Shown here in pieces: positions 1-64,000 of a stretch of DNA of 64,000 nt. The position numbers were made by a program, and so were the translations under genes. The stretch's first letter is position 1; each line of letters opens with the position of its first letter. The notes beneath the pieces were generated by a model. That model ran no database searches. It was given only the letters and a program-made list of their open reading frames with translations, and was not told the origin of the DNA. The DNA comes from a virus: positions 94,421 through 158,420 of the IMG/VR virus record IMGVR_UViG_3300030102_006951. One strand, given 5' to 3'.

Positions 1-96
1 TTCATCCTCTGAATTTAAATAATTTAAAACAGCCGTTTCTTGTTCTGGACCAAAGTATAAATTACTAGTCCGTTTACGTCCACGTTTCTTAGCCAT
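1..96 (-). CDS. Probable late-transcription sigma factor (T4 gp55-like), N-terminal fragment
   Basis: Only the first 32 codons are in the window; the gene runs off the left edge. The start is ATG at 96. The peptide opens with a basic AKKRGRKRTSNLYFGPEQE segment followed by TAVLNYLNSEDE. This basic opening plus 'LYFGPEQE..VLNYL' resembles the start of gp55-type late sigma factors of T4-like phages, which direct host RNA polymerase to late promoters. It is the last gene seen on the leftward minus-strand unit and starts 4 nt past the stop of the glycosyltransferase gene at 101-907. The call rests on memory of the family's N-terminus; the sigma region 2 and clamp-binding tail lie outside the window. 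It fits with the recurrent promoter-like octamer before structural genes. Confidence 0.45.
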   Translation of the reverse strand, partial: MAKKRGRKRTSNLYFGPEQETAVLNYLNSEDE

Positions 97-100
97 TTTA

Positions 101-907
101 TTAAGTTGTTTCTTCGTATGTTATCTCTCTTTCGTTATCAAAATAATATTCTTTTTTAGCTTGTGCTAACCACCAGTTAGCCTCAACTGGGTCCATTTCT
201 TCTTTATATTTAACAAAAAGAGAGTCTGGCCTTTGATTTAAATGTTTATAACCTAATTTAGGTATAACCATAACTTTTTGGTCTTTGAAAGTGATTCTAA
301 GTAAAAATTCATAAATGAATGTTAACTTAATATTTGATTTTAATCCACCACTTTCATTAAATGCTTCGGTTTTCATTGTTATACCATCAATATTAAAGTT
401 TTGGAATGATAATAATGCGTTGTTATCTAAAACGCCTAATTCATCTGAAAAACTGTTGGCCCATACTGCCTCATTTGTTAAGCCCATAAACGAACCGTCT
501 TTTTGGTTAACGTCAATTATAATGGGCATGAATACATCAACATCTTTATGGGCTTCTTTGTATTTAACTACGTTTTTAAACCACTTACTTGAGTACTCAT
601 CATCAAACTCTAAAATACTAAACCACTCTGTTTTGCACTGAGAAACACCATAGTTAACTTGACTTGAGAAATCAGTTCCTCCAGGATTTTCAAGTATTGT
701 TGTTTTAACACCATGACTTGTTAAGTCCATATCTTTTAGTTTTTTATAAACATCTGAGCCTTTTGGCGTTACAATTAATACTGAATCTGGTTTTACTTCT
801 TGATTTCCAATACTTGTCATTGCATTATTGAATAATTTCATATTTTCTTCACCCACCAATTCATGCACTGGTAGAACTACTGATATATTTGTTTTTTTAT
901 TTGCCAT
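101..907 (-). CDS. Family 2-like (GT-A) glycosyltransferase
   Basis: This 268-residue protein begins with a nucleotide-sugar-binding beta strand typical of GT-A enzymes (ISVVLPVHE, residues 8-16). It has an acidic cluster EFDDEYS near residues 100-106 where GT2 enzymes carry the metal-binding DXD. A conserved NxGVSQCKTEW-type segment precedes it, as in the region just before DXD in family 2. There is no signal peptide or membrane segment, so it should act in the cytoplasm on a nucleotide-sugar donor; donor and acceptor cannot be read. It sits between a GT-B glycosyltransferase gene (921-2036) and the sigma-like gene. It could alternatively be a non-catalytic GT-A-fold protein, because the acidic motif is not canonical. 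Confidence 0.7.
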   Translation of the reverse strand: MANKKTNISVVLPVHELVGEENMKLFNNAMTSIGNQEVKPDSVLIVTPKGSDVYKKLKDMDLTSHGVKTTILENPGGTDFSSQVNYGVSQCKTEWFSILEFDDEYSSKWFKNVVKYKEAHKDVDVFMPIIIDVNQKDGSFMGLTNEAVWANSFSDELGVLDNNALLSFQNFNIDGITMKTEAFNESGGLKSNIKLTFIYEFLLRITFKDQKVMVIPKLGYKHLNQRPDSLFVKYKEEMDPVEANWWLAQAKKEYYFDNEREITYEETT

Positions 908-920
908 TTCTATTTATTTA

Positions 921-2036
921 TTATTGAGCCACTTCTGTTATTTGCTCTAAAACGTTATTAAATTCTGAAAGTCTGTTTTTAACTAATGTGCCGTAAACAT
1001 TTTCAATAATCTCTTTTTGATTTTCTGCTGTATACGTGTTTTTAGTTGATTCCATACCATCCAATAAATCTTGTGGTACTGTGTCTTCAAGCCAAACTTT
1101 CATATAAGTTGCTATTAATTCTGGAATATTTAAGTGGGTATTTGTCCAAACACCGTTATTTTTAATCTTACCATTACCCTCAGCGTCTATCTCTTCCATC
1201 CACTCAGGAATCATATTTGGCATTTTACCAATTACTGGTGTGTTGCATTGAATGGCTTCTAGTGGGAAGGTGCCAAATCCAGCTCTGTCATCTAACCACA
1301 CAGCTAGACATGATTTGCCTAACTCTTCAGCAAACTGTCTTTTTGGGATTCCTCTTAGTTCTTTAAATGTTATCCACTTATATAATGGGTTTTGTAAGTA
1401 AAACATTTTAGCTATTTTAGCTGCGTCACCCTGTTCTCTAGCTACAATACTAACCACTGGTATTTTAGGTTTATCAGAGTCAACAAAATAATCGGATATA
1501 CTTATTGGTACCGTATATGTGTTAATTGACGGGAACATACTTTTCAAATATTCACCTTGTTTTTTAGATGTAGTAATAACATCATTAAAACCATAATCCG
1601 TCCACCTTCTACCTATCGGTAGTAATTCAGTGATGTAGTCATAACTTTGAGATATAACTATTTTTTTACATGGGAATTGTTTGACTTGGTCCATTAAGTT
1701 TGAAAAGACTTCTGGAACTATTATAAAGTCTTGTGGGCCAACATTTAATTGTTGCGATTCTATAGACATGTGTGGTAGTTTAGTGTATTCCTCACCTAAC
1801 CAATCAGATAGCCCCATGCCCTCTGAGTCACCATGCATTTTATAGTCATTTTTTTCGTGTAATATAGTCGCACTGTAACCAAGTTCATTTAGAACCTTAA
1901 CATGCTCATAGATATTTGCAACGCCAGCTGTTGGGTTACCTTTAGTGTCTAGTGTGAAAAAATATAATCCAAATTCTTTATTTTCTAGTTTGGATATGAT
2001 TTCTTCCACTGTTGATTTTTTTACTTTTTCACTCAT
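921..2036 (-). CDS. GT-B glycosyltransferase (group 1/GT4-like)
   Basis: The 371-residue protein has a degenerate N-terminal Rossmann half (residues 20-130), with a glycine-rich GNPTAGVANIY segment that matches the sugar-acceptor side of GT4 enzymes. The C-terminal donor-binding half contains FGTFPLEAIQCNTPVIG at residues 254-270, the usual GT4 signature in which the Glu contacts the nucleotide sugar. It is cytosolic, with no membrane segments. The first step of a glycan chain or direct protein glycosylation are both possible. It lies 14 nt upstream of another glycosyltransferase gene on the same strand. Substrate cannot be inferred. Confidence 0.75.
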   Translation of the reverse strand: MSEKVKKSTVEEIISKLENKEFGLYFFTLDTKGNPTAGVANIYEHVKVLNELGYSATILHEKNDYKMHGDSEGMGLSDWLGEEYTKLPHMSIESQQLNVGPQDFIIVPEVFSNLMDQVKQFPCKKIVISQSYDYITELLPIGRRWTDYGFNDVITTSKKQGEYLKSMFPSINTYTVPISISDYFVDSDKPKIPVVSIVAREQGDAAKIAKMFYLQNPLYKWITFKELRGIPKRQFAEELGKSCLAVWLDDRAGFGTFPLEAIQCNTPVIGKMPNMIPEWMEEIDAEGNGKIKNNGVWTNTHLNIPELIATYMKVWLEDTVPQDLLDGMESTKNTYTAENQKEIIENVYGTLVKNRLSEFNNVLEQITEVAQ

Positions 2037-2068
2037 TTTTTTTAATTATTTGATTATTATTTAAATTA

Positions 2069-2416
2069 TTATTCTATTTCAACTATAATTCCATAGTCTA
2101 ATAGAGTGTTAAATGCCATTTTAAATGGTAGCGGGGCCGAATCAAGTGCTCTTGCTAAACCTAAGGTTGAATCTACTTCCTCGTTGTAAACTAAAACCAC
2201 TTCCATGAACCCTCTAATTGATTCATATTTGGTTGCATCTATTTCTCTGGACCTCGGACTTTTTGTTTTTATAATTTCTTTGGTTACTAACTTATCATTA
2301 GAATCAGTTGTTATTTTTTCTTGAAATTCTTCAAATGTATCAGGATTATTTACCCTAATTATTTTTTCTAAAGCGTCTAAATCAAACTTAAATATTTTAC
2401 CGCCAATATCTAACAT
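2069..2416 (-). CDS. Unrecognised 115-residue phage protein
   Basis: I do not recognise a family. The protein is acidic overall, soluble, and opens with MLDIGGKIFKFDLDALEKI. The C-terminal half (SIRGFMEVVLVYNEEVDSTLG, about residues 66-86) looks like a small alpha/beta domain. It ends one base before the HAD-like gene at 2418-3023, so the two are probably translated together. ATG at 2416 is used because it is preceded by an A/T-rich leader and follows directly on the upstream stop. Confidence 0.55.
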   Translation of the reverse strand: MLDIGGKIFKFDLDALEKIIRVNNPDTFEEFQEKITTDSNDKLVTKEIIKTKSPRSREIDATKYESIRGFMEVVLVYNEEVDSTLGLARALDSAPLPFKMAFNTLLDYGIIVEIE

Positions 2417-2417
2417 A

Positions 2418-3023
2418 TTATTTAATTTCTTCGTATGTTGTTATCCTTGTGTTTAAAATTTTTTCTCTTAAATCACTATCTTTGATAAAGTCAATAATAC
2501 TATCTAGTTCAAAATCAGAACCTGAAGTTTTATTGTAGCTTGAGTTTACTTTAACCGATATTTTTTCATTTGGTTTGGTTTCTAAAGCTTTTGGATTTGC
2601 TGTGATTAGTAAATCAATGTTATCCCAAATATCTTCATACTTTGAAACAAAAATTATCTTGTCTGCCCTACAACCTAACTTGGATAAGAAAAAGTATGTT
2701 GACGGTATACTTTTAGCGACTTCTTTAGAGGTTATTATTATTTCATGTTCCTCCTCATCTTTTATGTCCATCAAAAACATATTTAATTGAGCCATTAAGT
2801 TTTCGTGTAATTGGTCCGCATGTCCGAACACTTCTAAAGATGCTTCCATAAATAAAAATTTATTCATGTCATCCACCGTTTCAAATTTAAAATGTTTGAT
2901 TAAATCAAAACTATCTACTGGGTTTTCTTCAATATCTAGTTCACCAATATATTTTTCATACGTGTATGCGAACTGACCTATAAAGTCTCTTAAAACCTCA
3001 TTAATATCTATACCAATTTTCAT
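2418..3023 (-). CDS. HAD-like (5'-nucleotidase/NT5C-like) protein with altered catalytic motif
   Basis: The 201-residue protein starts with KIGIDINEVLRDF. This matches motif I of the small HAD 5'(3')-deoxyribonucleotidases, where D-x-D-G-V-x-x-D supplies the nucleophile and the acid/base aspartate. Here the first Asp (D6) is kept but the second is Asn (N8). A motif II-like ITSKE follows near residues 97-101, and DLLITANPKAL (about 157-167) stands where motif IV normally has acidic metal ligands. The phosphatase activity of the family is therefore doubtful; the protein may bind rather than hydrolyse nucleotides. It starts 26 nt downstream of a CTTTACTTTA element shared with the epimerase gene. 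Confidence 0.5.
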   Translation of the reverse strand: MKIGIDINEVLRDFIGQFAYTYEKYIGELDIEENPVDSFDLIKHFKFETVDDMNKFLFMEASLEVFGHADQLHENLMAQLNMFLMDIKDEEEHEIIITSKEVAKSIPSTYFFLSKLGCRADKIIFVSKYEDIWDNIDLLITANPKALETKPNEKISVKVNSSYNKTSGSDFELDSIIDFIKDSDLREKILNTRITTYEEIK

Positions 3024-3049
3024 ATTAATAAGAATACCCTAATTTAGGC

Positions 3050-3059
3050 TAAAGTAAAG
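3050..3059 (-). promoter_or_regulatory. Candidate promoter element CTTTACTTTA before the HAD-like gene
   Basis: On the minus strand CTTTACTTTA lies exactly 26 nt before ATG at 3023. The same decamer at the same distance precedes the epimerase gene (6014-6023), and a TAT-rich stretch sits between element and start in both. Two independent copies with identical spacing suggest a -35-like element of an early or middle promoter. It overlaps the end of the intergenic gap after phoH (stop at 3061), so it could start a new transcript inside the arm. Confidence 0.4.
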
Positions 3060-3060
3060 T

Positions 3061-3909
3061 TTAAATATTAAATTTTCGTTTTAAGAAAATATTTATTCTT
3101 CTAATTAATTTTATCTTTTTATTTTTTCTTTTTGATTTGTTTTTAATAGAATCGATTTTTACATGATTTTTATTATCTATCATGTTATCTGTATTATCAT
3201 AATTATTAAGAATTTTAGATATGATTGGGTTTCTAACTATGTCTTCGATTTTAAATTCAAAGAACCCAATCTCAGATATATTTCTATGTCTATTCATTGC
3301 ATCATATAACCCGCTTTGTTTTACATTTTTATATCTATCTGATTGGTCTAGGTCTCCAGATAATACGTACTTTGAATTTTCACCTATTCTGGTTAAAATT
3401 GTTTTTACTTGTTCTGGTGACATGTTTTGGACTTCTTCCACAATAACTACTGAATTATCAATTGTCTTGCCTCTTATGAAACCTAGTGGTTCAACTTTAA
3501 TTATCTCTAATTCTTCTAATTTCTGCCTATTAGATTTACCAATTATTTTATCAATAATATCTAATGATGAAGCAACGTGAGGTTCCATTTTTTCTTTCAT
3601 GTCACCTGGTAGATGACCTAGCTTTTCCCCAGCTTCTATGGCTGGCTTTGTAATTATTAATGTTTTATATGGGGTTGTTTTGTTTTGTATTAATTCAATA
3701 CCTCTTGCAATTGCTATATAACTTTTACCTACACCAGCTGGTCCAGCAGCAATTATAATTTCTTTTTCATTGATTAAATTTGCAAATTCTTTTTGTTTTA
3801 TGTTTTTACATTTTAACCTGTGTTTTTTTGTGAGAACTGAATCTATAACCCTATTTTGTTTTTTGGTTTCTAAAATTGATGATGGGGCTCTTCTTTGTGT
3901 TTTTGGCAT
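3061..3909 (-). CDS. phoH: PhoH-family ATPase
   Basis: Residues 56-63 (GPAGVGKS) form a Walker A motif and 154-162 (VVIVEEVQN) the Walker B region. The PhoH-specific TKPAIEAGEKLGHLPGD and 'GFIRGKTIDNSVVIVEE' segments are both present, as is SGDLDQSD at 184-191. The 282 residues fit the single-domain phage PhoH proteins. The family is common in phages; its exact role is unsettled, with RNA/NTP metabolism most often suggested. In Walker B the usual DEAQN is VEEVQN, so the first acidic residue is shifted. The C-terminal 45 residues are very Lys/Ile/Asn-rich and probably disordered. It ends 37 nt before the HAD-like gene and starts 3 nt after the 3913-4887 gene. Confidence 0.88.
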   Translation of the reverse strand: MPKTQRRAPSSILETKKQNRVIDSVLTKKHRLKCKNIKQKEFANLINEKEIIIAAGPAGVGKSYIAIARGIELIQNKTTPYKTLIITKPAIEAGEKLGHLPGDMKEKMEPHVASSLDIIDKIIGKSNRQKLEELEIIKVEPLGFIRGKTIDNSVVIVEEVQNMSPEQVKTILTRIGENSKYVLSGDLDQSDRYKNVKQSGLYDAMNRHRNISEIGFFEFKIEDIVRNPIISKILNNYDNTDNMIDNKNHVKIDSIKNKSKRKNKKIKLIRRINIFLKRKFNI

Positions 3910-3912
3910 ATA

Positions 3913-4887
3913 TTACCTTTTTGACTCTTTATTTTTGTATTTTTTATCCAACTCTTCTAGTCGGTACTTTTCTAATAAATATTCGCCATTTATGATAACT
4001 TCACATTTAAATTTAATTATATAGTGCCCATCAAACTCAACTACCTTGTCAAATTCTTTTATATCGTATTGAAATAAATAGAAATCTTTAACACCAATGT
4101 CTTTATATGTTGTAAACCCAACACCTTTGATGTCTAACATACTTGACTTTTTTGGGGTTTTTAAACACTTTTTTAACTCAGATATAAATAACCTACTTTT
4201 TCTATCATACTCATCTGGATACTTACTAACATAAAACTCTATTAACCTTTCATTATCATTTATAATTCTAATATTCATTTTATTTGTAAATGATTCAATT
4301 TCAAATTTACTCCTTGAATCCCTAATTACTTTAATAGGTTTTTCAGCTTTTATAGTTGAATGGTATTTTTCGCTATCTATTTCTCCTAGTGTTGCTGATG
4401 TGGTATCTTTATTTGATATGATTGATTCTGACCTTTCATTAGAATTGTATTCACTTATATTTTTATTTGATAATATATCATCGCTACTTAGTGTTATTTC
4501 TTTATTATCAATAACCATCTCAAGTGGGTAGTTGTCTTCTTTGTCTAGTTTAATCTTTTTCAAACCGCTTTTAATTGTTGCTGAAGTACTTTTTTTAACA
4601 TTTAAGTCATGATAGCCTTCACTATCTGTTGATAGTGATTTTATCATCATCTTATCCGAAGCCTCTAATATTTTAAATAGTCTCCACCTTAGCTCTTTAA
4701 CTTCTTGAGTTATTTCACCCCTATTTAAAGAGTCTGCAAGTGTACCTTGATTGTGTCTTTGGAATTTGCCGATAGCACCTTCCAATTCCTCTGATGATTG
4801 TCCTAGTAAATCTTTTTCAACGCTAGCGGTAGCTAAGGCTATAGTTGCCATCTTTCTTCTTAGCCAATTAACAGTCTTTTTTATCAT
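3913..4887 (-). CDS. Unrecognised 324-residue protein
   Basis: I do not recognise a family. The first 100 residues are helical and basic (KTVNWLRRKMATIALATASVEKD); the middle (about 105-215) is low-complexity Ser/Lys/Asp-rich and looks disordered; and residues 215-315 form a folded alpha/beta-looking domain ending in a charged helix. The N-terminal 'RHNQGTLADSLNRGEITQEVKELRWR' region looks like a short conserved helical hairpin. It sits directly between phoH (3 nt gap) and the epimerase gene (11 nt gap), so it is cotranscribed with them. Cytosolic; no signal or membrane segment. Confidence 0.6.
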   Translation of the reverse strand: MIKKTVNWLRRKMATIALATASVEKDLLGQSSEELEGAIGKFQRHNQGTLADSLNRGEITQEVKELRWRLFKILEASDKMMIKSLSTDSEGYHDLNVKKSTSATIKSGLKKIKLDKEDNYPLEMVIDNKEITLSSDDILSNKNISEYNSNERSESIISNKDTTSATLGEIDSEKYHSTIKAEKPIKVIRDSRSKFEIESFTNKMNIRIINDNERLIEFYVSKYPDEYDRKSRLFISELKKCLKTPKKSSMLDIKGVGFTTYKDIGVKDFYLFQYDIKEFDKVVEFDGHYIIKFKCEVIINGEYLLEKYRLEELDKKYKNKESKR

Positions 4888-4898
4888 AAAATTTTATT

Positions 4899-5987
4899 TT
4901 AACGTTTATTCACTAGTTCCCTAGTATTTGGTTCAGAACCAAATTCTCTACGATAAACAGTTTTTCCGTTATCTGGACTTTCATAGACGTAAACTTTATT
5001 TTTCACTTGTTCATCTATCCATTCATAAGTTTTTTTCATACCTTCTATAAGTGGTTGAGAGACTGCCCACCCTATTTTTTCATTATAAAGTTTATTGTCA
5101 GAATTTCTACCTCTAACACCTAACGGACATTTAAAACCATATTTTTCAATAAAATCTTGTCCGTCTATATTACTAATTTTAACATCTTTATTTGATATGT
5201 CAATAGCCATTTGTGCGAGTTCATTAATAGTTACCATTTCTTCAGAACCTATATTGACAGGGCCTATAAAATCTGATTCCATAAGACGAAGCACTGCTTC
5301 TACACATTCGTCTACATATAAAAATGAACGGGTCTGTTTTCCATCACCCCAGACTTCTACCGTTTTGTTTGATTCTGATACTTTCCTACACATAGCTGCT
5401 GGAGCTTTTTCCTTACCCCCTGTCCACGTACCCATAGGTCCAAATATATTATGAAATCTTGCGATTCGAACATTTAAACCATAGTTACGACTAAAGGATA
5501 AAAATAATCTTTCAGAAAATAGTTTTTCCCATCCATATTCCGAATCTGGGTTGGCGGGGTAAGCTGATGATTCTTCACAATTAGGACTATTAGAATCAAG
5601 TTGATTATGTTCTGGATACATACATGCGGAAGAGGAGTAGAAAACTTTTTTTACTTTCTTTTTAGTACACTCATGAACAACATTCAAATTAATTAATGCG
5701 GAATTGTGCATGACGTTAGCATCATTTTCACCTGTAAATATATAACCAGCACCGCCCATATCTGCGGCTAATTGATAAACCTCGTCTACATCATCACCTA
5801 TAACTTCTGACACTACTTTAGCATCCCTCAAATCCCCTTTAAAAAATTTGTCACATATGTCATCGTGATTGAAGAATTCATGATTTTTTATATCACAAAT
5901 TATTACTGTATTACCTTCTTTTTTTAATCTTTTCGCAAGATGACCTCCGATAAAGCCACCCCCACCTAGAACTACTATTTTTTTCAT
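4899..5987 (-). CDS. GDP-mannose 3,5-epimerase (extended SDR)
   Basis: The 362 residues align by eye with GDP-mannose 3,5-epimerase, which converts GDP-D-mannose to GDP-L-galactose/GDP-L-gulose. Visible features are the Rossmann GGGGFIGGHL (8-17), the ADMGGAGYI loop (75-83), SSSACMYPE (118-126, catalytic Ser/Cys pair C122), the YGWEK dyad (Y151, K155), RFHNIFGPMGTW (177-188), the epimerase-specific GGKEKAPAAM (190-199, K194) and GKQTR (216-220). All residues known to be needed in the plant enzyme appear conserved. The family is typical of plants and scattered in bacteria, and is unusual in a phage. It supplies an activated L-sugar to the neighbouring glycosyltransferases. Expression is probably driven by the CTTTACTTTA element 26 nt upstream of ATG. 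Confidence 0.85.
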   Translation of the reverse strand: MKKIVVLGGGGFIGGHLAKRLKKEGNTVIICDIKNHEFFNHDDICDKFFKGDLRDAKVVSEVIGDDVDEVYQLAADMGGAGYIFTGENDANVMHNSALINLNVVHECTKKKVKKVFYSSSACMYPEHNQLDSNSPNCEESSAYPANPDSEYGWEKLFSERLFLSFSRNYGLNVRIARFHNIFGPMGTWTGGKEKAPAAMCRKVSESNKTVEVWGDGKQTRSFLYVDECVEAVLRLMESDFIGPVNIGSEEMVTINELAQMAIDISNKDVKISNIDGQDFIEKYGFKCPLGVRGRNSDNKLYNEKIGWAVSQPLIEGMKKTYEWIDEQVKNKVYVYESPDNGKTVYRREFGSEPNTRELVNKR

Positions 5988-6013
5988 ATTTTAATTATAC
6001 TATTAAAATTACA

Positions 6014-6023
6014 TAAAGTAAAG
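6014..6023 (-). promoter_or_regulatory. Candidate promoter element CTTTACTTTA before the epimerase gene
   Basis: Minus-strand CTTTACTTTA lies exactly 26 nt before ATG at 5987, with the same spacing as the copy at 3050-3059. It falls in a 146-nt gap, the largest in this arm, which also holds the remnant reading frame at 6039-6146. A weak TATAAT-like stretch (TATAATTA) lies between it and the start. Confidence 0.4.
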
Positions 6024-6038
6024 ATTGTATTTACAATA

Positions 6039-6146
6039 TTACATCAGTATCCTAAATAGATTATACCCCATTAATAAATTTTTCACAACTTTCTCAGGGC
6101 CATTCTGGTCTTGTGAGATATAAATTTGCAATGTTACTTCACCCAT
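6039..6146 (-). pseudogene. Remnant of a GT-B glycosyltransferase N-terminus (35 codons)
   Basis: A 35-codon frame begins at ATG 6146, inside the end of the FkbM gene, and stops at 6039. Its residues 7-29 read IYISQDQNGPEKVVKNLL then MGYN. This matches the N-terminal beta1-loop-helix of GT4-type enzymes, where 'NGP.KVV.NL' forms the glycine-rich acceptor loop, but nothing resembling the rest of the enzyme follows. The simplest reading is a glycosyltransferase gene deleted down to its first exon-sized piece during remodelling of the locus. It could instead be a chance or newly made short peptide. No further homology is visible towards 5988. Confidence 0.4.
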
Positions 6147-6757
6147 ATCATTCCCCATTTATCTTTTCTGTTTATGTCTATATCGTTGTGTATTTCACAC
6201 TCTTCCCACGATGTATATATTTCTGGTTTTTTTAAATATTCATCACCATATATAACACCAAAATCAGTATATCCAATAGATTTTAAATGTTCACAAGTTT
6301 TATTAATGTTAACATATTGTTCTTCAGCCCATTCAAAACAAATTTCTTTCTGCTTATTTGACAGTCCCTTTATAACTTCTAATTCATACCCTTCAACGTC
6401 AATCTTAATTAAGTCTGGTGTTTTGTGGTTAATAACTAAATCATCTAAGCTTATAGTGTTTTTAACAATAGTAGAGTTCCATTTGTAATTATTAGAAAAT
6501 CTAGAATTATTAATCCAATCAATACTAGCGGTAGATATTGTGTCTGCATTGCTTATGTGAAATTGAATTTTTTTATTACTTTCAGTAGAAACTAAATCTT
6601 CAATTATAACCACATTTTTATTAAAAAATTTCTTTTTTAACTTATTATATAACTCTATATTTGGCTCAACTGAAATAACTTTGCAATTTGGATATAATTC
6701 TAAACATTTATCTGTAAAATTACCCACGTTTGCACCTACATCAAAAATCAAATCCAT
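6134..6757 (-). CDS. FkbM-family SAM-dependent methyltransferase (copy 1)
   Basis: At 207 residues it begins at once with the SAM-binding motif I (IFDVGANVGNF, 4-14), then SVEPN (35-39), and has the FkbM signature LIKIDVEGYELEVIKGL (about 136-152). Such enzymes O-methylate sugar hydroxyls in glycolipids and surface glycans. It starts 3 nt after the stop of a second FkbM gene, so the pair is coupled. The two are only distantly alike, so this is an old duplication or two acquisitions. Its 3' end overlaps the short glycosyltransferase remnant. It is likely to cap or decorate the glycan made by the neighbouring transferases. Confidence 0.8.
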   Translation of the reverse strand: MDLIFDVGANVGNFTDKCLELYPNCKVISVEPNIELYNKLKKKFFNKNVVIIEDLVSTESNKKIQFHISNADTISTASIDWINNSRFSNNYKWNSTIVKNTISLDDLVINHKTPDLIKIDVEGYELEVIKGLSNKQKEICFEWAEEQYVNINKTCEHLKSIGYTDFGVIYGDEYLKKPEIYTSWEECEIHNDIDINRKDKWGMIWVK

Positions 6758-6759
6758 AA

Positions 6760-7389
6760 TTAATTATTTTTTATATAAAAAGCATCTCCCCATTCATAGG
6801 GTGTCATTTTTATTTCAACTCTTTTAAATCCAAATTGAGACAAATATTCATCTATCTCTTCTATTTTGGCGCACTTTTTGTAAACCTCTCCAGAATTAAC
6901 TTCAGTATAAATGTAGTCTATTTTTTCTAAAGAATTTTTCATACCTTTCAATGCTAACAATTCAGCACCTTGTATGTCTAAGTTTAAAAAATTATAATCA
7001 TAAGGATTGAATCCTTCCTCTTCAAAAAAAGTGTCAATTTTTTTAGTTTTAACAATTTTTTTATCAACTACGGTTATGTGGGGGTGATGCTTTGTATGTT
7101 TTCCCATCTCTAAAATTGAAGAAGACTCCCCATTGCTAGCCACATGGAAATCAATCTCTTTACCGTCTATATCAGATGCAGCAAAACAATAAGATTTATG
7201 TAATGGGTATTTATTAATAATCAGACTTAATTCTTTAAACGTATCAATGTCGGCCTCTACCCACAAAACATCTTTGACACCAGACTGTACATAAGAGTCT
7301 GCTTCTTGAGCATGGTGAGCGCCAACGTGTAATATTCCCCTTGGTGTTATTCCGTACTTATTTACTATATCTTTAAATTTAATTAGCAT
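6760..7389 (-). CDS. FkbM-family SAM-dependent methyltransferase (copy 2)
   Basis: The 209-residue protein has motif I HVGAHHAQEAD (21-31), an acidic SAM-ribose residue in WVEADIDTF (43-51), and the FkbM signature FLNLDIQGAELLALKGM (about 133-149). It is predicted to transfer a methyl group from SAM to a sugar hydroxyl. It is separated by 1 nt from the GT2 gene upstream and by 2 nt from the second FkbM gene downstream. No membrane segment is present, so methylation would occur on a cytosolic precursor. Confidence 0.82.
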   Translation of the reverse strand: MLIKFKDIVNKYGITPRGILHVGAHHAQEADSYVQSGVKDVLWVEADIDTFKELSLIINKYPLHKSYCFAASDIDGKEIDFHVASNGESSSILEMGKHTKHHPHITVVDKKIVKTKKIDTFFEEEGFNPYDYNFLNLDIQGAELLALKGMKNSLEKIDYIYTEVNSGEVYKKCAKIEEIDEYLSQFGFKRVEIKMTPYEWGDAFYIKNN

Positions 7390-7390
7390 A

Positions 7391-8059
7391 TTAATTGTAT
7401 TTTTCTAAAATTTGTTTTAAATCATATTTCTTTGTATTAAAGTTGCTGCCCTTATGTATTCTATGTAACACTAACTCTTCTTTTATATTCATAAACTTAG
7501 CCCCGTGTTTCATTAACCTTAACCAAAAATCAAAGTCTTCAATACCAGATAATTTTTCGTCCCACCCATTAATTTTTTTAGCAATGCTTGTTTTTAAAAT
7601 AGCAGAACTATTTGCAATTTGATTATCACCCATCATTGAGCGTGAAAATATTTCATCATGTTCTGCACACAAATTTGGTTGTCCTGTTATTATTTCAGAT
7701 TCATTACAGTAAAATATTTTAGAACCTATAACATCGTATTTCCCAGTTTTAGAAAACTTATTTTGTATTTCAAGTTTTTTTGGTAACCATATATCGTCAT
7801 CATCCTGAATTGCAATCCATTCACCCCTAACTTCTTTTAATAATTTGTTTAATGTTTTTGATTTACCTTTATCTAACCCATAATCAAAAACTCTAATTCT
7901 TTTATCGTTATAATTTTTAACAATATTTTTTGAATTGTCGTTTGTTCCATTAAAACCAATAAGTAATTCCCAATCTGTATATGTTTGGTTTATTATTGAA
8001 TCAATGGATTTACTAATATATTTTTCACCGTTGTATGTTGCTAATAATATTGATATCAT
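7391..8059 (-). CDS. Family 2 glycosyltransferase
   Basis: This is a classic short GT2 of 222 residues. It has an SILLATYNGEKYI opening (3-15), SIDSIINQTYTDWELLI (18-34), and an Asp-rich donor/metal site AIQDDDDIW at 83-91. A NGWDEKLSGIEDFDFWLRL segment (about 165-183) carries the ED catalytic-base region. Cytosolic, inverting by family; the sugar is unknown. It is the gene immediately after the fucosyltransferase-like gene in transcription order (11 nt gap). Confidence 0.85.
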   Translation of the reverse strand: MISILLATYNGEKYISKSIDSIINQTYTDWELLIGFNGTNDNSKNIVKNYNDKRIRVFDYGLDKGKSKTLNKLLKEVRGEWIAIQDDDDIWLPKKLEIQNKFSKTGKYDVIGSKIFYCNESEIITGQPNLCAEHDEIFSRSMMGDNQIANSSAILKTSIAKKINGWDEKLSGIEDFDFWLRLMKHGAKFMNIKEELVLHRIHKGSNFNTKKYDLKQILEKYN

Positions 8060-8070
8060 AAATTACTTAT

Positions 8071-8889
8071 TTAAATTACAATCCAGTTTGTTTCGTATAT
8101 ATCTTTAACATCTTTAGGTCCTTTAGGTCCAAACCATATTCTGGGTGCAATTACCTTATTATTGTGTGGGCATAAATAAGCTCCCCACCAGCTGAAACTA
8201 CTATTAGCTATAATGTGATTATTAGACTGTACTAGTAAACATAAATCATCTATTTCATTTTTAAAAGGTGAATAATATATATTTTTAGCTTTAAAGTTAT
8301 CTTTGCACCACTCAATATCGTCTGATACAAATATAAATTTAGTATTATTATCACCTATAATATCCATACTTTTTTTATAATAATCAACGCTACATGTTGG
8401 GTGGTAACCTGGGTTATTAAGGTAATCACCTCTACGAACATGAACAGATGTTATATTATTATCATTTCCAATATTATTTACAAAATCACAAACTCTATCT
8501 ACCCTTTCTTTTGAGAAATGAAAAAGTTTTGATATTTCATTTTTAAAATCGTGAAAATACTTTGAGCTTTGGAAGTAGCCGAATATTTCCAACCCCTCCG
8601 ACCATTTTTTAGTGGGTGCAATTTCTGAATAAGAAAAACCATTTTCTTTATATTTGTGTTTTAAATTACCAATATTTTGGTTTGGGATATTTTTAAAGAA
8701 GTCATTTTTGTATGTGTTCGACACATTTCCCTGTAATTGTGTATCACATTTATTAAAATCAAACGTACATTTAACACTTTTATAGTCTTCTGGGTATAAC
8801 TCTTTTAACTTCATGGTTAAACCCTTTGCGGCTGCTATCTGAAACATTTGGTTGCCGATGCCTCCCATTAATTGTGCTGTAATAATCAT
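8071..8889 (-). CDS. GT11 alpha-1,2-fucosyltransferase family protein
   Basis: The 272-residue protein has the GT11 hallmarks: LMGGIGNQMFQIAAAKGL (7-24), HVRRGDYL (150-157, GDP-binding Arg-Arg), FIFVSDDIEWCK (about 186-197) and NSSFSWWGAYLCP (about 228-240). The family transfers L-fucose from GDP-beta-L-fucose to the 2-OH of galactose, making H-antigen-type termini. The length matches bacterial members. No GDP-fucose synthase is visible, but a GDP-mannose 3,5-epimerase that would make GDP-L-galactose (fucose with a 6-OH) is encoded 2 kb away. It lies 7 nt downstream of the GT6 gene in the same unit. Recognition of the family is firm; donor and acceptor are inference. Confidence 0.87.
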   Translation of the reverse strand: MIITAQLMGGIGNQMFQIAAAKGLTMKLKELYPEDYKSVKCTFDFNKCDTQLQGNVSNTYKNDFFKNIPNQNIGNLKHKYKENGFSYSEIAPTKKWSEGLEIFGYFQSSKYFHDFKNEISKLFHFSKERVDRVCDFVNNIGNDNNITSVHVRRGDYLNNPGYHPTCSVDYYKKSMDIIGDNNTKFIFVSDDIEWCKDNFKAKNIYYSPFKNEIDDLCLLVQSNNHIIANSSFSWWGAYLCPHNNKVIAPRIWFGPKGPKDVKDIYETNWIVI

Positions 8890-8896
8890 AATTATA

Positions 8897-9574
8897 TTAA
8901 TTTCTAACTTCTTCGTGGTTTTTATCTAATGCTATTAATTTCTTATCAAATGGTATATTCATACTTTCACCATAACAATAACTGGGGTTAAGAATCTTAG
9001 TTGGTGTGTTGTCAAAGAAATATCTATTCATGTGACTTTCATCATGCCACTTAGCGATAATACCATTTTTAAAATCAATGTCAATATTATCTGCTAAGTT
9101 TTTAGCCATTTTTAAATACTCTTCACTTGTACCGCCATTAAAACCACCAGCAAAATACTGATTTTGGTCGTTTGGGTCTATGTAAGCTAATGAATTTGGG
9201 TTGGTTTCTGGAGTTCCTTTACTACCATAGAAACCAGGGTGTTGTGTTGCAACTCTTTCTGAAATTATTTCATCACCAACCTCACTAACGAATTTCATAT
9301 CGGCATCTGAATAAAATAAATAATCCATTTCAGATAATTCTTTTCTTGACTCGTTAAATATTTTATATCTACCTAGTGTCATCCATGGCCAATCTTTATG
9401 TTCAACATTTATTTTAACCACATTTCTTTCAGTGAATAACTCAACATCTTCATTGGTAAATACAAAGTATGTAACCTCTTGATTTTTAAGTAAAAATTTA
9501 TCAGCGCTAGTTATGAGTGGTTGTAAAAATCTAATATACTTGTTTGTTGCTATAATTAATAAACCTATTTTCAT
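8897..9574 (-). CDS. GT6 family (ABO/alpha-1,3-Gal(NAc)) glycosyltransferase
   Basis: The 225 residues match the GT6 catalytic domain: YFVFTN (36-41), DWPWMTLGRYKIF (61-73), DYLFYSDADMKFV (84-96) with a DXD at D90-A-D92, QHPGFYG (111-117), and WHDESHMNRYF (176-186). PTKILNPSYCY (191-201) is also present. Vertebrate GT6 enzymes include the blood-group A and B transferases, which add GalNAc or Gal alpha-1,3 to Fuc-alpha-1,2-Gal. Most bacterial GT6 proteins carry NXN in place of DXD, as I recall, so the intact DXD here is notable. The transmembrane stem of the animal enzymes is absent. The next gene in the unit is GT11, whose product would be the natural GT6 acceptor. Confidence 0.88.
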   Translation of the reverse strand: MKIGLLIIATNKYIRFLQPLITSADKFLLKNQEVTYFVFTNEDVELFTERNVVKINVEHKDWPWMTLGRYKIFNESRKELSEMDYLFYSDADMKFVSEVGDEIISERVATQHPGFYGSKGTPETNPNSLAYIDPNDQNQYFAGGFNGGTSEEYLKMAKNLADNIDIDFKNGIIAKWHDESHMNRYFFDNTPTKILNPSYCYGESMNIPFDKKLIALDKNHEEVRN

Positions 9575-10290
9575 GATTGTATTTTTTTATATGGTGTCAT
9601 ATTTCTTATTTTAATGGCGATATCATTAACAAGTGCTAAGTCTACCTTGTGGTCATTAAGTGGATTTTCTTCATTATAAATATAATTGATATCATCCATA
9701 AATTTATAGTGTTCTTGTCCAGCCATTTCTAGCATTGGGTACATGAATGATAAATCACCAGTTACTTTCCAATATACACCATTTTCATCTTTTAAATCGT
9801 CTTGCTTTATATTTCTCCACAGAAATGTTCTCCACGTTCTTATATGTGACGCTGTAAATCTAGACTTGCGTAAGTTAGGTGTGATAATTTGTTCTGAAGA
9901 AAATCCAGGATTTCCATTAGAATATCTGAAGCTGCCGTTGGCAATCCATACTTCTGGGTCTGAATAGACCTCAGCTATTCTAGAAAGTGTTTTAGAATCT
10001 GGTAACCAATCGTCACCATCAACCTCAACGATTACTTCGTCATCAGAAATTTTGTCGTTATATCTAATAACTTGGTCATAATTACCTGGTTGGTATAATT
10101 TTTCCTTATTCTCTATAAGAATGAATCTATCGTCACCATTAATCATGTTTTTAACTTTATCTACAGACCCATCAGTACTGATATCATCCGTAATATAACA
10201 TGTGAAACCTTTATAATTTTGGCCCATAAGTGAGCTAATACATTTTTCAACATAATCTTCTGCATTATATAATGTTGTAATTATTATCAT
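9571..10290 (-). CDS. Family 2 glycosyltransferase
   Basis: At 239 residues it opens IIITTLYNAEDYVEKCISSLMGQ (2-24), followed by ITDDISTDGS (33-42) and a metal-binding EVDGDDWL (89-96). These are the three usual landmarks of the GT2 N-terminal half. The C-terminal half (TWRTFLWRNIK, about 151-161; DLSFMYPMLEMAG) fits the acceptor-binding side. It overlaps both neighbours by 4 nt (ATGA type), indicating translational coupling with the GT6 gene downstream and the GT-B gene upstream. Donor unknown. Confidence 0.83.
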   Translation of the reverse strand: MIIITTLYNAEDYVEKCISSLMGQNYKGFTCYITDDISTDGSVDKVKNMINGDDRFILIENKEKLYQPGNYDQVIRYNDKISDDEVIVEVDGDDWLPDSKTLSRIAEVYSDPEVWIANGSFRYSNGNPGFSSEQIITPNLRKSRFTASHIRTWRTFLWRNIKQDDLKDENGVYWKVTGDLSFMYPMLEMAGQEHYKFMDDINYIYNEENPLNDHKVDLALVNDIAIKIRNMTPYKKIQS

Positions 10291-11081
10291 AATTCTAAAA
10301 CTTTAACCCACTCTTTAATGATTTCTTCATTCGTTAAATCTTTAGTGTCGTGGTTAGTTGCGTGATTACCAAAAAATTTAGTGCCATTAGTTTCGCACTC
10401 GTCCTTAACCAGGCTGGCTACTTCTGATTTAGAAGAAAGGTAAACAGCGTCTATCATATTGTACATCTTTTCTTTATCAGATATAAACCCATATTCAATT
10501 ATCTTGTCTTTATTGTCTTCTATTATTGGTTTTACTTCGTTTTCATAAAATTGTTGGTCTGTTACATTACCAAATATATATACTTTATCATACCCGTCAT
10601 TAATTGCTCTAAGGATTGATATATGTGTTTGTTTGTTTTTATCTATTGAACCAATAACTCCAGCGCATTTATCAGCACCTTCTTCCTTAATGCTATTGGG
10701 TAGTGGTTCTTTTAAATTTGGTATTGTTACATAAGAACCCGTATATGCACTATGGTATTTTCTTTGTTTTTCATTAAGAAAAATACATTCATCCCAAAAC
10801 GGAACAACTCTACTAACTTCATATACGTCTTTTTCGTGACAATTTAAGACTACTTTTTTAACTGGTGGTCTATCTGGTAAAGCTAAGAAGTGTATGATAA
10901 GTGTGTCATCAGGTTCTGGTTTAAAATTATCCAATTTATCTGATTTACACTTATCTAAGTGCCAATCATGCGGACCATACATTTTAGCTTCGTATCCAGC
11001 GTCATTTAATGCGTTTGTTAGTCGTATAAATGCAAATGTGGAACCACCTTTATTACTCCAACCAGTAAGTATTTTTATCAT
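10287..11081 (-). CDS. GT-B fold glycosyltransferase-like protein
   Basis: The 264-residue protein starts MIKILTGWSNKGGSTFAFIRL, a Rossmann strand and glycine-rich loop seen in GT4-like proteins. It continues with NCHEKDVYEVSR (about 92-103), a TIPNLKEPLPNS linker (about 128-139) and a GVIGSIDKNKQTH donor-domain start (about 149-161). The usual GT4 E-x7-E at the C-terminus is weak (SSKSEVASLVKDECETNGTK). It may be a short or degenerate transferase. It is coupled by 4-nt overlaps on both sides, so it belongs to the same glycan pathway. Confidence 0.62.
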   Translation of the reverse strand: MIKILTGWSNKGGSTFAFIRLTNALNDAGYEAKMYGPHDWHLDKCKSDKLDNFKPEPDDTLIIHFLALPDRPPVKKVVLNCHEKDVYEVSRVVPFWDECIFLNEKQRKYHSAYTGSYVTIPNLKEPLPNSIKEEGADKCAGVIGSIDKNKQTHISILRAINDGYDKVYIFGNVTDQQFYENEVKPIIEDNKDKIIEYGFISDKEKMYNMIDAVYLSSKSEVASLVKDECETNGTKFFGNHATNHDTKDLTNEEIIKEWVKVLEL

Positions 11082-12163
11082 GATAAAACTTTTTGATATA
11101 CGTTTATTATTTCTTCAATATCGCCATCCACAGTAACGCAAGGTAATTCTGGATATAATTTTTTAAGGTCAGATGTTTTTTCAGTATCTGTGGTGTGTGT
11201 TAAATGGAATTTTACCTCACTCATTCTATATAACTTATTTGGTTCTGAAGTTACAGGTCCGTTGGGTGTGTTTACACCCCATTTTCCATCTCCAATTCTG
11301 TAACCTGGGGGTTCGTTTATTGGTACGAATTTAACTCGCTTAAACATTAGTCTTTTAAAGTTGTTTTTATCCGAATCTAATATAGGGGTTGAAACAGTGA
11401 CATTATGTTTATCTTTTTTAAGTTTATCAACTAATTCAATAGTTTCACCAATACTGCTACCGACAACTAAAACGTTGTATTTTTCCTTTCCAGTGAATAC
11501 TTTATCTATTTTTACTGGTAAGTTTTCTTTAAACTTATTAGCGAACTCTTTTCTGTTGTCTTCCCATTCTTGATTTGTTTCACCAACCGATTTATGATTT
11601 ACTCTAACATTAGTATGAACTCCAATTTTAACCCCAGATAAATAATTTCTGAAACAAAAATCTACATCATAAAAATGAAACCCCTTAACATTTAAATCAA
11701 AGTCTTTATTTATTCTACCTCTATGAACACTAAAAAAAACTCCATCTACAATAACAACTTCAGTTATTTCATTTCCTAAATCTTCACTATATGAAGATAA
11801 CCAGGTTTTTCCATTTGATGTATGTGCCACCTTACCATACATTTTTTTCCTATCATCCCACCACCTTCCGCTTTCACTCATGTATTTAGTTCCAGCAACT
11901 CCAATTATCCCAAATTCTGGATTGTCTTCAAAAAGCTTGGTTATTTTTTTGGCTATTTGTTTGGTTTCAATTGTTATGTCATCATGACAAAAAACAATGA
12001 TATCATTTTTAGCTTCCTTAATCGCTTTATGATAGTATTTTGTTAACCCTTCACCTTTGTTTATATATTCTATTATCTCAACTTTTGGGTTACCACATGC
12101 TTTTGATAAATGCTCCTTATGTTCTGGTTTAGATTCTTTTGTACAATAAACTATACTAATCAT
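11078..12163 (-). CDS. Two-domain glycosyltransferase (GT2-like N-terminus, unknown C-terminus)
   Basis: Residues 1-215 resemble the GT2-like enzymes with a VFCHDDI metal site (58-64), an EFGIIGVAGTKYM strand (about 83-95) and HFYDVDFCFRNYLSG (about 163-177) carrying the catalytic acidic residues. Residues 225-361 form a second alpha/beta domain (NVLVVGSSIGETIELVDKLKKD) with a Rossmann-like glycine loop that I cannot assign. It may be a second sugar-handling or nucleotide-binding domain. Length 361 is longer than single-domain GT2 enzymes. It overlaps the sulfotransferase gene and the GT-B gene by 4 nt each. Confidence 0.68.
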   Translation of the reverse strand: MISIVYCTKESKPEHKEHLSKACGNPKVEIIEYINKGEGLTKYYHKAIKEAKNDIIVFCHDDITIETKQIAKKITKLFEDNPEFGIIGVAGTKYMSESGRWWDDRKKMYGKVAHTSNGKTWLSSYSEDLGNEITEVVIVDGVFFSVHRGRINKDFDLNVKGFHFYDVDFCFRNYLSGVKIGVHTNVRVNHKSVGETNQEWEDNRKEFANKFKENLPVKIDKVFTGKEKYNVLVVGSSIGETIELVDKLKKDKHNVTVSTPILDSDKNNFKRLMFKRVKFVPINEPPGYRIGDGKWGVNTPNGPVTSEPNKLYRMSEVKFHLTHTTDTEKTSDLKKLYPELPCVTVDGDIEEIINVYQKVLS

Positions 12164-12843
12164 TTTATAATATTTTTATATTTTTCATTATATATTTTTA
12201 ATGCCTCTTCATAAAATTTTATTTCACCTGAAAGTAAATCCTCTAATTTATTCTTATCTTCTTCGATTATTTCTTTTTTATTCTTGGTTTTATTAGTCGT
12301 TTGATATTTTGGAATCCAATTATTAGTTACACAACACAAATCAATAAATTCATTATAATTTTCAGTAAACCCAAAAATAAATTTATCGTCTTTAATATTT
12401 TTTAATGCAATTTGTAATTTAGATTCATAAGGTAGGTCTTTTGGTGCACCAGAAACATGATTTAATTGATAAAATAATTGACTTGTGTCTTCATTGAACC
12501 AGTCTATAATATTTTTGTTTTCATTTATCCAACCTCTGTCTATTGCGTATCGGTATGCTGAAATGGTTCTGGAAACTGGATGTCTAAGCATAGCAATATA
12601 TTGATAGTCTTTAGTTTTAAGGTATTCGTGTAGGCCATAAGTGAAGTGTTCCGAAAATAAATCATAGTGTTCTAGGGTTGCCATTCCATTTGGTTCTGAT
12701 TCTAAAAATTTACCAATGTCTTTGACATCGGTTAAGTACCATAATTTACCATAACCCCAATAATGTTTTTTAATATTTGATTCTAGAAAGTGTCTAAAGC
12801 TAGTTCCAGCGGTTTTACCTATATGTAAAAATATATGTTTCAA
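12160..12843 (-). CDS. PAPS-dependent sulfotransferase-like protein (TTG start)
   Basis: The 227 residues contain the 5'-phosphosulfate loop HIGKTAGTSFRH (7-18) and the 3'-phosphate-binding LRHPVSRTISAYR (86-98), the two PAPS signatures of carbohydrate sulfotransferases. The start is TTG at 12843. This TTG overlaps the TGA of the small gene upstream as TTGA, which supports coupled initiation; no ATG lies nearby ahead of the PAPS loop. It would sulfate a sugar in the cytosol. It is the first enzyme of the tight 6134-12843 glycan block. I did not see PAPS-synthesis genes, so host PAPS would be used. Confidence 0.8.
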   Translation of the reverse strand: MKHIFLHIGKTAGTSFRHFLESNIKKHYWGYGKLWYLTDVKDIGKFLESEPNGMATLEHYDLFSEHFTYGLHEYLKTKDYQYIAMLRHPVSRTISAYRYAIDRGWINENKNIIDWFNEDTSQLFYQLNHVSGAPKDLPYESKLQIALKNIKDDKFIFGFTENYNEFIDLCCVTNNWIPKYQTTNKTKNKKEIIEEDKNKLEDLLSGEIKFYEEALKIYNEKYKNIIK

Positions 12844-13007
12844 GATTTATTTTTATTAAACTTTATGGTTTTCAATTCATTAACTAAGTTTTTAAGTTCT
12901 TTTTTTAAACCAGATAGTGTCCAACCATCATAGTATTCCCCCATAGCAATTTCAGTTTTCAACCATGAAATTCTTTTTTTAATTTTTTCTATCCTTTCTT
13001 TTATCAT
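12840..13007 (-). CDS. Small basic helical protein (55 residues)
   Basis: The frame runs from ATG 13007 to TGA at 12840. The peptide (MIKERIEKIKKRISWLK at the start, LKKELKNLVNELKTIKF near the end) is two charged amphipathic helices joined by a short GEYYDGWTLSG turn, so it probably forms a helical hairpin. Its stop overlaps the TTG start of the sulfotransferase, and its start lies inside the next small gene upstream. I do not recognise a family. Compact packing and good helix periodicity are the only support. Confidence 0.5.
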   Translation of the reverse strand: MIKERIEKIKKRISWLKTEIAMGEYYDGWTLSGLKKELKNLVNELKTIKFNKNKS

Positions 13008-13137
13008 ACCTTAAATTTAAAAAATAATTTCTAATTTTAGAACCTAAATCCTGGTCATTCGGGTATTCCTTAACTAAGTTTATTAAATCTTTTAAGTGCT
13101 CTTTCTCAGTTTTTTTTAATTTATACATTATACTCAT
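12979..13137 (-). CDS. Small helical protein (52 residues)
   Basis: The frame runs from ATG 13137 to TAA at 12979 and overlaps the next small gene by 29 nt. It reads MSIMYKLKKTEKEHLKDL then INLVKEYPNDQDLGSKIRNYF, ending in a basic tail. The pattern is a helix, a Pro-Asn turn and a second helix. Its start lies 2 nt beyond the stop of the GMP reductase-like gene (13140). No family recognised; it may be a short regulatory or filler gene of the type common in large phages. Confidence 0.45.
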   Translation of the reverse strand: MSIMYKLKKTEKEHLKDLINLVKEYPNDQDLGSKIRNYFLNLRYDKRKDRKN

Positions 13138-13139
13138 TT

Positions 13140-14207
13140 TTATTTATTAAATCTTTTAAACGAATTATCACTAATTCTTATAATATTTGCTTTATTAACA
13201 AATTCCTCTAGTGTATTTGAATCTGAATAACTCATTGCTGAACGTAAATATGACTTAAAATTATCAACCCAACCACTGAGAGTGTATTCTATCTTTCTAT
13301 ATGTGACTATACCTTCAGATGTTTTTAATACGGCATTTCCCCACTTTCTTTGAACCTCTTTTGTACTCATCCCTCTGAACTTTTTGTACACTGGTATTGA
13401 GATATCTCTACATTTTTTAGCACCATATTGAGTTATGGGTACTCTTCTGAATATATAATTTTTACCACATGACTCTAAGGCTTTATTAAAAATACTACCA
13501 ATCATTACATAATCAGCACCAAGAGCTAGAGCTTTTATTACGTCTGAATAGTTTTTCATACCCCCATCGGCAACTATTTTAGCTGGGTTGTCTAAGCTCA
13601 ATGATTTATAGTAACACTCTCTAACTAGACTAGCCATTGGGAACCCAACGCCAGTTTGCTGTGTTGTTAAACATCCACCACCATTTCCTATACCCACTCT
13701 TATATAGTCAGCCCCAGCATTTGATAATAAACCATACGTTTCAGGGTTGGCTACATTGCCTACCATTAATAATAATTTATCACCCCATATTTCTTTTGAT
13801 TTAGACACTGATTCAACCATTTCTTTGGTATGACCATTTGCAGTATCTATTAACACCTTAAATTGTGTTGGTGGGGTAGTGGATGATTTTATATATGACT
13901 CTAAAATTTTTTCTCTTATTATAAATGTGTTTATAAACTCCTTAAGTGAGTATGATTTAAAACTTGAATCGTTACCTTCTTCACCTCTTGGTAAACATAT
14001 ATTAATACCTAGCTCTTCAAATTTTTTGTAGTTGGTGTTATCAATAACGGTATCCATTGGTGCGGTGAATAATGGTAATTTACCATTTTCATCTATAATA
14101 TTTATTCTAGACCTAGTACTAATATCACTTACTTTAGATGGTTCTATTAATACATCATTAAAATCTAATTTTAATGTATTCTCATTAAAAAAAGTATTCA
14201 AACCCAT
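13140..14207 (-). CDS. GMP reductase / IMP dehydrogenase family enzyme
   Basis: Landmarks, numbered from ATG 14207, are FTAPMDTV (47-54), LIDTANGH (119-126), [13 protein letters not shown] with catalytic Cys179, and [15 protein letters not shown] (180-194). [29 protein letters not shown] and FRGMSTKEV follow. The TTQQTGVG loop and FRGMS flap look more like GMP reductase (GMP + NADPH to IMP + NH3) than IMP dehydrogenase, but I cannot exclude the latter. No CBS insert is present. An upstream in-frame ATG at 14249 would overlap the dUTPase gene by 35 nt; I prefer 14207, which follows an A-rich leader and the dut stop by 7 nt. It would recycle host nucleotides alongside dUTPase. Confidence 0.82.
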
Positions 14208-14214
14208 ATGTTTT

Positions 14215-14817
14215 TTATTTAATTCCTGTTGAGCCAAATCCACCATCACCTCTATTTGTTTGATTTAGGCTTTCAACCTTTGTAAAATTTACTAATGTCT
14301 TTCCCACCAAGCTCGATAAGACACCTTGAGCTATTCTATCACCATTTTCAATTATAAATGGTTCTTTACCATGATTTATAAGTATAATCATAACTTCACC
14401 TCTGTAGTCAGAATCTATAGTTCCTGGTGAATTTAATACTGTAACACCGTGTTTTGCCGCTAAACCACTTCTGGGTCTTACCTGTAATTCCAAGTGTGTT
14501 GGTAGTTCAAAGTAAAGACCTGTTGATATCATTGTTTTTTCACCTGGTCCTAGTGTTACTACTTCATTTATATTAGCCCTGAAATCAAATCCAGCTGACC
14601 CCTCTGTAGAATATTCTGGGTCTGGGTTATTTGATTTATTAATAAATTTAATAGAGTATCCAATACTGAATTCATTTTTTGTTACATCGGTTTCTGGTAA
14701 GATATACTTATCTAATTGTGAATACTGTTTAGTGAATTCATCTAAATTATACCCGCCTTCTTCATTTATCGCTTTTAATAAATTTTCAAGCATTTCAATT
14801 TCCTTAAAATCTGACAT
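14215..14817 (-). CDS. dut: dUTPase (trimeric family)
   Basis: All five dUTPase motifs are visible: GSAGFDFRA (73-81), RPRSGLA (114-120), [16 protein letters not shown] (127-142), GDRIAQ (159-164) and [10 protein letters not shown] (189-198). The catalytic Asp lies in motif 3. The enzyme hydrolyses dUTP to dUMP and pyrophosphate, limiting uracil incorporation. At 200 residues it is about 50 longer than typical trimeric enzymes. The extra N-terminal 48 residues (helical, acidic) are not part of the catalytic fold. It is adjacent to the GMP reductase-like gene. Confidence 0.95.
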
Positions 14818-14834
14818 ATAATATATTAATTATG

Positions 14835-15389
14835 TTATTTTTCTGACATTATTGCGACCATGTTTGCAGTTCTTAATAATGCGGATAATTTTTCACCTAA
14901 AGTTGTCATTGGTCTTTGTGAAAAATCGCTATTATAGTTATATATTGCAAAAACCTCATCTTCGTTTAAATTTATACCACATTTAAGTGCATAGTAAATT
15001 GAACGCTCAGCTGTAGACATACTTAATAGTTCGTCATTAAATGTATACATTTCTCCTCTATTATCTTTATGCCACTTAGATGTTTGTTCTGAATACATTT
15101 TAGCTTTACCAATTTGGTGAATTAAACACACCCTAATTATGTTTTCTGAGCTAACTTGCTTATCTTCTGGCAAAGCCTCATTAATATTTAAAGCGTACTT
15201 AGTTGTGTTCAATATGTGTTGTATTAAACCACCATCATAGGCACCGTAAAGGTTTGTTGTTGTAGTGCATGGAGCATCAATAAACTCTTTTCCGAGCATA
15301 TTCATTAAATCGTCATTTACGACATCGTATTTAAGTCCAGTATCATTAAATTTTTTTGCGTTTTTTAAAATTTTTTCTTTTGATAACAT
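14835..15389 (-). CDS. HD-domain fold protein with lost metal ligands
   Basis: The 184 residues follow the helical order of the phage/bacterial HD phosphohydrolases: GGLIQHILN (53-61), VCLIHQIGKAKMY (87-99), ELLSMSTAERSIYY (120-133), EDEVFAIYNYNSDF (143-156) and SALLRTANMVA (169-179). In active members these positions read H...HD..., GHGEKS, WHMG and AD. Here the HD Asp is Gln92, the GHG histidine is gone (MST), the WHM histidine is Tyr/Asn, and the final AD is AN. Only H58 and H91 remain. By sequence it should not bind the usual metal pair, so it is probably a non-hydrolytic nucleotide sensor or inhibitor. It sits 17 nt upstream of dut. Confidence 0.65.
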   Translation of the reverse strand: MLSKEKILKNAKKFNDTGLKYDVVNDDLMNMLGKEFIDAPCTTTTNLYGAYDGGLIQHILNTTKYALNINEALPEDKQVSSENIIRVCLIHQIGKAKMYSEQTSKWHKDNRGEMYTFNDELLSMSTAERSIYYALKCGINLNEDEVFAIYNYNSDFSQRPMTTLGEKLSALLRTANMVAIMSEK

Positions 15390-15412
15390 AAATATTTTTT
15401 TTAATTATTTGT

Positions 15413-15760
15413 TTAAACAGGAATGTGTTCTTTTAATGGGCCAACAACAACATTTGTTATTTTTCCTTCAGAATCTAATGTGACTCCAGTTCTATTTTTA
15501 AAAGATTCTTCTAAAGATTCACTATTTTTTTCGATTATTGCGTTTTTCTTAGCTTCTTCCTTTAAGTTATTCATCTTCTCTTTTAATTCGTTCTTAACTC
15601 TAGATTCAACATTGTCTATTTCATCTATTTTTTTCATGATATCGTGAGCCCTCGTCATATCACCTGTTTTATCATTGGTTTTGTTGTCTTCAACAACATC
15701 ATCTTTTAAGTATTCTGCTATAAAGTCAAATACTAAATTTAGTTTTTCTTTTTTATTCAT
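15413..15760 (-). CDS. Unrecognised 115-residue acidic helical protein
   Basis: I use ATG 15760 (MNKKEKLNLVFDFIAEYLKD), which follows the stop of the glycosyltransferase gene at 15783 by 22 nt. A longer frame from 15808 would overlap that gene. Residues 40-95 are a strongly charged predicted helix or coiled coil (VESRVKNELKEKMNNLKEEAKK). The last 30 residues (TGVTLDSEGKITNVVVGPLKEHI) look beta-rich. It could be a small scaffold or assembly factor, but I do not recognise it. Confidence 0.55.
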   Translation of the reverse strand: MNKKEKLNLVFDFIAEYLKDDVVEDNKTNDKTGDMTRAHDIMKKIDEIDNVESRVKNELKEKMNNLKEEAKKNAIIEKNSESLEESFKNRTGVTLDSEGKITNVVVGPLKEHIPV

Positions 15761-15782
15761 AAACACAAATTTAAAACAATTT

Positions 15783-17063
15783 TTAAGATATTGCAACTTT
15801 TGCAACACTCGATTTTTTATTTTTTAATATATTAATATATAAATTTTTCCTATTTTCAGTCACGGCATCAATACTATATTTGTCTTTAACTGTATCGTTT
15901 AACTTACTACTTAGTTCAGTAACCAATTCTGGATTTTCAATCAATCTTTTTATGTTTCTAAACCAGTCTTTATGATTTTTATTAGACTTGACCAACAACG
16001 CATTTCCCATTGGGTTTACTGGTAGGTTGTGTTGTCCTTTTTCTGGTTTATCATAGTAGTTAAATAAGTCTAGTTGATATGGCCCAAAGTCTTGCGCAAT
16101 AATAGCCTTATTATGAAAACCAGCTTCAATAACTTTTAATTGTGACTTAACCTTGTTAAAAGTATGTTCTTCAAGTGGTGCTAAAGATACATCAAATAAG
16201 TTATAATTTGTGGCATATGTGGAAATTGGTTTAGTCCATACTCTTCTATATGATTCATTTTCAACTCCGTCATATTCATCTTGTTTAAAACTAAGCAAAT
16301 GTTTTCTATATTCATCACTAACTATAGAGTAATTATCTGTAAATATTTTTTCATACTGATACCAAACACTTTCTTTTGGTTGTATTGGCCTTTGTTTTCT
16401 TTTTCCAGTTTTTTCATCAATCATTGTTACTGAACCCCTTAAGTCGAAACCACATAATACTAATTGTATTTTGTCTATTAATTTACTTGATTTTAATTGT
16501 CCAACAAAATTACCTAATAATTGTAGGTCTTTTAAGTGGCTACTACCTCCTAGCCATCCTATTCTTAATTTGTCTGAGGGTTCTGATTTTGGTTTATATT
16601 GTTTTTCTTTAGGGTCGATTGCGTTTGGTAAAACAAATACGTTTTCATTGTATTTTTTAATTTCATCAGCAAACAGTGGTGTTGTAGTTATTATATTTCT
16701 AGCCACTTTAATATTATTTAAAATATTTTTATCCATTCCAGATTGTTTAATCAATAGATAGGCTGGGTGGTGTTTCCCTGGAGACCAGTGGTCATCGATA
16801 TCCATAAATGTTTTGATTCCCAATTTATCACACCTTTCTAATACGCTTTCGACTTTATCAAATGGGCCCAAGCTTCTATGATAATGAATTATATCGTATT
16901 TTTTTAAAAAATTATCATCATTAATTTTTGGTTCATAATCTATGTCAATATGAAATTTATCTGGATAATTATTTTCTAGTGTGATGTGTGGTTTTGTTGA
17001 GCGGAAATAACCAACCCCTGTTCTGTCTGACGGTACTACTAATACCTTAATTTTTTTACTCAT
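15783..17063 (-). CDS. GT-B glycosyltransferase (GT4-like)
   Basis: The 426 residues begin KVLVVPSDRTGVGYFRSTKPH (6-26), an acceptor-side glycine loop seen in GT4-like phage and bacterial enzymes. They continue with the DIDDHW strand end (88-93), VLPNAID (144-150) before the interdomain linker, and GWLGGSSHLKDL (169-180) opening the donor domain. The C-terminal part (LKVIEAGFHNKAIIAQDFGPYQ, about 327-348) carries the nucleotide-sugar-binding Glu. It is the first gene of the accessory arm after the terminator at 17133, with no partner overlap. Substrate unknown. Confidence 0.8.
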   Translation of the reverse strand: MSKKIKVLVVPSDRTGVGYFRSTKPHITLENNYPDKFHIDIDYEPKINDDNFLKKYDIIHYHRSLGPFDKVESVLERCDKLGIKTFMDIDDHWSPGKHHPAYLLIKQSGMDKNILNNIKVARNIITTTPLFADEIKKYNENVFVLPNAIDPKEKQYKPKSEPSDKLRIGWLGGSSHLKDLQLLGNFVGQLKSSKLIDKIQLVLCGFDLRGSVTMIDEKTGKRKQRPIQPKESVWYQYEKIFTDNYSIVSDEYRKHLLSFKQDEYDGVENESYRRVWTKPISTYATNYNLFDVSLAPLEEHTFNKVKSQLKVIEAGFHNKAIIAQDFGPYQLDLFNYYDKPEKGQHNLPVNPMGNALLVKSNKNHKDWFRNIKRLIENPELVTELSSKLNDTVKDKYSIDAVTENRKNLYINILKNKKSSVAKVAIS

Positions 17064-17132
17064 ATACTTACTAGTTAAAACTTTTATAATTATAGTTAAG
17101 TATAGATATAAAATTTATAAATGTAAATGATA

Positions 17133-17155
17133 AAGGCCCAGAAAAACTGAGCCTT
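17133..17155 (-). terminator. Hairpin terminator at the end of the 17182-19654 unit
   Basis: AAGGCCCAG and CTGAGCCTT form a 9-bp stem with one mismatch and an AAAA loop. On the minus strand the 3' arm is followed by TTTATC. It lies 27 nt past the stop of the 17182-17748 gene and before the glycosyltransferase gene, so it separates the small minus-strand virion-like unit from the glycan/metabolic arm. Confidence 0.6.
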
Positions 17156-17181
17156 AAATTTTATATAATTAATTATTATAT

Positions 17182-17748
17182 TTATTTACTTCTTTTTGTT
17201 TTAATTTTACCTTCTTTAACTAAAGTATTAATAGTTTTTTTAATAACACTTTCGCTTATATTTTTACTATAGTCTACTGACAAATATTCAATTAAAACAT
17301 CTTTAATCATGTCTCTTAATCCAGACTTACTTATTGTAATCATATCACCGTTAACGATACTCTCATTTACGTTTTTATTGTTAGTCTGCATTGGTTTTTC
17401 GTTAATTAAATCTGAAACATCATCTAAATTGAATGTATGACCCATTGTTGGTTGTTTTATTGGGTTTTCTAACATTGCTTTTTTAATTTCTTCTGGCATT
17501 TTTGAATTTAAAATAGCTTCTTTATTAGGTTGTTTCATCTGTCTAGTGGCATTTCCCATTGTTTGGGCCTGAGTGCTAGTTTTTACATTTGTTTCACTAA
17601 CATATCCTTCAGTGTTTTGCGTAAATGCATCACCATTAACATTTCCCGTTTCATAATTACCGTTATCTACTTTATTCATAACAGCTTTAGCGCTACCAAG
17701 TATATTTTTTAACTTTGTCAAATCCGCTGGTGGTGGAACTCCATTCAT
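17182..17748 (-). CDS. Unrecognised 188-residue protein, disordered N-terminal half
   Basis: The first 100 residues are rich in Asn, Thr, Gln and Gly with no obvious fold. The C-terminal 65 residues (ISKSGLRDMIKDVLIEYLS then ISESVIKKTINTLVKEGKIK) form a clear helix-turn-helix-like bundle. A disordered arm with a helical tail is common in phage scaffold or head-completion proteins, but I cannot place it. It is the last gene of a five-gene minus-strand unit and is followed by a hairpin terminator. Confidence 0.5.
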   Translation of the reverse strand: MNGVPPPADLTKLKNILGSAKAVMNKVDNGNYETGNVNGDAFTQNTEGYVSETNVKTSTQAQTMGNATRQMKQPNKEAILNSKMPEEIKKAMLENPIKQPTMGHTFNLDDVSDLINEKPMQTNNKNVNESIVNGDMITISKSGLRDMIKDVLIEYLSVDYSKNISESVIKKTINTLVKEGKIKTKRSK

Positions 17749-17768
17749 AATACTTTTTTTTTTAATTA

Positions 17769-18197
17769 TTAACTTTTATTTTCTACACCCTTTTCTAAAC
17801 CGTTCATAAATGAACTGTCTTTGGTGGGGCCAACATATGGTGGTATGTTTTCACCACCTTTAATTTTATTAACTGGTTTATACCATTTTAAGTCAGTTGG
17901 TTCTATTCTTTTAATTTTATCTATTAAGAATATTTTCCAAAACCCATTAGCTTTACCGCTAGTTGATTCACCGCTAGCTTGGAATGCTCTAATTGCTGGA
18001 TTACCAGCTTTAGTTTTTCCTTTTCCATATATAAATACGTACCTCTGACTTAATGAACCGTCTTTATTTTCGTACCATATTCTCGCTGAGCGATAAAACT
18101 TATTACCGCTTTTGGATATCTCACCATCAATCATTGAATCTATGGTACTTATATTGCTTTCTAATATAAGGCCTTTATATATATTGTAAAGCTTCAT
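17769..18197 (-). CDS. Unrecognised 142-residue beta-rich protein (WYL-like resemblance)
   Basis: The core RIWYENKDGSLSQRYVFIYG (about 39-58) and KANGFWKIFLIDKIKRIEPT (about 83-102) resemble the SH3-like WYL fold, where a polar sheet strand carries an RY pair and a later DRI-like strand. This resemblance is weak and by eye only. In a WYL protein the domain senses ligands or nucleic acid. Its place within a probable late unit argues as well for a virion or assembly role. Confidence 0.4.
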   Translation of the reverse strand: MKLYNIYKGLILESNISTIDSMIDGEISKSGNKFYRSARIWYENKDGSLSQRYVFIYGKGKTKAGNPAIRAFQASGESTSGKANGFWKIFLIDKIKRIEPTDLKWYKPVNKIKGGENIPPYVGPTKDSSFMNGLEKGVENKS

Positions 18198-18204
18198 ATT
18201 TTTT

Positions 18205-18549
18205 TTATAGTACTACTTGACCAATATTTTCTGTTGTGTCAGGTGTTGTGTAATTATCTGATGGTGTGTATCCCCAGGTTGCACCGTTGTTTGCAAATGC
18301 TGCTAATCTACCAGAACCACCATAGAGTGGGTTACCGTTAATATCTACATCCCCACCACCATTATTTGTGTCTAAAAATACACCAGTGCCTTTACCATAA
18401 ATTGGTGTGACCTGGTCTGACAAGGCTTTAGTGTGTGTAGCACTGTAATTGTTTCCTGGGTCTGAGTTGTCGTAACTATTACTTGCGATTAATGAATTTC
18501 TTTGCGATATAGCAATTTGTTCTAATCTATTACTTGTGTAATTTGGCAT
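18205..18549 (-). CDS. Unrecognised 114-residue Ser/Asn/Gly-rich protein
   Basis: Rich in Ser, Asn, Gly and Thr with few charges, a composition typical of virion surface or extended structural proteins. The N-terminus (YTSNRLEQIAISQRNSLIAS) is a single amphipathic helix and the rest lacks helix propensity. It lies 7 nt upstream of the 17769-18197 gene and 2 nt past the 18552-19022 gene in the same unit. No family recognised. Confidence 0.45.
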   Translation of the reverse strand: MPNYTSNRLEQIAISQRNSLIASNSYDNSDPGNNYSATHTKALSDQVTPIYGKGTGVFLDTNNGGGDVDINGNPLYGGSGRLAAFANNGATWGYTPSDNYTTPDTTENIGQVVL

Positions 18550-18551
18550 AA

Positions 18552-19022
18552 TTATAAAATTTTATTATCTTTATTGTTATTCATATACTCTATTAAATAT
18601 CTAACAGCTTCAATTTCTGACTCATATGACTCATAATATTGCAATCTATTATTCTCTATCTGGTCAGAAACCTTAGAGTGTTTACCGCTAGAGTTGATTT
18701 TGACCATGCCACCAATTTTAGTTGGATTTGCATTGTCCTTATCTTTGGTGTGTGTATCTTTAAATGCGTTACCACCCTTTTTTGAGCCAACGCCTTTGGT
18801 TTTCATTATAATTCTTTTAACACCGTCAATTTTTTTTATTTCCCCATCATGTTTAGCATTTAACCAGTTAAATATTTCTTCTTCTAATTCAGTTAAATTT
18901 TCTTTAGACTTTAACCTACTTAATCTGGTTGTTATATTATTTCCAGATATTTTATCACCTAATTCTTTTTTTAGGTTATCTGGAACAACATAATCTTTAT
19001 TTATGAAATCATGATTGGGCAT
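18552..19022 (-). CDS. Unrecognised 156-residue basic protein
   Basis: Helical N-terminus (residues 10-55), then a Lys/Gly-rich loop (about 76-108), and a C-terminal helix (ESEIEAVRYLIEYMNN). The ATG at 19022 shares its last base with the stop of the upstream gene (1-nt overlap), showing coupling. No family recognised; position suggests a small assembly or structural protein. Confidence 0.5.
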   Translation of the reverse strand: MPNHDFINKDYVVPDNLKKELGDKISGNNITTRLSRLKSKENLTELEEEIFNWLNAKHDGEIKKIDGVKRIIMKTKGVGSKKGGNAFKDTHTKDKDNANPTKIGGMVKINSSGKHSKVSDQIENNRLQYYESYESEIEAVRYLIEYMNNNKDNKIL

Positions 19023-19654
19023 TACGTTATTATTTTTTTAATTTCATACTTTATTAATGTAGACATTTTTTTTAAATTAACATTATCATTTAAACTTTTA
19101 AGTGTATGAAAAATAACGGTACCAAGTTCGTCATCCGTTAATTCAGAACCACTTATTGATGATATAAACTTGTTCATTGTTGTAATAACTTCTGGTTTAT
19201 TTATCTCATCAATATCCATTATGTTATTATTATTTATGTCTTCTGGACTTGATTTATCCACTATCTCTCGACTTGAGGTATAGTTGTTTAGTAACTCTTT
19301 TATTAAATCTTCCATTTTACCCTTAGCCTCTTCATTTTCTCTTACACCATACATTCCACCAATACCCCATGGATTACCCATGTTTGGTCCAAACGGGTGA
19401 AACCTACTTAGTCTATTTTTAGCCATAGTTGCATAATCATCTCCAGTTGTCGGTATGTCTTCTTCATATTCCGATTCATCATCAAAAGATTTTTGCGTGT
19501 TAGTACTTATTTGACTCACGGATGATAATTCTGGTTTATCTCCACCAAAATCACCTTCTGGTTCAAATATTTCATCAATGTCTTCGTCAACATTTTTATT
19601 ATTTTTCTCTTTAGATAAATAATTTTCCTCGAATTCTTTTTTAGTGAATTTCAT
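19022..19654 (-). CDS. Unrecognised 210-residue acidic protein, first gene of its unit
   Basis: The first 65 residues are acidic and probably disordered (many Asp, Glu and Ser). Then comes NRLSRFHPFGPNMGNPWGIGG (about 78-98), an aromatic/Gly/Pro segment that looks like an extended binding strand. Two helical segments follow (about 104-122 and 165-205). It is led by the promoter-like octamer ATATTTAT 24 nt before ATG on the minus strand, like other virion genes. I do not recognise it; scaffold or head/neck accessory is a guess. Confidence 0.5.
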   Translation of the reverse strand: MKFTKKEFEENYLSKEKNNKNVDEDIDEIFEPEGDFGGDKPELSSVSQISTNTQKSFDDESEYEEDIPTTGDDYATMAKNRLSRFHPFGPNMGNPWGIGGMYGVRENEEAKGKMEDLIKELLNNYTSSREIVDKSSPEDINNNNIMDIDEINKPEVITTMNKFISSISGSELTDDELGTVIFHTLKSLNDNVNLKKMSTLIKYEIKKIIT

Positions 19655-19670
19655 AAATATTCTTTTTATT

Positions 19671-19678
19671 ATAAATAT
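19671..19678 (-). promoter_or_regulatory. ATATTTAT late promoter-like box (minus)
   Basis: Minus-strand ATATTTAT followed by AATAAAAAG, about 24 nt before ATG 19654. With the plus-strand copy at 19693 it makes a divergent pair in a 64-nt gap between two structural units. Confidence 0.5.
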
Positions 19679-19692
19679 AAGCTAAAACCATA

Positions 19693-19700
19693 ATATTTAT
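19693..19700 (+). promoter_or_regulatory. ATATTTAT late promoter-like box (plus)
   Basis: ATATTTAT followed by ATAAAAAGAT, 26 nt before ATG 19719. It is the only such box before the whole 19719-33396 fibre unit, whose inner genes are 2-14 nt apart. Confidence 0.5.
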
Positions 19701-19718
19701 ATAAAAAGATTTTTAATT

Positions 19719-21395
19719 ATGGGTTTTAAGACAAAATTAGATTATTCAGATAATAGACAAATAAGACAAACAGAGAAAACCTCTACCACTCTATCTGGTG
19801 CAACAGTGTTTGGTATACCATTTAGTGGGTTAACAACTGGACCCGATTTATCAGCTACTGGTGATACTAGTGAATTTAGTTTAGTTATCAGTACATTTAG
19901 TGGTAATAATACAACTACAAATTTTACTTGGTTTGACCCTAGTATGGATATTGTCAACCCAACCGTTTCGGCTATAACTCCAGTTACTAGTGGTGTTACG
20001 CAAGAAATTGTACCCGTTTTTGGCCCTTCTACCACTGCGACCACGGTTGATGGGTATGATGTGGTTTTATCTTACAGTGGAGTTGGTTTTGATTTAACAG
20101 TTACTAATATAATTAGCGGTGCTGGACCAACTTATATTGGTACTGTTGTTCATAACTTAGTAACATTTTATAGTGCTGCAACATTAGATTTCCTGGGTAG
20201 ACCTATTTGGGTTGACAATCCAGAAATAACAAGAACTAATAGGCTTATAGTCAAAAACAATCCGACCATTGGTTATGTTTTAACTTGTGATACGGCTGAA
20301 GGGGAGGCTGTGTGGGGTCCTGTATCTGGTACATCGTCTTCTGGTGTAACATTCTGGGAGGAAGGTGGTACTGGTAATACAGCAATTAAAGACAATAAAG
20401 GTACTCATACGATTAATGGTACTTCAAACAACTCCATGATAACTGGTGGGCTTAACAATATGGTTAAAACTTCATTAGGTACTGGAATTTTAAGTGGTAG
20501 GGGAAATTCAATAGAGGATTTGGCTAATTATTCTACCATTATTGGTGGTTTAGATAATAAAATTGAAAATTCTCAAAGGTCATCAATTATAGGTGGTAAT
20601 CAAAATATATTGATTGGAGCTTCTAACTCCACTATTTTAGGTGGTGAAGATATTACTGGAACATCTAATAATACCGTTTATGTGGATAATTTAGATATTA
20701 AAAATGATTTAGTAATTAATAATTTAGGTTCTGGCCCAGGTACTACAGATTTAGGTGTTGACGCAACTGGCGTTGTTGTGGACCAAGCATCAGATATAAA
20801 TTTAAAAGAAAATATTAATACAATAGAAAACGCATTAGACAAGGTTTTAAGCTTGAGAGGTGTGACATACAACTGGAAAGATAGACAAAGGGGTGGTAAC
20901 GACTTAAGAATGGGATTTATTGCTCAAGAAGTTGATGATGTCGAACCCAATTTATCTTATATGGGAACTTCTGGTTTTATGGGTGTACATTACAAAGATT
21001 TTCCAGCGCTTATTGTTGAAGCAATAAAAGAATTAGTTAATAATAAAAAAATAACTTTTAATAAAGAGGAGTTAATTTTTGAGACTCAAACAATAGCTTC
21101 GGAAGATAATAATATAGAGTTAAATTATAATGGTACTCATGAGTCATCTATTGATGGTGGTATTACTGTAGTTAAGGGAATTGATGAAGATAATGATTCC
21201 ACATTCGTAGTTGATTCTGTGGGTGATTGGATTACAAATACACACTTAAAACCAAGTGGTTTAGTTATTCCAGAATATACGCCAACATCGACTGAAGATT
21301 TAAACGGTAAGGTTGGTGAAATAAAGTGGGATGACAAATACTTATATGTAAAGACCAATAATGGTTGGAAAAGGTCTGGACTTGAAACATTTTAG
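19719..21395 (+). CDS. Tail fibre with internal peptidase S74 (intramolecular chaperone) domain
   Basis: Of 558 residues, about 240-330 form GG-x-x-N beta-solenoid repeats of the YadA-head type (SIIGGNQN, STILGGED), closing with NNTVYVDNLDI. An S74 domain follows from about Ser358: ASDINLKENINTIENALDKVLSLRGV, RMGFIAQEVDDVEP, and YKDFPALIVEAIKELV. S74 domains help fibres trimerise and in many phages cut themselves off at the conserved Ser. Here some 115 residues follow the domain (ending DDKYLYVKTNNGWK), so it is internal, not C-terminal. It is probably a tail-fibre or spike protein, and the first gene of the fibre cassette. Confidence 0.82.
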   Translation: MGFKTKLDYSDNRQIRQTEKTSTTLSGATVFGIPFSGLTTGPDLSATGDTSEFSLVISTFSGNNTTTNFTWFDPSMDIVNPTVSAITPVTSGVTQEIVPVFGPSTTATTVDGYDVVLSYSGVGFDLTVTNIISGAGPTYIGTVVHNLVTFYSAATLDFLGRPIWVDNPEITRTNRLIVKNNPTIGYVLTCDTAEGEAVWGPVSGTSSSGVTFWEEGGTGNTAIKDNKGTHTINGTSNNSMITGGLNNMVKTSLGTGILSGRGNSIEDLANYSTIIGGLDNKIENSQRSSIIGGNQNILIGASNSTILGGEDITGTSNNTVYVDNLDIKNDLVINNLGSGPGTTDLGVDATGVVVDQASDINLKENINTIENALDKVLSLRGVTYNWKDRQRGGNDLRMGFIAQEVDDVEPNLSYMGTSGFMGVHYKDFPALIVEAIKELVNNKKITFNKEELIFETQTIASEDNNIELNYNGTHESSIDGGITVVKGIDEDNDSTFVVDSVGDWITNTHLKPSGLVIPEYTPTSTEDLNGKVGEIKWDDKYLYVKTNNGWKRSGLETF

Positions 21396-21397
21396 TA

Positions 21398-23113
21398 ATG
21401 AGTAATTTAAAAAATTATAATTTTAATAAGATTGATACTTACTTAAGTGAAAGTGAGTACTATGATTTTTATTTAGCTCAAGATGAGATAGCCTCACCAT
21501 GCGTTTGTGATGATTCAATCAATAACGAATGCTTAGTTGTGCACTACGACTTTAACAACCCTAATATATATTCAACTGGTATTACTTCAGCTAATACAAT
21601 ATATAGTTTATCTACTTGGTCTGAAGCTTTTAACACTGGTCACACGTTTGAAACATTCGGTTTAACTGGAATTGACAACGGGTATATTGAATATATTAAA
21701 GAAATTGGTGATAATAAAAATACTGGGTTAACTAAAACTATTACTGGTACAACAACTGTAATACCTTCTGGAGATACAAGATTAACATTAAATATAGTTA
21801 GTGGATATACTGGTCAATATATTTACCCAACTGAAATAATAGAAGACTATGGTGTGTTAGGTGATTACCTTTCACTTTGTGGTGGATTTTATCAAGGTTA
21901 TTATAAACTAGATGGTTATTCATATGAGGTATTACCTACGAGGGTTCCAGAGGCTTGGGTTGCCGATTTTTGGTTAAATAAAACAGAGGCTTTATGTTCT
22001 TCAGTTACTGGAACTACATTAAATGATAAGTATCCAAATAATAAAGGGTTTTTCTTTTATATGGGTACTAGGGCTGAAAACAAGTATTGGAATGTTTTTA
22101 GTGGTAATAGTAGTGGTTGTGTAAGTGGTTGTACATCAGGTACTGGTTGTACTGGAACGGTTGAAACCTTTTGTACAGTGCCTAAGGAAACAGACGTTTC
22201 TTTTGTTGGTAGTGAGGGGTTTCCAATTAATTTATCTCCACCACCTTTAGAGATAGACGAAATAAGAAATCAGTTCTTAATATATGGTTACGCAGATGAA
22301 AATAAGTGTCATAAGTGTGGTTCTTCAATGGATGGTTATGCTACTAGAAGGGTTTGTGAATTTAGTGGTGATTCAATAACTGTGACTGCTTATACTCAAG
22401 AGGTTACTAATTATCAGAACCCGTTTTTGGTGTATGGTCAGGCTGGTAGTAATGCCAGATGTGGTAAATGTGGTCATATAAATACAGATTATGGAGACAA
22501 GACTGTTTGTGATTTTAGTGGTTTTACTTCAGACTTACTGGAATTAGATAAAGATAACGATATTGTGGATAATGCTATAGGTTTCAGAGTTAAAGATGAT
22601 GGTAGTATAGGTTATAGGTATTTATCTTTAACTGGTAAATGTGATGGTGATGATTATATTAGCGGTGTAACCGTAAATGAAGAATATTCATTACCAGGAG
22701 TTGTTAAAGATGACGAATGGACTAATATAACAATAAGATTTACTATGCCAGAATATGATGAGTGTGATTTAAAACACGGTGATAGAAGAAAAGGTAAGTT
22801 AATGTTTTATATTAATTCAAAATTAAAATTTGTTTCAGATGAAGTCGATGAGTTCATAGCTAAAAGACTTTATGAATATAAAGATAAACAGTTAGGTGTT
22901 CCGTTTAATATTAGTTTGGGTGGCGGTTCACAAGGCTTATTAGAGTCAATGACTTTTGACGGTCAAGACCCAGATGATTTATCACTTATAATAGAAAATA
23001 ATTTTGCTGGAACATTCATTGGAAATGTTTCTCAATTTAAATTTTTTACTTGTAATGTGAATTGGTGTGAAATTACACATATTTATAATAAAAATAAAGT
23101 TAGATATAATTAA
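21398..23113 (+). CDS. Virion adhesin candidate with duplicated CxxC motifs and lectin-like fold
   Basis: The 571-residue protein lies 2 nt after the S74 fibre. It has a concanavalin/LamG-like appearance: a VVHYDFNNPNIYSTG strand near 47-61, and WTNITIRF with GKLMFYINSKLKFVSD in the last third. Between about 290 and 380 an insertion is duplicated: FLIYGYADENKCHKCG...VCEFSG and FLVYGQAGSNARCGKCG...VCDFSG. Each has CxxCG plus a third Cys 12 residues later, suggesting two metal-binding loops. A further Cys-rich stretch (SSGCVSGCTSGTGCTG) lies before. It probably binds a receptor or stabilises the fibre; no enzyme motif seen. Confidence 0.62.
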   Translation: MSNLKNYNFNKIDTYLSESEYYDFYLAQDEIASPCVCDDSINNECLVVHYDFNNPNIYSTGITSANTIYSLSTWSEAFNTGHTFETFGLTGIDNGYIEYIKEIGDNKNTGLTKTITGTTTVIPSGDTRLTLNIVSGYTGQYIYPTEIIEDYGVLGDYLSLCGGFYQGYYKLDGYSYEVLPTRVPEAWVADFWLNKTEALCSSVTGTTLNDKYPNNKGFFFYMGTRAENKYWNVFSGNSSGCVSGCTSGTGCTGTVETFCTVPKETDVSFVGSEGFPINLSPPPLEIDEIRNQFLIYGYADENKCHKCGSSMDGYATRRVCEFSGDSITVTAYTQEVTNYQNPFLVYGQAGSNARCGKCGHINTDYGDKTVCDFSGFTSDLLELDKDNDIVDNAIGFRVKDDGSIGYRYLSLTGKCDGDDYISGVTVNEEYSLPGVVKDDEWTNITIRFTMPEYDECDLKHGDRRKGKLMFYINSKLKFVSDEVDEFIAKRLYEYKDKQLGVPFNISLGGGSQGLLESMTFDGQDPDDLSLIIENNFAGTFIGNVSQFKFFTCNVNWCEITHIYNKNKVRYN

Positions 23114-23122
23114 ACAAAAAAA

Positions 23123-26100
23123 ATGGCAAATAATAGGTTAATACTTAGAAAGATGGTTAGTCCATGGGTTACAGACGCTGTGGATATAACAAGAAATACA
23201 ACATTAACACATGTTGAACTGGATAGTAATTTTATTTACTTAAAGGGTGAGGTGATAGAATCAGCATCTTTAGATGGTGGTAAATTATCTTTAGGTAAAA
23301 TTAATGGTGGCTCCATAGAAGTTGATATGGGTTCATTATCTGGTGATACAGCACACACCGTTAATTTATTGAATGAATTAAAAAATGAATTAGAGGCTAA
23401 TGTTCTTTGGGAGGCTGGTTCTTCTGGAAGAAAATCAATTAGACGTAAAAATGATACTCAAATTGATTCAAGAGGTAGTTATTCTCTTTCTGAGGGTAAA
23501 AATACTTTAGCTAGTGGTGACGCTTCACACGCTGAAGGTGACGGAACTGTAGCTAGTGGTAAGGCTTCACATTCTGAAGGTACTAATACTGAGGCTAGTG
23601 GAGGTAATTCACACGCTGAAGGTTTTAGTAATGTTGCTAGTGGTAACAATTCACACGCTGAAGGTTCAGATAACGTAGCTAGTGGTAACAATTCACACGC
23701 TGAAGGTTCAGATAACGTAGCTAGTGGAGTCGCTTCACATGCTGAGGGTACTGGTAGTGTTGCTTCTGGTAATGCTTCACATGCTGAAGGTTCTGAGACT
23801 GTGGCTAGTGGAGTCGCTTCACATGCTGGAGGCTCTGTAAGCGAGGCTAATGGTGATGTTTCTTTTGTACATTCTAATAATTCAAATTCAGATGGTAAAA
23901 GAAGTGCTATTTTAGGTGGTGATGATAATTTTGTTGAATCTGGAGGTCAAAACTCTGGTGTGTATGTCGGCTTAAGTAATAGAGTTTTAGGTGTTAATTA
24001 TGAAGATATTGTTAATAAACTAAAAGTTGAATTAGATAATTCAATTTCTAATAGGGCAAATGATAAAAAAGTATTTGATGACGCTAAAGAAACTCTTGAA
24101 ATAAAAATTGAACACGCTGATAAAAATATAAAGTTAAATGCATTGGATATTGAAGCTTACAAAGCTGATATTTCTGAAATAGATGCGGAAATTGGTAAAT
24201 TGGATGAAAACTCCAAAGAGGCTTTAGCATTACAAGACTTAAGAGATAAAAAAGAATCTGAATTAAAAATGAAGGAAGAAGAGAATGCCACTCTTTTAAT
24301 TGAAAAAGAAAATTCAGAAAAAGAATTAAAAAAATTAATTGAAGATGAAAATGATGCTGTTAAGCTATTTGAACAAACATCTTTAAAATTACAAGCTGAA
24401 ATAAAATACAATGAAACTCTTTTAGAAACTGAAGATAATCATCCACCAGTTAATTCAGCTATTATAGCTGGTAAAGACAATATGATTGATAGTTCTTCTG
24501 ACTCAATTGTTGGCGCTGGTAGTGATAACGTACTAAAAACTGAAGTTAAAAATTCGGGGATATTTGCTGGTTCAGAAAATGAGATAAGTGGTGATGAATA
24601 TTCAAAATTAATTAAACAATTAAAATATGAATTGTCAGTGGCAAATGAAACTCATGATTATAAAACTTCAATATTAAAGGAAGAAATTGATTCATTAAAA
24701 GAAGAAATAGCTTTTACTAAGTTTACTATTGATAACACTAAAAAAGAAATTGCTGAACTAACAAAGGAATGTGAAGGTGAAGGCACTAATAATGGTGGTC
24801 TGGCCTTATTACAAGAAGATGAGAGTGCGTGTGAAAAGTTGAAGATAGCTAACGCTAATTTAGAAAAATTATCGAAAAAATTAGAAGATTTAAATGAAAC
24901 GCTAAAATCATTAGAAGATGAACTTTCTACCATAAATGAAAAACATGCGTCTTATCAGAAATTTATTACAGAAAAAATAGCTGAATTATCCGCTATATGT
25001 TCTGATGATAAAAACGCACCTGTAGATAACTCTGCAATTATTGCTGGGGCTAATAATCAAATTACTTTATTAAGTGATAACTCTGCTATTGTTGGTGGTC
25101 AAGGAAATAGGATAATGAATTTATCAAATACGGTAATACTTGGTGGTGGAGATATTACTGCGAGAAAAGATAATACCGTGTATACACCTAGCCTTAATAT
25201 TAAAGCTAATCTTGATAGAGATAATTCTTTAACTCAAGTATTAGTTAGGGATGCTGATGGTTATATTAAGTATAAAGATGTTAGTTCGTTTACAGATTTA
25301 AATGTTGTTAGTGGTTCTTATGACCCAGAAACTGGAACTGTAACTATGACTAATAATGAAGGTGATACATTTGAGATAACTGGTTTCGCAAAAGAATTAA
25401 CTGATAGCTACACTACAAATGCATATATAGAAGGTTCTACAATGTATTTTGATAATAACGTCAAAGGTGAAAAATTTTATAGCGTTGATATAAGTAGTTT
25501 AATAGCTGAAGATGAAAAGGGTGATTGTGCTGAAGATAAATGGAAAGAATATAATGACCAAGCCGACTTATATTCAGAGTATCTTAAACTAAAATTAATT
25601 AGTGATGAGATTAAAGAAGACATAGATGATAAAGAAGCTGAGCTAAAAAAATTACAAGGTCATCATTGTTCAACTCCTGGTTATATAATAGAAAGTCTTA
25701 ATATATTAGGTGATATTGTTTCCATAGATGGATTTGCAGATAAATACCAAGACCTTAAAAATTTATCTAAACAAGAGGGTGATGGTAATATTATGCATGC
25801 TATTAACTCATTAATTAACTATCTTGGTGATTTAGATTTAGAAGGTTTAGGTGATGAAGATAAAAAAACTATTGAATCGTTTATATCGGCTAATAAAGAG
25901 CGTTTAGCAGCAATGCTTGGATATAATTCAGAATTATATGATTTGTATATTGAATTATATGGTAGATATCAAGCTGGTGAAATTATCAATTGGGATAATG
26001 ATAAGAATAAATTACAGGTAGAGCTTTTCAATCTAAGAGATACTATAAATCAAATTATTAATGATTTGAATGGTCTTACAAATATATTAACTCCATCAGA

Positions 26101-29100
26101 TGTAGATGCTATACAGGTGTATATTGATGAGTTAATTGATTCTGGCATGCCAGAAGACCCAGCATTAATTAAACAAATTAAGGAATTAATAAGTCTATTA
26201 GACGGATTAAATAAGTTGTTAAAAGATAATGAAGATAATCTAAATAAGTTCATTGAAGAGCATAACTTTTTTGATATAGTAAGTTTTGGAGCTTATATGC
26301 CAATTAATGACACTAACTTTGATTGTTGGGCTTTAAGTCAATTAGAAGACAGGATTGAAGAGTGTTGTACTGGTGGAGAAGAAGAAGTAAGGGGTAAATG
26401 TTCTGAAGCCCTTTATGCACAATATCAAAAACAAGCTTCTGAATATAGTAAAATTAAAGCTAGTTACGATACTTTATTAGCTACTCAATTAGAATTAAAA
26501 GAATCTATTTCTTTAGGTAAATTAGAGTTAGAAGGGTTGATGACCCAAATTAGTGATACTCAAGAGCAAATAATTACACTTGAAAAAGAGTGTGAAGCTT
26601 TTAGTAATCCTTCTGGACTAGCCTTATTGGAAGACCCACAAATTAACCCGTGTGAAGAGCTGGGTAAAACAAAAACACTTTTATTGAATTTACAATCACA
26701 ATTAAAAGAACTCGCTGCTGATATTAAAGAAAAAGAAAAATCTTTAGGTGAAATCGAAATTCAAATGGGGGCTATAGAAGAATCAGAAATATTAGAATTT
26801 GAAGTTTATATGCCAGTTAATGAAGTTAATTTTGATTGTTGGACTGAGAATGAGTTAAAAATAGATTTAGAGACTCAAATAACTAAAATTCTAGAAACAA
26901 TTGGTTACGATTCTAGAGGTGAGTGTTCTGATGAACATTACAATGAATATAAAAAGTTAGTTAGTGAATTAATCAAATCAAATGAGGTTATTGAAACTAA
27001 ACGTAAAGAATTAGCTGAGAATAATTTAATAAAAACAGAACTTGAAAAAGAGATTGATGACCTTGAGAAAGCGTGTGCCGAATTCAAAGCAAGCCAAGCC
27101 GATAAAAAGGCATTAAGTTTATTAGACCACGCGGAGTTTGAAAATAATCCTTGTAATACGCTTATGGGTAAAATAGAAATTTTGGATTCTATAAATAAAC
27201 AGATAGAAGACCAAATTAATTTTATTGATGCTTGGGAATCGTCTAGTGATTATGACTTATTTAACAGATACGCACCAATTAATGAGGTTAACTTTATTTG
27301 TTGGAGGATTGACCAATGTTGTAGTGAGGAAGAAGAAAAGGGCCCATGTGCTACTGAAAAATGGAAAGAATACACATCCTTAGGTGAACAGTATCTAGAA
27401 TATGAGAAAATACAGTCTCAAATTGATGTTATTGATAAACAAATATCAGATAAAGAATCTGAAATTGATTCGTTATTAGAAAATCTTGGTTATATACCAA
27501 AAAGTCAGGCTATGTTGTCCCCAGCTAATATTATTTTTGCTGGTGATGATGATGATGATGGTAAGTCTTTAAAATTATTATTAGAAGAGGATTTTAATCC
27601 TTTAAAATTATTATTATTAGAAAAAGATGGTGATGATGATAAATTAACTGGAAGTATTCGTTTTCGTGATTGGTGGTGTTGTAGAATTCAGAAAAACCCA
27701 GCTTGCTGTTATTTATTTGGTAAAAAATTATTTGGTAAACTTCAAAATATAGGTGGAGTTGGTATTGAGCCAGATGATAATATTTTTGGTGCTGTTAAAG
27801 GATTGAAGGCTGAAATTGATAGTTTAAATAAAACCTCAGCAAGTGGTGACGGTCAAGTAAATATTCCAACTGAATTTTCGAATATGTTAATTGAGTTGAC
27901 AAAAATGGAAGAACAAACTGTAGCTTTGAATAGTCAATATTTTAATAGTATTAAAATATTTGAGGAAGAGGGTGATGCTAAGTCGGCTTATACAAATCCT
28001 AAAATAAGTGGTTACCTTACAGATTTAGATAAAGGTTCGAAAGAATTACAAACTCAATTGGATTCACTGCCTGATGGTTCGGATACTAATGGTCAGTTAC
28101 AAAAACTTATCAACGACTTAAGTCGCAAAGAAACTGAATTTGATTCACAATTAACATCATTAATTAATGATTTAGATGATTTAATTAAACTAAGGGACGT
28201 CTTAATTGAGTCATTAGCCACTTTAGGTGATGTATCAGGTTTTGGAGCTTATATGCCAATTAATGACACTAACTTTGATTGTTGGGCTTTAAGTCAATTA
28301 GAAGACAGGATTGAAGAGTGTTGTGCTGAAGACGTAAAAGGTGAATGTGCTAGTGAAAAATATGCTAGCTATAAAAAACAAGCTCTTGAATATGAAGAAC
28401 GTCAACAAGAAAATTTAGTTAGAGAGACTGAATTAAATAAAATTAATAATGAAATATCGGATAAAGAGAATCAATTAGCTGCATTAAAGGCAGAACTATT
28501 GAACTGTGAAAGTCAGGGTGCTGCGTTGGCATTATTGGAAGACCAAGACCCTTGTGATTTTTTAAAAGGCCAAATTGCTAAGTTGGAGGCTGAAATTAAA
28601 GCCCTTAAAGCCTCAGCGAAAAGCATTAGTGATGAAATTAAGGAATATAATGATTCGGGAGCTGAAGAATGGCTTAATAGGTTTATGCCAATTAATGAAG
28701 TTAATTTTGATTGTTGGACTGAGAATGAGTTAAAAATAAATTTAGAGGCTCAAATAACTAAAATTGTAGAAACAATTGGTTACGGTGATAGAGGTACTTG
28801 TTCTAGTGATAAATACAAGCTTTATCGAGATAAATTAAGCGATGCAGCTAATATTATTGAAAAACAGGGTATTATTGATGATTGTAAAGATAATATTGTA
28901 AGCTGGGAATCGACCATTTCAGATTATGAAGCTTTAATTGCGAAACTTAGTTCGCAAATTCCTGTTGATGTTAGTCAGATTGCAGTGTTAAAGTCTAATA
29001 TTGATGAATTGAAAAAAGATATTAATTCATGTAAAGAAAACATCAATACAAACGAAAAGGAAATTAGAGGTTTACTTGAAAGTAGTGAATGGGCAGATAT

Positions 29101-30190
29101 TACTGAAGTTAAAAGTTTCATATCAGCTTATGGTCCAGATAACGAAGTTAACTTTGATTGTTGGTCTGAGCAGCAGATTATAGATAAGGTTGGTTATGAG
29201 AATAGAGGTGAGTGTTCTAATGAAGCTTATGCTACTTATTTGGATGAAGCTAGGGAAGCTGAAGAAGCTAACGCAGCTTATGAAGCACAAAAAGCTGATT
29301 TAGAAAGAGCTGAAAATGAATTATCGGACAAACAGACTAGATTAGCTGAATTAAAGGCAAAACTAGTAGAGTTAGGCTGTAATGATGCTCAGAATAGTGA
29401 TGGGTTGAAATTATTGCAAGAGCCAGACACTTGTGATGATATTATAGCTCAAATTCAGCTACTTGAGAATGAAATTAAGGCCGATAAAGAAAATATTAAG
29501 AGTTTAAATAATCAAATTAAGGAACATGAAGCTAGCGATGCTTATATTTTCAATGAAAGATACATGCCAGTTAATGAGGTTAACTTCATTTGTTGGGAAA
29601 ACGACAACATTAAGGAACAATTAGATAGAGTTGAATCTAAAATAGATGAATGTTGTCAAACATCTATGGCATACGATTTTGAAAGCGCCTTAACTGAGCT
29701 TAGAGGTAAGGAAGGTAAGGGTGATGCTAATATAGTAGTTGGTAAATTCCCTAAAGTTTATGAAGCTTTTGAAGCTAACCCTAAATTTATTATGGGTGAT
29801 TATGATGAACTTGTAGATATAAATAGTTCATTAGAGTCAAATAAAGATATTATAGTTTCGATGATTGGTAATGATGCCAATTTAATTGAGAGTTTTAATA
29901 ATACAAAAGTAGTTACTGAAACATTAATGGCTGAAGTTATAAAAACGAAAGATGAAACTATTAATGGACTTAATGGAAAAATTGCTTTATATCAATCACA
30001 AATTAAAGCGTTAAAAGATTCAGGTGGAAAGTTAAATACTGATAATATAGAAGACCACGTTAAGTCTATAGAAGCTGAAAGAACCTCCAAAAATAAGTTA
30101 TATGAATATATGACCACTAATTTACAAACGTTCAAAAGTGCTATTAGTGACATTTTAGATGCTTATGAGGCTACAAAAAAAGTAGGTTAA
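23123..30190 (+). CDS. Giant modular fibre (2355 residues): anchor, YadA-like head, helical hairpins, seven Cys/Trp modules
   Basis: Residues 1-70 form the anchor domain shared with two other fibres (RLILRKMVSPW..., LDSNFIYLKGE). Residues about 115-260 carry 14-residue YadA-type repeats (ASG.ASHAEG). Two long charged helical hairpins (about 295-435 and 495-630) are inserted between beta-solenoid turns (SAIIAGKDN, SGIFAGSEN, SAIVGGQGN). The solenoid closes with DNTVYTPSLNI. From about 800 to 2160, seven modules each begin near G-x-C-x3-x-Y/W-x2-Y and end in M/A-P-x-N-x-x-N-F-x-C-W, with a coiled-coil hairpin between. The C-terminal 190 residues are helical. No enzyme motif is visible. It is likely a very long trimeric tail fibre. 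Confidence 0.8.
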   Translation: MANNRLILRKMVSPWVTDAVDITRNTTLTHVELDSNFIYLKGEVIESASLDGGKLSLGKINGGSIEVDMGSLSGDTAHTVNLLNELKNELEANVLWEAGSSGRKSIRRKNDTQIDSRGSYSLSEGKNTLASGDASHAEGDGTVASGKASHSEGTNTEASGGNSHAEGFSNVASGNNSHAEGSDNVASGNNSHAEGSDNVASGVASHAEGTGSVASGNASHAEGSETVASGVASHAGGSVSEANGDVSFVHSNNSNSDGKRSAILGGDDNFVESGGQNSGVYVGLSNRVLGVNYEDIVNKLKVELDNSISNRANDKKVFDDAKETLEIKIEHADKNIKLNALDIEAYKADISEIDAEIGKLDENSKEALALQDLRDKKESELKMKEEENATLLIEKENSEKELKKLIEDENDAVKLFEQTSLKLQAEIKYNETLLETEDNHPPVNSAIIAGKDNMIDSSSDSIVGAGSDNVLKTEVKNSGIFAGSENEISGDEYSKLIKQLKYELSVANETHDYKTSILKEEIDSLKEEIAFTKFTIDNTKKEIAELTKECEGEGTNNGGLALLQEDESACEKLKIANANLEKLSKKLEDLNETLKSLEDELSTINEKHASYQKFITEKIAELSAICSDDKNAPVDNSAIIAGANNQITLLSDNSAIVGGQGNRIMNLSNTVILGGGDITARKDNTVYTPSLNIKANLDRDNSLTQVLVRDADGYIKYKDVSSFTDLNVVSGSYDPETGTVTMTNNEGDTFEITGFAKELTDSYTTNAYIEGSTMYFDNNVKGEKFYSVDISSLIAEDEKGDCAEDKWKEYNDQADLYSEYLKLKLISDEIKEDIDDKEAELKKLQGHHCSTPGYIIESLNILGDIVSIDGFADKYQDLKNLSKQEGDGNIMHAINSLINYLGDLDLEGLGDEDKKTIESFISANKERLAAMLGYNSELYDLYIELYGRYQAGEIINWDNDKNKLQVELFNLRDTINQIINDLNGLTNILTPSDVDAIQVYIDELIDSGMPEDPALIKQIKELISLLDGLNKLLKDNEDNLNKFIEEHNFFDIVSFGAYMPINDTNFDCWALSQLEDRIEECCTGGEEEVRGKCSEALYAQYQKQASEYSKIKASYDTLLATQLELKESISLGKLELEGLMTQISDTQEQIITLEKECEAFSNPSGLALLEDPQINPCEELGKTKTLLLNLQSQLKELAADIKEKEKSLGEIEIQMGAIEESEILEFEVYMPVNEVNFDCWTENELKIDLETQITKILETIGYDSRGECSDEHYNEYKKLVSELIKSNEVIETKRKELAENNLIKTELEKEIDDLEKACAEFKASQADKKALSLLDHAEFENNPCNTLMGKIEILDSINKQIEDQINFIDAWESSSDYDLFNRYAPINEVNFICWRIDQCCSEEEEKGPCATEKWKEYTSLGEQYLEYEKIQSQIDVIDKQISDKESEIDSLLENLGYIPKSQAMLSPANIIFAGDDDDDGKSLKLLLEEDFNPLKLLLLEKDGDDDKLTGSIRFRDWWCCRIQKNPACCYLFGKKLFGKLQNIGGVGIEPDDNIFGAVKGLKAEIDSLNKTSASGDGQVNIPTEFSNMLIELTKMEEQTVALNSQYFNSIKIFEEEGDAKSAYTNPKISGYLTDLDKGSKELQTQLDSLPDGSDTNGQLQKLINDLSRKETEFDSQLTSLINDLDDLIKLRDVLIESLATLGDVSGFGAYMPINDTNFDCWALSQLEDRIEECCAEDVKGECASEKYASYKKQALEYEERQQENLVRETELNKINNEISDKENQLAALKAELLNCESQGAALALLEDQDPCDFLKGQIAKLEAEIKALKASAKSISDEIKEYNDSGAEEWLNRFMPINEVNFDCWTENELKINLEAQITKIVETIGYGDRGTCSSDKYKLYRDKLSDAANIIEKQGIIDDCKDNIVSWESTISDYEALIAKLSSQIPVDVSQIAVLKSNIDELKKDINSCKENINTNEKEIRGLLESSEWADITEVKSFISAYGPDNEVNFDCWSEQQIIDKVGYENRGECSNEAYATYLDEAREAEEANAAYEAQKADLERAENELSDKQTRLAELKAKLVELGCNDAQNSDGLKLLQEPDTCDDIIAQIQLLENEIKADKENIKSLNNQIKEHEASDAYIFNERYMPVNEVNFICWENDNIKEQLDRVESKIDECCQTSMAYDFESALTELRGKEGKGDANIVVGKFPKVYEAFEANPKFIMGDYDELVDINSSLESNKDIIVSMIGNDANLIESFNNTKVVTETLMAEVIKTKDETINGLNGKIALYQSQIKALKDSGGKLNTDNIEDHVKSIEAERTSKNKLYEYMTTNLQTFKSAISDILDAYEATKKVG
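26283..26368 (+). repeat. 86-bp exact direct repeat inside the giant fibre, copy 1
   Basis: Identical by eye to 28239-28324, 1956 bp away and in frame. It encodes the FGAYMPIND then TNFDCWALSQLEDRIEECC segment of modules 1 and 4. Identity at third positions points to recent duplication or gene conversion. Confidence 0.85.
28239..28324 (+). repeat. 86-bp exact direct repeat inside the giant fibre, copy 2
   Basis: Second copy of the repeat at 26283-26368. The following module also resembles its counterpart (about 26809 and 28684), so a block of at least two modules was probably copied. Confidence 0.85.
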
Positions 30191-30204
30191 ATAGAATTAT
30201 TTAA

Positions 30205-31704
30205 ATGAATAGTAATTTAATATTAAGAGTACTTAACAGTCCTTGGATAACACCAGAGCCCGATATTACTAAGGGTTCTGTGTTATCTCATGACGATGTA
30301 GATAATAACTTTATTTATTTAAAGGGTGAGGTGGTATATACAGCTCAAACTTTAGGTAGCACCATAACACTTAAGAAAATAAATGGTAATGATATATCGT
30401 TTGATATTGGTGGTTCTGGGGGTAGTGGAGTTTATTGGACTTCTGGTTCCACTGGTAATGGCTCAATAAGGGTTGTTAATGGAGGTACTACTGATTCTGA
30501 GGGTGATTATAGTTTGGTCACTGGTTTTGATAATTTAATTAGTTCTTTAGGTGGTATTGATTCAGCTGATAATTCTTCAATAATAGGTGGTAATCAAAAT
30601 ACTTTAGATAGGAGTAACGATTCTTCAATAATTGGAGGTAATTTAAATTTTATTAGAAGAGATAATAAAAGGTCTTTAATATTAGGTGGTCATAAGAATC
30701 AAATGTTAGGGCTATATAATACATCAATTAGTGGTATAACTACTTCTGATAATTCTATTATTGGTGGTAGTGATAACACGGTGGCTAACTCTTCAAACAG
30801 TGGTATATTGGGTGGTTTAGATAATGTTATAGAATCTACTGAAGGAAACTTATTGATACAGGATACCATACAAAATTCACATATAATTGCTGGTAGAGAT
30901 AATGTAATCTCACCATCACATATTGATTCTGTAATTCTTGGTGGTAGAGAAAACTCATTAGTTGGTAATAGAAGTAATCCACTTAATACTAATATTGATG
31001 GGATTGAGAATGGAATACTTGGTGGTTATCAAAATAAAATATCTTATGTTGGTAGAAACGGTATAGTTGGTGGTACTAACAACTTAATAAATGGTGAGGG
31101 TAACCCAACTAATAATGTTATTTGTGGTGGTGATAGTAATCATATTAAAGAACTTGCAAATATAAACTCATTTATTGCTGGTGGTGTTAATAACACCATA
31201 GATGCAGAATTATCTACCCCTTCTAGGTATTCACCTAATTCAGCAATAATAGCTGGTAGTGGTAATACAATATTCGCTGAAAGTACTGAAACAGACGGTA
31301 ACATAGTAATAATAGGTGGTAATAATATTACCGCAACTAGTAAAAATACGGTATATGTTCCTAATTTAGAAGTGACTGGACAGGCTTATACACCTATTCA
31401 TGATAATTTAACTGGTAGTACGTCATTCATTCCAGACTGGAATAATTCAAATGTACAAATATTAACTCTTAGTGGCAATACTAGTATTAGTGGTGGTATA
31501 GCTACAATGAAGGGTGGTTCATCGTATACCATGATAGTTAAGCAATCTAACGGTGGTTCTCATAGTATAACTTGGGATTCTACTTATAAGTGGGAAGATG
31601 GTTTGGCTCCAGACCTAACATCTGCTGATGGTTCAGTGGATATATTAACATTCATATGTGACGGAACTAATTTACACGGTTTAATAGCAAAAAACTTTCA
31701 ATAG
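30205..31704 (+). CDS. Fibre with shared anchor and beta-solenoid (499 residues)
   Basis: It begins with the anchor domain NLILRVLNSPWITPEPDI...NNFIYLKGEVV...KKINGNDISFDIG (about 4-68), nearly identical in DNA to that of the 33426 gene. Residues about 115-385 form some fifteen imperfect SIIGGN.N-type turns, as in YadA heads. They end with KNTVYVPNLEV. A separate C-terminal domain (about 410-499; LTLSGNTSISGG, YTMIVKQSNGGSHSITW) is a beta-sandwich like those at phage fibre tips. No catalytic motif seen. It is likely an alternative or partner fibre that docks at the same site as the giant fibre. Confidence 0.75.
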   Translation: MNSNLILRVLNSPWITPEPDITKGSVLSHDDVDNNFIYLKGEVVYTAQTLGSTITLKKINGNDISFDIGGSGGSGVYWTSGSTGNGSIRVVNGGTTDSEGDYSLVTGFDNLISSLGGIDSADNSSIIGGNQNTLDRSNDSSIIGGNLNFIRRDNKRSLILGGHKNQMLGLYNTSISGITTSDNSIIGGSDNTVANSSNSGILGGLDNVIESTEGNLLIQDTIQNSHIIAGRDNVISPSHIDSVILGGRENSLVGNRSNPLNTNIDGIENGILGGYQNKISYVGRNGIVGGTNNLINGEGNPTNNVICGGDSNHIKELANINSFIAGGVNNTIDAELSTPSRYSPNSAIIAGSGNTIFAESTETDGNIVIIGGNNITATSKNTVYVPNLEVTGQAYTPIHDNLTGSTSFIPDWNNSNVQILTLSGNTSISGGIATMKGGSSYTMIVKQSNGGSHSITWDSTYKWEDGLAPDLTSADGSVDILTFICDGTNLHGLIAKNFQ

Positions 31705-31707
31705 TGT

Positions 31708-33396
31708 ATGGGATTTTTTACGCCATTTGTATATAGAAAGGGTGTTACTCAAGGTGGTGGGGGTAACCTACCAAATGGTTTTGACGTATTAGATGGTCAT
31801 AATGCTATTATTTGGTTAGATAGTTCTATAGATGTATTTAATGATGCGTCTGGCACACTAGCTTCAACTGGACAAACAGCATATCAATGGAACGACCAAA
31901 CGTCCTATAATAATCATGCTATACAATCTAATTCTAGTAATAGACCCACATACACAAGTGGTGGTACATGCATTAATGAAGGTAAAGTATTATACTTTGA
32001 TAAAGATGAAAACGATTTTATGTCAGTTACTAATGACGCCTCTTTTAATACTTTATCTGGGTTAACGTTATTTATGTATTTTAATAAGAATGATTCTCAG
32101 GATTGGTTTACTTGCTGTGATGTAATTACCGAATATGCTGACGGTGAATTTACTTATCCAGCTTCACCTTTTGGGGGCTGGACCGTAGATTGTGTTGAGC
32201 AAAATGTTGATGAATCTTATCTCAGATTTTCATATAGCGACCCAGCCGAATCGTCACCTTATGGATATAATGAATTAAAAATTAGGACACCTAAATTGGA
32301 TGACTCTGCTTCCAATGAATTTGAATTATATACATTTAGAGTTGGTGGTTCTGGGGGTACTGAACCCACACTTATTGAGTCTTGGATAAACACCACTTTT
32401 GAGGATAGCGAGTTGGGTGATGGTAGTGGTATCACTTATACTACAACTACTGAGCCTTTGAGTATTGGTGGTTCATCGGTTTCCACTAATAATCCGTCAC
32501 CAGTTTCTTTTGGTAATTATATATTATATGATGGTCCATTAAGTAATTCAGCTGTCACTAAAGTTCAAAATTATATTATTAACAGATGTTGGGGTGATAG
32601 TCCTACACCACCTAGTGGTGATTTATTATTAGACTTGGACCCGACAAAGGGTGTTTATAGTGATGATGGTGTAACTTTTGCTTCTGACGGCTCTGATGTT
32701 TATAGGTGGGACGACCAAAGTAGTTATAATAATAATGCCATAACTAATAGAGTTATTTATGATAGTGGTTCTACTGACCCCACATTTAATGTTTTCGGTA
32801 ATGCTGGTAAGCCAAATGTATTCATGTCCTGGTTTAATGATGAGACATTTGTTGTTGATAATTCTGATGCAGATTTTGATGTTCAAGAATTAACTATGAT
32901 TGCTGTTGTTGAACCTTATCAAACTAACCCAGGTTCTGGGGCCCCGTTAATATCAAATAACTGTACTTTTGGAGGTTCGGGTGTTAATGGTTATACTATT
33001 GAAGTTATAGGTACTTCTGGTAATAGGAAGTGGGCTGTTTGGATGCAAGGAACTGGCGTTAATGATAACTTCGGTAATGAACCAGCTTATACGGGTGGCA
33101 CACCACAAATAGTAACTTGGAGGTTTAGTGCTGGAACAATTGGTCAGCAATATGTTCAAATAAATAATGAAGTTAAAATGTCTGGAGATGCTGAGACTAG
33201 TATTAATTTTGGATTACCTAGTGATTTGTTAATTAATAGTAGATTTAATGCTGCTGTAGCTAATTGTGATGAGACTAATTTATCCCCAAACTTGGGTATG
33301 TATGTCTATAGATTAATGATTTATGGTGAATACCTGGATGATGCAACTATAAATAGTTTTATATCGGATTTAAATGATTTCCATGATATTTATTAA
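31708..33396 (+). CDS. Adhesin candidate with two tandem lectin-like (LamG/concanavalin) domains
   Basis: The 562 residues contain an internal duplication. AIIWLDSSIDVFNDASG...YQWNDQTSYNNHAIQ near 35-75 repeats as LLLDLDPTKGVYSDDG...YRWDDQSSYNNNAIT near 307-350. Each copy is followed by about 200 residues of beta-strands with LamG-type elements (FMYFNKND, GLTLF; LTMIAVVEPYQTN). Such domains bind sugars in many phage and bacterial surface proteins. It lacks the N-terminal anchor of its neighbours, so it may attach to another fibre, perhaps the one encoded 4 nt upstream. No hydrolase residues recognised. Confidence 0.65.
   Translation: MGFFTPFVYRKGVTQGGGGNLPNGFDVLDGHNAIIWLDSSIDVFNDASGTLASTGQTAYQWNDQTSYNNHAIQSNSSNRPTYTSGGTCINEGKVLYFDKDENDFMSVTNDASFNTLSGLTLFMYFNKNDSQDWFTCCDVITEYADGEFTYPASPFGGWTVDCVEQNVDESYLRFSYSDPAESSPYGYNELKIRTPKLDDSASNEFELYTFRVGGSGGTEPTLIESWINTTFEDSELGDGSGITYTTTTEPLSIGGSSVSTNNPSPVSFGNYILYDGPLSNSAVTKVQNYIINRCWGDSPTPPSGDLLLDLDPTKGVYSDDGVTFASDGSDVYRWDDQSSYNNNAITNRVIYDSGSTDPTFNVFGNAGKPNVFMSWFNDETFVVDNSDADFDVQELTMIAVVEPYQTNPGSGAPLISNNCTFGGSGVNGYTIEVIGTSGNRKWAVWMQGTGVNDNFGNEPAYTGGTPQIVTWRFSAGTIGQQYVQINNEVKMSGDAETSINFGLPSDLLINSRFNAAVANCDETNLSPNLGMYVYRLMIYGEYLDDATINSFISDLNDFHDIY
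33386..33393 (+). promoter_or_regulatory. ATATTTAT late promoter-like box
   Basis: Overlaps the end of the lectin-like gene and lies 40 nt before ATG 33426. It continues as TAATAAATAATAAAAAG. Confidence 0.45.
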
Positions 33397-33425
33397 TAAA
33401 TAATAAAAAGTATAAAAACAAAAAC

Positions 33426-34607
33426 ATGTCTTCTAACAATAATTTAATTTTAAGAGTACTTAATAGTCCTTGGACTGAATACAGCCCTTTGGATGTTAAA
33501 CTAATGAGTAAAGTAGAGTTTACGAATGTAGATTATCCATTTTATAAATCATTAGATAATAACTTTATTTATTTAAAGGGTGAGATAATACATGAGGCTG
33601 AAAATCTTGATGGTACTGTAACGCTTAAGAAAATAAATGGTAATGATATATCGTTCGATATTGGTTCTAGTAATGGTGATGCTACTGGGCCAATTACTGT
33701 TGAAGGTAATTTAGAGTTACAGGGTACATCACCAGCTACTACATCTCAAGCTATATATGGTATTAATGTTATAACTGGTGCCACAGAATCAGCTTTAGCT
33801 ACAAAGCTACCAAGCCCTACTACGGGTAGACATACTATTTTTGTTAATAATTCAGACATACCAATACTAGTTTTTCCATCAGATACTGGTGGTGAGATTA
33901 ATGGTGTTGTAGATGGTGTGGCAATAATACCAAATGATGGTATAGCTTATACTTTTTATTGTATTGAAAATCCTACACCAGGTGCGTGGACTTGGACTGC
34001 ACCAGCGATAGGTAATTTAAGTCACAGTGAAATTTCAATTAATCACACCAATGGTGCTCAATCTATAGAGTGGAATAATGGTCAACAAGGTGTGTCAAAC
34101 GACACTTCTCCCGTTTCAGTTGGTATGGCGGGTGATGGTAGTATAATGCTAGATGGTAGTTGGAATACAAATAATTTCCCAGTTTGGGTTCATAAACTGA
34201 AAGTATATACTAATATTAAATGGGATGATATAGGGCCTAATCAAAATGATAAGATACAAGTTGGTTTCAAACAAGGTTATAAAAGTGCTTCGAATAGTAC
34301 AAGTCATGGTGTTAGAGCTACTGCGGTTTTTCAAGGTACTCAAGCTTCTCACCATCCTGATATTCAAGAAGTTTCAAGCGGTGTATCTGGGAATAATGTG
34401 GGTGACCTTGGCACTCTTTATATGGAAATACCTACCACTTACAATTTTCCACTATATAATATAATAGGTAATCAATGTGTCACAACACCAATTGCTCTTG
34501 GTAACGAGATTTGTCAAAGTAATGGTTTTTATACATTTGAAATGGTTGTGAATGCAAATGTGATATCAAAGGAATATAAGTTTCAGTGGTTTATAGAGTA
34601 CTCTTAA
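33426..34607 (+). CDS. Fibre with shared anchor and beta-rich tip (393 residues)
   Basis: The N-terminal 80 residues are the third copy of the anchor (NNLILRVLNSPW..., LDNNFIYLKGEII, KKINGNDISFDIG), with an 11-residue insertion relative to the 30205 protein. A short stalk (GPITVEGNLELQG, about 90-103) follows. The remaining 270 residues are beta-rich and end KEYKFQWFIEYS. No solenoid or helical module is present, making this the shortest of the three anchored fibres. The tip (residues 190-393) looks like a jelly-roll receptor-binding domain, by strand pattern only. Confidence 0.7.
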   Translation: MSSNNNLILRVLNSPWTEYSPLDVKLMSKVEFTNVDYPFYKSLDNNFIYLKGEIIHEAENLDGTVTLKKINGNDISFDIGSSNGDATGPITVEGNLELQGTSPATTSQAIYGINVITGATESALATKLPSPTTGRHTIFVNNSDIPILVFPSDTGGEINGVVDGVAIIPNDGIAYTFYCIENPTPGAWTWTAPAIGNLSHSEISINHTNGAQSIEWNNGQQGVSNDTSPVSVGMAGDGSIMLDGSWNTNNFPVWVHKLKVYTNIKWDDIGPNQNDKIQVGFKQGYKSASNSTSHGVRATAVFQGTQASHHPDIQEVSSGVSGNNVGDLGTLYMEIPTTYNFPLYNIIGNQCVTTPIALGNEICQSNGFYTFEMVVNANVISKEYKFQWFIEYS

Positions 34608-34614
34608 TATTTAT
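34607..34614 (+). promoter_or_regulatory. ATATTTAT late promoter-like box
   Basis: Overlaps the stop codon of the 33426 fibre gene and lies 23 nt before ATG 34630. TAATAAAG follows, as in the copy before the tail tube gene. Confidence 0.45.
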
Positions 34615-34629
34615 TAATAAAGGGAAGAT

Positions 34630-35016
34630 ATGGATTTTTACATTAACAAAGGGGCAACATTACCAATACTTAAAATGGAATTAATTAAAGATGGTAGATA
34701 TACTTACAAAGAATTTCATGATATGTTACAGAATAGTGATATATATTTCTGTATGACAGATGTTGTAACTGGTGTTAAAAAGATTGGTAAAAAACCAGCA
34801 GAATGTATTTTAAAATCAGAATATAATGGTTGTGGCGATGATGAATACTATATTGGTTATCGATTTACTAGTAAAGACACTAATAAGCCAGGTAGGTATG
34901 TTGGTAAATTCATAATTGAGTTTTTAGATGGTACTGTACACCCAGAAGGTACTCTTATAGTTCCAATAAGAGAGGAATTATTCATTAATGTATTAGACGG
35001 TTCAATAAAAAAGTAA
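34630..35016 (+). CDS. Unrecognised 128-residue beta-rich protein at the end of the fibre cassette
   Basis: It reads MDFYINKGATLPILKMELIKDGR, then STNKPGRYVGKF-type strands and TVHPEGTLIVPIREELFINVLDG. This strand pattern, with a PEGTLIVPI turn, is like the small Ig/DUF-type 'BppU-like' domains found near phage baseplates, although the match is not firm. It may be a fibre-associated or baseplate accessory protein. It has its own octamer box and is followed by an A/T hairpin. Confidence 0.5.
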   Translation: MDFYINKGATLPILKMELIKDGRYTYKEFHDMLQNSDIYFCMTDVVTGVKKIGKKPAECILKSEYNGCGDDEYYIGYRFTSKDTNKPGRYVGKFIIEFLDGTVHPEGTLIVPIREELFINVLDGSIKK

Positions 35017-35056
35017 CACAAATAGTTGCTTGTTTGATTCAAAACAATTATCTTTA

Positions 35057-35080
35057 TTAATCTTTTTACAAAAAGATTAA
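35057..35080. repeat. Perfect A/T hairpin (11-bp stem, 2-nt loop) before the DNA polymerase gene
   Basis: TTAATCTTTTT and AAAAAGATTAA are exact complements around an AC loop. The same AATCTTTT/AAAAGATT arms recur twice at 53178-53250, also between transcription units. No U-tract follows on either strand, so it is not a standard terminator. It may be a processing site, a weak terminator or a binding site. Confidence 0.6.
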
Positions 35081-35100
35081 AAAATCTTTTAACTAAAAAA

Positions 35101-35132
35101 TTTGTTTTACTATTTTTAATTCATTATATTTG
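35101..35132 (+). promoter_or_regulatory. Bacteroidota-type promoter (TTTG, 20 nt, TATATTTG) before DNA polymerase
   Basis: TTTG at 35101-35104 and TATATTTG at 35125-35132 match the -33 TTTG and -7 TAnnTTTG consensus of the Bacteroidota housekeeping sigma factor, spaced 20 nt. A transcript would begin near 35139, about 10 nt before ATG 35149. It differs clearly from the ATATTTAT boxes of structural genes and would allow early expression by host polymerase. Confidence 0.65.
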
Positions 35133-35148
35133 GCGAAAAATATATAAT

Positions 35149-38100
35149 ATGAATAATACAGTTGGCTTTGAAGTAATCGAGCAATTCCTAGAAGGTAGAG
35201 ACCCCCAAAAATATATAGTAGCAATTGAGAGCTCTTATAGAGACAACACAGTTGATTTAATAATTAATGACCCGACAGATGGTAAACGAATCGAAAAGCA
35301 CTCATATAAACCGTTTGTTTGGTTGAAGCATGAGGTTTCACTTTTATTGTATGGTGGTAAGACTAGTTTGATAAAAGAGGCTATGTCTAAATATAAGGTT
35401 AAAATAAAAAAACTTATAGTTGAGGATGGTGATGGTAATGTTCCAGAAAGACTAGATAATGGTTATAAGTTTATGGCAATATGTGATGGTAGTTATTCTA
35501 ATTTAATAAACTTTTTTAGGGAAGGTGGTGTCGATTTATATAGTAAGGATAATATAAATCCTTCAGATAAAAATTCACCAACATTTAGAAGTTTATTTGT
35601 TGCATTTTCACCTGACGAACAATTTTTAATACAAAGTGGTAAGAGATTGTTTAAGGGTATGGATGAATATAATGATTTACATAGATTTCAGTTTGACCTT
35701 GAGACTGAAGGTTTAGATGCATCAGTAGATGCTATATTCCAAATAGGTATTAGAGACAATAGGGGTTATGAAGAGGTTTTGGAGACTAGGGGTAATAATG
35801 AAAAAGAAAAAAGAGATTCGGAAAGGAATAACATTATTAGATTTTTTCATATAATAGATGAAAGATTGCCAGATTTAATAACAGCTTATAATGATGCAAA
35901 TTTTGATTGGCCTTTTATTAAAAGAAGATGTGAGAGACTTGGTATAGATATAGTAAATATAGCTAAAACACTAAACCCTAATAAAAAAATTAGGTGGAAG
36001 GATACTATGCTTAAATTGGGCGGTGAGACTGAATTTTTTGAGCAAACTTTGATGTGGGGGTATAATGTATTGGACATTTCTCACTCTGTTCGTAGGGCCC
36101 AAGCAATTAATTCAGATATAAAATCATGGTCACTTAAATATATTACACAATTTTCTGGTGTAGCAAAAAAGAATAGGGTTTATGTTCCTGGGGATATACT
36201 AAACAAAACGTGGCTAGATACCTCTGATTACGCTTTTAATGATGTTAATGGTGATTGGTATAGGATTAGTGAAGATAAGCCATTAGATGAAGGTTATGTG
36301 GTTGTTAAGGGTGATTATATAATCAGGAGGTACTTGCTTGATGACCTTTGGGAAACCGACCAAGTAGATGCTATATACAATCAGGCAGCATATTTAATTG
36401 CTAAATTATTACCAACATCATATATGCGTTCATCTACAATGGGTACCGCTGGGCAATGGAAGTTGATTATGGCTGCTTGGTCTTACGAAAACGGATTAGG
36501 TATACCAGCATTAGAAAAGAAGAGGGAGTTCACAGGTGGTCTTTCTAGACTGCTTGAGGTTGGCTACGCTAGAGATGTGGCTAAACTTGACTTTGCTGCA
36601 CTATACCCTAAAACTCAATTAACTCATGATATATTCCCTAGTTTAGACATATCTGGGGTTATGAAGGGTCTTTTAACTTACGTTGTTGATAAGAGGGATG
36701 AGTTTAAATTTAAAACTGGTGAGGAAAAGACTGTAGCTAAAGATTTACAGAAAAAGTTAGATGATAATTTACATAGACTTACACCAGACAGGGTGGCTAA
36801 TGCTAATAGGATGATTAGTGAGCATAAAAAACTTTCATCTGATTATGACAAAAAACAATTACCACTTAAAATATTGGCTAATTCATTTTTTGGTGCATAT
36901 GGGGCTCCTTATATATTTAATTGGGGGGATAGTGATTGTGCTGAAGAAACAACTTGTAGGGGTAGGCAGTATTTGAGACTTATGGTTAAACATTTTTATG
37001 AGACTCATGGTTTCAGACCCTTAGTGGGTGATACTGATGGGTTTAACTTTGCCATGCCAGAAAATATAAACGAAATTAAATATTTAGTCAAGGGCAGTCA
37101 TTGGAAAACTAAGAAGTATGAGCCAGGTACTGAACTAATTGGGTTAGATGCTGTTTTAGCTGATTTTAATGAAAGATATATGATTGGTAGGATGGGGTTA
37201 GACATAGATGATGTTTGTAATTCAACAATTAACTTTGCTAGAAAAAACTATGCTAACGACATTGATGGTAAAATAAAGTTGGTTGGTAACTCTATTAAAT
37301 CTAAAGCCATGCCCGTTTATATTGAAGAGTTTTTAAATAAAGCTATTAGACTTCTTTTAGATGGTAAGGGTTACGAGTTTATTCAATGGTATTACGATTA
37401 TGTAAATAAAATTTATAATTATGAAATACCTGTAGCTAAAATAGCTTCAAAGTCAAAGGTTAAATTAACACCTAACAATTATAAAAATGTTTACTGTAGA
37501 CAAAAAAATAAAGCTGGTAATCTTAAGTCTAGACAAGCACACATGGAACTAATATTAAAACATGATTTAAATGTTAATTTAGGTGATGTTATTTATTACG
37601 TTAATACTGGTACCGCTAAAAGTCATGCTGATATAAAAACAATTAAAGATAAAAAAACTAAGCAAGTATCTGAGGTTTTATTTAATTGTAAGTTAGTCCC
37701 TATAGATGAAATAGAAAATAATCCAGATTATACTACGGATGAATATAATGTTGCTAAGTACTTAGATTCTTTTAACAAGAGAATTAAACCTCTTCTAGTT
37801 TGTTTTAGTCCAGAAATTAGAAATGAAATTATTATTGATGTGTATAAAGATAAAAAGACTAAACTACTTAAATTAAATGAAAGAAACGCATTCACTAGGA
37901 AAGAATGTGAATTAGTCGCTGGAAAACCTTTCGAGGATACGGACCAAGATTCATATGATGCACTTATGACTTTAGAAGATAAAGAGATTAGATTCTGGGA
38001 TTCTGTTAACAAAACTCCTAATAATATGGAAGAAGACGAGTGGGCTTTAATTAGGTCAGATTATAATGAAAGGAAGAGAATAGAAAGAATTGAAGGTATT

Positions 38101-38646
38101 AGTAATGAAAAAAATCTTGTAAATGATATTTGTATGAGATTGGAAGTTGATGATTATAATTTAATGAAAAATGAGAATAAGTTACCAAATGAAATATTAT
38201 CTTTCTGTGATTTATTTGAAATTGATGGTAGATTTGTTTTAATATCTAATAAATGGGGTGTTGAATTACATGACAGTTCTATTTTACTAAAATATGAGCC
38301 TCAAGCAAATGAAAGACAAATTTATTATAATACTTTGGTTGAAGATGTTGATGATAGGTATCAACAGTGGATTGATTATAAAGAATCGTTGAAAGATGTG
38401 AACACAACAAAAGATGTTATTAACGATGTAAATGGTTTAGAGGCAAATATGATTAAATTATTAGAGGATAACTATTGGGAGGTAGGTTATGATGGGTCAT
38501 GGATTAGAAAAGACTGGGATTATAACAAAATTGGTAGTTTTACTTTGGAAGAAGCTTATAAAGCTGAGATGAGTTATCAAAACGATTTAAATAAAGCTAA
38601 GAATCAAAAATCAGATGATTTAATTATGAAATTTAAAGATGATTAA
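35149..38646 (+). CDS. gp43: Family B DNA polymerase (T4 gp43-like), enlarged
   Basis: At 1165 residues it is some 270 longer than T4 gp43. The exonuclease motif I is FQFDLETEG (about 180-188) and exo II includes ITAYNDANFDWPFI (about 243-256). Polymerase motif A is VAKLDFAALYPKTQL (about 477-491), motif B is KILANSFFGAYGAPY (about 574-588) and motif C is VGDTDGFNF (about 626-634). The catalytic aspartates of A and C are retained, but motif C reads DTDG where most family B enzymes have DTDS, and motif A has ALYPK instead of SLYPS. It copies the phage genome with 3'-5' proofreading. The extra length lies mainly between exo and palm and at the C-terminus; no intein junctions are evident. Confidence 0.93.
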   Translation: MNNTVGFEVIEQFLEGRDPQKYIVAIESSYRDNTVDLIINDPTDGKRIEKHSYKPFVWLKHEVSLLLYGGKTSLIKEAMSKYKVKIKKLIVEDGDGNVPERLDNGYKFMAICDGSYSNLINFFREGGVDLYSKDNINPSDKNSPTFRSLFVAFSPDEQFLIQSGKRLFKGMDEYNDLHRFQFDLETEGLDASVDAIFQIGIRDNRGYEEVLETRGNNEKEKRDSERNNIIRFFHIIDERLPDLITAYNDANFDWPFIKRRCERLGIDIVNIAKTLNPNKKIRWKDTMLKLGGETEFFEQTLMWGYNVLDISHSVRRAQAINSDIKSWSLKYITQFSGVAKKNRVYVPGDILNKTWLDTSDYAFNDVNGDWYRISEDKPLDEGYVVVKGDYIIRRYLLDDLWETDQVDAIYNQAAYLIAKLLPTSYMRSSTMGTAGQWKLIMAAWSYENGLGIPALEKKREFTGGLSRLLEVGYARDVAKLDFAALYPKTQLTHDIFPSLDISGVMKGLLTYVVDKRDEFKFKTGEEKTVAKDLQKKLDDNLHRLTPDRVANANRMISEHKKLSSDYDKKQLPLKILANSFFGAYGAPYIFNWGDSDCAEETTCRGRQYLRLMVKHFYETHGFRPLVGDTDGFNFAMPENINEIKYLVKGSHWKTKKYEPGTELIGLDAVLADFNERYMIGRMGLDIDDVCNSTINFARKNYANDIDGKIKLVGNSIKSKAMPVYIEEFLNKAIRLLLDGKGYEFIQWYYDYVNKIYNYEIPVAKIASKSKVKLTPNNYKNVYCRQKNKAGNLKSRQAHMELILKHDLNVNLGDVIYYVNTGTAKSHADIKTIKDKKTKQVSEVLFNCKLVPIDEIENNPDYTTDEYNVAKYLDSFNKRIKPLLVCFSPEIRNEIIIDVYKDKKTKLLKLNERNAFTRKECELVAGKPFEDTDQDSYDALMTLEDKEIRFWDSVNKTPNNMEEDEWALIRSDYNERKRIERIEGISNEKNLVNDICMRLEVDDYNLMKNENKLPNEILSFCDLFEIDGRFVLISNKWGVELHDSSILLKYEPQANERQIYYNTLVEDVDDRYQQWIDYKESLKDVNTTKDVINDVNGLEANMIKLLEDNYWEVGYDGSWIRKDWDYNKIGSFTLEEAYKAEMSYQNDLNKAKNQKSDDLIMKFKDD

Positions 38647-38654
38647 AATAAAAT

Positions 38655-38678
38655 AGGGCTAAACAAAGCCCTTTTTTT
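38655..38678 (+). terminator. Intrinsic terminator after DNA polymerase (probably bidirectional)
   Basis: AGGGCT and AGCCCT form a 6-bp stem with an AAACAA loop, followed by seven T. It lies 8 nt after the polymerase stop and 5 nt before the end of the convergent neck-like gene. On the minus strand the arm is followed by ATTTTATTTTAA, so it may also serve that gene. Confidence 0.8.
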
Positions 38679-38682
38679 ATAA

Positions 38683-39831
38683 TTACTTTAAGTAGAACCC
38701 TAATGGTCTAAACTTTAAATGTTTATTTAAAAACTCAGCTTCATTAGCAGCTCTTTCCATTTGTTTAGTAGATGATAATCTATCAAGTCTGGCGTCAAGT
38801 CTCTCTAATACAGATTTTCTTTCATCATTACCTTCACTTAATAATGACTCATAATCCATTGTTCTTTCAGCTTCTGGTGGCCCTACTACTCCACCAAATT
38901 TACCTCTTGTTCTACCTAAAGCCCTTTTAGCTTCAGATATAAATAGTTGCCTAACAAGTGTTTTTGTTGGTTCATTGAAATCTGAAAAATCTAATTTAGA
39001 TAATGGTACATCGTTTGGTAATTTAATAATATCTGGATTATCTCTTCTACAATCATCAACGTTTGATGGGTTTGTGTCATAATAGAAATACCAAGCCTGA
39101 CACCCAGTTATATTTATTGAGCTACCTGGACCACCTATACCGTGACCGAATGTAAATTTAGAACCTGGTGTGGATAGTAAGTGTAATAATCTAGTTCCAT
39201 TTGGCCCAGCTGTTAATTTATAAACCAGTTCACTTCTTAATAACCTATTCTTTAAATTTAAGTCACTAGCTGTTAGTAAGATATCAAAGGCTGGTGCGAT
39301 ATAATAACCACCATAACCACCAAATCCGTAACCGTTACCACCACCACCTACGCCACCTAGCTGTCCGTATCCACCAGCGAATCCATAATCTAAACCAGCA
39401 TAGTTAGCAAACAATGCCGCTTGTGTTGTTGGAGGTGTTATCCATAATACTTCGTTTACTTCTCTACCAGCTGGTATTTCATAAACTTGTCTGCCAGCTT
39501 CTAGGGTTACATAATCTTTTTTTAATTCCCATGGCCCCCTTGTTTGTAGTCCAACTTGTTTTGAGTATGCGTATGTGTATTGTGTCGTCAAATCAAAATC
39601 TCTAACACTTAAGGCAAATGCCATGTCAGTACTATCGATACTTTGACCTAATAATGATTGCCATTGGTGTTCTATGAGCCACTCTTGGACATATTGTGCG
39701 TAGTCTTCAATTGCAATGTCTAGCAGTGTGCAAAGCATGTCGTCAGTTAATTCAATCTGACGCAATGGTGCACCCATTGAAACTCTAAATTGTTCAAATA
39801 TTCTATTCTTATCTTCGTTACTAATTGGCAT
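38683..39831 (-). CDS. Neck/head-tail connector protein candidate (T4 gp13-like)
   Basis: The 382 residues have a helical N-terminus (FRVSMGAPLRQIELTDDMLCTLLDIAIEDYAQYVQEWLIEHQW, described here as residues about 14-56), which resembles the adaptor helices of T4-type neck proteins. A Gly/Tyr-rich flexible insert (GQLGGVGGGGNGYGFGGYGG, about 155-174) follows the strand REVNEVLWITPPTTQAALF. The C-terminus (AKRALGRTRGKFGGVVGPPEAERTM; ERAANEAEFLNKHLKFRPLG) is strongly basic/helical. The pattern recalls proteins annotated as neck protein in other T4-like Bacteroidota phages. This is recall, not a search. The octamer box on the minus strand 25 nt from its ATG marks it as a late gene. Confidence 0.5.
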   Translation of the reverse strand: MPISNEDKNRIFEQFRVSMGAPLRQIELTDDMLCTLLDIAIEDYAQYVQEWLIEHQWQSLLGQSIDSTDMAFALSVRDFDLTTQYTYAYSKQVGLQTRGPWELKKDYVTLEAGRQVYEIPAGREVNEVLWITPPTTQAALFANYAGLDYGFAGGYGQLGGVGGGGNGYGFGGYGGYYIAPAFDILLTASDLNLKNRLLRSELVYKLTAGPNGTRLLHLLSTPGSKFTFGHGIGGPGSSINITGCQAWYFYYDTNPSNVDDCRRDNPDIIKLPNDVPLSKLDFSDFNEPTKTLVRQLFISEAKRALGRTRGKFGGVVGPPEAERTMDYESLLSEGNDERKSVLERLDARLDRLSSTKQMERAANEAEFLNKHLKFRPLGFYLK

Positions 39832-39848
39832 AATATTATGATTTATAT

Positions 39849-39856
39849 ATAAATAT
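39849..39856 (-). promoter_or_regulatory. ATATTTAT late promoter-like box (minus)
   Basis: Minus-strand ATATTTAT, about 25 nt before ATG 39831. This is an isolated minus-strand structural gene, so the box follows the strand of the gene it serves. Confidence 0.5.
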
Positions 39857-39875
39857 TAAGAAATTAGGTAATCTT

Positions 39876-40145
39876 TTATTTTTCTTCAGATAAGAATTTT
39901 TTAGTTAAATCAAATGCTTCATCAATACTCTTAAAACTAATTTCTGGGGATAATAATACTTTTTTAACTAGAATTATCGGTACATTTTCAGTTTTACCTA
40001 ATTCCATTATTTTTTCAACTTCTTTAGTATGTTCTTTTAATTCAATATCTACATAGATATAATCAATCCCACCCTCATCAAATTTAGTTCTAATTTCTTT
40101 ACAGTATGGACAGTTTTCAAATCCATATAATCTTACATTATTCAT
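39876..40145 (-). CDS. Glutaredoxin
   Basis: The 89-residue protein has the redox motif NCPYC (C12, C15) after the first strand NVRLYGFE. The cis-proline segment TENVPIILV (about 52-60) is the family's second landmark. It reduces disulfides using glutathione or thioredoxin-type systems; in T4-like phages it supports ribonucleotide reductase. The usual TVPxI loop is NVPII here. The ATG overlaps the end of the SNF2 helicase gene by 8 nt. No reductase gene is visible in the window. Confidence 0.92.
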   Translation of the reverse strand: MNNVRLYGFENCPYCKEIRTKFDEGGIDYIYVDIELKEHTKEVEKIMELGKTENVPIILVKKVLLSPEISFKSIDEAFDLTKKFLSEEK

Positions 40146-41997
40146 AATCTTCTATTATTTCATTTAACATCTGGTCTATAACTTCTTCTTCATTGAAGTC
40201 TACTTGACCCATTATAGTGTTTATTATATTTTGTTTTCTTTTTAGCGTGCCCCATATTCTTATTGATATAGTATCTTCAAATAATTGGTAGTATACAGTT
40301 ACATTATTTTTTTGACCTATCCTATAACTTCTATCCTCCGCTTGTTCATTATTACCTGGAACCCAGTCAAATGAATTAAAAATAACATGAGTGGCTTCGG
40401 TTAATGTAATACCAACCCCAGCTGATATTATATTACCAATAAATACTGTAGTTTTACTAGACTGTTGAAATTTATCAATTGACTTTTGTTTTTCTTTATC
40501 GCTCATTGAGCCATGGTGTATTACACATTTATTACCAAAGTAATTTTCCAACTCCATTAATTCGTCTGTAAATGTACAAAATATAATTACCTTGTGACCT
40601 TGTTCTAATACCTCCTCAGCTTGCTCTATAGTTTTTGGTATTGCTTCCATAGCCACATATTTTCTAAGTAACCCTAATTCTACCAAATCCCTTTCGGGTT
40701 CACCTCTTTTTTTCTTAGCTCTTCTTTCTTCTAAATATTCTTCCCATAAATTATCATAATTTGACCATTGTTTTTTATTAAATTTATGATATAACGGAAC
40801 TATATTTTTTTCTGGCATATCACCTATCTCGGTTTTAAGTCTTCTTAGGTATATGTGTTTTGTTTTCATGGCTAATTCTTCTAAATTGGTTGCTCCGTTA
40901 GTTAACCAAATTCTTTTTTGTCTACCGTTTTTAAGTGTGGTAGTTATTTGTCTACCTTCACAATATCTTAGGACAAAGTGTTTCCAATTATCAGCTATTG
41001 GTGATTTTATTAGTTTTAATAAATTATAGTAATCCATAGGTCTATTAGCTACTGGGGTTCCACTTAATAACCATACTTTTTTATCACCATAATTAGTACA
41101 TATATCTTTCATTATAGCACCCCTATTACTGTTCGGGTTTTTTAATTTATGTGCTTCGTCAATTATTATTAAGTCAAACTTTGCTTTAACTAATTCTTGA
41201 CTGTCCCAACAAATATCTTCTTCTCTAATGTTTTTTCCAGGTATTTCATGAAAGTTTTTAAGTATGTCGTAATTTATTATAGTAAATTTAGCATCTTTCC
41301 ACCTCTTACCATCAATTATTGCGGTATCATTTTCTTTAAAATATTGTATCTCTCTCTCCCAGTTAATTTTAACCGAAGATGGACACACTATTAATATTTT
41401 TTTTGCGTTACATTCTATTGCCGATATAACGCTCATCATTGTTTTACCTAAGCCCATGTCATCTGCTAACAAACATCCGTCATTTGTTAGTAGGAATTTA
41501 ATACCTTTCTTTTGGTGTTCGTATGGGGTTCTACCTATGGTTCCGTCACTTAGCGTGAATTGGTCTAATTTTTTATATTTATCAAAATCAACTTCAATAT
41601 CAATTTCTTTATGAAATGGGTCGTCAAGAACTTGTGTTTTTGGTACAAAATACATTTCAGATTTATCTTGATTTCTCTTTAATTTACCATATATATGATA
41701 TGTTTTTTCACTCTCGGCCAAGACATATTCAAATAATATTTTTTCTGGTGTAAATGATAGGTTGTAGTTTTTTTTGAGTTCTTCACCTAAATATGAAGTT
41801 ATTGGTATAATTTTATTTACGTGGATGGGTTCTTTATCATGATTGTTAACTATATACTTTGTTTGATTGGCGGTTAGTTTTAACTTACCAGACTTACCAA
41901 GTTTTAGTTTCAATTTCTTTAAATACGGGTTCTTCCCGTTGTAATTTTCAAGAATAGTAATAGCCGAACGTCCTTTTATGTCATCCAAATTAATCAA
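40138..41997 (-). CDS. SNF2-family DNA helicase/ATPase (TTG start)
   Basis: The 619 residues contain HQKKGIKFLL (161-170), Walker A ADDMGLGKTMMSV (178-190), ILIVCPSSVKINWEREI (201-217), DEAHKLKNP (280-288) and LSGTPVANRPMDYYNLL. The C-terminal half has HHGSMSDKEKQKSIDKF, SAGVGITLTEATHVIF and EDRSYRIGQ (554-562), the arginine-finger motif VI. It translocates on DNA using ATP and in phages is linked to replication fork remodelling. The N-terminal 150 residues carry no recognised domain. The start codon is TTG at 41997; the next upstream in-frame codon is a stop after five codons, and no ATG lies nearby, so TTG is the best choice. Confidence 0.9.
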   Translation of the reverse strand: MINLDDIKGRSAITILENYNGKNPYLKKLKLKLGKSGKLKLTANQTKYIVNNHDKEPIHVNKIIPITSYLGEELKKNYNLSFTPEKILFEYVLAESEKTYHIYGKLKRNQDKSEMYFVPKTQVLDDPFHKEIDIEVDFDKYKKLDQFTLSDGTIGRTPYEHQKKGIKFLLTNDGCLLADDMGLGKTMMSVISAIECNAKKILIVCPSSVKINWEREIQYFKENDTAIIDGKRWKDAKFTIINYDILKNFHEIPGKNIREEDICWDSQELVKAKFDLIIIDEAHKLKNPNSNRGAIMKDICTNYGDKKVWLLSGTPVANRPMDYYNLLKLIKSPIADNWKHFVLRYCEGRQITTTLKNGRQKRIWLTNGATNLEELAMKTKHIYLRRLKTEIGDMPEKNIVPLYHKFNKKQWSNYDNLWEEYLEERRAKKKRGEPERDLVELGLLRKYVAMEAIPKTIEQAEEVLEQGHKVIIFCTFTDELMELENYFGNKCVIHHGSMSDKEKQKSIDKFQQSSKTTVFIGNIISAGVGITLTEATHVIFNSFDWVPGNNEQAEDRSYRIGQKNNVTVYYQLFEDTISIRIWGTLKRKQNIINTIMGQVDFNEEEVIDQMLNEIIEDYE

Positions 41998-42010
41998 TGT
42001 TAATAATATT

Positions 42011-42024
42011 TAACAATATTGTTA
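42011..42024. promoter_or_regulatory. 14-bp perfect palindrome TAACAATATTGTTA upstream of SNF2 helicase
   Basis: A perfect dyad lies 14 nt before the TTG start of the helicase, in the 137-nt divergent gap shared with the 42135 gene. It could be an operator for either gene. No cognate regulator is identified. Confidence 0.4.
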
Positions 42025-42088
42025 TAAGTTAAATATAAGTATTTTTTTATAAAAAATCAATACTTTACTGATTATTCTTTGTTTCTAA

Positions 42089-42096
42089 ATATTTAT
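42089..42096 (+). promoter_or_regulatory. ATATTTAT late promoter-like box
   Basis: 46 nt before ATG 42135, followed by CTAAAAAGAT. CTTTACT occurs 24 nt before it. Confidence 0.45.
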
Positions 42097-42134
42097 CTAA
42101 AAAGATATTACAACGCCAATAAAATTAATTAACT

Positions 42135-42656
42135 ATGCCAAAGAAAAATGTACCTATCAATAGAGTTAACAAATTTTTTTCAGAAGAAGATTTCAACCTA
42201 GAAGTTTCTTTTGGTAGAGAGGCTGTTGAGGGGGATGGTAATTTTGTTGTTGTTTTATACAGAGTTGACAGAGAAAGAACGGAATCCGATGACTTATATG
42301 GTGAAGCCGTTAAAGATGGTATTAAGTTTTTTCCACCAGTAGAGCTTCGTGTGGTACCCATTATGAATGAACCCGATAACAAAGCTTACAATAGTGGTGC
42401 TGGTTCAGTTAGGTATTTACAAGATGGACAACTCACTTTTGGTATTTATGATGCTCAACTAGAAGAGCTGGGTGTTGAACTTAGTTATGGTGATTATATA
42501 GGGTATCAAGTTAGTGAAACTGATGTAAGATATTTTTCAGTTACTAATGATGGGGTTAAAAATTATGATAATAAACACACGATTATGGGTTATAAAGGTG
42601 CTTTTAGAACTATCCTTTGTGCTAGTGTTGAAGAAGATGAATTTAGAGGATTATAA
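42135..42656 (+). CDS. Virion protein candidate, possibly neck/tail-completion (173 residues)
   Basis: I cannot name it. It is rich in beta-strand-like stretches (NLEVSFGREAV, NFVVVLYRVDRE, GIKFFPPVELRVVPIMNEPD) with little helix, and it lies directly before a tail-terminator-like gene. It opens a new late unit with an octamer box. Its position in a T4-like order (neck protein nearby on the other strand, terminator after) suggests a head-tail joining role; that is inference only. It has no signal peptide or membrane segment. Confidence 0.5.
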   Translation: MPKKNVPINRVNKFFSEEDFNLEVSFGREAVEGDGNFVVVLYRVDRERTESDDLYGEAVKDGIKFFPPVELRVVPIMNEPDNKAYNSGAGSVRYLQDGQLTFGIYDAQLEELGVELSYGDYIGYQVSETDVRYFSVTNDGVKNYDNKHTIMGYKGAFRTILCASVEEDEFRGL

Positions 42657-42667
42657 AATATAATATT

Positions 42668-43720
42668 ATGGGATTACCTAAGGGATTTAGAAAAAATTTA
42701 AACTTTATCGAAAAAAAAGTTGGGCCTGAAAGGAGACAAGAGCTTCTAGATGAAATAACTAAGAATGGTACTTTTTTACCTAGGGGTGTTATGTATGAGG
42801 ACATGGATAAAGCGTTCATTAAGTTTGTCGAAGATGAATTAAATTTAGTTCTAGGCGGTGATAAAGTACCTGTTTTATTCTTAACTCTACAGAGGTGGTC
42901 TGAGTTTTCTAAAACTTGGCAACATTCTGATAAATATAAAAATATTAAAATGCCTTTCATAACTATCGTTAGGCAACCAAACCCACAGGTAGGTAAGAAC
43001 CAGGCTGGTTTGTATAATATACCTGGTAGGAATACCTATACTTATATGAAAGTACCTACATTTGAAGGTGGTAGAAGAGGGATTGATGTTTATAAGATAC
43101 CTCAACCAACTTCTGTTGATATTAATTATGAAGTTAGGTTATTCTGTAATAGGATGAGGGATTTAAATAAATTTAATGTATCTATTCAAAGGGCTTTCAA
43201 TGCTATACAGCACTATATTAGGGTAAATGAACATCCAATGCCTTTATTGTTAGAAAATATTGGTGATGAGTCAAATATAGATGACTTTGAAAATAAAAGA
43301 TTTTATGTTCAACCATTCGATATTAGATTACAAGGTTATGTTTTAGATGAAAATGATTTTAAAGTCATACCAGCGATTAACAGAGCTTTAGCTATGATGG
43401 AAATTGAGGATAAGAAAGCTAAACCCAAATTAATGGTTAATAACAGTGCTATAGACGGTTCTGTTACTTATAATGTGATATTTAAACCTAACTCTGAGAC
43501 TGATTTCACATTTAGTTCTGATTTTGATATTAAATTTACACAAATACTTAATATAGAGAGCGTTGATAACATAATTATAAAGGTTAATGGCGTTGAGAAG
43601 TTCAACGGTATAGATTTTGTCGACCCAGTAGTTGTTAATACTGGTGATGAAATATTTATAGAAATAAATAAAAATTTATTAGCAACGGGTAAATTTACCC
43701 TAATAGGAAATATATTATAA
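42668..43720 (+). CDS. Tail terminator / sheath stabiliser candidate (T4 gp15-like)
   Basis: Of 350 residues, the central part resembles gp15-type tail terminators: PFITIVRQPNPQV (about 97-109), VDINYEVRLFCNRMRDLNKF (about 152-171) and AFNAIQHYI (about 176-184). ENKRFYVQPFDIRLQGYVLDENDF (about 210-233) matches their last strand pair. T4 gp15 is a hexamer closing the tail and reading 'YELSIFTRY..D' at the same place. The C-terminal 110 residues form an extra Ig-like domain absent from T4 gp15. It follows the 42135 gene by 11 nt. Recognition is by pattern; confidence is moderate. Confidence 0.5.
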   Translation: MGLPKGFRKNLNFIEKKVGPERRQELLDEITKNGTFLPRGVMYEDMDKAFIKFVEDELNLVLGGDKVPVLFLTLQRWSEFSKTWQHSDKYKNIKMPFITIVRQPNPQVGKNQAGLYNIPGRNTYTYMKVPTFEGGRRGIDVYKIPQPTSVDINYEVRLFCNRMRDLNKFNVSIQRAFNAIQHYIRVNEHPMPLLLENIGDESNIDDFENKRFYVQPFDIRLQGYVLDENDFKVIPAINRALAMMEIEDKKAKPKLMVNNSAIDGSVTYNVIFKPNSETDFTFSSDFDIKFTQILNIESVDNIIIKVNGVEKFNGIDFVDPVVVNTGDEIFIEINKNLLATGKFTLIGNIL

Positions 43721-43721
43721 T

Positions 43722-46700
43722 ATGGCTTGTAATTGTAGCACACCTAATGTAAATAAAACGTTCATTATAGAACAGGTTGACGAGACACCAGTTTTTAGTG
43801 CTTGTACGTCTATATTCACAGATATGGTAAAAAGTTGTAGTGGTGATGCTACTATGACAATGGGAACTGGTTTAGTTACCTTTAATAGTAACGTTGATGG
43901 GATTGATTCATTAACAGCAAACACTGTAGAGGCTACCACTTATTTATCTGGTGGAACCAATATTTTAAATATTGTAAATGGTAATGATACATATATTACT
44001 AGTGCGGAATTAACTGGTACAACTTTAGACCTTAATAGAAATGATAGTGTAAAAGTATCTGTAGATTTAAACCCGATAGTAAGTGGTAAAACTGATTTAA
44101 CTTTATTTAGTGCTTACACTAGCACAACTGAAACTATATTGAATAATAAGATTGAAAATGGTCTTAATTTTGGTGGGGCTAATGAAGTTTTTAGTGCTAA
44201 GTCAGGAACAGATTTATATTTCAGAACAATTACTGGTGGTAGTAACACAAACGTAATTGTAGACGGTGACGTTATAAAGATTAATAGTAGTGGTTCTTCT
44301 TCAGATAAATTTGGTTCGATATACTTTGTTTCTTCGGACGGAGATGATTCTGTTGCAGAAAAAGGTAATATATTAAAGCCCTGGGCTAATATAGCTTCGG
44401 CTAGAGACCAAGCAATTTTAGATGCTGATACATCACCTTTAATATATGTTTATCCAGGTGTTTATGGTGGGTCTAATTTTCAATACAATGGTGCGTATTT
44501 TTTTACACCTGGTGTAACTCTAACTTCGGTTACACAATATCATGGAACTAGTGGTTTGGTTTCAATTAATCAAGGTTCTAAAACTTTTACAACTCCAGGT
44601 AACTTTGATTATCATTTTATTCCTGGAAAAAAAATATTAATAATAGATAGTAGTTCTGGTAATAATGGATTATATACGGTTGTTAGTGCTTCTAATAATG
44701 GGTCTAACACTGATGTTGTTGTACAGGAACCTATACCTAGTCCCACGGTTAGTGGTAGGTTAACAGATGTCCAACCTATTTTTCAGTTTGGGGATTCTGG
44801 GGAGCCTTTACTTGATGGTGTTGTAACTAATAAATGTAGGGTTTATGGTGAATTAATTGCTGATATAGCTAAAACAATTGATGATGATTGGTCTGGAGGG
44901 TTTGTTAATTCTTATGAAAATGCTGATTCTTATATAGAGGTTCATAGTATTACTGTTGAGAAAGGTATAGGTCTATTTCAAGTAAGTAACTCTAAGTTAA
45001 CACTTAAGGGTGAATTTTTTGATATTACTGATGAGGGTTACGCTATGACTTTTAGAGATAGTTCTGAGTCCGTTTTGAATTTCCAAAAAATAAACATTAG
45101 TAGTAATGCAGCATATGGCGTATTTGTTAGGAATGGAGTTGTTTCTGGGTTTAACGGTAAGCTTTTGATTGAGGCTGAAGAAATAGTTCGTTCTGGTTCT
45201 GGGGACTTATTGGTGTTTAATTCTGTAATTGATGGTGCTAAGGTTTGGATAGAGTCTCCTAATATAAATCATTCTGGTTCTGGTAAAGCAATATTCAATG
45301 TTTTTGCTGGTTCTGGTGGTGAGATTAAAATAAATGGTAATATTTCAGCTACTAAAGCTATTGATTGTTTTGGTAATTCTGGCGGTATTTTAAAGATAAC
45401 TGGGGATTTAATAAGTAATGGGTCTACAACTAATTTTATTAATCACCCTAATGGTGGGTTATATGTGAATGGTGACATATATCAAGATAGTAATCTTAAT
45501 GATGTTACAAATATGGTTAACCAAACTGGTGGGGACTTAAGGTTAAATGGTAAAATAACTAATTTAACTTCTGGTGGTTGTGCGATAAATAAGAGTGGTG
45601 GTAATTTATATTTAGATTCTGTTACATTAGAGACTTTAAATAATTTTACTATAAATGCAACTAATTCTCAGGTTGTAAATATAAATAATTCTTTAAAAAT
45701 AAATAAAGAACTCAACCCTAACATTACAACTAATGGGTTATTTAACTTTACTGGTACAACAAATGTCAGTGATTTAGTAATAACTAATGAACCCGATAAT
45801 GATGATTCATTAACTCAAATTTTAGGTAGAAACTCATCCAATGGTAATATTGAATATAGAGATGTCGATAGTATTACAAGTTCTATTAATACGGCATTTA
45901 CAGCTCACACTGGTAATACTGACAATCCTCATAGTACATCATTTAGTAATTTAATCTCAACTGCCCATACACATACAATTAGTAATATAATTGATTTACA
46001 GTCTGAATTAAATAGTAAAACTGATAATATATCGTTTACAGCTCACACTGGTGACACAAGCAACCCACACAGCACGTCATTTAGTAATTTAATCTCAACT
46101 GCACATACACATACAATTAGTAACATAACTAACTTACAAACAGAATTAAATAATAAGGTTGATAATTTGGCCTTTACAACACACACTGGTGATACGGCAA
46201 TACATTACACTAAAAATAGTATTAACTTAAGTGAATTGGGTAATACGGCACATACACATAGTATTGTTGAAATAACTAATTTACAAACAGAATTAAATAG
46301 TAAAACTGACAATACATCCTTCACAACACACACTGGTGACACAACAATACATTACACTAAAGGTAGTATTAACTTAAGTGATTTAGGTAATACGGCACAT
46401 ACCCATAACATAAGTGAAATAACTAATTTACAGTCTGAATTAAATAATAAAACTAACAATACGGCATTTACAGCTCACACTGGTGACACAACAATACACT
46501 ATACTAAAAATAGTATTAACTTAAGTGATTTAGGTAATACAGCACATACGCATAACATAAGTGAAATAACTAATTTACAGTCTGAATTAAATAGTAAAAC
46601 TGATAATATATCGTTTACAGCTCACACTGGTAATACTGACAATCCTCATAGTACATCATTTAGTAATTTAACATCTACTGCACACACGCATAACATAAGT

Positions 46701-49358
46701 GAAATAACTAATTTACAGTCTGAATTAAATAATATTATAAGTAGTGGTTCTGCTAATTCGGTAACACAGGAACTAATATTCACAAATACAACTGGTGGTA
46801 CATTTAGTGTAACAAATGCCGCAGCATTATTTACTGATAATGATATTAATGTAACTGGTGGTGTATATAACACATCAACTGGATGTGTGACATTCAGCAC
46901 AAATAGCGGTAGTACGTTCGATGTATGTGGGTTTGTAACTGGTATTACTGATACATTTGTTACAGGTGGTACATTATCAGGGACTAATTTAGATTTAAGT
47001 AGAAGTAATGGTACTAATGCTAGTTCTATTGATTTATCTTCTTTAATAAGTGGTAAAGCAGATGATATAGCCTTTACAACACACACTGGTGATACAACAA
47101 TACACTATACCAAAAATAGTATTAACTTAAGTGAATTAGGTAATACGGCACATACACATAATATATCAGAAATTAATAATTTAAGTGTTAATCTGGATAA
47201 TAAGTTTGATAAGAGTGGTGGTACAATAAATGGTGACTTAACAGTAACTGGTGATACGGTAATCAATGGTAAATTAACTGTTGATAATCAAATATTTTTT
47301 AAGGGTTCGCCAATAACTTTTGGTAATTCAACGGCAGATTCAATAGACTTTACTGGTAGGATAAATGGGGATTTTATCCCTGTTTGGGATAACAATTCTA
47401 GTATTGGTAAACCAATTACATCAACTCCACAAAAATACTGGAAAAATCTTTATGTACATAATATTACTGGTGGAACCTTAAATTTATTTAGTGGTCTTAC
47501 TACTAACAATAGTGGTACTGAAATATTAGTTAGAAATAGTTCAACTGGTCAGATTGAAAAGAGGGATATAAGTTCTATTACTGGTTCCACTAACACGGTT
47601 TGGACCGTTGGTTCTGGGGGTACTTTTTCAATAAAAGCTGATAATAATTCAACTACTGAATCAACTGGTAATTATTCTGTTGCCAGTGGGTTTAACACAC
47701 TAGCAAGTGGAGTGGCTTCAAATGCTGAGGGTGCTAACACAAAGGCAATTGCCGATTACTCACATTCAGAAGGTTTATCTACGACTGCTAGTGGTAGTAA
47801 TTCTCATGCTGAAGGAAGTGGTACGTTTGCGATGGGTACTAACTCACATTCAGAAGGTGAGGGTAGTATGGCTTCTGGTGAGTCTTCACATGCTGAGGGT
47901 CTTGCAACAACTGCGAGTGGTAGTGCTTCTCATTCGGAAGGTGATGGAACAACTGCGAGTGGTAGTGCTTCTCATTCGGAAGGTCTTGGAACTACTTCTA
48001 GTGGTAATAATTCTCATGCTGGGGGAAAAAATTCAAAATCTGTTGGTGATACTTCTTTCATACATTCAGATGGGTCAATAGTTACTGGTAACAGGTCTGT
48101 AGTATTGGGTGGTCAAAATATTACTGGGGCAACGGACGATACGGTTTATGTACCTAAATTAAATATTAATAGTGTTGGCTCCACGACTCCAACGGAAAAT
48201 TTAGGTGTTGATGTTGATGGGAATGTGGTGTCTGTAGATTTAAATCCATTATTTACTGGTAAAACTGATAATATAGTTTTTACAGCACACACTGGTGACA
48301 CAACAATACACTATACTAAGGGTAGTATTAACTTAAGTGAATTAGGTAATACAGCACATACCCATAACATAAGTGAAATAATTGATTTACAAACAGAATT
48401 AAATAGTAAGTTTGATAAGAGTGGTGGTACAATAAATGGTCATTTAATAGTTGAACCTAGTGATAGTGGTTATACATCTGGAACTACTTTTTACCTAACT
48501 GAAGATTCGTTTAATTTAAGAGTGGCATCTCAAGAAGACACCTCGTATAGTAAAGTTAAAATTGGTCTTTTCAGTGGATATACTAATACGGCAGATACCT
48601 CTTTTACAACATTTTTTACTGCTAAAGAAAGTGGTTCTACAGCTGTTTTAGGTAGTGAAATCAATGGGAATACAATAATAAAGGGGACTAATAGTATTGA
48701 AATGACCACCAATGATTTTACACTGACTAGTGGTCTGGGCGGTGTGGTTAATATTGGGTATTATGGTCTTCCTTCTATGTTTCCATCTTCTACTATTAAT
48801 ATAGGTAATGATGCGAATAACACTGATTTAAATATTTTAGTTAACACTGTTAATATTACTGGAGATACAGTAATTGATGGTAATTTAAAGGTTACTGGTG
48901 ATACTGTATTAGAGAATAGTGTTACGGCAAAAACTATTAATATAACCTCACAGCCTACTCTTAATAATTCTGCTACAGATATATTAGTTAGAAACAGTGG
49001 TACAGGTGATATAGAATATAGACCAGTTAGTGGAATTACACCAGATACAAATACATTTATTACTGGTGGTACGTTCTCATCTGAAACATTGACTCTTGGT
49101 AGAAACGATGGTAATTCTGTTATTGTTACTGGATTTACTTCTGGTAGTGGGGAAATAAACACGGCATCTAATTTGGGTTCTGGTACTGGATTATTCTTTC
49201 AAAAGAGTGGTGTTGACTTAGAATTTAAATCTATAACATCTACTGGTGGTACGGTAACAATTACAAATGATTCAACGACTATAAATGTTGAGGCTGCTGG
49301 TGGAAACTCTGGAGTTAGTGACGCAAATAAAATATTTAGTTGGTTTATGACTGTTTAA
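43722..49358 (+). CDS. Giant fibre (1878 residues): beta-helix domain, HTH-type stalk repeats, YadA-like head
   Basis: Residues about 197-620 look like a right-handed beta-helix (IYFVSSDGDDS.., PWANIASARDQA, LIYVYPGVYGG), as in pectin-lyase-like spike proteins. Residues about 724-1004 hold six stalk repeats of 46-49 residues (AHTHNISEITNLQSELN...), with two more near 1145 and 1545. The HTH motif offers HxH sites that in T4 gp37 bind iron; metal binding here is a guess. YadA-type ASGSASHSEG repeats lie near 1320-1450 and close with DDTVYVPKLNI. Long Thr/Gly/Asn-rich linkers (FDKSGGTINGDLTV) separate domains. It is a long trimeric tail fibre candidate. The first codons follow the gp15-like stop by 1 nt. 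Confidence 0.78.
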   Translation: MACNCSTPNVNKTFIIEQVDETPVFSACTSIFTDMVKSCSGDATMTMGTGLVTFNSNVDGIDSLTANTVEATTYLSGGTNILNIVNGNDTYITSAELTGTTLDLNRNDSVKVSVDLNPIVSGKTDLTLFSAYTSTTETILNNKIENGLNFGGANEVFSAKSGTDLYFRTITGGSNTNVIVDGDVIKINSSGSSSDKFGSIYFVSSDGDDSVAEKGNILKPWANIASARDQAILDADTSPLIYVYPGVYGGSNFQYNGAYFFTPGVTLTSVTQYHGTSGLVSINQGSKTFTTPGNFDYHFIPGKKILIIDSSSGNNGLYTVVSASNNGSNTDVVVQEPIPSPTVSGRLTDVQPIFQFGDSGEPLLDGVVTNKCRVYGELIADIAKTIDDDWSGGFVNSYENADSYIEVHSITVEKGIGLFQVSNSKLTLKGEFFDITDEGYAMTFRDSSESVLNFQKINISSNAAYGVFVRNGVVSGFNGKLLIEAEEIVRSGSGDLLVFNSVIDGAKVWIESPNINHSGSGKAIFNVFAGSGGEIKINGNISATKAIDCFGNSGGILKITGDLISNGSTTNFINHPNGGLYVNGDIYQDSNLNDVTNMVNQTGGDLRLNGKITNLTSGGCAINKSGGNLYLDSVTLETLNNFTINATNSQVVNINNSLKINKELNPNITTNGLFNFTGTTNVSDLVITNEPDNDDSLTQILGRNSSNGNIEYRDVDSITSSINTAFTAHTGNTDNPHSTSFSNLISTAHTHTISNIIDLQSELNSKTDNISFTAHTGDTSNPHSTSFSNLISTAHTHTISNITNLQTELNNKVDNLAFTTHTGDTAIHYTKNSINLSELGNTAHTHSIVEITNLQTELNSKTDNTSFTTHTGDTTIHYTKGSINLSDLGNTAHTHNISEITNLQSELNNKTNNTAFTAHTGDTTIHYTKNSINLSDLGNTAHTHNISEITNLQSELNSKTDNISFTAHTGNTDNPHSTSFSNLTSTAHTHNISEITNLQSELNNIISSGSANSVTQELIFTNTTGGTFSVTNAAALFTDNDINVTGGVYNTSTGCVTFSTNSGSTFDVCGFVTGITDTFVTGGTLSGTNLDLSRSNGTNASSIDLSSLISGKADDIAFTTHTGDTTIHYTKNSINLSELGNTAHTHNISEINNLSVNLDNKFDKSGGTINGDLTVTGDTVINGKLTVDNQIFFKGSPITFGNSTADSIDFTGRINGDFIPVWDNNSSIGKPITSTPQKYWKNLYVHNITGGTLNLFSGLTTNNSGTEILVRNSSTGQIEKRDISSITGSTNTVWTVGSGGTFSIKADNNSTTESTGNYSVASGFNTLASGVASNAEGANTKAIADYSHSEGLSTTASGSNSHAEGSGTFAMGTNSHSEGEGSMASGESSHAEGLATTASGSASHSEGDGTTASGSASHSEGLGTTSSGNNSHAGGKNSKSVGDTSFIHSDGSIVTGNRSVVLGGQNITGATDDTVYVPKLNINSVGSTTPTENLGVDVDGNVVSVDLNPLFTGKTDNIVFTAHTGDTTIHYTKGSINLSELGNTAHTHNISEIIDLQTELNSKFDKSGGTINGHLIVEPSDSGYTSGTTFYLTEDSFNLRVASQEDTSYSKVKIGLFSGYTNTADTSFTTFFTAKESGSTAVLGSEINGNTIIKGTNSIEMTTNDFTLTSGLGGVVNIGYYGLPSMFPSSTINIGNDANNTDLNILVNTVNITGDTVIDGNLKVTGDTVLENSVTAKTINITSQPTLNNSATDILVRNSGTGDIEYRPVSGITPDTNTFITGGTFSSETLTLGRNDGNSVIVTGFTSGSGEINTASNLGSGTGLFFQKSGVDLEFKSITSTGGTVTITNDSTTINVEAAGGNSGVSDANKIFSWFMTV
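45893..46735 (+). repeat. In-frame tandem repeats (138-147 bp unit, six copies) in the long fibre gene
   Basis: Units encode AHTHxISxITxLQxELNxK followed by a variable linker. Two linker types alternate: a TGNTDNPHSTSFSNL type and an IHYTKNSINLSELGNT type. DNA identity between units is high, so copy number could change by recombination. Confidence 0.85.
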
Positions 49359-49387
49359 AATAATTTAAATTAAAATAAAAGAAAATA

Positions 49388-50119
49388 ATGGGTATTAGAG
49401 GAAATAGTGGTTTTATTGGTTTGGATTTAAGGACTGGTTCATCTACTGGTGACACTAAGGGTATTGTTGGTAGAAAACAACATTTTTTAGAAAGAACTGA
49501 TGGGCGATATGACCCTCCAAAGATTATCACCACTGGTTCCACGCAAATTGGTAATGGTACTACTGACCAAGAGCATTGTCCAACATACGGATTTTATGAT
49601 TTTGGATGGTCTGGTATAATTTACACGTCTTCTGAGATGTCTGTAGATTTTACTGGACCTAAAACTATTACTGATTTGGTTTTTGATTACGGATACCTTA
49701 ATAGTAGTGGAAATGATGCATTTGATGACCTTAGGGTTTTCTGTGGTCACTATAATGCTGACACATTCCCAAGTTCTCCAGATGAGGATATAGAGGACTA
49801 TACTGGTATTACAGATTGGACTCAATGTACTAATAATGGCTATGTTTGGTCTCCAGAAACTGTTGGTTTTAATTACAGTGAAAGAATAACATTTGACACA
49901 CCATTTGAATATAATGGGACTGATAGACTTGTAATTAAAATAGAACAGAGGGAGGGTGAATACCAAGACCAACCAAGAATATTTTGGAACTCTTCCACTG
50001 GTACTGATTCTGTGGCGTATAATAGACAGGATGGTTCTTACCCGACTGGTTCTGGTATAAGGACAAATGTTAAACCTAACATAATAATACATTATAATAT
50101 GTCAGGTAATTTAGTTTAA
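49388..50119 (+). CDS. Unrecognised 243-residue beta-rich virion candidate
   Basis: A short Gly-rich N-terminus (GIRGNSGFIGLDLRTGSSTGDTKGIVG) that resembles collagen-like or docking arms precedes a beta-rich domain. Aromatic strands and acidic loops (FPSSPDEDIEDYTG, RLVIKIEQREGEYQDQPRIFW) suggest a jelly-roll or carbohydrate-binding module of the CBM type. It follows the giant fibre by 29 nt and probably belongs to the same adhesion apparatus. No catalytic pair recognised. Confidence 0.55.
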   Translation: MGIRGNSGFIGLDLRTGSSTGDTKGIVGRKQHFLERTDGRYDPPKIITTGSTQIGNGTTDQEHCPTYGFYDFGWSGIIYTSSEMSVDFTGPKTITDLVFDYGYLNSSGNDAFDDLRVFCGHYNADTFPSSPDEDIEDYTGITDWTQCTNNGYVWSPETVGFNYSERITFDTPFEYNGTDRLVIKIEQREGEYQDQPRIFWNSSTGTDSVAYNRQDGSYPTGSGIRTNVKPNIIIHYNMSGNLV

Positions 50120-50126
50120 ATAAAAA

Positions 50127-50134
50127 ATATTTAT
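50127..50134 (+). promoter_or_regulatory. ATATTTAT late promoter-like box
   Basis: 20 nt before ATG 50147, followed by AAAATAAAAG. The same extended sequence occurs before 50819. Confidence 0.45.
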
Positions 50135-50146
50135 AAAATAAAAGTA

Positions 50147-50791
50147 ATGGGTTACATAAAAATAGGTAAAAATAAAGGGTATGATAAAACACTACCTAGA
50201 TATCAATTTAAGGAGATTTTAGATAGTGATTATGAAGACATATCTTCTATTAGAAATTGGTTTGACGCTCCAGTGTATGCTAATGTTGATTACATATATT
50301 CTAAAGATGGTGCCACTGGTTATATGGATAATAATGGTGGTTTTTCATCATTCTCAGAAAATGATAGGATTAAATTAGCAAAGAATTTTTGTGTTGATAA
50401 AGCAGATAGGGATACGGTTATAAGTGATGATGAACAAGAGTTATCTTGGGATATATTTGTTTATAATTCACATAATGCTAGAAATCGAAGGTGGAATATA
50501 GCTAGGTCTTTTATTTCATATAGGTTAACACCAAATGAATCTTCTGATTTAGGTGATTCAACTGACATGCTTACATCAAGATACTTAAGATATGGCATTG
50601 AGAGTGAGGTTGAGGATGGTAAGCCTGGTATTTATGATTGGATTAAGGATGAAAACCATTATAGTGGTGGTACTGGATTTTCTAGTAAGAGTTATTATTC
50701 TACAGATTTAAGAGACGGGATAATAGATAGACTTAATGGGAATGTCTTTGATTTACCAATATTACCAGAAATTGAAATAATAAAACCATAA
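50147..50791 (+). CDS. Unrecognised 214-residue virion candidate
   Basis: Mixed alpha/beta; starts GYIKIGKNKGYDKTLPRYQF and contains NSHNARNRRWNIARSFISYRL (about 110-130), a basic helical segment. Contains no enzyme motif I can name. It is flanked by octamer boxes on both sides, so it is expressed separately as a late gene. Possibly a baseplate or fibre-connector protein by position. Confidence 0.5.
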   Translation: MGYIKIGKNKGYDKTLPRYQFKEILDSDYEDISSIRNWFDAPVYANVDYIYSKDGATGYMDNNGGFSSFSENDRIKLAKNFCVDKADRDTVISDDEQELSWDIFVYNSHNARNRRWNIARSFISYRLTPNESSDLGDSTDMLTSRYLRYGIESEVEDGKPGIYDWIKDENHYSGGTGFSSKSYYSTDLRDGIIDRLNGNVFDLPILPEIEIIKP

Positions 50792-50797
50792 AATAAA

Positions 50798-50805
50798 ATA
50801 TTTAT
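50798..50805 (+). promoter_or_regulatory. ATATTTAT late promoter-like box
   Basis: 21 nt before ATG 50819; its extended sequence matches the box at 50127. Confidence 0.45.
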
Positions 50806-50818
50806 AAAATAAAATAAT

Positions 50819-51148
50819 ATGGAATATTTAAATACAGGTAGTCACTTAGGTACTGGTTCAACAACGGTACTTAGTGCATCAACTACAACAAAATATCTAG
50901 TTAAATCGGTTCATGCAACTAATGTTTTTAGTGGTGATACATCTTTTGCTTTATCTTGGGTTGATAATAGTGAGTCTCAAACTTATAAGTTAGCTTTTAA
51001 TGTTAGAATACCAGAGGGTTCTTCGTTTCAGGCTTTAGACAATACGTTTACTTTAGAAAACTTAGATAGTTTACAGGCAAATTGTGGTTCTGACAATGCA
51101 ATTGACTTATCTATATCTTACATGGAAATAAATAATAGTGAGGGTTAA
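50819..51148 (+). CDS. Small beta-rich virion protein candidate (109 residues)
   Basis: Thr/Ser/Asn-rich with regular strand spacing (TTKYLVKSVHATNVF, TSFALSWVDN, TYKLAFNVRIPEGSSF), the look of a small beta-sandwich used as a decoration or fibre-associated protein. No family recognised. It is 9 nt upstream of the 51158 gene in the same late unit. Confidence 0.5.
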   Translation: MEYLNTGSHLGTGSTTVLSASTTTKYLVKSVHATNVFSGDTSFALSWVDNSESQTYKLAFNVRIPEGSSFQALDNTFTLENLDSLQANCGSDNAIDLSISYMEINNSEG

Positions 51149-51157
51149 TAGTACTAA

Positions 51158-51637
51158 ATGGCTATAAGAATTAAAACTGCTAAGTTAGATGACTTAAGTC
51201 ATCAATTCGGTGAAGGGGTTCCTAGTCATCTTTCACCAATAGGTTCTCAATTTGTTAACGAACTTAATGGTGATATATATTACAATAGGGATGGTGGTAG
51301 CTCTTGGGAGCTTAGTGTTGCACATATAACAAATATAAATTATAAACAAACTACAGACCAGCCAGATAGATACGGTAAAGGTGGTTCTGATGTTATGAAT
51401 GACCTAATGGGTGGATTTGTAAATAAAGAAGTGGCTGTTAGAGTAAGTAACTCAAATAATAAAAAGTTTTTATTGAATAATATACCCAAATTAAATAGTG
51501 AAGATGTTTATATAAATGGTGTTCTACAAGATAGAGAGCGTAAGCCAAACTATGTTTTAGATGGTAGAACTATAACTTTTAGGGTGCCAATTGGGGAAAG
51601 TAATACTGTTTTGGTTAGTTACATTGTTGATGAATAA
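51158..51637 (+). CDS. Unrecognised 159-residue virion candidate with hydrolase-independent beta C-terminus
   Basis: The N-terminal half contains a QFVNELNGDIYYNRDGGSSWEL stretch of the kind found in phage fibre/tip proteins (LNGDIYY.. WEL). The C-terminal half (NSEDVYINGVLQDRER..., DGRTITFRVPIGESNTVLVSYI) is a typical phage beta-sandwich: 'VYINGVLQ...Y.LDG.TI.F..P' occurs in many fibre and baseplate proteins. Probable receptor-proximal or connector protein. Followed by a 100-nt gap with the next octamer box. Confidence 0.55.
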   Translation: MAIRIKTAKLDDLSHQFGEGVPSHLSPIGSQFVNELNGDIYYNRDGGSSWELSVAHITNINYKQTTDQPDRYGKGGSDVMNDLMGGFVNKEVAVRVSNSNNKKFLLNNIPKLNSEDVYINGVLQDRERKPNYVLDGRTITFRVPIGESNTVLVSYIVDE

Positions 51638-51709
51638 GTCAAATATAAAACATTATAGTTAAAATTAATAAAAAATATTTTTTTTTAAACAACATTAACT
51701 CCTTATCTT

Positions 51710-51717
51710 ATATTTAT
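51710..51717 (+). promoter_or_regulatory. ATATTTAT late promoter-like box
   Basis: 28 nt before ATG 51738; continues as AAATAAG, forming a near-palindrome that also includes TATAAATA, the T4 late consensus. Confidence 0.45.
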
Positions 51718-51737
51718 AAATAAGAATTATTATAACT

Positions 51738-51971
51738 ATGAAAGAAACAAAAATTTACAAAACGTCAGACATGTATTTAGCGGCATTTTTAAAGCTAAAT
51801 GAACAAAAGTTGAGGGTCGAAAAAAATAAAGGTAAGGCTGCTTTTATATTCGATAGCTCTCCTGAATTACTTGAATTGGTTAATACTTATTTAACCGAAG
51901 AAGGTAGCTGTAATCCTTTACTATACACTAATTCTATTAAGAATTTAAAAAACCTCATTTATAATCTTTAA
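51738..51971 (+). CDS. DUF5659-like small protein (77 residues)
   Basis: The order YKTSDMYLAAFLKLNEQKL, KAAFIFDSSPELLELVNTYL, and NSIKNLKNLIYNL matches the DUF5659 pattern as I remember it: a short alpha/beta protein found in phages and mobile DNA whose role is unknown. It has its own octamer box and is followed at once by a terminator hairpin. The gene is small but complete. Confidence 0.6.
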   Translation: MKETKIYKTSDMYLAAFLKLNEQKLRVEKNKGKAAFIFDSSPELLELVNTYLTEEGSCNPLLYTNSIKNLKNLIYNL

Positions 51972-51976
51972 ATAAT

Positions 51977-52012
51977 TAAAATGGTGGGGTTTAATTCTCA
52001 CCATTTTTTTTT
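51977..52012 (+). terminator. Intrinsic terminator after the DUF5659-like gene
   Basis: AAAATGGTG and CACCATTTT form a 9-bp stem with a loop of about 12 nt (GGGTTTAATTCT), followed by a T-run. It starts 5 nt past the stop at 51971. An ATG in its 5' arm (51981) opens the longer version of the next reading frame, which is why that start is rejected. Confidence 0.75.
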
Positions 52013-52025
52013 ACAAAACACGCAT

Positions 52026-53093
52026 ATGCTTGGTATATCACTTGTTGTCGGTAGTTTGTCTAAAATTGTCATTGATTATGTTAATAATTTTAATAAAAAT
52101 AATTTAAACTCTGGTAAGGAGTGTATTATTTTAGTTAAGGATTTTAAAGCTATATATCAAGAATTTAAGGTTGATAAGTTAGTCATAAAGTTAGGTTATT
52201 TAAATGAATATTTACATAATGATTCTGGATTTGATTCTGAAAAATCAGAATACATCGTATATATAAATTTAAATAAGAAAAAGATAAAACTTAGTAGTAT
52301 TATGCATGAGCTTAAGCATGCATATGTTGATTGGTGTATTTTTAAAAATGGGGGTGTGGCCATAAAAGATAGTCTAGAGGTTAAAGAGCTTTATACAAAT
52401 GGATTTGAAGACTTATTAACCGTGGATAAACACAAAATACCTTTATTACAACCAATTATAAGATGTTTTTATTATACCACTAAACTAGAGATACCAGCCT
52501 TTTTAGAAAATCAATTATGTGATTCAAATTTTTATTATAAAAAGAGGATAAACAACATGCTTAATATGAATATGGATGACTTTAAGAATAAAGCATGTGA
52601 AAAAGAGTTTGAGATAATCAGGTCGTATAATATACCCAGATTCAATAGGTTTAAAAATTATTTAGATTTCTTGGATTACTGTGACGGGTTTTTTAAAAAA
52701 AGAGGTGGGTATATTAAAAAGAAGTTGAATAAAGTAGATTACTTTTTGAAGGTTGCTGATAATGATTGGTTGGCTCATTTACTTATAAACCATACTAATG
52801 GAACTAAGATATTAAGTAATCTAGAATGGAAACTTATATTTAATTTGTCTAATACAGTTATAAGTAATAGAGGTCAATGGGATTTTCCAGGAGAATGTAC
52901 TTTAATTATAAGTAAGACTAAAAGAATAACAATGGTTAATGTTAATCATGATGTTTTAGGTATTGATAGTACAGGTAAGTTTATTCTTATGAAACCAGGT
53001 TTGAAGTATCAATTCAATAGTGAATTTATATTTGAAATACCTTATATGGGCAAATGGAAGGGGTTAGTAAAAAAAATCGTTAATAAGTGTTAA
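52026..53093 (+). CDS. HExxH zinc-peptidase-like protein (355 residues)
   Basis: Numbered from ATG 52026, SSIMHELKHAYVDW contains H94-E95-x2-H98, the zinc-peptidase signature, and a later KLEIPAFLEN (E155) could be the third ligand of a gluzincin-type site. The rest has no recognised family. I prefer 52026 over ATG 51981, because the latter lies inside the terminator stem of the preceding gene. Cytosolic or virion-associated; possible jobs are processing a structural protein or attacking the host cell wall, both inference. It has no close partner and is followed by a 254-nt gap with repeats. Confidence 0.55.
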   Translation: MLGISLVVGSLSKIVIDYVNNFNKNNLNSGKECIILVKDFKAIYQEFKVDKLVIKLGYLNEYLHNDSGFDSEKSEYIVYINLNKKKIKLSSIMHELKHAYVDWCIFKNGGVAIKDSLEVKELYTNGFEDLLTVDKHKIPLLQPIIRCFYYTTKLEIPAFLENQLCDSNFYYKKRINNMLNMNMDDFKNKACEKEFEIIRSYNIPRFNRFKNYLDFLDYCDGFFKKRGGYIKKKLNKVDYFLKVADNDWLAHLLINHTNGTKILSNLEWKLIFNLSNTVISNRGQWDFPGECTLIISKTKRITMVNVNHDVLGIDSTGKFILMKPGLKYQFNSEFIFEIPYMGKWKGLVKKIVNKC

Positions 53094-53347
53094 AAAAAAT
53101 GTCTTTTACCTCGAGTGGGTATATTTATATTACGAGTGCCTGAATTGGTGCCAATTATTTATATTTATATTCTTATTAGAAATCTTTTAATCAAAAAGAT
53201 TTAATTCACAAATTTATATTCTTATTAGGAATCTTTTAATCAAAAAGATTTAATTCACAAATTTATATTTATTTTTTATTTATATCCAAAAAAACATGAA
53301 CGAATGTTTAAATAATAATAATAAAATAAAAAACAAAAAAATAAATT
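53094..53347 (+). promoter_or_regulatory. 254-nt A/T-rich intergenic leader with octamers and repeats
   Basis: This non-coding stretch holds ATATTTAT boxes at 53121, 53161 and 53265, an AATTGG/CCAATT inverted repeat (53143-53156), and two tandem 49-bp repeats. It ends in a long A-rich leader before ATG 53348. No convincing reading frame is seen. Its density of signals suggests strong expression control for the two alanine-rich protein genes that follow. Confidence 0.5.
53163..53260. repeat. Two tandem 49-bp repeats with internal hairpin
   Basis: 53163-53211 and 53212-53260 differ at one base (the A/G after TTATTAG), and a third partial copy begins at 53261. Each unit contains AATCTTTT and AAAAGATT arms (8-bp stem, AATCA loop), as in the hairpin at 35057-35080. 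Tandem copies could be promoter duplications, binding sites or RNA elements. Confidence 0.8.
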
Positions 53348-54586
53348 ATGAAAAATTATAATAGATTATTTTTATTACAACCAGATGAGCCAACACAAGA
53401 AGAAAAGAATGCCTTGGCAAAAGCAATGGCTGAATCTGATTATGCTGGTACTCCAATAGAAAATACCATACCTTCTCAAAAAGATGTTGCGATTGGTGAA
53501 ATTGGACTTGGACAGCTTAAGGTGTTAGACCGTTTAACGGTGCCTGTTGACTCAATGTTACCTAGAAACATCTGCATGCCTAGTTTGCAAGATGATGGTA
53601 ATTTTGACTTCTCAACTAGCATGTTCGAAGTGCTTAATGGATTGATGAGAAAAGAGGTGTTCAAGGACGTTCAGACAGATGGTCTAGAGACTATTGCTAA
53701 TCTTGGTGATACACTTGGTTTAAGAGCTAGAATTAATGCGTTAACTAACGTTGAGTCAGCTGAAGCATATGAAGCATTTGGTGGATTCACAAGTCCAATC
53801 GAAGCTCCAACAACTGAAGAACAGATATTAGATGCTATTGAAAAGGGTAGTGATGCTATTGCTCATCATGTGGCTACTAAGGCTTCAACAGAAGAAGTTG
53901 GTGAAAAATTCTATATCGAGCAACCTTTTACTGGTATGATAAAAGTAAACGGGGTTAACCAAGATAGTTCTCAAGTTGAATTTGAAACTGGTAGTATGGG
54001 CGCTAAAATAGCTGTTTCATTCCTTAATCCAGATGGAAATCCAGTTGCTTTAACTAAAGGTTCTATAGTATCTAGTGTTAGTAATGCTGGTATTAAAGAA
54101 GCATATGATAAATTTGTCGAAAGTAACAATACAAATTCAGAGATATTTGCTGATGAATCAAGTGATTATTCTGATTATGTAACACAGGCGAATAGTGATA
54201 GAGCTGATAAGGCTAGTGCTAAAACTGCTGCTGATGCTGATTTGACTGCGGCTATAGCCGATGTGGATGCTAAACAAACTGCATTTGACTCAGCGGTAGA
54301 TGAGTTAAGTAGTAGTACTACTGTTGATGGAGCAAAAGCGGCTATTACAAAATCTAAAAAAGCTAGAATTGCACTACATAAAGCAAATAATACAAAATCT
54401 AATGCACAAGCAAAAGTAGATAAATTAACTGAAGAATTAGCTGCTATTGATGATGCTATTGCTAAATCAGCTACTATGAAAACAAAAGCTGATGCTGCTC
54501 AGGCTGAAGAATCGGCTAATTTTAAGGCTGCTATTGAGAAGGCTGAAGTTTTAGCTCGTGAGGTTAAAAACGCAAGCTTTATATAA
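53348..54586 (+). CDS. Alanine-rich virion protein candidate, paralogue 1 (412 residues)
   Basis: The N-terminus (MKNYNRLFLLQPDEP) and a module PSQKDVAIGEIGLGQLKVLDRL...CMPSLQDDGNFDFSTSMFEVLNGLMRKE (about 46-110) are shared with the next gene. Residues 170-245 hold a beta domain (FTGMIKVNGVNQDSSQVEFE) and residues 255-412 a long Ala/Lys/Asp-rich helical stretch (DKASAKTAADADLTAAIADVDAKQ), probably a coiled coil. No function can be named; a filament, tail-tube or decoration protein is possible. It is followed by a strong hairpin, so it may be made in large amounts. Confidence 0.55.
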   Translation: MKNYNRLFLLQPDEPTQEEKNALAKAMAESDYAGTPIENTIPSQKDVAIGEIGLGQLKVLDRLTVPVDSMLPRNICMPSLQDDGNFDFSTSMFEVLNGLMRKEVFKDVQTDGLETIANLGDTLGLRARINALTNVESAEAYEAFGGFTSPIEAPTTEEQILDAIEKGSDAIAHHVATKASTEEVGEKFYIEQPFTGMIKVNGVNQDSSQVEFETGSMGAKIAVSFLNPDGNPVALTKGSIVSSVSNAGIKEAYDKFVESNNTNSEIFADESSDYSDYVTQANSDRADKASAKTAADADLTAAIADVDAKQTAFDSAVDELSSSTTVDGAKAAITKSKKARIALHKANNTKSNAQAKVDKLTEELAAIDDAIAKSATMKTKADAAQAEESANFKAAIEKAEVLAREVKNASFI

Positions 54587-54631
54587 CAATAAAAAAACTA
54601 ACTTATTAAATTAATAGGTTTATATTAATTT

Positions 54632-54664
54632 AAAATGGGGGTTGTTATTAAGACCCCCTATTTT
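54632..54664 (+). terminator. Terminator hairpin between the two paralogous genes
   Basis: AAAATGGGGGT pairs with ACCCCCTATTTT (six G-C rich pairs plus A/T extension, one bulge) around TGTTATTAAG. It lies about 45 nt past the stop at 54586. Confidence 0.7.
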
Positions 54665-54707
54665 AAGAAAATAATGAATAACAAAAAAATAAAATAATAT
54701 AAAAATT

Positions 54708-56354
54708 ATGAAAAAATATAATAAATTATTTTTACTTGAGGAACCTGAGCATCATGATAACTCTTTACCTAGTTCGGTTACATCTGAATTAGATGGTGTT
54801 GGACTGCCCACGCAATTTGAAGCTAGGCTTACTATCTATCCAGATGGTGGAGAAGACGAAGTAAGAGGGTATAGTCTTGAGCAGTTAAATGCATTGCTTT
54901 TGAGTGGAAAGTCTCTAATGGATGAACGTGCTTATGCTGGATTTCAGACATATTGGGGCAAATACTTAGAATGGTTTAGATTCGCATCCTTGCGTGCAAT
55001 CTATCTACCGATTGCTTTAGAGTATGCTGCCTTTGTTGTTAAGCTAGAGAAAGAGTTGAAATTCATTTCTGACCTTATAGAGGCGAAAGAAGCTGAAAAT
55101 TCTGGTGGTAACGGTGGTGCTACTGTTCCAGCTCCTCCTACAGTAGAAGACAACGATACGCCTTATACTAAGCATATAAAAGCGATGCTTCAACCTGATT
55201 ATCCTGGACACAGTCCTGAAAAAGCTATGCCTTCTCAAGAGAATCAATTAGCGCCTACTATCGACTTGCACCAGTTAACGGTATTAGATAGAGATGTGGA
55301 GTTGCAAAGTCCTATGTTCTGGAAGAACATTTCTTTTCCTCAGCTTGGAGATGACGGACAATATACGATGTCAACTGTATATGACGTAGTTTATAACTTG
55401 ATGACAAATGAGTCTAAAGAGGATAAAATTACAGATTTAGCTGAAAAGTTAATAGCAGACCTAGAGATTCTTCAACTGACTGAAATAGTTACTTCTTTAG
55501 AGGCAGAACCAGTTGATTTAGTGCCTTATGAAAGACTTGCAAGGTATAGTGCAAACGCAATTATACCATTTGCAAATGCTAAAGGTACAAGAGATGTTAG
55601 AGTCATTGAGTCCACACCAGCATTGGGAAATAAAGGTGAGGTATTTACATTTAATGGTAGAATTGATGAGAAATCAGTAGTTGAATTAGCTGGTGTTGCA
55701 CAAGTAGAAGGCGTAGATTTTAGATACGTTAAAGAAGGTGATGACATCATTGGTGTCGTATTAGTCAATTCTGAAGGTGATGTTATACCTAAGAAGGGGT
55801 CTATAGTTTCTATTGTTACTTCTTCATTTGTAAACTTACCTAAGGAGAAAACAATGTTGGAAGATGTGATAGCTGAGAATCGAGCAACTTTAACTGCACA
55901 AAACGATGCTTTTGATGTTTGGGAAACAGCTTACGTTTCTACAAAGTCTGAAAAGGAAGCTGAGAAAAGTCAATTAGAGGCTGATATAAAAGCTTTAGAA
56001 GCTGATGTAGCAGCAGCTATACTTGCTATTCATAACCCAGATGCAGAATCATCTGATGAAAATGGCATGATTCAAAATATATTTGGTGCTGAAAACGTTA
56101 ATGATGCAAAAGAAATAGCATCTGATAATGTTAAGCCAGCACTAGATGAGTTGAAATCATCTTTGGCTGAACTTGAAACTAAAAAACGAAAATTAGTTGA
56201 ATTAAAAGAGGTTTGTGAAGACCTTTATGAAGCTAATGAGGAAAGTAAAAAGTTTAGTGAGGACGACAGAGAATTGTTGGAGGCTGCTATTGAAGACCAA
56301 AATTCTGGTTTACAAAGGGTCATTGACATGATTGAAGCTATCCCAGCTGCATAA
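54708..56354 (+). CDS. Alanine-rich virion protein candidate, paralogue 2 (548 residues)
   Basis: It shares the opening (MKKYNKLFLLEEPEH) and the conserved module (about 170-235: AMPSQENQLAPTIDLHQLTVLDRD, NISFPQLGDDGQYTMSTVYDVVYNLM) with the 53348 protein. It has an extra 110-residue N-terminal helical domain with FQTYWGKYLEWFRFASLRAIYL. A beta domain (VFTFNGRIDEKSVVELAGVAQVEG) precedes a 150-residue charged coiled-coil C-terminus. Local GC looks higher than in neighbours. Function unknown; the shared ends suggest the two proteins occupy similar sites or form mixed assemblies. Confidence 0.55.
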   Translation: MKKYNKLFLLEEPEHHDNSLPSSVTSELDGVGLPTQFEARLTIYPDGGEDEVRGYSLEQLNALLLSGKSLMDERAYAGFQTYWGKYLEWFRFASLRAIYLPIALEYAAFVVKLEKELKFISDLIEAKEAENSGGNGGATVPAPPTVEDNDTPYTKHIKAMLQPDYPGHSPEKAMPSQENQLAPTIDLHQLTVLDRDVELQSPMFWKNISFPQLGDDGQYTMSTVYDVVYNLMTNESKEDKITDLAEKLIADLEILQLTEIVTSLEAEPVDLVPYERLARYSANAIIPFANAKGTRDVRVIESTPALGNKGEVFTFNGRIDEKSVVELAGVAQVEGVDFRYVKEGDDIIGVVLVNSEGDVIPKKGSIVSIVTSSFVNLPKEKTMLEDVIAENRATLTAQNDAFDVWETAYVSTKSEKEAEKSQLEADIKALEADVAAAILAIHNPDAESSDENGMIQNIFGAENVNDAKEIASDNVKPALDELKSSLAELETKKRKLVELKEVCEDLYEANEESKKFSEDDRELLEAAIEDQNSGLQRVIDMIEAIPAA

Positions 56355-56403
56355 CACTTGATTTAATTTAATATATAAATATTAATTTATATCATATAAA
56401 ATT

Positions 56404-56434
56404 AAAGGGGGTCTTTTTAGACTCCCTTTTTTTA
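56404..56434 (+). terminator. Terminator after the paralogue pair
   Basis: AAAGGGGGTCT pairs with AGACTCCCTTT (one mismatch) around a TTTT loop and is followed by a T-run. It ends the plus-strand block and faces the convergent ATP-grasp gene ending at 56454. Confidence 0.8.
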
Positions 56435-56453
56435 TTATTTTATTTTTTCATAT

Positions 56454-57233
56454 TTATTTTGTGATTAACATTTGTTTCCATTTAGATAGTATAAAATTTT
56501 CTATACTTGGACCTAGCAATGTAGATGGTCTAAAAGCCATTTCACCAGCATAAAGCTTATCTTCTTTTTTGGAGTAAAAGAAATCTATCCTAAAAAAGTC
56601 TATTCTAAGTTCTTTTGCTATTTCTTTACATATCTCATGTTCTTTATCCCAATTGAAATATTTATTATCTTTGTCTATAATGTCTATTCTGTGCCATTCT
56701 TTTGGTCCATTCCTTAAGTCACCTAAAATTGGGCACCCATATAATACGAACACTTTAAATTCGTAATCGTATTCAATATATTCTTCTATTAATATTCCTT
56801 TTTCTGTTTCTTTCATCATTTTGGGTTCGGTAGTTCTAGAGGTTTTACTTAAGTTTTGATTAAGGCTATCATTAACTTTTTTGTAGTTACTATCATTAAT
56901 AAAAATACCATCATTTTCAGACATATGAGCTGGTTTCGCCACATATCTTTTATGATAAGATAATATATGTTCTACATTGTTTTCTGAATTAGTATAATAA
57001 TAAAGTGACGGAACTTTTAAACCATGGGACTCAAAAAAACTCTTAACTTCATATTTGTTGTAAAGTTTTTTAATAGTTTCACACTCTATTTTATTTTTAT
57101 TATATAACGTACTCATATAACTTTTTTCTATAGGTGTTTTGTATTTGTCTTCAACATAAGAATTGTTGAATTGTGGTATCCAATTACCTAAGTTATCTGG
57201 TTTAAAAAGATATGGCTTAGCATTAAACGTCAT
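56454..57233 (-). CDS. ATP-grasp enzyme (TupA-like)
   Basis: The 259 residues contain a KPAHMSENDGIFI segment (about 105-117), ILIEEYIEYDYEFKVFVLY (about 156-174) and RIDFFYSKKEDKLYAGEMAFRPSTLLGP (about 220-247), the three landmarks of TupA-type ATP-grasp proteins found in polysaccharide and cell-surface loci. These ligate a carboxylate to an amine using ATP, for example adding an amino acid to a sugar acid. The Mg-binding Asp/Glu sit in the last segment. It is the first enzyme of a small minus-strand accessory group with two methyltransferases. Substrate unknown; a link to the glycan locus is plausible. Confidence 0.72.
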   Translation of the reverse strand: MTFNAKPYLFKPDNLGNWIPQFNNSYVEDKYKTPIEKSYMSTLYNKNKIECETIKKLYNKYEVKSFFESHGLKVPSLYYYTNSENNVEHILSYHKRYVAKPAHMSENDGIFINDSNYKKVNDSLNQNLSKTSRTTEPKMMKETEKGILIEEYIEYDYEFKVFVLYGCPILGDLRNGPKEWHRIDIIDKDNKYFNWDKEHEICKEIAKELRIDFFRIDFFYSKKEDKLYAGEMAFRPSTLLGPSIENFILSKWKQMLITK

Positions 57234-57251
57234 AAAATTTTAATTGTTTAC

Positions 57252-57833
57252 TTATATTTTTTCATATATATAAAAACTCTGTTTATTATACCAACTAACT
57301 GGTAATGCTATTCTATCATGATTTAAATCTTTAATAATATTTAATCTATTTAAACTAACATATGATATTATAGATATATCATTTCTTTCATTAAATAGTT
57401 TCTCATTATACATTAATGTTTTTTCTTTTGGGAAACATAAGTTACTTTGCCATATTAAATCACCGTCCATAAATTGGAACTCTTCAAAAGATTCTAACTT
57501 TAATTCTATGTTATTTAAGTTATATTTATTAATTAATTCATTACCAAACGATACTCTATTATCATGAATATCTATACCAATAGTTTTTATATTTGGATTT
57601 AATTCGTTAAAGTAAAAGTTCATCCACCCTATACTACAACCAACTACTATAAATCTATTTGGTTTTATTTTCACTTTTTCATATATTTTTTTGAAGGTAT
57701 TAAATGGAGTTGTTCCATACGTTAGGCTTTTCATATCAACTTTTTCTTTTAACTTTTTTGAACAAGTTATATCATTAATCATGTTGATTTTAATGTATCC
57801 GTCTAAATCTTTAAATAAGTTCTGATTTTTCAT
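57252..57833 (-). CDS. SAM-dependent methyltransferase-like protein (193 residues)
   Basis: Motif I reads FIVVGCSIGWMNFYF (about 61-75), the acidic motif II region IGIDIHDNRVSFG (about 84-96), and DGDLIWQSNLCFPKEK (about 122-137) is the motif IV strand where DPPY/NPP-type residues usually stand. This motif IV looks unlike standard DNA methylases. Probably a small-molecule or protein methyltransferase. It starts 5 nt from the stop of a DOT1-like gene upstream. Acceptor unknown. Confidence 0.62.
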   Translation of the reverse strand: MKNQNLFKDLDGYIKINMINDITCSKKLKEKVDMKSLTYGTTPFNTFKKIYEKVKIKPNRFIVVGCSIGWMNFYFNELNPNIKTIGIDIHDNRVSFGNELINKYNLNNIELKLESFEEFQFMDGDLIWQSNLCFPKEKTLMYNEKLFNERNDISIISYVSLNRLNIIKDLNHDRIALPVSWYNKQSFYIYEKI

Positions 57834-57838
57834 TATTC

Positions 57839-58399
57839 TTATTTTATAAGATAATATACATTTTTTTTACCATATGTTGTTTCAAAATTATTGAAGGTTT
57901 TTGGTTTAATAATTTTAGTATTAAGTAAAGCTCTAAAAATTATTAGTGTTTTTGGTGGAACCATTTCTATTATATTTTGGATATGAATAATGTCATACAT
58001 AGCTGTATTATCAAAGTAAACTACATTAGCATCGCTAAGGTCACATTTAAAGTAATCTTTTTTTATGAATTCTATGTTATTATTTTCTTTAGCATATTTT
58101 TCTTTAAGTTCTAATGCCCCTTTGAATCTTTCGTTACTTAATTCAATTCCACAAGATTTTTTAATATTAAGTTTTAAGCCAATATGTAAAACCATTTTAC
58201 CTAATCCACAACCTAGGTCATAGAAAACAGTATCTTCATTAAAAAAATCTTTAAATTCAATTAACATATTTTCTACCCCATTTTTTGTAACTTCACCATA
58301 AACGTCCGAATAACTTTCATTAATATCTTTAAGGTTGGTTTTATTTATGTAAGCTCTTTCATATGGACTTTGGTTATATATTTCATCTATTTTTATCAT
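57839..58399 (-). CDS. DOT1-like SAM-dependent methyltransferase (186 residues)
   Basis: Landmarks are VYGEVTKNG (33-41), FYDLGCGLGKMVLHIGL (59-75), CGIELSNERFKGALEL (83-98) and VVYFDNTAMYD (126-136). The order 'YGE..., DLGCG.GK..., GIE...R...A' and the '(V/N)N.A.' strand match DOT1-type lysine methyltransferases, which methylate proteins without a SET domain; the NNFAF of eukaryotic DOT1 reads DNTAM here. Prokaryotic and phage members have no proven common substrate. The N-terminal DOT1-specific helices are short. It is coupled to the 57252 methyltransferase gene. Confidence 0.65.
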   Translation of the reverse strand: MIKIDEIYNQSPYERAYINKTNLKDINESYSDVYGEVTKNGVENMLIEFKDFFNEDTVFYDLGCGLGKMVLHIGLKLNIKKSCGIELSNERFKGALELKEKYAKENNNIEFIKKDYFKCDLSDANVVYFDNTAMYDIIHIQNIIEMVPPKTLIIFRALLNTKIIKPKTFNNFETTYGKKNVYYLIK

Positions 58400-58402
58400 A
58401 AT

Positions 58403-59032
58403 TTATTTTTTATAGTATGTTTTACAAAACATTTTTATCTTACTCTCTTTTTCTTTTTTATTTTCAGAAGTTGCCCATATGTAAACCCAGGTCTTTTTTA
58501 ATTTATAAATTTCTTCTCTTTTATTATTTAGGGATTTGTTAATTGATTTAACATCATCTAATGTTAGGTCTGGTTTTATATTCAAAATTTTACAATTATA
58601 TATAAGACCTAAAAAATCTTCTTTATCATACAATTCTTTAGATTTTATATATATGTCAATTAATTCTTCTGAGTTTGTTTTATCTGGATGTGTTTTTTTA
58701 ACTATTTCTCTAAATATATTTTTTAATGTTTTATTAATTGGTGATTTAGTAGATTCGTTAACATGTGAATCTTCTTTATTAATTTCTTCTTTTATATCTT
58801 TTTCTTCAATATTATCACAACCTTTAATTTCTTTTATATCTTTATTAATATCTAAGTTATCATTTTTTAATTCATTTGAACTTTCATTTTCACCCATAAG
58901 TTTTTTAACTTCAGATTGAAATTCTAATTTATTATCTTCAATAATTGATTGGATATCTTCTTCTTCAATTAATAGTGATTCATAAAAGTTCAGTAATTTT
59001 TTTATTTCTAGAGGTTTTAGTTTATCTGACAT
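58403..59032 (-). CDS. J-domain (DnaJ-like) protein (209 residues)
   Basis: Residues 104-160 resemble a J-domain: LKNIFREIVKKTHPDKTNSEEL with the invariant HPDK at 115-118, followed by a helix matching helix III (IYIKSKELYDKEDF). J-domains stimulate Hsp70 (DnaK) ATPase. The first 100 residues are acidic and low-complexity (Lys/Glu/Asp/Asn) and probably disordered; the last 45 are basic. The usual glycine/phenylalanine and zinc regions of DnaJ are absent. It may recruit host DnaK to phage assembly or replication complexes. A palindromic octamer box (59031-59044) abuts its ATG at 59032. Confidence 0.72.
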   Translation of the reverse strand: MSDKLKPLEIKKLLNFYESLLIEEEDIQSIIEDNKLEFQSEVKKLMGENESSNELKNDNLDINKDIKEIKGCDNIEEKDIKEEINKEDSHVNESTKSPINKTLKNIFREIVKKTHPDKTNSEELIDIYIKSKELYDKEDFLGLIYNCKILNIKPDLTLDDVKSINKSLNNKREEIYKLKKTWVYIWATSENKKEKESKIKMFCKTYYKK

Positions 59033-59069
59033 ATTTATAAATATGGTGTTGATAAGCTAAAAGTATTAA

Positions 59070-59225
59070 TTATTCACCGTAAATGTCAGTTGGTTTTTTG
59101 CAAGTTTCCTTTATTATTTTTTCAACAAAGGCAAACATTTTAAGACCGTTTTCTTGGCAGTACTCTTTTAACATCTTGTGTGTTGTTGGGGTGATTTTAA
59201 GATTTTTAGTACGTTTTATGGGCAT
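59070..59225 (-). CDS. Ribbon-helix-helix DNA-binding protein (51 residues)
   Basis: A frame from ATG 59225 to TAA 59070 encodes MPIKRTKNLKITPTTHKML then KEYCQENGLKMFAFVEKIIKETC. The pattern of a short polar strand (KNLKITPTTH), helix, turn (NGLKM) and second helix fits Arc/CopG-type regulators, which bind operators as dimers. It is read divergently from the tail sheath gene and has two hairpin-forming sequences (59282-59318) in the 151-nt space between. It may control this divergent region. No partner toxin is visible. Confidence 0.6.
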   Translation of the reverse strand: MPIKRTKNLKITPTTHKMLKEYCQENGLKMFAFVEKIIKETCKKPTDIYGE

Positions 59226-59281
59226 AATATAGGGTATTTATATATAAGTATGACAAAAGTAAGAAAAAAGGTACACTAATT

Positions 59282-59318
59282 ATGGTCTTTTTAAGACCAT
59301 AAAAATTCTTTTGGAATT
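59282..59318. promoter_or_regulatory. Two adjacent hairpins in the leader between the RHH gene and the tail sheath
   Basis: ATGGTCTT and AAGACCAT (59282-59300) form a perfect 8-bp stem with a 3-nt loop. AATTC and GAATT follow at 59304-59318 with a TTTTG loop. They lie between the divergent RHH gene and the octamer box at 59326 and could be operators, terminators or RNA structures. The rest of the 151-nt gap holds no frame. Confidence 0.5.
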
Positions 59319-59325
59319 TTAGTAC

Positions 59326-59333
59326 ATATTTAT
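59326..59333 (+). promoter_or_regulatory. ATATTTAT late promoter-like box
   Basis: 51 nt before the tail sheath ATG 59377. Confidence 0.5.
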
Positions 59334-59376
59334 AATTAAATAACTGAAAATAATAAAAATTTAAAATAAGTAAAGA

Positions 59377-62223
59377 ATGGCTGATATGGTATTTGTAAGT
59401 CCTGGAGTTTATACTTCAGAAAGAGACTTAACTTTCGTAACACGACAAGTTGGTGTAACAACATTGGGTTTGGTTGGTGAAACAACTAAGGGTCCAGCTT
59501 TCCAACCGATATTCGTGTCAAACTATGATGAGTTCACATCGTTTTTCGGTGGTCTTAATGCAACAAAAATAAAAGATACGGGTGCACCTAAATATGAGTT
59601 ACCATATATTGCTAAATCGTATCTATCACAATCTAATCAATTATTCGTAACTAGAATACTTGGTTTCTCTGGATATGACGCTGGATTGGCATGGGGGATA
59701 ACCTTAGATGCAAATTGCGATTTATCAACTACTGGTGTAACTAGTGGTGGTGCTACATATTCTAGTAATTTAATTTCTTATACTGCTGATGGTCTTACAA
59801 TTGTTGATGTCACATCTTCAGACCCAGTGGTACAAGCTTTATGGGATAATGGGGCCCTAAATGATGAGTTAGCAATTTTAGCAACAGCATCAACTGGTCT
59901 TGTTGATACAATAGACCCAGTTTTTTATAAAAACGGATTATCTTTTGAAGGTGCTAGCATAAATTATGAAGTTGTTGATGCTGGTCCAGTTACTGGAACA
60001 ACATTGCAGACTGGTACAACTACTGGTGTTACGGTTCACTACTCTGGTTCTAGTTTTCAGAATGTTGAGAACAAGGTTGTTGCTTTGTTAAGAAGTAGAG
60101 CCACTGTTGACTCTGATGAAGTAGTTAGACCTCAAATTACTGGGTCTACAGATATAGGGTATAGTTCTTCTGTTACATCTGCTGAAACTGATGCGTTAGG
60201 TGATTTTGCAATTACTGGTAATTCAACAACTCAAGGAGACTTTTCATATTCATTGTCTTTTGACAAAACAAAAAATAATTACATAACTAAAGTTTTAGGT
60301 AGGTCTGCACAAGGTGGACAAACAGCATTATTTGTTGAAGAATTATTTGATAATATGTTACAGGATTATATTGATTCTGAAGAAATAAGAGGTATTAAAA
60401 TAGATTCTCTTGTTAATTACGATAATGATTTTGATAACTATTTAACAGAATACAAATCAGCAATTACCCCATGGGTAGTTTCTGAATTAAGAGGTAATAA
60501 ATTGTTAAGATTATTTAGATTGCATACAATTTCTGATGGAAATGCAGCTAATAGACAATTTAAAATTTCAATTAAAAATATTAGACTAAGCGATAAAGAA
60601 TTTGATGTTGAAATCAGGGCTTATGATGATACAGATGCTAAACCTGTAGTTTTTGAAAGATTTACAAGGTGTAGTATGCAACCAGCATCTAACAACTATA
60701 TAGCTAAAAGAATTGGTACTTTAGACGGTGAGTTTGCATCACGTTCTAATTTTGTATTAGTTGAGCTTGAAGAAGAGTCTGACACTTCTGAAGCTTTTCC
60801 AGCTGGTTTCTTAGGTTTCCCAATTAGAGATTACCAAACTAATGGTAATACTTCTGTTAAGTCACCTACAATAGAATATAAGCAATCTTATGGGCCTTTT
60901 GAAAATAAAAGAAAAGCTTATTTGGGTCTTTCTGAAACAAAAGGTATTGACCAAGATTTCTTTGATTATAAAGGTGTTCCTGAAGATAGTGATTTAATCG
61001 CTTGGACTGGATTAACGAAAGGTTTTCATATGGATATTGATGCTACTGGAGCAACAATTGATAACGTTGAAATCGTTATTAATAATACTGGTGGTACTTA
61101 TAGTCCAATATTTGAATTCGATACTGGTGTTGATGAGTTTAGAACTGAGTCTGGAGTTTCTGGTACTGATTATGAAAAAGTTTATGCTAGAAAATTCACA
61201 TTCGCACCTTATGGTGGTTTTGATGGATGGGATGTTCATAGAACTAGAAGAACTAATAGAGACAAATACATTATAAATGGTATTGCTGGTCAAAAGGGTT
61301 TAACTAGCGGTGTTTTTGAAAACAGAGCACTTAGTAATGGTGATACTGGACTTAATTCAGATTACTATGCTTATTTAGAAGCAATCAAGACTTTTGAAAA
61401 CCCAGAAGCTACAAATATTAATGTATTCAGTACACCTGGTGTTGACACATTTGATAATACTAATTTAGTAGAAGAAGCTATTGAAATGGTAGAACAAGAT
61501 AGAGCGGATTCACTTTACATTGTTACTACTCCAGATACAGACGCTGCTGGTGATGTTATGTTACCAGAAGATGTTGTTGATACTCTTGATAGTCAATTTG
61601 ACTCTAACTATACGGCTACTTACTGGCCTTGGATTCAAATTAATGATGCTGAAAATAACCAATATATTTATGTTCCACCTACAAGAGACGTGGTTAGAAA
61701 TATTGCACTTACAGATAATATTTCATTCCCATGGTTCGCAGTTGCTGGTGTAAATAGGGGTGATGTTCAGGCTATTAAGGCTAGAAAGAAACTAACACTT
61801 GCTGAAAGAGACACGCTTTATGATGGTAGAGTTAACCCGATTGCAACTTTCGCTTCTGAAGGTATTAAAATTTGGGGTAACAAAACATTACAAGTTAAAG
61901 ATACTGCTCTTAACAGAATTAATGTTAGAAGATTGTTATTACAAGCTAGAAAATTAATTTCTGCTGTATCTATCAGATTGTTATTTGAACAAAATGATGA
62001 TATCGTAAGAAATCAGTTCTTAGGTCTTGTTAATCCAATACTAGATAATATTAGAAGTGATAGGGGTCTTACAGACTTTAGAGTTGTTCTTGATGATTCG
62101 CCAGAATCTAGAGATAGAAATGAATTGTGTGGTAGAATATTTTTAAAACCTACTAGAGCTTTAGAGTTCATTTGTGTTGAATTCAACATAATGAACACTG
62201 GTGCTAGTTTTGATGATATTTAA
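59377..62223 (+). CDS. gp18: Contractile tail sheath protein (T4 gp18-like)
   Basis: The 948 residues start MVFVSPGVYTSERDLTFV and contain TTLGLVGETTKGPAFQPIFVSNYDEFTSFFGG (about 28-60), the well-known opening of T4-type sheath proteins. The C-terminal domain is also typical: NIRSDRGLTDFRVVLDDSPESRDRNELCGRIFLKPTRALEFICVEFNI (about 888-936, given here in part). It builds the contractile sheath that drives the tube into the host. At 948 residues it is some 290 longer than T4 gp18, with the extra sequence in the middle (about 120-600), presumably surface domains. It begins with a promoter box and hairpins 50-90 nt upstream. Confidence 0.93.
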   Translation: MADMVFVSPGVYTSERDLTFVTRQVGVTTLGLVGETTKGPAFQPIFVSNYDEFTSFFGGLNATKIKDTGAPKYELPYIAKSYLSQSNQLFVTRILGFSGYDAGLAWGITLDANCDLSTTGVTSGGATYSSNLISYTADGLTIVDVTSSDPVVQALWDNGALNDELAILATASTGLVDTIDPVFYKNGLSFEGASINYEVVDAGPVTGTTLQTGTTTGVTVHYSGSSFQNVENKVVALLRSRATVDSDEVVRPQITGSTDIGYSSSVTSAETDALGDFAITGNSTTQGDFSYSLSFDKTKNNYITKVLGRSAQGGQTALFVEELFDNMLQDYIDSEEIRGIKIDSLVNYDNDFDNYLTEYKSAITPWVVSELRGNKLLRLFRLHTISDGNAANRQFKISIKNIRLSDKEFDVEIRAYDDTDAKPVVFERFTRCSMQPASNNYIAKRIGTLDGEFASRSNFVLVELEEESDTSEAFPAGFLGFPIRDYQTNGNTSVKSPTIEYKQSYGPFENKRKAYLGLSETKGIDQDFFDYKGVPEDSDLIAWTGLTKGFHMDIDATGATIDNVEIVINNTGGTYSPIFEFDTGVDEFRTESGVSGTDYEKVYARKFTFAPYGGFDGWDVHRTRRTNRDKYIINGIAGQKGLTSGVFENRALSNGDTGLNSDYYAYLEAIKTFENPEATNINVFSTPGVDTFDNTNLVEEAIEMVEQDRADSLYIVTTPDTDAAGDVMLPEDVVDTLDSQFDSNYTATYWPWIQINDAENNQYIYVPPTRDVVRNIALTDNISFPWFAVAGVNRGDVQAIKARKKLTLAERDTLYDGRVNPIATFASEGIKIWGNKTLQVKDTALNRINVRRLLLQARKLISAVSIRLLFEQNDDIVRNQFLGLVNPILDNIRSDRGLTDFRVVLDDSPESRDRNELCGRIFLKPTRALEFICVEFNIMNTGASFDDI

Positions 62224-62244
62224 TCAATATAATACTTAGTTATT

Positions 62245-62264
62245 AGGGCTCTTAATTGAGCCTT
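62245..62264 (+). terminator. Weak hairpin after tail sheath
   Basis: AGGGCTC pairs with GAGCCTT (one G-U pair) around TTAATT. It lies 22 nt past the sheath stop. No T-run follows, so it may be a partial or attenuating terminator. Confidence 0.45.
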
Positions 62265-62347
62265 AATAATTATTAATAAAATAACAATAAATGGTGGTAA
62301 ATTTATAGGCGTAAACTAAAAAACCAATAAAAAAAAATAGAAACCAC

Positions 62348-62355
62348 ATATTTAT
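62348..62355 (+). promoter_or_regulatory. ATATTTAT late promoter-like box
   Basis: 46 nt before the tail tube ATG 62394. The sequence TAATAAAG follows as before 34630. Confidence 0.5.
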
Positions 62356-62393
62356 TAATAAAGAATAATAAAAAGATAAAAAAATTATAGAAC

Positions 62394-62882
62394 ATGCCAG
62401 ATTTATTAATGAAAATGCCTCTTCAGTATGAGCCAAAGAAAAAGAATAGGTGGCTTTTAAGATTCCCAGCTGATTTGGGTATTCAAGAATGGTGGTTGGC
62501 ATCTGCTTCAAGACCATCAATTACACAAAATGAAGTAGAAATTCCTTTCCTTAATACATCTACTTGGGTAATTGGTAGATTTACTTGGGAATCGATTTCC
62601 GTTACATTTAGAGACCCAATTGGACCTTCTGCTGCACAAGCTATTATGGAGTGGGTTAGATTACAATCAGAATCTATTACTGGTAGACAAGGTTATGCTG
62701 CTGGTTATAAAAAAGATGTTGAATTAGAAATGCTTGACCCTACTGGTGTAGTTATTGAAAAATGGGTTCTTCAAGGAACAATGCTAACAAACGTTAATTT
62801 CGGTGACTTATCAATGGACGATGATGCAATAGCTGATATAACAGCTGATATAAGATTTGATAGAGCAATTTTATTATTCTAA
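62394..62882 (+). CDS. gp19: Tail tube protein (T4 gp19-like)
   Basis: At 162 residues it is the size of T4 gp19 (163). It begins MPDLLMKMPLQYEPKKKNRWLLRFPADLG and has EVEIPFLNTSTWVIGRFTWESISVTFRDPIGPSA (about 51-84), SITGRQGYAAGYKKDVELEMLDPTG (about 95-119) and a FGDLSMDDDAIADITADIRFDRA finish. These are the strand pairs of the gp19 fold. Its hexamers stack as the inner tube. It is positioned right after the sheath gene as in T4 and has its own promoter box and terminator, consistent with very high expression. Confidence 0.93.
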   Translation: MPDLLMKMPLQYEPKKKNRWLLRFPADLGIQEWWLASASRPSITQNEVEIPFLNTSTWVIGRFTWESISVTFRDPIGPSAAQAIMEWVRLQSESITGRQGYAAGYKKDVELEMLDPTGVVIEKWVLQGTMLTNVNFGDLSMDDDAIADITADIRFDRAILLF

Positions 62883-62900
62883 TAATCAAAAAAATTATGT

Positions 62901-62926
62901 AAAAGCCCCTATTTAGGGGCTTTTTT
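62901..62926 (+). terminator. Intrinsic terminator after tail tube
   Basis: AAAAGCCCCT and AGGGGCTTTT pair perfectly over 10 bp around an ATTT loop, followed by T residues. It lies 18 nt after the stop. Confidence 0.88.
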
Positions 62927-62968
62927 ATTTCATATAAATTCTTTTGTATTGTAAAAACTTTACTTATA

Positions 62969-62976
62969 ATATTTAT
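62969..62976 (+). promoter_or_regulatory. ATATTTAT late promoter-like box
   Basis: 51 nt before ATG 63020; CTTTACTTATA immediately precedes it. Confidence 0.45.
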
Positions 62977-63019
62977 TTAATAGATTTAATATATAAAATT
63001 TTATTAAAACGTTTTAATT

Positions 63020-64000
63020 ATGAGTAATGTAAAACCAAATGTTTTTCCTACCAAGGAACAGATAGCACAAGCTAATGAAACAGGTGAAAAAATAGCTAAT
63101 CAATTGGCTGATGAGAATAATATTGAACAACGATATGGTTCTGATAAAGAAGCTTCTGCTGCCGCTGAAATGAGAAGAAGAACTGAAGAACAAATTAGAC
63201 TTAGAGATGAGCAATTAGCTAAACAAGAAGAAAAAGCTAAATTAATAGACGAAAAAAGAGCTAAACAAAAAGAAGAAAAGAAGTCTAAAAGGTCTAGCAC
63301 TCCACCTCCAACCGTACCACCAATTAATAATAATAATAATAATAATAATGGTGAAAATTATGGTTCAAATGGAGATTCTAACGATAATAACAAATACATT
63401 GAGTCCATAAGTCAGCCTCAGTTTAATCAACCTTTTGACGTTATACCTTTACCTTCTGAGGGTAAATTATATAAAAGTAAGAAAAAATCTGTTAAGGTTG
63501 CTTATCTAACAACTGCTGATGAAAATATTTTAACTTCACCTAACTTAGTTGAAAGTGGTGAATTTTTAGAAATACTTATAAACAGGAAATTACTCGAACC
63601 AGATTTAAGATATAAAGATTTGATTCCAGGAGATAGAAACGCAATAATGATTTGGCTTAGGGCTACTGGATATGGTGAAATGTATCCAATATTGGCTTAT
63701 GATGAAAAAGAAGAATCTTTTGAAACGGAAGTTAATTTGTCTGAACTTAAAACAGTTAACTTAAGTACTGAACCAGATTCTGAAGGTTTATTTGATTATA
63801 CTTTACCTTTAAGTAAAAAACATGTTAAATTTAAAGTTCTAACTGTTGGTGAGTTGGAGAAATTAGAAAAGATTGTTGATGAAAATAAAGATAACCCAAT
63901 AAATGAAGAACAAACATTAGTTTTGGAAAATCAATTAGTAGAAATAGACGGTAATAGAGATAAGTCTTTAATAAGAGATTTTGCAAATAATATGAGGGTG
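63020..64000 (+). CDS. Baseplate hub / hub-assembly protein (T4 gp26/gp51-like), 5' part
   Basis: 327 codons are present; the gene continues past the right edge. A charged helical segment (about 40-90, MRRRTEEQIRLRDEQLAKQEEKAK) and an Asn tract precede the folded part. That part reads FDVIPLPSEGKLYKSKKKSVKVAYLTTADENIL (about 140-172), then SGEFLEILINRKL, KDLIPGDRNAIMIWLRATGYGEMYPI and LPLSKKHVKFKVLTVGELEKLE. PLPSxGxLY with a later LIPGDR.A.M.WLR matches proteins annotated as baseplate hub subunits of the gp26/gp51 type in T4-like phages. The pattern match is good but done without a search. Confidence 0.62.
   Translation, partial: MSNVKPNVFPTKEQIAQANETGEKIANQLADENNIEQRYGSDKEASAAAEMRRRTEEQIRLRDEQLAKQEEKAKLIDEKRAKQKEEKKSKRSSTPPPTVPPINNNNNNNNGENYGSNGDSNDNNKYIESISQPQFNQPFDVIPLPSEGKLYKSKKKSVKVAYLTTADENILTSPNLVESGEFLEILINRKLLEPDLRYKDLIPGDRNAIMIWLRATGYGEMYPILAYDEKEESFETEVNLSELKTVNLSTEPDSEGLFDYTLPLSKKHVKFKVLTVGELEKLEKIVDENKDNPINEEQTLVLENQLVEIDGNRDKSLIRDFANNMRV
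63326..63349 (+). repeat. (AAT)8 microsatellite in the baseplate-hub-like gene
   Basis: Eight AAT codons encode an Asn tract inside a Pro/Asn-rich linker. Slippage would change linker length by whole codons without breaking the frame. Confidence 0.9.

What the first reader, a model, noticed from the sequence alone, without database searches (positions are those of the whole stretch)
8071..9574. Adjacent GT11 and GT6 genes: a phage pathway for blood-group-like glycan termini
The unit encodes a GT6 enzyme (ABO family; DXD at D90-A-D92, WHDESHMN) and, 7 nt downstream, a GT11 alpha-1,2-fucosyltransferase (HVRRGD). In known biology GT11-type enzymes make Fuc-alpha-1,2-Gal (H antigen) and GT6 enzymes add Gal or GalNAc alpha-1,3 to that galactose. 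The two genes are thus consecutive steps, coupled in one operon. The intact DXD is unusual among non-vertebrate GT6 proteins as I recall. Such a phage could coat its fibres or the host with an ABO-like sugar. The linkage is an inference from family activities.
Basis: partly seen in the sequence, partly recalled or inferred. Interest (0 to 1): 0.82.

Follow-up and report, generated by a model that had tools for sequence, protein, structure and literature searches.

The report
Phage ABO-type sugar transferase gene pair
A virus of bacteria carries, side by side, genes for two sugar-adding enzymes of the families that build human ABO blood-group sugars; the same pair recurs in many cyanobacterial viruses and bacteria, so it is a real, probably cooperating pair but not a new kind of system.

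Summary
Window 8897-9574(-) encodes a full-length GT6 protein with intact DXD (D90-A-D92) and WHDESHMN. Window 8071-8889(-), 7 nt downstream, encodes a GT11 protein with HVRRGD. Family, structure-model and active-site evidence agree.

GT11 is adjacent to GT6 far more often than random gene placement gives, in viruses and in bacteria. In three bacteria the two are fused into one protein, in both orders. In relatives of this phage the pair persists while its order and spacers change. Consecutive H-then-A/B-type synthesis, as in E. coli O86, is therefore the best explanation.

Three corrections. (1) Intact DXD is normal here: 107 of 109 viral and 32 of 80 bacterial GT6 proteins sampled have it. 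(2) The pair is not unique: annotated cyanophages (Bellamy, S-CAM9, S-PRM1, P-SSM2) carry both genes together. [quoted passage not shown] However, phage epimerase genes are not linked to GT11 beyond chance.

Linkage, acceptor and target (virion or host surface) are untested. Closest bacterial relatives (Dependentiae) carry GT6 with no GT11 found, so GT6 does not always need it.

The parts
8897..9574 (-). GT6 (ABO-type) glycosyltransferase, 225 aa, DXD at D90/D92, donor-site triplet A142-G143-G144, W176-HDES, K218, R224
   Evidence: Pfam E=4.2e-48; PDB sequence hits; AF2 model pLDDT 86, TM 0.86-0.94 to GTA/GTB and BoGT6a; residues
8071..8889 (-). GT11 (alpha-fucosyltransferase family) glycosyltransferase, 272 aa, HVRRGD at 150-155
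   Evidence: Pfam E=1.6e-26; AF2 model pLDDT 83 with best PDB matches NodZ, FUT8 and POFUT1 fucosyltransferases; conserved blocks
8890..8896 (-). 7-nt gap between GT6 stop and GT11 start (tataatt)
9571..10290 (-). GT2 glycosyltransferase, overlaps the GT6 start by 4 nt
7391..8059 (-). GT2 glycosyltransferase directly downstream of GT11
6760..7389 (-). FkbM-type methyltransferase
6134..6757 (-). FkbM-type methyltransferase
4899..5987 (-). GDP-mannose 3,5-epimerase (GME)-type SDR; possible source of GDP-L-galactose; part of a conserved block with PhoH in relatives
   Evidence: PDB 2c59 E=7e-97; S-A-C122, Y151xxxK155, K194, R294 invariant among phage homologues; block
10287..11081 (-). weak GT1/GT4-like protein, same operon (4-nt overlaps)
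   Evidence: E=0.11 only
11078..12163 (-). GT2-like glycosyltransferase (PF13712), same operon
12160..12843 (-). sulfotransferase-like protein, first gene of the overlapping gene run
   Evidence: PF03567 E=5.4e-8

Best explanation
A glycan-building cassette of a T4-like phage contains two enzymes acting one after the other. The GT11 enzyme adds an alpha-linked L-fucose (or its close analogue L-galactose) to a terminal galactose. The GT6 enzyme, metal-dependent through its DXD, then adds alpha-1,3 GalNAc (or Gal) to the same galactose, giving an ABO-like branched terminus. Shown here: both families, intact known catalytic motifs, overlapping gene run, recurrent pairing across phages and bacteria, and natural fusions. 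Inferred: the reaction order, the linkages, GalNAc as the preferred second sugar (A-G-G as in BoGT6a), and that the product sits on the phage or on the infected host's surface polysaccharide.
For: Families and folds. Active-site residues shared with GTA and BoGT6a: DXD, H112, T121, WHDES, K218 (the end of the GTA row is gapped there, but the pairwise alignment pairs K and R with it). R224 matches the arginine that PMC3961637 reports as conserved in most metal-dependent GT6 but not in bacterial enzymes. Pairing: adjacent in 31 of 44 bacterial and 19 of 48 viral dereplicated loci that hold both, against 8.3 and 5.6 expected, P<=5e-5, also at 60% dereplication. Fusions GT6-GT11 (L092, L110) and GT11-GT6 (L095). 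The window's relatives L124, L144 and L138 keep both genes in one genomic slot with different order and spacers. Precedent: WbwK+WbnI in E. coli O86; BoGT6a transfers GalNAc to 2'-fucosyllactose (PMC4202792, PMC3961637).
Against: GT6 occurs without any detected GT11: in the DXD bacterial clade only 7 of 32 loci have GT11 within 3 genes, and nearly all Dependentiae/Babeliales genomes tested have none (draft genomes). Seven of the 13 IMG/VR records over 20 kb re-searched because no GT11 lay near GT6 hold none at all, though these are fragments. GT11 has a characterised alpha-1,3 member. No acceptor-building or export genes were identified, and no biochemical data exist for any phage member that I could find.
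Confidence: 0.6

Rival explanations
1. The two enzymes are neighbours in a glycan cassette but act on different branches or in a different order; GT6 acts on an unfucosylated acceptor (as vertebrate alpha-1,3-galactosyltransferase does) and GT11 makes another alpha-fucosyl or alpha-L-galactosyl linkage.
For: Nearest bacterial DXD relatives mostly lack GT11. The cassette has at least three further GT genes. GT11 includes an alpha-1,3 enzyme (PMC4202792).
Against: Strong adjacency above random placement in phages and bacteria, and fusions in both orders.
Confidence: 0.25
2. The donor of the GT11 step is GDP-L-galactose from the phage's own GME, giving an L-galactose version of the H/A structure.
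For: The GME gene is in the same gene run, with the diagnostic Cys, Lys and Arg. No GMD or GFS homologue was found in the 158-kb record at E<=1e-8. GME-GT11-GT6 are consecutive in S-CAM9, Bellamy, SynMITS9220M01, S-PRM1 and S-8S53. Several fucosyltransferases accept GDP-L-Gal (PMC8787198).
Against: Across 59 dereplicated phage GME loci GT11 is in the locus in 23 and adjacent in 2, with 3.2 expected; 7 of 59 also carry GMD/GFS. In this phage's relatives GME belongs to a conserved block with PhoH that is present without GT6. The host could supply GDP-fucose, and the record is not known to be complete.
Confidence: 0.25
3. One or both genes are unexpressed or catalytically dead passengers of a rapidly exchanged cassette.
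For: The slot between the GT2d and PhoH genes is highly variable among relatives.
Against: Full-length open frames, conserved catalytic motifs and confident fold models.
Confidence: 0.08

Closest known systems
E. coli O86 WbwK (GT11) + WbnI (GT6), blood-group-B-like O antigen
   Same: Same two families; review PMC4202792 gives WbwK as alpha-1,2-fucosyltransferase and WbnI as alpha-1,3-galactosyltransferase on Fuc-alpha-2-Gal.
   Different: Chromosomal O-antigen locus rather than phage; WbnI is a bacterial GT6 and that review says bacterial enzymes have NXN, while the phage enzyme has DXD and A-G-G. O86 enzymes were read about, not compared here.
Cyanophage GT11/GT6 genes: Bellamy, S-CAM9, S-PRM1, S-8S53, SynMITS9220M01, B23, DSL-LC02, P-SSM2, ACG-2014f
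   Same: Phage-borne GT6 with DXD next to or a few genes from GT11; several annotated as such in GenBank.
   Different: Order is GT11 then GT6, usually overlapping; GT6 identity to the window 33-43%; many carry GMD and GFS, or GME directly upstream; different T4-like lineage.
BoGT6a of Bacteroides ovatus
   Same: Closest PDB sequence; same A-G-G donor triplet; model TM up to 0.94 by query length.
   Different: NXN and metal-independent; lacks the second C-terminal arginine arrangement of metal-dependent GT6.
Human GTA/GTB
   Same: Fold, DXD, catalytic WHDES.
   Different: L-G-G or M-G-A at the donor site; Golgi type II membrane protein.

Membership tests
GT6 | Sequence match to the family profile over the catalytic domain | tested here: met
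   PF03414 164 bits, cut-off 25, residues 2-225; NCBIfam NF041524 208 bits is below its cut-off of 250
GT6 | GT-A fold like GTA/GTB/BoGT6a | tested here: met
   Foldseek top 50 shown are all GT6 structures
GT6 | Metal-binding DXD (metal-dependent branch) | tested here: met
   D90-A-D92; metal dependence itself not tested
GT6 | Transfer of Gal/GalNAc alpha-1,3 to galactose | not testable with these tools
   needs enzyme assay
GT11 | Profile match and HxRRxD motif | tested here: met
   PF01531 93.7 bits, cut-off 23.9; HVRRGD
GT11 | Fold like GDP-fucose transferases | tested here: met
   NodZ, FUT8, POFUT1 best Foldseek matches, TM about 0.5 only
GT11 | Alpha-1,2 linkage and GDP-L-fucose donor | not testable with these tools
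   an alpha-1,3 GT11 exists (PMC4202792)
GDP-mannose 3,5-epimerase | Catalytic Cys, base Lys (not His), acidifying Arg, YxxxK | tested here: met
   C122, K194, R294, Y151/K155 aligned to AtGME and invariant in phage homologues
GDP-mannose 3,5-epimerase | Makes GDP-L-galactose | not testable with these tools
   needs enzyme assay
O86-type H-then-A/B synthesis pair | GT11 and GT6 in one gene cluster | tested here: met
O86-type H-then-A/B synthesis pair | GT6 requires the GT11 product | not testable with these tools
   genomic linkage only
O86-type H-then-A/B synthesis pair | GDP-L-fucose supply genes (GMD, GFS) in the same genome | tested here: not met
   tblastn of GMD and GFS references found none in the record at E<=1e-8; record may be incomplete and the host may supply the donor

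The most novel reading that the evidence does not exclude
Some T4-like phages build an L-galactose version of a blood-group A/B-like structure: GME supplies GDP-L-galactose, GT11 transfers L-galactose, and a metal-dependent GT6 caps it, so that related phages swap between fucose and L-galactose forms of one terminus.
Probability: 0.2. Interest if true: 0.65.

Novelty: new member of a known kind. Interest (0 to 1): 0.42.

Why it matters
If the steps are consecutive, phages carry and reshuffle the machinery for ABO-like sugar ends, which gives a testable account of how phages change their own or their host's surface sugars. It also offers small soluble metal-dependent GT6 enzymes with natural partners, and a clear evolutionary point: the loss of the metal site (DXD to NXN) fits a single switch in one mostly bacterial branch, while phages, Dependentiae/Chlamydiae relatives and the vertebrate enzyme kept it.

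Tried and rejected
1. 'Intact DXD is exceptional': rejected. 2. 'GME is generally the donor enzyme for phage GT11': a neighbour test on 59 dereplicated GME loci gave 2 adjacent, 3.2 expected, P=0.86; the consecutive GME-GT11-GT6 order appears to be a trait of one cyanophage lineage. My first count, in which GME and GMD/GFS never shared a GT6 locus, looked like donor exchange but rested on 6 GME loci, and 7 of 59 GME loci do carry both. 3. 'GT6 always needs GT11': rejected as a rule. 4. A search for another known fucosyltransferase family beside GT6 in Dependentiae (L039, L043) found none among ten neighbours by Pfam; inconclusive. 5. GT11 phmmer against PDB gave nothing at E<=1; the fold search was needed. 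6. Literature searches for a phage ABO-type pathway found none, but the library is open-access only. 7. Host identification: capsid and terminase are only 29-42% identical to Flavobacterium phage immuto and Microcystis phage Mel-JY01, so no host is assigned.

Full report
WHAT IS THERE. The window is positions 94421-158420 of a 158,420-base IMG/VR virus record. Large terminase, portal, gp23-type major head protein and tail sheath matches show a T4-like tailed phage. Its capsid and terminase are nearest to, but far from, Flavobacterium phage immuto and Microcystis phage Mel-JY01, so the host is open. On the minus strand from 12843 to 6134 runs a chain of closely packed genes: sulfotransferase-like, GT2-like, weak GT1/GT4-like, GT2, GT6, GT11, GT2 and two FkbM methyltransferases. 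From the sulfotransferase to GT6 successive genes overlap by 4 nt, and GT6 and GT11 are 7 nt apart. A GDP-mannose 3,5-epimerase-type gene follows at 4899-5987.

THE TWO PROTEINS. GT6 matches PF03414 at 4.2e-48 and aligns end to end with BoGT6a and human GTA. An AlphaFold2 model from 10 window and IMG/VR sequences (pLDDT 86) has only GT6 structures among its 50 best PDB matches. It has D90-A-D92, WHDES, K218 and R224. PMC3961637 states that the residue equivalent to Arg365 of bovine alpha-3GT is kept in most metal-dependent GT6 but not in the bacterial ones; R224 occupies that place in the alignment to GTA. The donor-site triplet is A-G-G, the same as BoGT6a, which uses UDP-GalNAc; GalNAc as donor is therefore an inference from one characterised enzyme. 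GT11 matches PF01531 at 1.6e-26, has HVRRGD, and its model (pLDDT 83) is closest to NodZ, FUT8 and POFUT1, all GDP-fucose users, though only at TM about 0.5.

IS THE PAIRING MEANINGFUL? I took 80 bacterial GT6 loci, 80 IMG/VR loci, 11 further IMG/VR loci and named phages, and looked for GT11 with a profile built. After dereplication at 80% GT6 identity there are 78 bacterial and 59 viral loci. Where both genes are in the locus, GT11 is directly adjacent in 31 of 44 bacterial loci (8.3 expected if gene order were random) and 19 of 48 viral loci (5.6 expected); no simulation of 20,000 reached either value, and the result holds at 60% dereplication. The null model shuffles positions inside the retrieved stretch only; it does not model shared descent beyond the dereplication. 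GT11 and the huge GT2 superfamily are the two commonest neighbours. Three bacterial proteins join the domains, GT6 first in Hoeflea and a planctomycete and GT11 first in an alphaproteobacterium.

Named cyanophages show the pair clearly: GT11 then GT6, overlapping by 4 nt, in Bellamy, S-CAM9, SynMITS9220M01, S-PRM1 and S-8S53, each with a GME-type epimerase gene directly upstream; B23 and DSL-LC02 have the overlapping or touching pair without that gene; P-SSM2 and ACG-2014f have GT11 and GT6 a gene or two apart with GMD and GFS upstream. In all, 71 phage records carry a GT6 match. The order in the window is the reverse.

THE CASSETTE. Comparing window genes with all fetched loci shows a fixed frame: dUTPase and GT2d on one side, PhoH, a HAD-like gene, GT1 and GT2a on the other. 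Between them genes change from phage to phage. L124 has GT2c-GT6-GT2b-GT11, L144 GT11-GT6, L138 GT11-SDR-GT6; L213 has neither. Keeping both genes through such reshuffling is what joint function predicts, but only a few relatives of this lineage carry GT6.

DXD. Of GT6 sequences sampled, 107 of 109 viral ones have DXD and 2, both from human faecal samples, have NAN; among 80 bacterial ones 32 have DXD. On a tree of 92 sequences DXD/NXN needs one change, on a branch with SH-aLRT 99 (quick search, many inner branches weak, unrooted). These counts are not dereplicated and the IMG/VR set is biased to relatives of the window.

THE DONOR. The only nucleotide-sugar SDR found by tblastn with GME, GMD and GFS references in the whole record is the GME-type gene. 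It has the features that PMC8787198 uses to separate GME from GDP-fucose synthase and GalE. This makes GDP-L-galactose a possible donor, and that review reports several fucosyltransferases accepting it. But an independent test failed: phage GME genes are not next to GT11 more than by chance, and in this lineage GME sits in a conserved block with PhoH. I therefore hold the L-galactose reading as possible, not likely.

AGAINST A SIMPLE STORY. GT6 of the DXD bacterial clade (mostly Dependentiae, Babeliales, Chlamydiae) is usually without GT11: 7 of 32 loci have it within three genes, against 36 of 46 NXN loci and 35 of 57 phage DXD loci, and whole-genome searches found none in nearly all of those genomes. 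So a GT6 enzyme of this branch can evidently be kept without GT11. One GT11 enzyme is alpha-1,3. Nothing here shows where the sugar goes. Large tail-fibre genes lie divergently next door from 19719 on, which is compatible with fibre decoration but is not evidence for it; cyanophage papers favour host cell-wall or lipopolysaccharide modification (PMC9602691).

VERDICT. Real pair, sound family calls, probable consecutive action (about 0.6), not unique and not of a new kind. The useful additions are the quantified linkage, the fusions, the single DXD/NXN switch and the open donor question.

Noticed in passing
window 6134-12843 between 4899-5987 and 14215-17063: A variable glycan-gene slot sits between conserved neighbours (GT2d/dUTPase/GT4-like on one side; PhoH, HAD-like, GT1, GT2 on the other) in IMG/VR relatives; gene content and order change from phage to phage.
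   Followed up: partly
L092:7650-9590, L110:8001-9629, L095:888-2570: Natural GT6-GT11 and GT11-GT6 fusion proteins in Hoeflea, a planctomycete and an alphaproteobacterium.
   Followed up: yes
L038-L064 and their genomes: Dependentiae/Babeliales carry DXD GT6 genes, some close to GDP-fucose synthesis genes, but no GT11 was found; which fucosyltransferase they use is unknown.
   Followed up: partly
Bellamy (L016), S-CAM9 (L023), S-PRM1 (L033) and related records: GME-type epimerases, matched best by the window's GME, are annotated as 'UDP-glucose 4-epimerase' or generic epimerase in cyanophage records; likely misnamed.
   Followed up: partly
L005:8577-11796: Two tandem GT6 genes followed by GT11; the first has D-V-C in place of DXD.
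   Followed up: no
window 13140-14249: Phage gene for an IMP dehydrogenase/GMP reductase-family protein overlapping a dUTPase gene; the family is GTP/GDP-sugar related but no link was tested.
   Followed up: no
window 12160-12843: Sulfotransferase-like gene at the head of the glycan gene run, suggesting a possibly sulfated glycan.
   Followed up: no
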